The notes under the pieces were generated by a model. The model was not told the origin of the DNA, made no database searches, and saw only the letters and a list, made by a program, of their open reading frames with translations. From contig JAJYJX010000093.1 in NCBI GenBank assembly GCA_021789095.1, forward strand, positions 1 through 9,903: 9,903 nt of DNA, written 5' to 3'. Origin of the DNA: a bacterium. GTDB taxonomy: Bacteria > JAMCPX01. Shown here one piece after another: positions 1 to 9,903 of the stretch. The position numbers were made by a program, and so were the translations under genes. Numbering within the stretch: position 1 is the stretch's first letter; each line of letters starts with the position of its first letter.

Positions 1-7
1 GGCATCT

Positions 8-2251
8 TCACCTCGATAGGGACAGCGCCCTATTTTCATTTAAAGAGTAATTATCCTTGTCATTCGGAACTTCCATTGAGAAAATGGGGCGCTGTCCCTG
101 CTTTGGGTACTGCGGCAGCCCCTTGAGATAGTCCGGATTATTCCGCTGGTGGCAGGTTGCGCACGTATCAAGGTTATTGTAATGCAGTGGGTCAAGAGAC
201 GCCACTTTATGATGGCAATTCCTGCACAGTCCGTGCATGGCATCCATATAACTCACAGCCGGCCTTTCAAGAGGGTTGTCCTGTAATTTGATAAACGAAC
301 TGCGTGCGATCATATATTTATGGCAGGACGTACATGGTGTTGCTGTCTTCAGTGACTTTACCGCATCAGGATCTTTATGACATTTGCTGCAGGACCGGTT
401 GCCCTCTAGTTTTTTAATATGAAAATCATGATTAAATATGTCCGTTGCAAGGTACATGTCCCTGTGGCAGGTCCTGCAGGATGTTGCCTGATTAAAGGGA
501 TAATTCATGTGATGGCAGAGCCGGCATGATGTGGTACCGGAGTTGGACTGCCGCAGGTTTTCGATGGTAAACCCCGTTAGAAAGACCGGAGGGGTTTTCT
601 CGGCTGGTGTAACGGAATTCACACTGGTGTCTCCGTTATCACTATAAGTACTTTCCAACGGGGTAAATATGAAGTGATTGATTTTCAGTCTATCAAACTG
701 CTTGTCGATCCACATCTGATGGGCTTTATGGTCAAAAACGACAAACCTGCCGTTATCATCGATAAAGAGCAATGCCTGCAGCTCCCGGGTATTTTTGTTT
801 GAGCTTTCAGCAGAAGACGCATCATTGACAATGCTATACGTGTATAGCGTCTGACCGGGCAAGGGAACCTTTTGTACCATGATACTACCCGATGCTTTCA
901 CCGGTGTCCTGCGAAGGTCTTTCCCTGTTATTGCATGTCCGGGCAGCAGATAAATTCCTATGGACATTGACAGGATAAAGATCAGGGAATAGAGCGCGGT
1001 ATTGCCCATTCCCGTGGTGCCGAGATATGTATTGGAAACAGGGTCTTGAAACGGGAGCCCGGTATCCTCCTGCGAATGTTCCGCTTCTGATTCAAATACG
1101 GAAAAGTGTTCTACAAAAAAGAAAAAGACCAGGGTCGCAGCGGCAACTACGCCGATGCTGATGGCAAATTCAGTCCATGCCGGGAAATAATTGGTCTTTG
1201 TGGCCGGAATCGTGGCAATGCCCGATACATTAATGCGGTTCAAGACAACACCGAGCACCGCGCTGGCCGATCCTGCCAAAAGCCCTGCTTTACTCTGTCT
1301 GACTCTAGGAATGGAAAAAAGGATGATCGGAATAAACACGCTCAGGCATAATTCTATTATAAAGTCCGCTGTTTCCCATGCCGGCTTCGCAAGATAGAGA
1401 AGTTTGCCGTTATATGCAAGATCCCCGATCCTGATTGCCACATACAGTCCCATCACCAGTGCGCAGGCTTTCGCAAGACCTGAAAGCAGTCCTGTTTCCT
1501 CTTTTCGCTGGTAAACCCAGCCGCTCACCAGTGACTCCAGAATGACCATTGCAAGTCCAAGGCCGATGGCGGAAATAAAAAAGAGCCACGGCATGATCTT
1601 CGAGTACCAAAGAGGGTAAATGCGGAACGGCATGATCAAAAACAGGGTCCCGAGAGAAGACTGGTGCAGCGTGGAAAGCATGATGCCGAGTATGATCAAT
1701 GGAAGCGTGATGGTCTTGAGCACTTTATAGATCCCCGGAAACGGCATCTTTTCAAACACCACCGGAGCAAACTCCAGCGCAAGGACCGTAAAATACAGCA
1801 TAACGCACCACGCGACTTCAAAGAGTGCACTGTGCGGCTGCCAGTATATCATGGGATGCCATATGTCCCACCATCGGCCGAGATCAAAGATTAACCCGAC
1901 AATCACGGCGCCATAGCCCAGAAAAGCGGTAAGCACGGCAGGGCGGACAATCGAATGATAACGATGGATATGAAAGATATAAACAGTGGCAGCTATGACA
2001 AATCCGCCTGCTGCCAGAGCCACTCCGCCTACAACATCAAACCCGATCCACAGTCCCCATGGCGTCAGATCGGTAAGGTTTGTGGTAGCTCCAAGACCGC
2101 GTATCATACGGACTATGCCGACCGCCGCGCCGAGCCCTACCAAAAACCAGAGCCCCCCTTTTACAACCCTGACTCTCGGATTAGACCGGTATGGAGAATT
2201 GAAGGCCAATTCCAGAATAAATTGTATAAGTTTTTTTACGGACTTCCTCAT
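8..2251 (-). CDS. NrfD/HmcC-type membrane protein fused to a six-haem cytochrome c domain
   Basis: Predicted quinone-interacting membrane subunit carrying its own extracytoplasmic cytochrome. Residues about 30-385 contain roughly ten hydrophobic helices of the NrfD/PsrC/HmcC type. A further single membrane segment (about 420-436) leads to a polar domain with six CxxCH haem c motifs at C576, C592, C621, C640, C676 and C697. The F-N-H-D-F-H stretch near 606-611, ahead of the third motif, looks like cytochrome c3/c7. Ordinary HmcC/NrfD proteins are about 300-420 residues and lack haem c, so this is a fusion. It is the last of four coupled genes. Its ribosome site AGAGGTGAG overlaps the stop codon of the upstream ferredoxin gene, and ATG lies 7 bp beyond that stop. 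Likely role: electron exchange between menaquinol and periplasmic c-type carriers. The last ~30 residues are encoded by an inverted-repeat element and look unlike the rest. Confidence 0.9.
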   Translation of the reverse strand: MRKSVKKLIQFILELAFNSPYRSNPRVRVVKGGLWFLVGLGAAVGIVRMIRGLGATTNLTDLTPWGLWIGFDVVGGVALAAGGFVIAATVYIFHIHRYHSIVRPAVLTAFLGYGAVIVGLIFDLGRWWDIWHPMIYWQPHSALFEVAWCVMLYFTVLALEFAPVVFEKMPFPGIYKVLKTITLPLIILGIMLSTLHQSSLGTLFLIMPFRIYPLWYSKIMPWLFFISAIGLGLAMVILESLVSGWVYQRKEETGLLSGLAKACALVMGLYVAIRIGDLAYNGKLLYLAKPAWETADFIIELCLSVFIPIILFSIPRVRQSKAGLLAGSASAVLGVVLNRINVSGIATIPATKTNYFPAWTEFAISIGVVAAATLVFFFFVEHFSVFESEAEHSQEDTGLPFQDPVSNTYLGTTGMGNTALYSLIFILSMSIGIYLLPGHAITGKDLRRTPVKASGSIMVQKVPLPGQTLYTYSIVNDASSAESSNKNTRELQALLFIDDNGRFVVFDHKAHQMWIDKQFDRLKINHFIFTPLESTYSDNGDTSVNSVTPAEKTPPVFLTGFTIENLRQSNSGTTSCRLCHHMNYPFNQATSCRTCHRDMYLATDIFNHDFHIKKLEGNRSCSKCHKDPDAVKSLKTATPCTSCHKYMIARSSFIKLQDNPLERPAVSYMDAMHGLCRNCHHKVASLDPLHYNNLDTCATCHQRNNPDYLKGLPQYPKQGQRPIFSMEVPNDKDNYSLNENRALSLSR
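18..99. repeat. Large inverted repeat forming the 3' end of the cytochrome fusion gene
   Basis: Positions 18-37 and 80-99 are reverse complements at 19 of 20 positions (mismatch at 31/86), with a 42-bp loop. The core is GGGACAGCGCCC. Such GGGACAG...CTGTCCC palindromes with A/T-rich edges resemble REP elements associated with REP-family (RAYT) transposases; that link is from memory of the type, not a search. The hairpin lies inside the coding region and supplies the final residues. Confidence 0.75.
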
Positions 2252-2258
2252 GTTAATC

Positions 2259-3068
2259 TCACCTCTTGGACTGGTCGGACTTGTCAGACCTGTCGGATTT
2301 GTCCGACTTGCCCGCGCCCTTGTTCATCAGCCGCTCCCTGCGCTCGATGATCCAGTAGACCCCGTACATGCCCAGACCCATGCCGACGAAGATCTTCGGA
2401 ACCTTCTCAAGCACATCGAACACCCTTCCCGGAAGGGGCTCTTGGGGCAGGTCCTTTTCCCAGCTCAGGAAATCAAGAGAGATATCTGACACATAAAGTA
2501 CCGATGTACCGCCGACCTCGTGTTCGCCCCATACCCGGTTTATGTACCTGCCCGGTTTTTCGTTTATCCTCTTCCTGGCCTCGGCCAATAATGCATCCCT
2601 GTCACCAAAGATAGTGGCATGGGTCGGGCATGCCTTTATGCATGCAGGTTCTTTGATTTCACCGTTCTTAATCTTCTGATAACACATGATGCATTTCCGT
2701 ACATACGGGGTGGGGTCTGACCATGTATAGCGCGGAATACCAAATGGGCAGGACATCATGCAGTAACGGCACCCTATGCACAGTTTAGGATCATAGATCA
2801 CAGGGCCTTCCGGGGTCTTTTTCAGCGCACCAACAGGGCAGACCGATACACACGCGGGTGAAAGACAGTGCCTGCATTGCTGACGTATAAAGTGGTGATC
2901 CGGTTTTTTTATAATCGTTGTCCAACGTGCTGCGGAAAGGCTATCTATGCTTTTCTGCCACCGCCATGGCTGATCTTTGCCTGTATGGTTTATTTCTTTG
3001 CAAGCTGCCACGCAATTTTCACAGCCGATGCATTTTGTTATATCAGTTAATATCGCCCATGTACTCAT
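2259..3068 (-). CDS. HmcB-like 4x[4Fe-4S] ferredoxin subunit with C-terminal membrane anchor
   Basis: Electron-transfer subunit of the HmcB/HybA/DsrO ferredoxin family. Sixteen cysteines form four [4Fe-4S] sites: C13/16/19/23, C65/68/73/77, C97/100/103/107 and C126/129/143/147. The last has the long insertion between its second and third cysteines that is typical of this family. A hydrophobic segment at about 225-241 probably anchors the protein next to the NrfD-type subunit. No Tat or Sec signal is visible at the N-terminus, so the cluster domain is predicted to lie on the cytoplasmic side unless the partner is co-exported. The start codon overlaps the preceding stop (ATGA, 3065-3068), and AAGGAG lies at 3085-3080. 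The tail after residue 250 is a low-complexity K-S-D/R-S-D run encoded by a 9-bp tandem repeat and is unlikely to be part of the fold. Confidence 0.9.
   Translation of the reverse strand: MSTWAILTDITKCIGCENCVAACKEINHTGKDQPWRWQKSIDSLSAARWTTIIKKPDHHFIRQQCRHCLSPACVSVCPVGALKKTPEGPVIYDPKLCIGCRYCMMSCPFGIPRYTWSDPTPYVRKCIMCYQKIKNGEIKEPACIKACPTHATIFGDRDALLAEARKRINEKPGRYINRVWGEHEVGGTSVLYVSDISLDFLSWEKDLPQEPLPGRVFDVLEKVPKIFVGMGLGMYGVYWIIERRERLMNKGAGKSDKSDRSDKSDQSKR
2262..2306 (-). repeat. 9-bp imperfect tandem repeat coding for the HmcB tail
   Basis: On the minus strand, units such as TCGGACAAA, TCCGACAGG, TCTGACAAG and TCCGACCAG follow one another in frame. They encode S-D-K/R/Q triplets directly before the stop codon. 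Repeat expansion has apparently lengthened the C-terminus. Confidence 0.7.
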
Positions 3069-3781
3069 ACTCGTTCTGTCTCCTTATGTAAGGTAATTGC
3101 CACATTTTCACCCATGTCTGCGGGAAAATGCCAGCCAACCTCAGACATTAACTGAGATGTTGGCAGAAGGATAAAATGTGACATCTTGGTAAAAGGAATA
3201 AGTATCAATATTAAATCTCCTGAAAGGACATGGAACAGCATCATAAGGTGGTAGGGGAGAGGGTTAAACATTGGATGCATGGCAAGAAAGCCGCTGATAA
3301 ACGGGATCAGCAGCAGCGGCGGAAGGGAAAAATCCTGAAACCGGCTCAGCCTTCTGGAAAAAGGATTGACAACACGTCCAATAATCAGCACAAAGCCGGT
3401 CACTACGGTAAGGATCGCAAGTATGTCCGCTATACTATTGGGCAATCCAGGCCAGCTTATCCCTGTGCCCCTTTTCCAGAGGAGAATGTGCGCTCCTAAG
3501 AAGATTGGTGTCATGATCAAACCGACATGAAACAGTATGGATACAACGCTGTACCAGATACGGTTTTTAGACTGGTTTATAACCTGCTTAAAAGGGAAGA
3601 GCCATTTAAGGGTCGCAGCAATGAGCGTTTTCACAGGCAGTTTTTTGTCAGATGCCCTGTAGATTGCACGGACCAGATTTATGCCCGTCAAAACTATCAG
3701 ACGCGCAATACCAAGAATCATAATAGAAATGGATAAAAGAAACAGGGGGCCTCGAGCCCATGCCAATTGTGCTTCAATCAT
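3065..3781 (-). CDS. HmcE/DsrM-like NarI-family cytochrome b membrane subunit
   Basis: Five-helix membrane protein of the respiratory nitrate reductase gamma (NarI) type, as found in HmcE and DsrM. Hydrophobic helices lie at about 13-33, 80-101, 118-137, 154-172 and 180-198. Candidate haem b ligands are H85 and H98 in helix 2, and H184 and H202 near helix 5. The 18-residue spacing of the last pair equals that of H187 and H205 in E. coli NarI, so two b haems are plausible. The expected role is moving electrons between menaquinone and the HmcF-like subunit encoded immediately upstream. Start and stop codons overlap those of both neighbours by 4 bp (ATGA at each junction), and AAGGAG sits at 3792-3787. 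Haem assignment is inference from spacing, without an alignment program. Confidence 0.87.
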   Translation of the reverse strand: MIEAQLAWARGPLFLLSISIMILGIARLIVLTGINLVRAIYRASDKKLPVKTLIAATLKWLFPFKQVINQSKNRIWYSVVSILFHVGLIMTPIFLGAHILLWKRGTGISWPGLPNSIADILAILTVVTGFVLIIGRVVNPFSRRLSRFQDFSLPPLLLIPFISGFLAMHPMFNPLPYHLMMLFHVLSGDLILILIPFTKMSHFILLPTSQLMSEVGWHFPADMGENVAITLHKETERV

Positions 3782-5157
3782 AATTTCTCCTTCGCGCTTC
3801 TGCTTTCGTCTTTTGGTTGTGTCCCGAAATCAATTGCCTTAATTACGAGGTCATGGAGCCCTACTACCTCAACGTCTTCAAGTCCATTGTCTTCTAAAAC
3901 TTCCCGCAGTTGTTTTTTACAGTTTGCACACGGGGCAACAACATACCTGGCACCTGTTTCTTTTATCTGCCTCGCTTTGACCTTTCCTGCAGGTCCTGTA
4001 CGCCATTTCCTGATTTCATCGATGGACACCGTGCCGCTGCCGCCGCCGCAGCAGTAATTGAAAGGTCCATTCGGTGTCATATCCACGAAATCCGAGCAGA
4101 TAGCGCGCAGTATTTCCCGAGGCTGGTTAACTATCCATCCCGAGCGCGCGATATTACAGGGATCATGATATGTCACCCTGTCTTTTATAGTATTTGCCCG
4201 CAGATTGAGCTTGCCCTTTTCCAGCATTTTAAGCGTATATTCCATGATATTGATTACCGGAGGTGCATCATGGCCAAAAAAGTTCGGTATACCAACCTTT
4301 GCCGAGCGGGAGGCATGTCCGCACTCGCCGATAAGGACTATCTTGCTCTTCAGCCGCGTTACTTCTGCTACCTCCATCCTGACAATGCGATCCATCATGC
4401 GATCACTGTAAAAAAGCCCGTAATTAATCCCGTCATAGTACTTTGACCCGATTGTCCATGAACCGCCGGTTGCATGCATGACCGCAGCATTGCCCATGAG
4501 GGTGTCGGGCTCTAAAAGGTAGTCGCTGACTGCCGGGAAAAAGACCATCTCTGCACCTGCATTGTCAATGGGGAATTTGACCGGCTGGCCGTACTTTTCC
4601 ATGATTTCCCCTTCCAGAAATTCACAGGTATCCTGCAGTGCTGGAAGCGGAATAGCAGATGTGTTGTGTGTCCTTCCCTCGAGCTGCTCGCGCGTAGCCA
4701 CTACCAGTGCCTTGGGTACTATTCCTATCTCGGCCAATGCCCAACGGCCTATATGGGTTATCATGCCGTGGTCAATACCCATGGGACAGAAGAACTTGCA
4801 CCTGCGGCATGCGGTGCAGTGGTAAAGTTCCTCTGCCAATTGATCAATGTAATCATCTGTAAGTGTAAAACCATTCCACAGTCTTGTTCTTATCATACCT
4901 GAAATAGTGAAGTACCGGCGATATACCCGCAGTACCAGTTCCGATCGCCAGCAGGGAACATCTTTTATGTTATTCGTGGTAAGGTAAATCGGGCAGGCAG
5001 CACTGCATCTTGAACATTTTGCAGTTAATCTGGAATATGCGTCCAGCACTGGACCATAATTTGAATATTTAATGATAGCGGCAAATGCATCCAGAAAACG
5101 GCGTGGACGGTCTTTTAACTCGAACGGCTCAACATAATAACTGTATTGGCTTTTCAT
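3778..5157 (-). CDS. HmcF/DsrK-like CCG-domain Fe-S oxidoreductase (HdrD-type), first gene of the operon
   Basis: Predicted cytoplasmic Fe-S protein of the HdrD/DsrK/HmcF type, which in characterised relatives passes electrons to or from thiol/disulfide partners. Cysteines for two cubane clusters are C48/C51/C55 with a possible fourth ligand at C69, and C114/117/120/124 followed by P-M-G. The C-terminal half carries one CCG domain: C334 (in HDPCN), C369-C370 (in NYCCGGG), and C410/C413 (PCANC), the signature of the non-cubane [4Fe-4S] disulfide-reduction site. C279 in G-E-C-G-H is also conserved in the second copy in this window. ATG at 5157 is preceded by AAAAGGTGAT (5170-5161). A sigma-54 promoter lies about 65 bp upstream. 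The gene overlaps the HmcE-like gene by 4 bp. Substrate is unknown; the protein is about the usual length. Confidence 0.9.
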   Translation of the reverse strand: MKSQYSYYVEPFELKDRPRRFLDAFAAIIKYSNYGPVLDAYSRLTAKCSRCSAACPIYLTTNNIKDVPCWRSELVLRVYRRYFTISGMIRTRLWNGFTLTDDYIDQLAEELYHCTACRRCKFFCPMGIDHGMITHIGRWALAEIGIVPKALVVATREQLEGRTHNTSAIPLPALQDTCEFLEGEIMEKYGQPVKFPIDNAGAEMVFFPAVSDYLLEPDTLMGNAAVMHATGGSWTIGSKYYDGINYGLFYSDRMMDRIVRMEVAEVTRLKSKIVLIGECGHASRSAKVGIPNFFGHDAPPVINIMEYTLKMLEKGKLNLRANTIKDRVTYHDPCNIARSGWIVNQPREILRAICSDFVDMTPNGPFNYCCGGGSGTVSIDEIRKWRTGPAGKVKARQIKETGARYVVAPCANCKKQLREVLEDNGLEDVEVVGLHDLVIKAIDFGTQPKDESRSAKEKL

Positions 5158-5175
5158 AGTATCACCTTTTACTGA

Positions 5176-5253
5176 AATTCAAATTCTGCTAAAATAATCT
5201 TTTCTCCCATTCTATTAAATAGCAATAGCTATGCCAGTGTAGGAATTTGAATT
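5176..5253. repeat. 11-bp inverted repeat flanking the sigma-54 promoter
   Basis: AATTCAAATTC at 5176-5186 is the exact reverse complement of GAATTTGAATT at 5243-5253. The arms lie either side of the -24/-12 element. They could be a binding site or a chance match in AT-rich DNA; no function can be assigned. Confidence 0.4.
5221..5236 (-). promoter_or_regulatory. sigma-54 (-24/-12) promoter for the hmc-like operon
   Basis: Read on the minus strand the site is TGGCATAGCTATTGCT. This matches the sigma-54 consensus TGGCAC-N5-TTGCW with the correct GG-to-GC spacing and one change in the -24 hexamer (T for C). The predicted start of transcription is about 5210, giving a leader of about 53 nt before ATG 5157. 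The adjacent divergent gene encodes a sigma-54 activator, which strongly supports use of this promoter. Confidence 0.78.
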
Positions 5254-5293
5254 CTCCCTCATTCTTTCTCTCTTCACGGGCTGACCGACAATT

Positions 5294-5383
5294 GTCATTC
5301 TGAGGCGTAACCGAAGAATCTCGTTTTGTAACTCATTAAAAAGACTGGATTCTTCAGGGCACTATGGCGCCATTCAGAATAAC
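5294..5383. repeat. Dispersed-type intergenic inverted repeat (CATTCTGAG...GAAGAATC)
   Basis: The left half begins GTCATTCTGA (5294-5303) and ends GAAGAATC (5313-5320). The right half, inverted, has GATTCTTC (5348-5355) and TCAGAATAAC (5374-5383). The inner arms pair exactly over 8 bp and the outer arms at 9 of 10. CATTCTGAG...GAAGAATC modules are familiar as repeated intergenic elements in many bacterial genomes, so this looks like a miniature mobile or REP-like element. It lies between the activator sites and the sigma-54 promoter. AATTGTCA occurs near both ends (5290-5297 and 5401-5408), a possible but unproven target duplication. Confidence 0.55.
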
Positions 5384-5440
5384 CAATATGTTATTTTTTG
5401 AATTGTCAGATAGCCTCCACGGAGAAAGAAGGCAAGGTGA

Positions 5441-5458
5441 ATTACATACAAAATATCT
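5441..5458. repeat. 18-bp shared intergenic sequence, copy 1
   Basis: ATTACATACAAAATATCT here differs by one base from 7016-7033 (ATTGCATACAAAATATCT). The copies lie upstream of the sigma-54 regulator gene and upstream of the second hmcE-like gene. It may be a shared operator; copy 2 abuts a -35 box. Confidence 0.5.
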
Positions 5459-5463
5459 GCTTA

Positions 5464-5481
5464 TGTTTTAAAAATGAAACA
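5464..5481. promoter_or_regulatory. Putative activator-binding dyad, site 1
   Basis: TGTTTT-AAAAAT-GAAACA, flanked by A and T. It has the dyad plan of sites bound by Fis-type helix-turn-helix dimers of sigma-54 activators (TGT-N12-ACA). Its centre is 31 bp from an equivalent second site, about three helical turns, so two dimers would sit on the same DNA face. It is about 240 bp upstream of the operon's -24/-12 promoter. Confidence 0.65.
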
Positions 5482-5494
5482 TGTCTCACGAGGA

Positions 5495-5512
5495 TGTTGC
5501 AAAGATGAAACA
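5495..5512. promoter_or_regulatory. Putative activator-binding dyad, site 2
   Basis: TGTTGC-AAAGAT-GAAACA, flanked by A and T. It shares the half-sites and the six-base spacer pattern (AAANAT-like) of site 1. It ends 19 bp before the regulator's ATG, so occupancy could also repress or tune the regulator gene itself. Confidence 0.65.
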
Positions 5513-5531
5513 TATGTGCTACATTTAAAAT

Positions 5532-6866
5532 ATGGTACGACTTGATAATAAATTCTTCCCACTGATTTTTGACACTATCTCTCATGGTATTTTTACCATT
5601 GATGAGGCAGGCAAAATTACTTCCTTCAATAAGGCAGCCGAGGAGATCTCGGGCTATAGTGAAGAAGAAGTAATAGGTATACCGTGCGCCGAGGTCTTCC
5701 GGACGGATATCTGTCAGGAGCTCTGTCCCCTAAAACAGAGCATAGTGAGTCAACAGCGTATTGAAAACCGCGAGGTCAAGGTATTAAAAAAGAATGGACA
5801 TCGAATTCCGATTTTTATCTCCACCGCTGCACTGATCAATGAAGAGGGCAGAGTAATTGGCGGAGTGGAGATGTTCAGGGACATCTCCACTGAAAGCGAA
5901 CTAAAAAAACAACTGTACAGTTCCTACAGTTTTGAAGATATCATTACGAAAAGCCCTGCAATGAAAGGTGTACTGGAAATGTTGCCGTTAGTGGCGGTAA
6001 GCCAGAGTACAGTCCTGATTAACGGCGAAAGCGGAACAGGCAAGGAGCTGGTGGCAAGGGCCATTCATAATCATGGTCCCAGATGTAAGTGTCCTTTTGT
6101 TGCAATCAACTGTGCGGCACTGCCGGATACCTTGTTAGAATCCGAGCTTTTCGGCTATACACGAGGGGCTTTCACCGATGCAAAGAAGGACAAACCGGGA
6201 CGCTTTGCCCGTGCGGAAAAGGGAACACTTTTTCTTGATGAGGTCGGCGATCTCTCTCCGGTAATCCAGTCAAAACTTTTGCGTGTGCTCCAGGAAAAAG
6301 AATACGAACCGCTTGGTTCTAATCAGCCGATCAAGGCCAACGTTCGGATCATCGCGGCCACCAATAAAGATCTGGCCCGCGAGGTACAACGCAAAAAGTT
6401 CCGCCAGGATCTCTTCTTCCGCCTTAATGTGGTTAATATCAATCTACCTCCCTTGCGTGACCGAAGAGAAGACATCCCGCTGTTGATCAACCACTTTATC
6501 CAGCATTTCAACGCTGTCCAGGCACGGCGCATCTTACGCTGCTCGGAACGCGTCATGGCTGCCCTTATGAAATATGAATTTCCCGGAAATGTACGGGAAT
6601 TAGAGAATGCCATAGAACATGCCTATGTTGTCTGTGACGGTGATACTATTCGTCTGGATCACCTCCCATCGCATATCGTTGCTGCTTTTTCCCAGCAGTT
6701 AGGCCCGGATGATAACCTTTCCCGCCCTCTGGAGGACGCCGAAGCTGATGTTATCCGCAACGCCATCACAAAGAACAAAGGGAACCGTAATTTAACAGCA
6801 AAGGAACTCGGTATATCGCGGAACACATTGTGGAGAAAAATGAAGAAATACAAGATAGAATATTAA
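5532..6866 (+). CDS. PAS domain sigma-54-dependent transcriptional activator
   Basis: Bacterial enhancer-binding protein without a receiver domain. It has an N-terminal PAS domain (about 7-118), a sigma-54 AAA+ domain (about 135-370), and a Fis-type helix-turn-helix (about 403-440). Visible motifs are Walker A G-E-S-G-T-G-K (165-171), the sigma-54 contact loop as GAFTDA (212-217) instead of the common GAFTGA, Walker B with F-L-D-E (234-237), the arginine-finger region R-Q-D-L-F-F-R (291-297), and F-P-G-N-V-R-E-L (350-357). The PAS domain carries C52, C61 and C65, which suggests redox or metal/cofactor sensing. It is transcribed divergently from the hmc-like operon, whose sigma-54 promoter it probably activates through the dyads at 5464-5512. 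An in-frame TAA at 5526-5528 fixes ATG 5532 as the earliest ATG start. No clear Shine-Dalgarno sequence precedes it. Confidence 0.93.
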   Translation: MVRLDNKFFPLIFDTISHGIFTIDEAGKITSFNKAAEEISGYSEEEVIGIPCAEVFRTDICQELCPLKQSIVSQQRIENREVKVLKKNGHRIPIFISTAALINEEGRVIGGVEMFRDISTESELKKQLYSSYSFEDIITKSPAMKGVLEMLPLVAVSQSTVLINGESGTGKELVARAIHNHGPRCKCPFVAINCAALPDTLLESELFGYTRGAFTDAKKDKPGRFARAEKGTLFLDEVGDLSPVIQSKLLRVLQEKEYEPLGSNQPIKANVRIIAATNKDLAREVQRKKFRQDLFFRLNVVNINLPPLRDRREDIPLLINHFIQHFNAVQARRILRCSERVMAALMKYEFPGNVRELENAIEHAYVVCDGDTIRLDHLPSHIVAAFSQQLGPDDNLSRPLEDAEADVIRNAITKNKGNRNLTAKELGISRNTLWRKMKKYKIEY

Positions 6867-7032
6867 AGCTGCCGCTGATTAGGCAAACCATGTCAGAAAA
6901 TCAAAGACTTTCTAACGGAATACATGTACCTGATTTCCTAACTATTTCCCCTTTCTTCTATTATTTTAAGCTAAATCATGTTTTTTAAGGTTTTTCAATA
7001 GGTTGAATAAAGTATATTGCATACAAAATATC
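6867..7032. other. Intergenic region after the regulator gene
   Basis: AT-rich, with no open frame that looks coding and no convincing terminator hairpin with a T-run. There is no TGG-N9-TTGC sigma-54 element on the plus strand. Only copy 2 of the 18-bp repeat (7016-7033) stands out. Confidence 0.5.
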
Positions 7033-7033
7033 T
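7016..7033. repeat. 18-bp shared intergenic sequence, copy 2
   Basis: ATTGCATACAAAATATCT matches 5441-5458 at 17 of 18 positions. Its last base is the first T of the TTGACA -35 box, a position where a bound protein could activate or block the promoter. Confidence 0.5.
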
Positions 7034-7061
7034 TGACATATATTACGATTTAATTTATCAT
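7033..7061 (+). promoter_or_regulatory. sigma-70-type promoter for the second hmcEF-like operon
   Basis: TTGACA at 7033-7038, a 17-bp spacer, then TATCAT at 7056-7061 (five of six matches to TATAAT). Transcription should start near 7068, giving a leader of about 40 nt before ATG 7110. The near-consensus boxes suggest fairly constant expression, unlike the sigma-54 operon on the left. Confidence 0.72.
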
Positions 7062-7062
7062 G

Positions 7063-7090
7063 ATTACAGGATCATAATTACAGGATCAAT
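7063..7090. repeat. Tandem 14-bp duplication at the transcription start region
   Basis: ATTACAGGATCA occurs at 7063-7074 and again at 7077-7088, a 14-bp period. It lies just downstream of the -10 box and before the AAGGAG ribosome site (7098-7103). It may be a recent slippage duplication or paired operator half-sites. Confidence 0.5.
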
Positions 7091-7109
7091 AGAGTAAAAG
7101 GAGTCTACT

Positions 7110-7778
7110 ATGAATGTTGCAAGCTTCCTAATAGGAATTGTGCTGCCTTATATTGCAGTAGCTTTGTTTTTAGTAAGTATAGGCATCAGAATAAACAGGT
7201 GGGCCACTTCACCTCATCCGCTAAAATGGTCGCTTTATCCAATGCCTGCAGACTATACCGGGCAGATAAAGTTTATGCTGAAAGAGATCCTCAGCTTCCG
7301 CGCGCTGCTTCATAATAACCGCAAACTGTGGGCCGGTTCGTGGTTGTTTCACATAGGTATGGCTCTTATTATCCTGTGGTTTATAACATTTGTTTTAGGA
7401 CTGCATGCAGGTATAGTACTCAGGGCCGGACTTGCATTCCTTATTGTTTTTCCTCTCTATCTTTTTTTTGTAAGACTGGCCAGTACAAAAATGAGAACCA
7501 TATCCTCACCTCTTGAATACTTCAATCTTTTAATCTTTATTGCGATAGGCATACTTGGTATTTTACTATTATCATTTAATAAACCTGACCCCACTGCTGT
7601 TCGCCAATATTTTATAAGTTTAATCTTACTTCATCCCGCTGCCCCGCCAGAATCTTCAATATTTCTTTCTATGCTTGCAATAACGGAGTTTTTCATGATC
7701 TATTTCCCGAACAGCCGCATGCTGCATATGATAAGCAAGTATTTTACATACCACAAGATCAGCTGGGAAAGTCATTAA
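7110..7778 (+). CDS. Second HmcE/DsrM-like membrane cytochrome b subunit
   Basis: Membrane protein with about five hydrophobic helices (near 6-26, 78-97, 103-123, 138-156 and 183-200), similar in plan to NarI/HmcE proteins. It shares L-F-H-I/V-G around H81 and the F-P-N-S-R-M-L-H motif around H206 with the copy at 3065-3781. By hand alignment, the positions matching the first copy's H98 and H184 are F94 and M188. So it may hold one b haem instead of two; H99 and H175 are other histidines that could substitute. AAGGAG at 7098-7103 lies 6 bp before ATG. Its TAA stop is followed by the coding region for an HmcF-like partner, so the two are co-transcribed. Expected role: quinone-side electron transfer to that partner. 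Confidence 0.82.
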   Translation: MNVASFLIGIVLPYIAVALFLVSIGIRINRWATSPHPLKWSLYPMPADYTGQIKFMLKEILSFRALLHNNRKLWAGSWLFHIGMALIILWFITFVLGLHAGIVLRAGLAFLIVFPLYLFFVRLASTKMRTISSPLEYFNLLIFIAIGILGILLLSFNKPDPTAVRQYFISLILLHPAAPPESSIFLSMLAITEFFMIYFPNSRMLHMISKYFTYHKISWESH

Positions 7779-7787
7779 ATGAGAATA

Positions 7788-7795
7788 GAAAGGAG
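7788..7795 (+). promoter_or_regulatory. Ribosome binding site deciding the HmcF-like start
   Basis: GAAAGGAG lies 7 bp before the in-frame ATG at 7803. The earlier in-frame ATG at 7779 directly abuts the upstream stop codon and has no Shine-Dalgarno sequence at a usable distance. ATG 7803 is therefore preferred. Confidence 0.65.
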
Positions 7796-7802
7796 TAATG
7801 GA

Positions 7803-9218
7803 ATGCCACAAACCGCTAAAAATGAAAATATAGAGAAGGGGAATATGCAGAAACAACCATCCGAAAATGTAAAAAATACAGAAAAAAAGCAAAAAAGGAA
7901 TTACCCGTTCTTTGCCATAGAAAATCCTATAGAAGAAAACAGGATCCCTGTTTTCATAAAAACAATGGAAGCGGTGCTTAAAGACGATAAATATAGACTG
8001 CTGCTTGATCTGTATCTCAATACTTGTGCAAGCTGCAATTCCTGCGCTGATCAGTGTCATCTTTATCAAACAACGCATGAAGAAAAAGACCTTCCGGCTT
8101 ATCGCTCCAACATGTTAAGAGCCGTATACCGCAAATACTTTACAACAAGCGGAAAACTTTTAGGCGGGTTTGTAGGAGCTAAAGCATTAAAAGAAGACGA
8201 CATCGATAATATGATAGAAAGCTTCTACAGATGCACCATGTGCAGAAGATGCGCTGTTGAATGTCCAATGGGAGTTGATAACGCGCTGATTACCAGAATA
8301 GGCAGATGTGTTATCGGTGAACTTAATCTTGCACCAAAAAACTTTACAGTCAGCAGCTATCAGCAATTGTACGGCGTTGGCAATACATCTTCTATTCCAA
8401 AAGAAGCATTTATAGATACTCTCGACTTTCTGCAGGACGAAATTAAGGATATGACAGGGCATAGTGTTGAATTCCCGAGAGACAAGGTAGGTGCTGAATA
8501 CCTGTTCATAGCACCTGTAAGCGACTATATCATGGAAGCTGACACGCTTATGGGAACAGCAATGACGCTGCAGGCCGCGGGTGCAGACTGGACAATCGGG
8601 ACCGGATATTATGACGCAATAAACTACGGTCTTTTCTATTCGGATACAGTCACTGCAGACGCTTTGAATAAATTATTAGCCGAAGCTTATAGATTAAAGG
8701 TAAAGAAAATACTGATAGGAGAATGCGGCCACGCAACAAAAACTGCAAAACTGTTTGTGGATGTATTTGGGAAGCATCAATTCCCGATCCAGAATGTTAT
8801 GGAGTATACCGCTGAAGCCATTAAAAAGGGAAGGGTAAAGCTGAATCCCGAGGTAAATCAGGAAACGGTAACCTATCATGATCCCTGCAACCTTGGAAGA
8901 GGGCTTGGTATATACGAACCGCCCCGTAACATTGTGAAAGCTGCTGTTAAACATTTTGTAGAACTCCAGCCCAACCGCGAAAAGAACTATTGCTGCGGCG
9001 GCGGGGGGGGGAGTGTAACTGTTCCGGACATGTATAATTTCAGAATGAACCTTGCAGGCATCAAAAAGGTGGAACAGATAAAGGCATCCGGAGCTAAATA
9101 TCTTGCGGCTCCCTGCGCTAATTGTAAAAAGCAGTTGAAAGAGCTGGTGGAATACCATAAATTACCGGTTACAGTAGTCGGTGTGCATGATTTACTTATA
9201 AGAGCTCTTTTAATGTGA
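7803..9218 (+). CDS. Second HmcF/DsrK-like CCG-domain Fe-S oxidoreductase
   Basis: Paralogue of the protein at 3778-5157, of the HdrD/DsrK/HmcF type. Numbering from ATG 7779, it has two complete cubane motifs, C83/86/89/93 and C152/155/158/162, and a CCG domain with C370, C405-C406 and C446/C449. G-E-C-G-H at 314-318 is also shared. The first ~45 residues are a lysine/glutamate-rich, probably disordered extension absent from the other copy. I prefer ATG 7803 (471 residues), because a strong Shine-Dalgarno sequence precedes it; ATG 7779 gives 479. Codons are visibly richer in AGA and ATA than in the left operon, so the two copies may have separate histories. The predicted role is cytoplasmic thiol/disulfide electron transfer with the HmcE-like partner. 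A run of nine G at 9003-9011 encodes part of the glycine stretch after CCG. Confidence 0.88.
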   Translation: MPQTAKNENIEKGNMQKQPSENVKNTEKKQKRNYPFFAIENPIEENRIPVFIKTMEAVLKDDKYRLLLDLYLNTCASCNSCADQCHLYQTTHEEKDLPAYRSNMLRAVYRKYFTTSGKLLGGFVGAKALKEDDIDNMIESFYRCTMCRRCAVECPMGVDNALITRIGRCVIGELNLAPKNFTVSSYQQLYGVGNTSSIPKEAFIDTLDFLQDEIKDMTGHSVEFPRDKVGAEYLFIAPVSDYIMEADTLMGTAMTLQAAGADWTIGTGYYDAINYGLFYSDTVTADALNKLLAEAYRLKVKKILIGECGHATKTAKLFVDVFGKHQFPIQNVMEYTAEAIKKGRVKLNPEVNQETVTYHDPCNLGRGLGIYEPPRNIVKAAVKHFVELQPNREKNYCCGGGGGSVTVPDMYNFRMNLAGIKKVEQIKASGAKYLAAPCANCKKQLKELVEYHKLPVTVVGVHDLLIRALLM

Positions 9219-9243
9219 CAGATGAATAACTGCACTTAAATGT

Positions 9244-9903
9244 ATGATAACGAAATTGGATACACCTTATGATTTGCAATTTAAGATCAAACAATTTCGT
9301 AACATTATTGATGCCAATAACAGCACGTTAGAGATCATCTCTGAACTGCAACAGTACCTGCAAGACGGGAAACCCTTAAACCCTATACTCCTGGCAAAGA
9401 AGGTTACCAATATAATTGTTAATACCTATAAGATGGTAAAGGTATTAAATGAACTGACTGACAATAAATATCCAAATTTGTTTCAGGTGTATGAAGATAT
9501 TTCATCCCGTATAAGGGCAAAACTTGGCGAAAGAACGGTAAACAGGAAGAAAGAATTCACCAAAAAACTCATAATACCTTTTGCAGAAATTGACAATTCT
9601 TACGCTGACATAGTGGGAGAAAAGATATCCTTTATGTGCGACATAAAAAACAAAGCGGGGATACCGGTTCCTGATGGTTTTGCTATTCCAGAATCAGCAT
9701 ATAGAATGTTTATGGAAGAAAACAATCTTGAAGAACGGATCAACAGGTTGATGGAAGGTATTGATTACACCGACATGCAGAGTTTGTATCAAATAAGCAG
9801 CCGGATAAGAAACCTGATCATAAAAGCAAAAATGCCGATTGAATTGGAAGAGGCCATTTCTGAAGCCTTGCATGCGATGAGGGCTCTTTTTGATACTGAA
9901 TTG
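9244..9903 (+). CDS. PEP synthase/PPDK-like PEP/pyruvate-binding protein, 5' part only
   Basis: The frame is open from ATG 9244 to the window edge, giving 220 residues with no stop; the gene continues beyond. Residues about 118-160 resemble the start of the PPDK N-terminal (PEP/pyruvate-binding, ATP-grasp) domain: V-G-E-K followed by A-G-I-P-V-P-D-G-F-A-I and then A-Y-x-x-F. Residues 185-205 (I-S-S-R-I-R-N-L-I) also fit that family. About 115 helical residues precede the domain, which canonical PEP synthase lacks, so this may be a variant phosphotransferase and not the central-metabolism enzyme. The in-frame TGA at 9223-9225 limits upstream extension; the ribosome site is weak. It lies 25 bp after the HmcF-like stop, so it is probably in the same transcript. 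Function beyond family membership cannot be given from this fragment. Confidence 0.8.
   Translation, partial: MITKLDTPYDLQFKIKQFRNIIDANNSTLEIISELQQYLQDGKPLNPILLAKKVTNIIVNTYKMVKVLNELTDNKYPNLFQVYEDISSRIRAKLGERTVNRKKEFTKKLIIPFAEIDNSYADIVGEKISFMCDIKNKAGIPVPDGFAIPESAYRMFMEENNLEERINRLMEGIDYTDMQSLYQISSRIRNLIIKAKMPIELEEAISEALHAMRALFDTEL

Follow-up and report, generated by a model that had tools for sequence, protein, structure and literature searches.

The operon and its fused subunit

The window, which is the whole stretch of 9,903 nucleotides analysed here, corresponds to the complete contig C25 of a 2.15-Mb draft genome and ends at the 3' end of a gene that joins a NrfD-type membrane anchor to a multihaem cytochrome. 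Quinone-handling membrane proteins and multihaem cytochromes are normally separate proteins. The fused gene belongs to an hmcF-E-B-(C::cyt) operon that runs from 5157 to 8 on the minus strand, head to tail, with consecutive genes overlapping by 4 bases or lying 7 bases apart. The features are as follows.

8–2251, minus strand: hmcC::cyt6 fusion, 747 aa; ten-helix NrfD/HmcC part, 11th helix and hexahaem class III cytochrome
1076–2179, minus strand: NrfD/HmcC domain, aa 25–392; NF045714 321 bits, ActC fold, QrcD residues kept
929–1018, minus strand: 11th transmembrane helix, aa 412–441; hydropathy, and AF2 helix at 412–435
146–739, minus strand: hexahaem cytochrome domain, aa 505–702; PF02085 and profile match to 16-haem cytochromes
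512–526, minus strand: CxxCH 1, aa 576–580
464–478, minus strand: CxxCH 2, aa 592–596
377–391, minus strand: CxxCH 3, aa 621–625
320–334, minus strand: CxxCH 4, aa 640–644
212–226, minus strand: CxxCH 5, aa 676–680
149–163, minus strand: CxxCH 6, aa 697–701
2259–3068, minus strand: hmcB; 16 Cys for four 4Fe-4S sites, a helix at the C-terminus and no export signal
3065–3781, minus strand: hmcE; NarI/DsrM-like cytochrome b, with His85/202 and His98/184 as two haem-b pairs
3778–5157, minus strand: hmcF; DsrK/HmcF-like CCG iron-sulfur protein, PF02754, NF045796 271 bits
5532–6866, plus strand: divergent PAS sigma-54 activator, conserved beside the operon and upstream in many other loci

As originally predicted, anchor and cytochrome form a single polypeptide, encoded by one 747-aa open reading frame with no break in frame, and a hydropathy scan together with the motif positions bore out the order of about ten helices, an eleventh segment and then six CxxCH motifs. 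Averaged over 39 homologues, the scan places ten helices by aa 380 and the 11th at 423–441. Pfam matches NrfD at aa 62–341 (1.4e-20) and Cytochrom_CIII (PF02085) at aa 573–644 (4.2e-10), the NCBIfam HmcC match covers aa 37–391, and 5,000 rounds of shuffling of the C-terminal part produced at most one CxxCH, compared with the six real ones. In ten-helix NrfD relatives both termini are cytoplasmic (PMC8076601), so that an 11th helix is required for an attached cytochrome to reach the periplasm. In the 39-homologue scan the positive charge of the fusion lies mainly in the loops that are cytoplasmic if the N-terminus is cytoplasmic, a distribution that agrees with an 11th helix carrying the cytochrome across, and we infer that the haem domain is periplasmic.

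Contig C11 shares 126 bp with the window and carries the operon onward. The number of copies of a 9-bp tandem unit (CTATCGAGG), next to an inverted-repeat element, differs between the two contigs; C11 has one additional unit, which gives a fusion ORF of 750 aa. The final ~30 fusion codons lie inside the inverted-repeat element (window 10–110), related copies of which are present on C169, C201, C144, C140 and C102. Downstream of the fusion, C11 encodes a histidine kinase of 483 aa with two PAS domains and then a pair of receiver proteins, an order also found in L044, L050, L051, L054 and most of the F-containing loci, defined as those in which HmcF is adjacent. Modules for quinone, for haems of types c and b and for disulfide-type (CCG) chemistry are all encoded in the operon itself, and the lack of a stand-alone cytochrome was confirmed, as no other CxxCH-rich gene is present in the window or in the C11 continuation.

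Several neighbouring genes are of related types. C11 (G000:C11, locus L040) also encodes, at 3144–6657 on the minus strand, a 584-aa DsrK/HmcF-like CCG::receiver fusion, accompanied by a PAS kinase and a NarI-like protein, and at 6755–8968 on the minus strand a SulP-type sulfate permease, consistent with sulfur respiration. CCG::receiver-domain fusions are also encoded near the operons in L070, L072, L076 and L098. Within the window, positions 7110–9218 of the plus strand carry a second pair of DsrM-like (short, 222 aa) and DsrK-like genes (DsrK 351 bits for a cut-off of 400), a pair that is also conserved beside the operon in L050.

Recurrence and relatives of the fusion

Two further genera of the family carry the fusion, with 72% and 70% identity; other families, two sampled ones included, carry it with 45–57% identity over the anchor. 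Among the named genomes, 49 loci carry the cytochrome domain, and 44 full-length fusions could be read, including the window protein and that of G031. The hosts belong to Planctomycetota, Acidobacteriota, Myxococcota, Gemmatimonadota, Latescibacterota, Zixiibacteriota, Chloroflexota and Electryoneota, in addition to one locus labelled Proteobacteria and one truncated Sumerlaeota locus. With one exception, the titles shown denote MAGs, and for this reason no cultured host was recognised. The proposed check, whether HmcF, HmcE and HmcB neighbours accompany the fusion elsewhere, came out positive, although some operons lack HmcF.

The window gene stops at a contig edge beside a repeat, which could point to two genes joined by an assembly or gene-calling artefact. 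This explanation, an assembly error having been named in the original prediction as one of the findings that would refute it, is rejected and retains practically no probability, because the 44 fusions come from independent assemblies, the long contigs of L063 and L071 among them.

In a tree of the NrfD domain a single, weakly supported branch (85/57) separates the fused proteins from 22 unfused relatives. The window genome also carries, on C69, an unfused HmcC beside HmcB, followed by a separate four-haem protein, which shows a split arrangement within an organism that also has the fusion. At 5896–10510, loci L096 and L097 each combine HmcB with a protein of 16 CxxCH motifs and an HmcC::cyt that has five, possibly an intermediate between Hmc and the fusion. 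In two Phycisphaerae loci a protein of ~1000 aa with 23 CxxCH motifs follows an F-less operon (L055, 10435–13482; L095, 10501–13407); it might be a route to outside acceptors.

Predicted quinone, haem and iron-sulfur sites

The AF2 model has a mean pLDDT of 76, and the fold of the anchor is closest to ActC of alternative complex III (6btm_C, Z 34.6, rmsd 4.3, 369 residues). Functional residues were mapped with a QrcD found in another genome, compared with the 44 fusion rows and with published work (PMC13059093; PMC6303296). QrcD Y110, D120, S138 and Y150 correspond to Y113, D123, S141 and Y153 of the fusion, which are kept in 44/44, as are the counterparts of E157, H199 and R358. The counterpart of E164 is kept in 42 of the 44, and those of D70 (D72 here) and Y88 in 36, including the window protein; E413 has no conserved counterpart among the 44. 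Mutations of D70, Y110, S138 or Y150 abolish QrcD function, and changes of D120 and R358 have a milder effect (PMC13059093). Judged from this alignment, the positions on which QrcD depends to bind quinone and to take up protons from the cytoplasm are preserved in the fusion, whose quinone site is predicted to lie on the periplasmic side.

The haem domain combines the PF02085 match and the six CxxCH motifs with six candidate distal histidines, and thereby has the features of class III multihaem cytochromes. The six additional histidines (508, 511, 581, 608, 611 and 673) are each present in 42–44 of the 44 fusion rows and, with the six CxxCH motifs, fit six bis-His haems. By profile the domain is nearest to 16-haem cytochromes (1z1n, 4.9e-25, then 2e84 and 1h29). 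A direct sequence search of the whole fusion protein against solved structures gave no match, a Foldseek search with the isolated cytochrome model gave none at E ≤ 0.001, and VIA with the same model placed HmcA and c3 on top, weakly (Z 3.5–4.1). As these fold matches are weak, the kinship of the cytochrome to HmcA rests on the profile match.

Four cluster sites are preserved in HmcB, as is the tyrosine of a PFGIPRY segment, which by its position would correspond to QrcC Tyr113. In every fusion operon read, its frame opens directly at the first cluster and has no export signal, and no Tat partner gene is visible in the operon; after its tail helix comes Arg-Arg, a feature shared with Tat-exported relatives. 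A twin-arginine motif is present in the unfused HmcB relatives of G014 (C306) and G094. At 3277–4089 of L041 there is another HmcB-type protein with a tail helix and neither an export signal nor a visible Tat partner. Export of a signal-less HmcB-type protein together with a Tat hydrogenase has been described (PMC10924467). The HmcB of the fusion operons would either be exported by an unseen partner or work from the cytoplasm; in the latter case its clusters might not reach a quinone site on the periplasmic side, and the mechanism proposed below would change.

The proposed DsrC link and the known complexes

The presence of HmcF tracks that of DsrC and DsrA. DsrC and/or DsrA were found in all 26 genomes with an F-containing operon (DsrC in 24, one as a fragment below the cut-off, and DsrA in 21; in L076, among the 26, the fusion is readable only in its cytochrome part), compared with 0/7 genomes that have E-B-(C::cyt) only. 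The state of F changes only twice on the tree, both times by loss (independent-pairs p = 0.5), so that this link has few independent data points; Fisher p values for these associations take no account of relatedness. DsrA was above the cut-off in 24 of 38 fusion genomes versus 6 of 87 without the fusion, the latter sampled from families other than that of the window; dsrA is also present in members of the window family that lack the fusion. The tracking of DsrC and DsrA suggests that the disulfide side of the complex can be narrowed to DsrC-linked chemistry.

The state of HmcE changes along with that of HmcF. Both HmcE histidine pairs (85/202 and 98/184) are present in all 29 F-adjacent operons, while each of the 9 F-less proteins lacks both His85 and His202, which are replaced by Arg and Cys/Ser/Thr in Planctomycetota and by Val/Leu/Ile and Arg in Myxococcota. 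The 18-residue spacing of His184 and His202 resembles that of the NarI haem ligands, and it is after NarI that we assume the pairing 85/202 and 98/184 and take 85/202 to be the haem near the cytoplasm. At the level of sequence, HmcE of the F-containing operons is shown to have the candidate ligands for two haems b and HmcF the DsrK-type CCG cofactor motif. The same double histidine loss in two independent losses of F is suggestive, as two events that carry no statistical claim. The joint loss of HmcF and of one HmcE haem b predicts an electron path from HmcF to one haem b and then to the other.

Canonical DsrO and DsrP are encoded elsewhere in the window genome, and DsrO is present in most DsrA-bearing genomes. 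The idea that the fusion complex replaces DsrMKJOP was therefore rejected; the complex is additional to DsrMKJOP, and DsrC already has a partner.

On balance we lean towards a model in which F-E-B-(C::cyt6) is a complex of the Hmc/DsrMKJOP kind that connects DsrC-linked thiol chemistry with the menaquinone pool and with haem c in the periplasm, and that looks tied to the chemistry of sulfite reduction. Through the 11th helix the haem domain would reach the periplasm and lie next to a menaquinone site on that side, where it would stand in for the separate cytochrome of the relatives (HmcA, DsrJ or QrcA). DsrC-bound sulfur (trisulfide or persulfide) in the cytoplasm would exchange electrons, by way of the haems b and HmcF, with menaquinol and the cytochromes of the periplasm, and protons would be taken up from the cytoplasm at the NrfD site. 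In a sulfite or sulfate reducer the electrons probably run toward DsrC. Where F has been lost, the reduced E-B-(C::cyt) module would keep a single haem b and may only join quinone to periplasmic haem c.

A histidine kinase is encoded downstream in 17 of the 22 F-containing loci with room for it, versus 0/9 F-less loci. Together with the DsrK-like::receiver proteins on the adjoining contig C11 and near other fusion operons, this observation agrees with a complex that serves mainly as a redox sensor, delivering electrons to HmcF so that the PAS kinase and receivers report the redox state of quinone or thiols. We consider this improbable, since the conserved proton-path and quinone residues suit bulk electron transfer and five F-containing loci with downstream room have no kinase. 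For a complex that exchanges electrons with DsrC, the co-encoded PAS histidine kinase and receivers probably report its redox load.

What Hmc-type complexes do in sulfur-reducing bacteria, and in which direction they carry electrons, is unsettled, and the fusion offers a simpler version of them, found far beyond the classical sulfate reducers. It also provides a natural experiment, in which loss of the DsrK-type subunit coincides with loss of one HmcE haem-b site and with the absence of DsrC and DsrAB. The fusion supports the idea that the cytochrome and the NrfD anchor are in physical contact in unfused relatives. A more tentative extension, which we hold with less assurance than the model itself, is that this is a distinct and widespread respiratory complex, with quinone site and periplasmic haem chain on one polypeptide, two haems b and a DsrK-type subunit leading to DsrC, and its own kinase-receiver pair as a monitor, and that lineages losing DsrC also shed the DsrK-type subunit and the haem b nearer the cytoplasm and retain a minimal quinone/haem-c module. 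No description of the fusion was found in the open-access literature searched, and the passages found in papers on global sulfite-reducer diversity, Acidobacteriota and NrfD subunits describe none.

The original prediction could not match the complex to a named system. This stands in that all subunits score below the curated cut-offs, and is qualified in that the parts are of Hmc type and that a two-component pair belongs to the operon. All the subunits have homologues among the Hmc, Dsr or Qrc parts but fall below each cut-off, and the complex is for this reason assigned to none of them.

With Hmc of Desulfovibrio (HmcABCDEF) it shares homologous HmcB, HmcC, HmcE and HmcF subunits and a cytochrome nearest the 16-haem HmcA. 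It might thus be an ordinary Hmc, with HmcA shrunk and fused to HmcC, that connects a pool of cytochrome c3 in the periplasm with the membrane and the cytoplasm and has no particular tie to DsrC. The anchor is nearest to HmcC/HybB and scores best as HmcC, HmcB scores best as HmcB, the cytochrome is nearest HmcA by profile and weakly by fold (Z 4.1), and L096 and L097 unite a 16-haem protein with HmcB and HmcC::cyt. We nevertheless regard this as unlikely. All subunits lie well under the Hmc equivalog cut-offs (HmcC 321 bits for 550, HmcB 239 for 420, HmcE 123 for 275, HmcF 200 for 750), the cytochrome is fused to HmcC and has only six haems, no separate 16-haem HmcA is encoded among the operon genes of the window and C11, HmcB has in no fusion operon read the Tat signal typical of Hmc, the gene order is F-E-B-C with kinase and receiver genes, and the presence of F tracks DsrC. 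Moreover, the function of Hmc, and the direction of electron transfer in HmcC, are themselves uncertain (PMC6303296).

With DsrMKJOP the complex shares five kinds of module (DsrK corresponding to F, DsrM to E, DsrO to B, DsrP to C and DsrJ to the cytochrome) and a presence that tracks DsrC. It differs in its HmcC/HybB-like anchor and its scores (DsrK 271 bits for 400, DsrO 112 for 200), and in place of a separate triheme DsrJ the operon encodes a six-haem, anchor-fused cytochrome. Like the menaquinone reductase QrcABCD, it has a ten-helix NrfD subunit with the matching quinone and proton residues and a multihaem cytochrome partner; there is no QrcB-like subunit here, the F and E subunits are extra, QrcA is itself a separate protein, and the fusion scores 110.7 bits for the QrcD cut-off of 570. 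Alternative complex III (ActABCDEF) provides, in ActC, the closest solved fold to the anchor; it has two NrfD subunits where the operon encodes one, with a CCG protein and a cytochrome b instead and neither an ActF-type second NrfD nor ActB. Finally, the HybB-like module found with an Fe-Fe hydrogenase (PMC10924467), in which the Tat-exported hydrogenase, of a kind not encoded in the operon, is the likely carrier, shares with it a signal-less, C-tailed HmcB-type protein and a HybB-like anchor.
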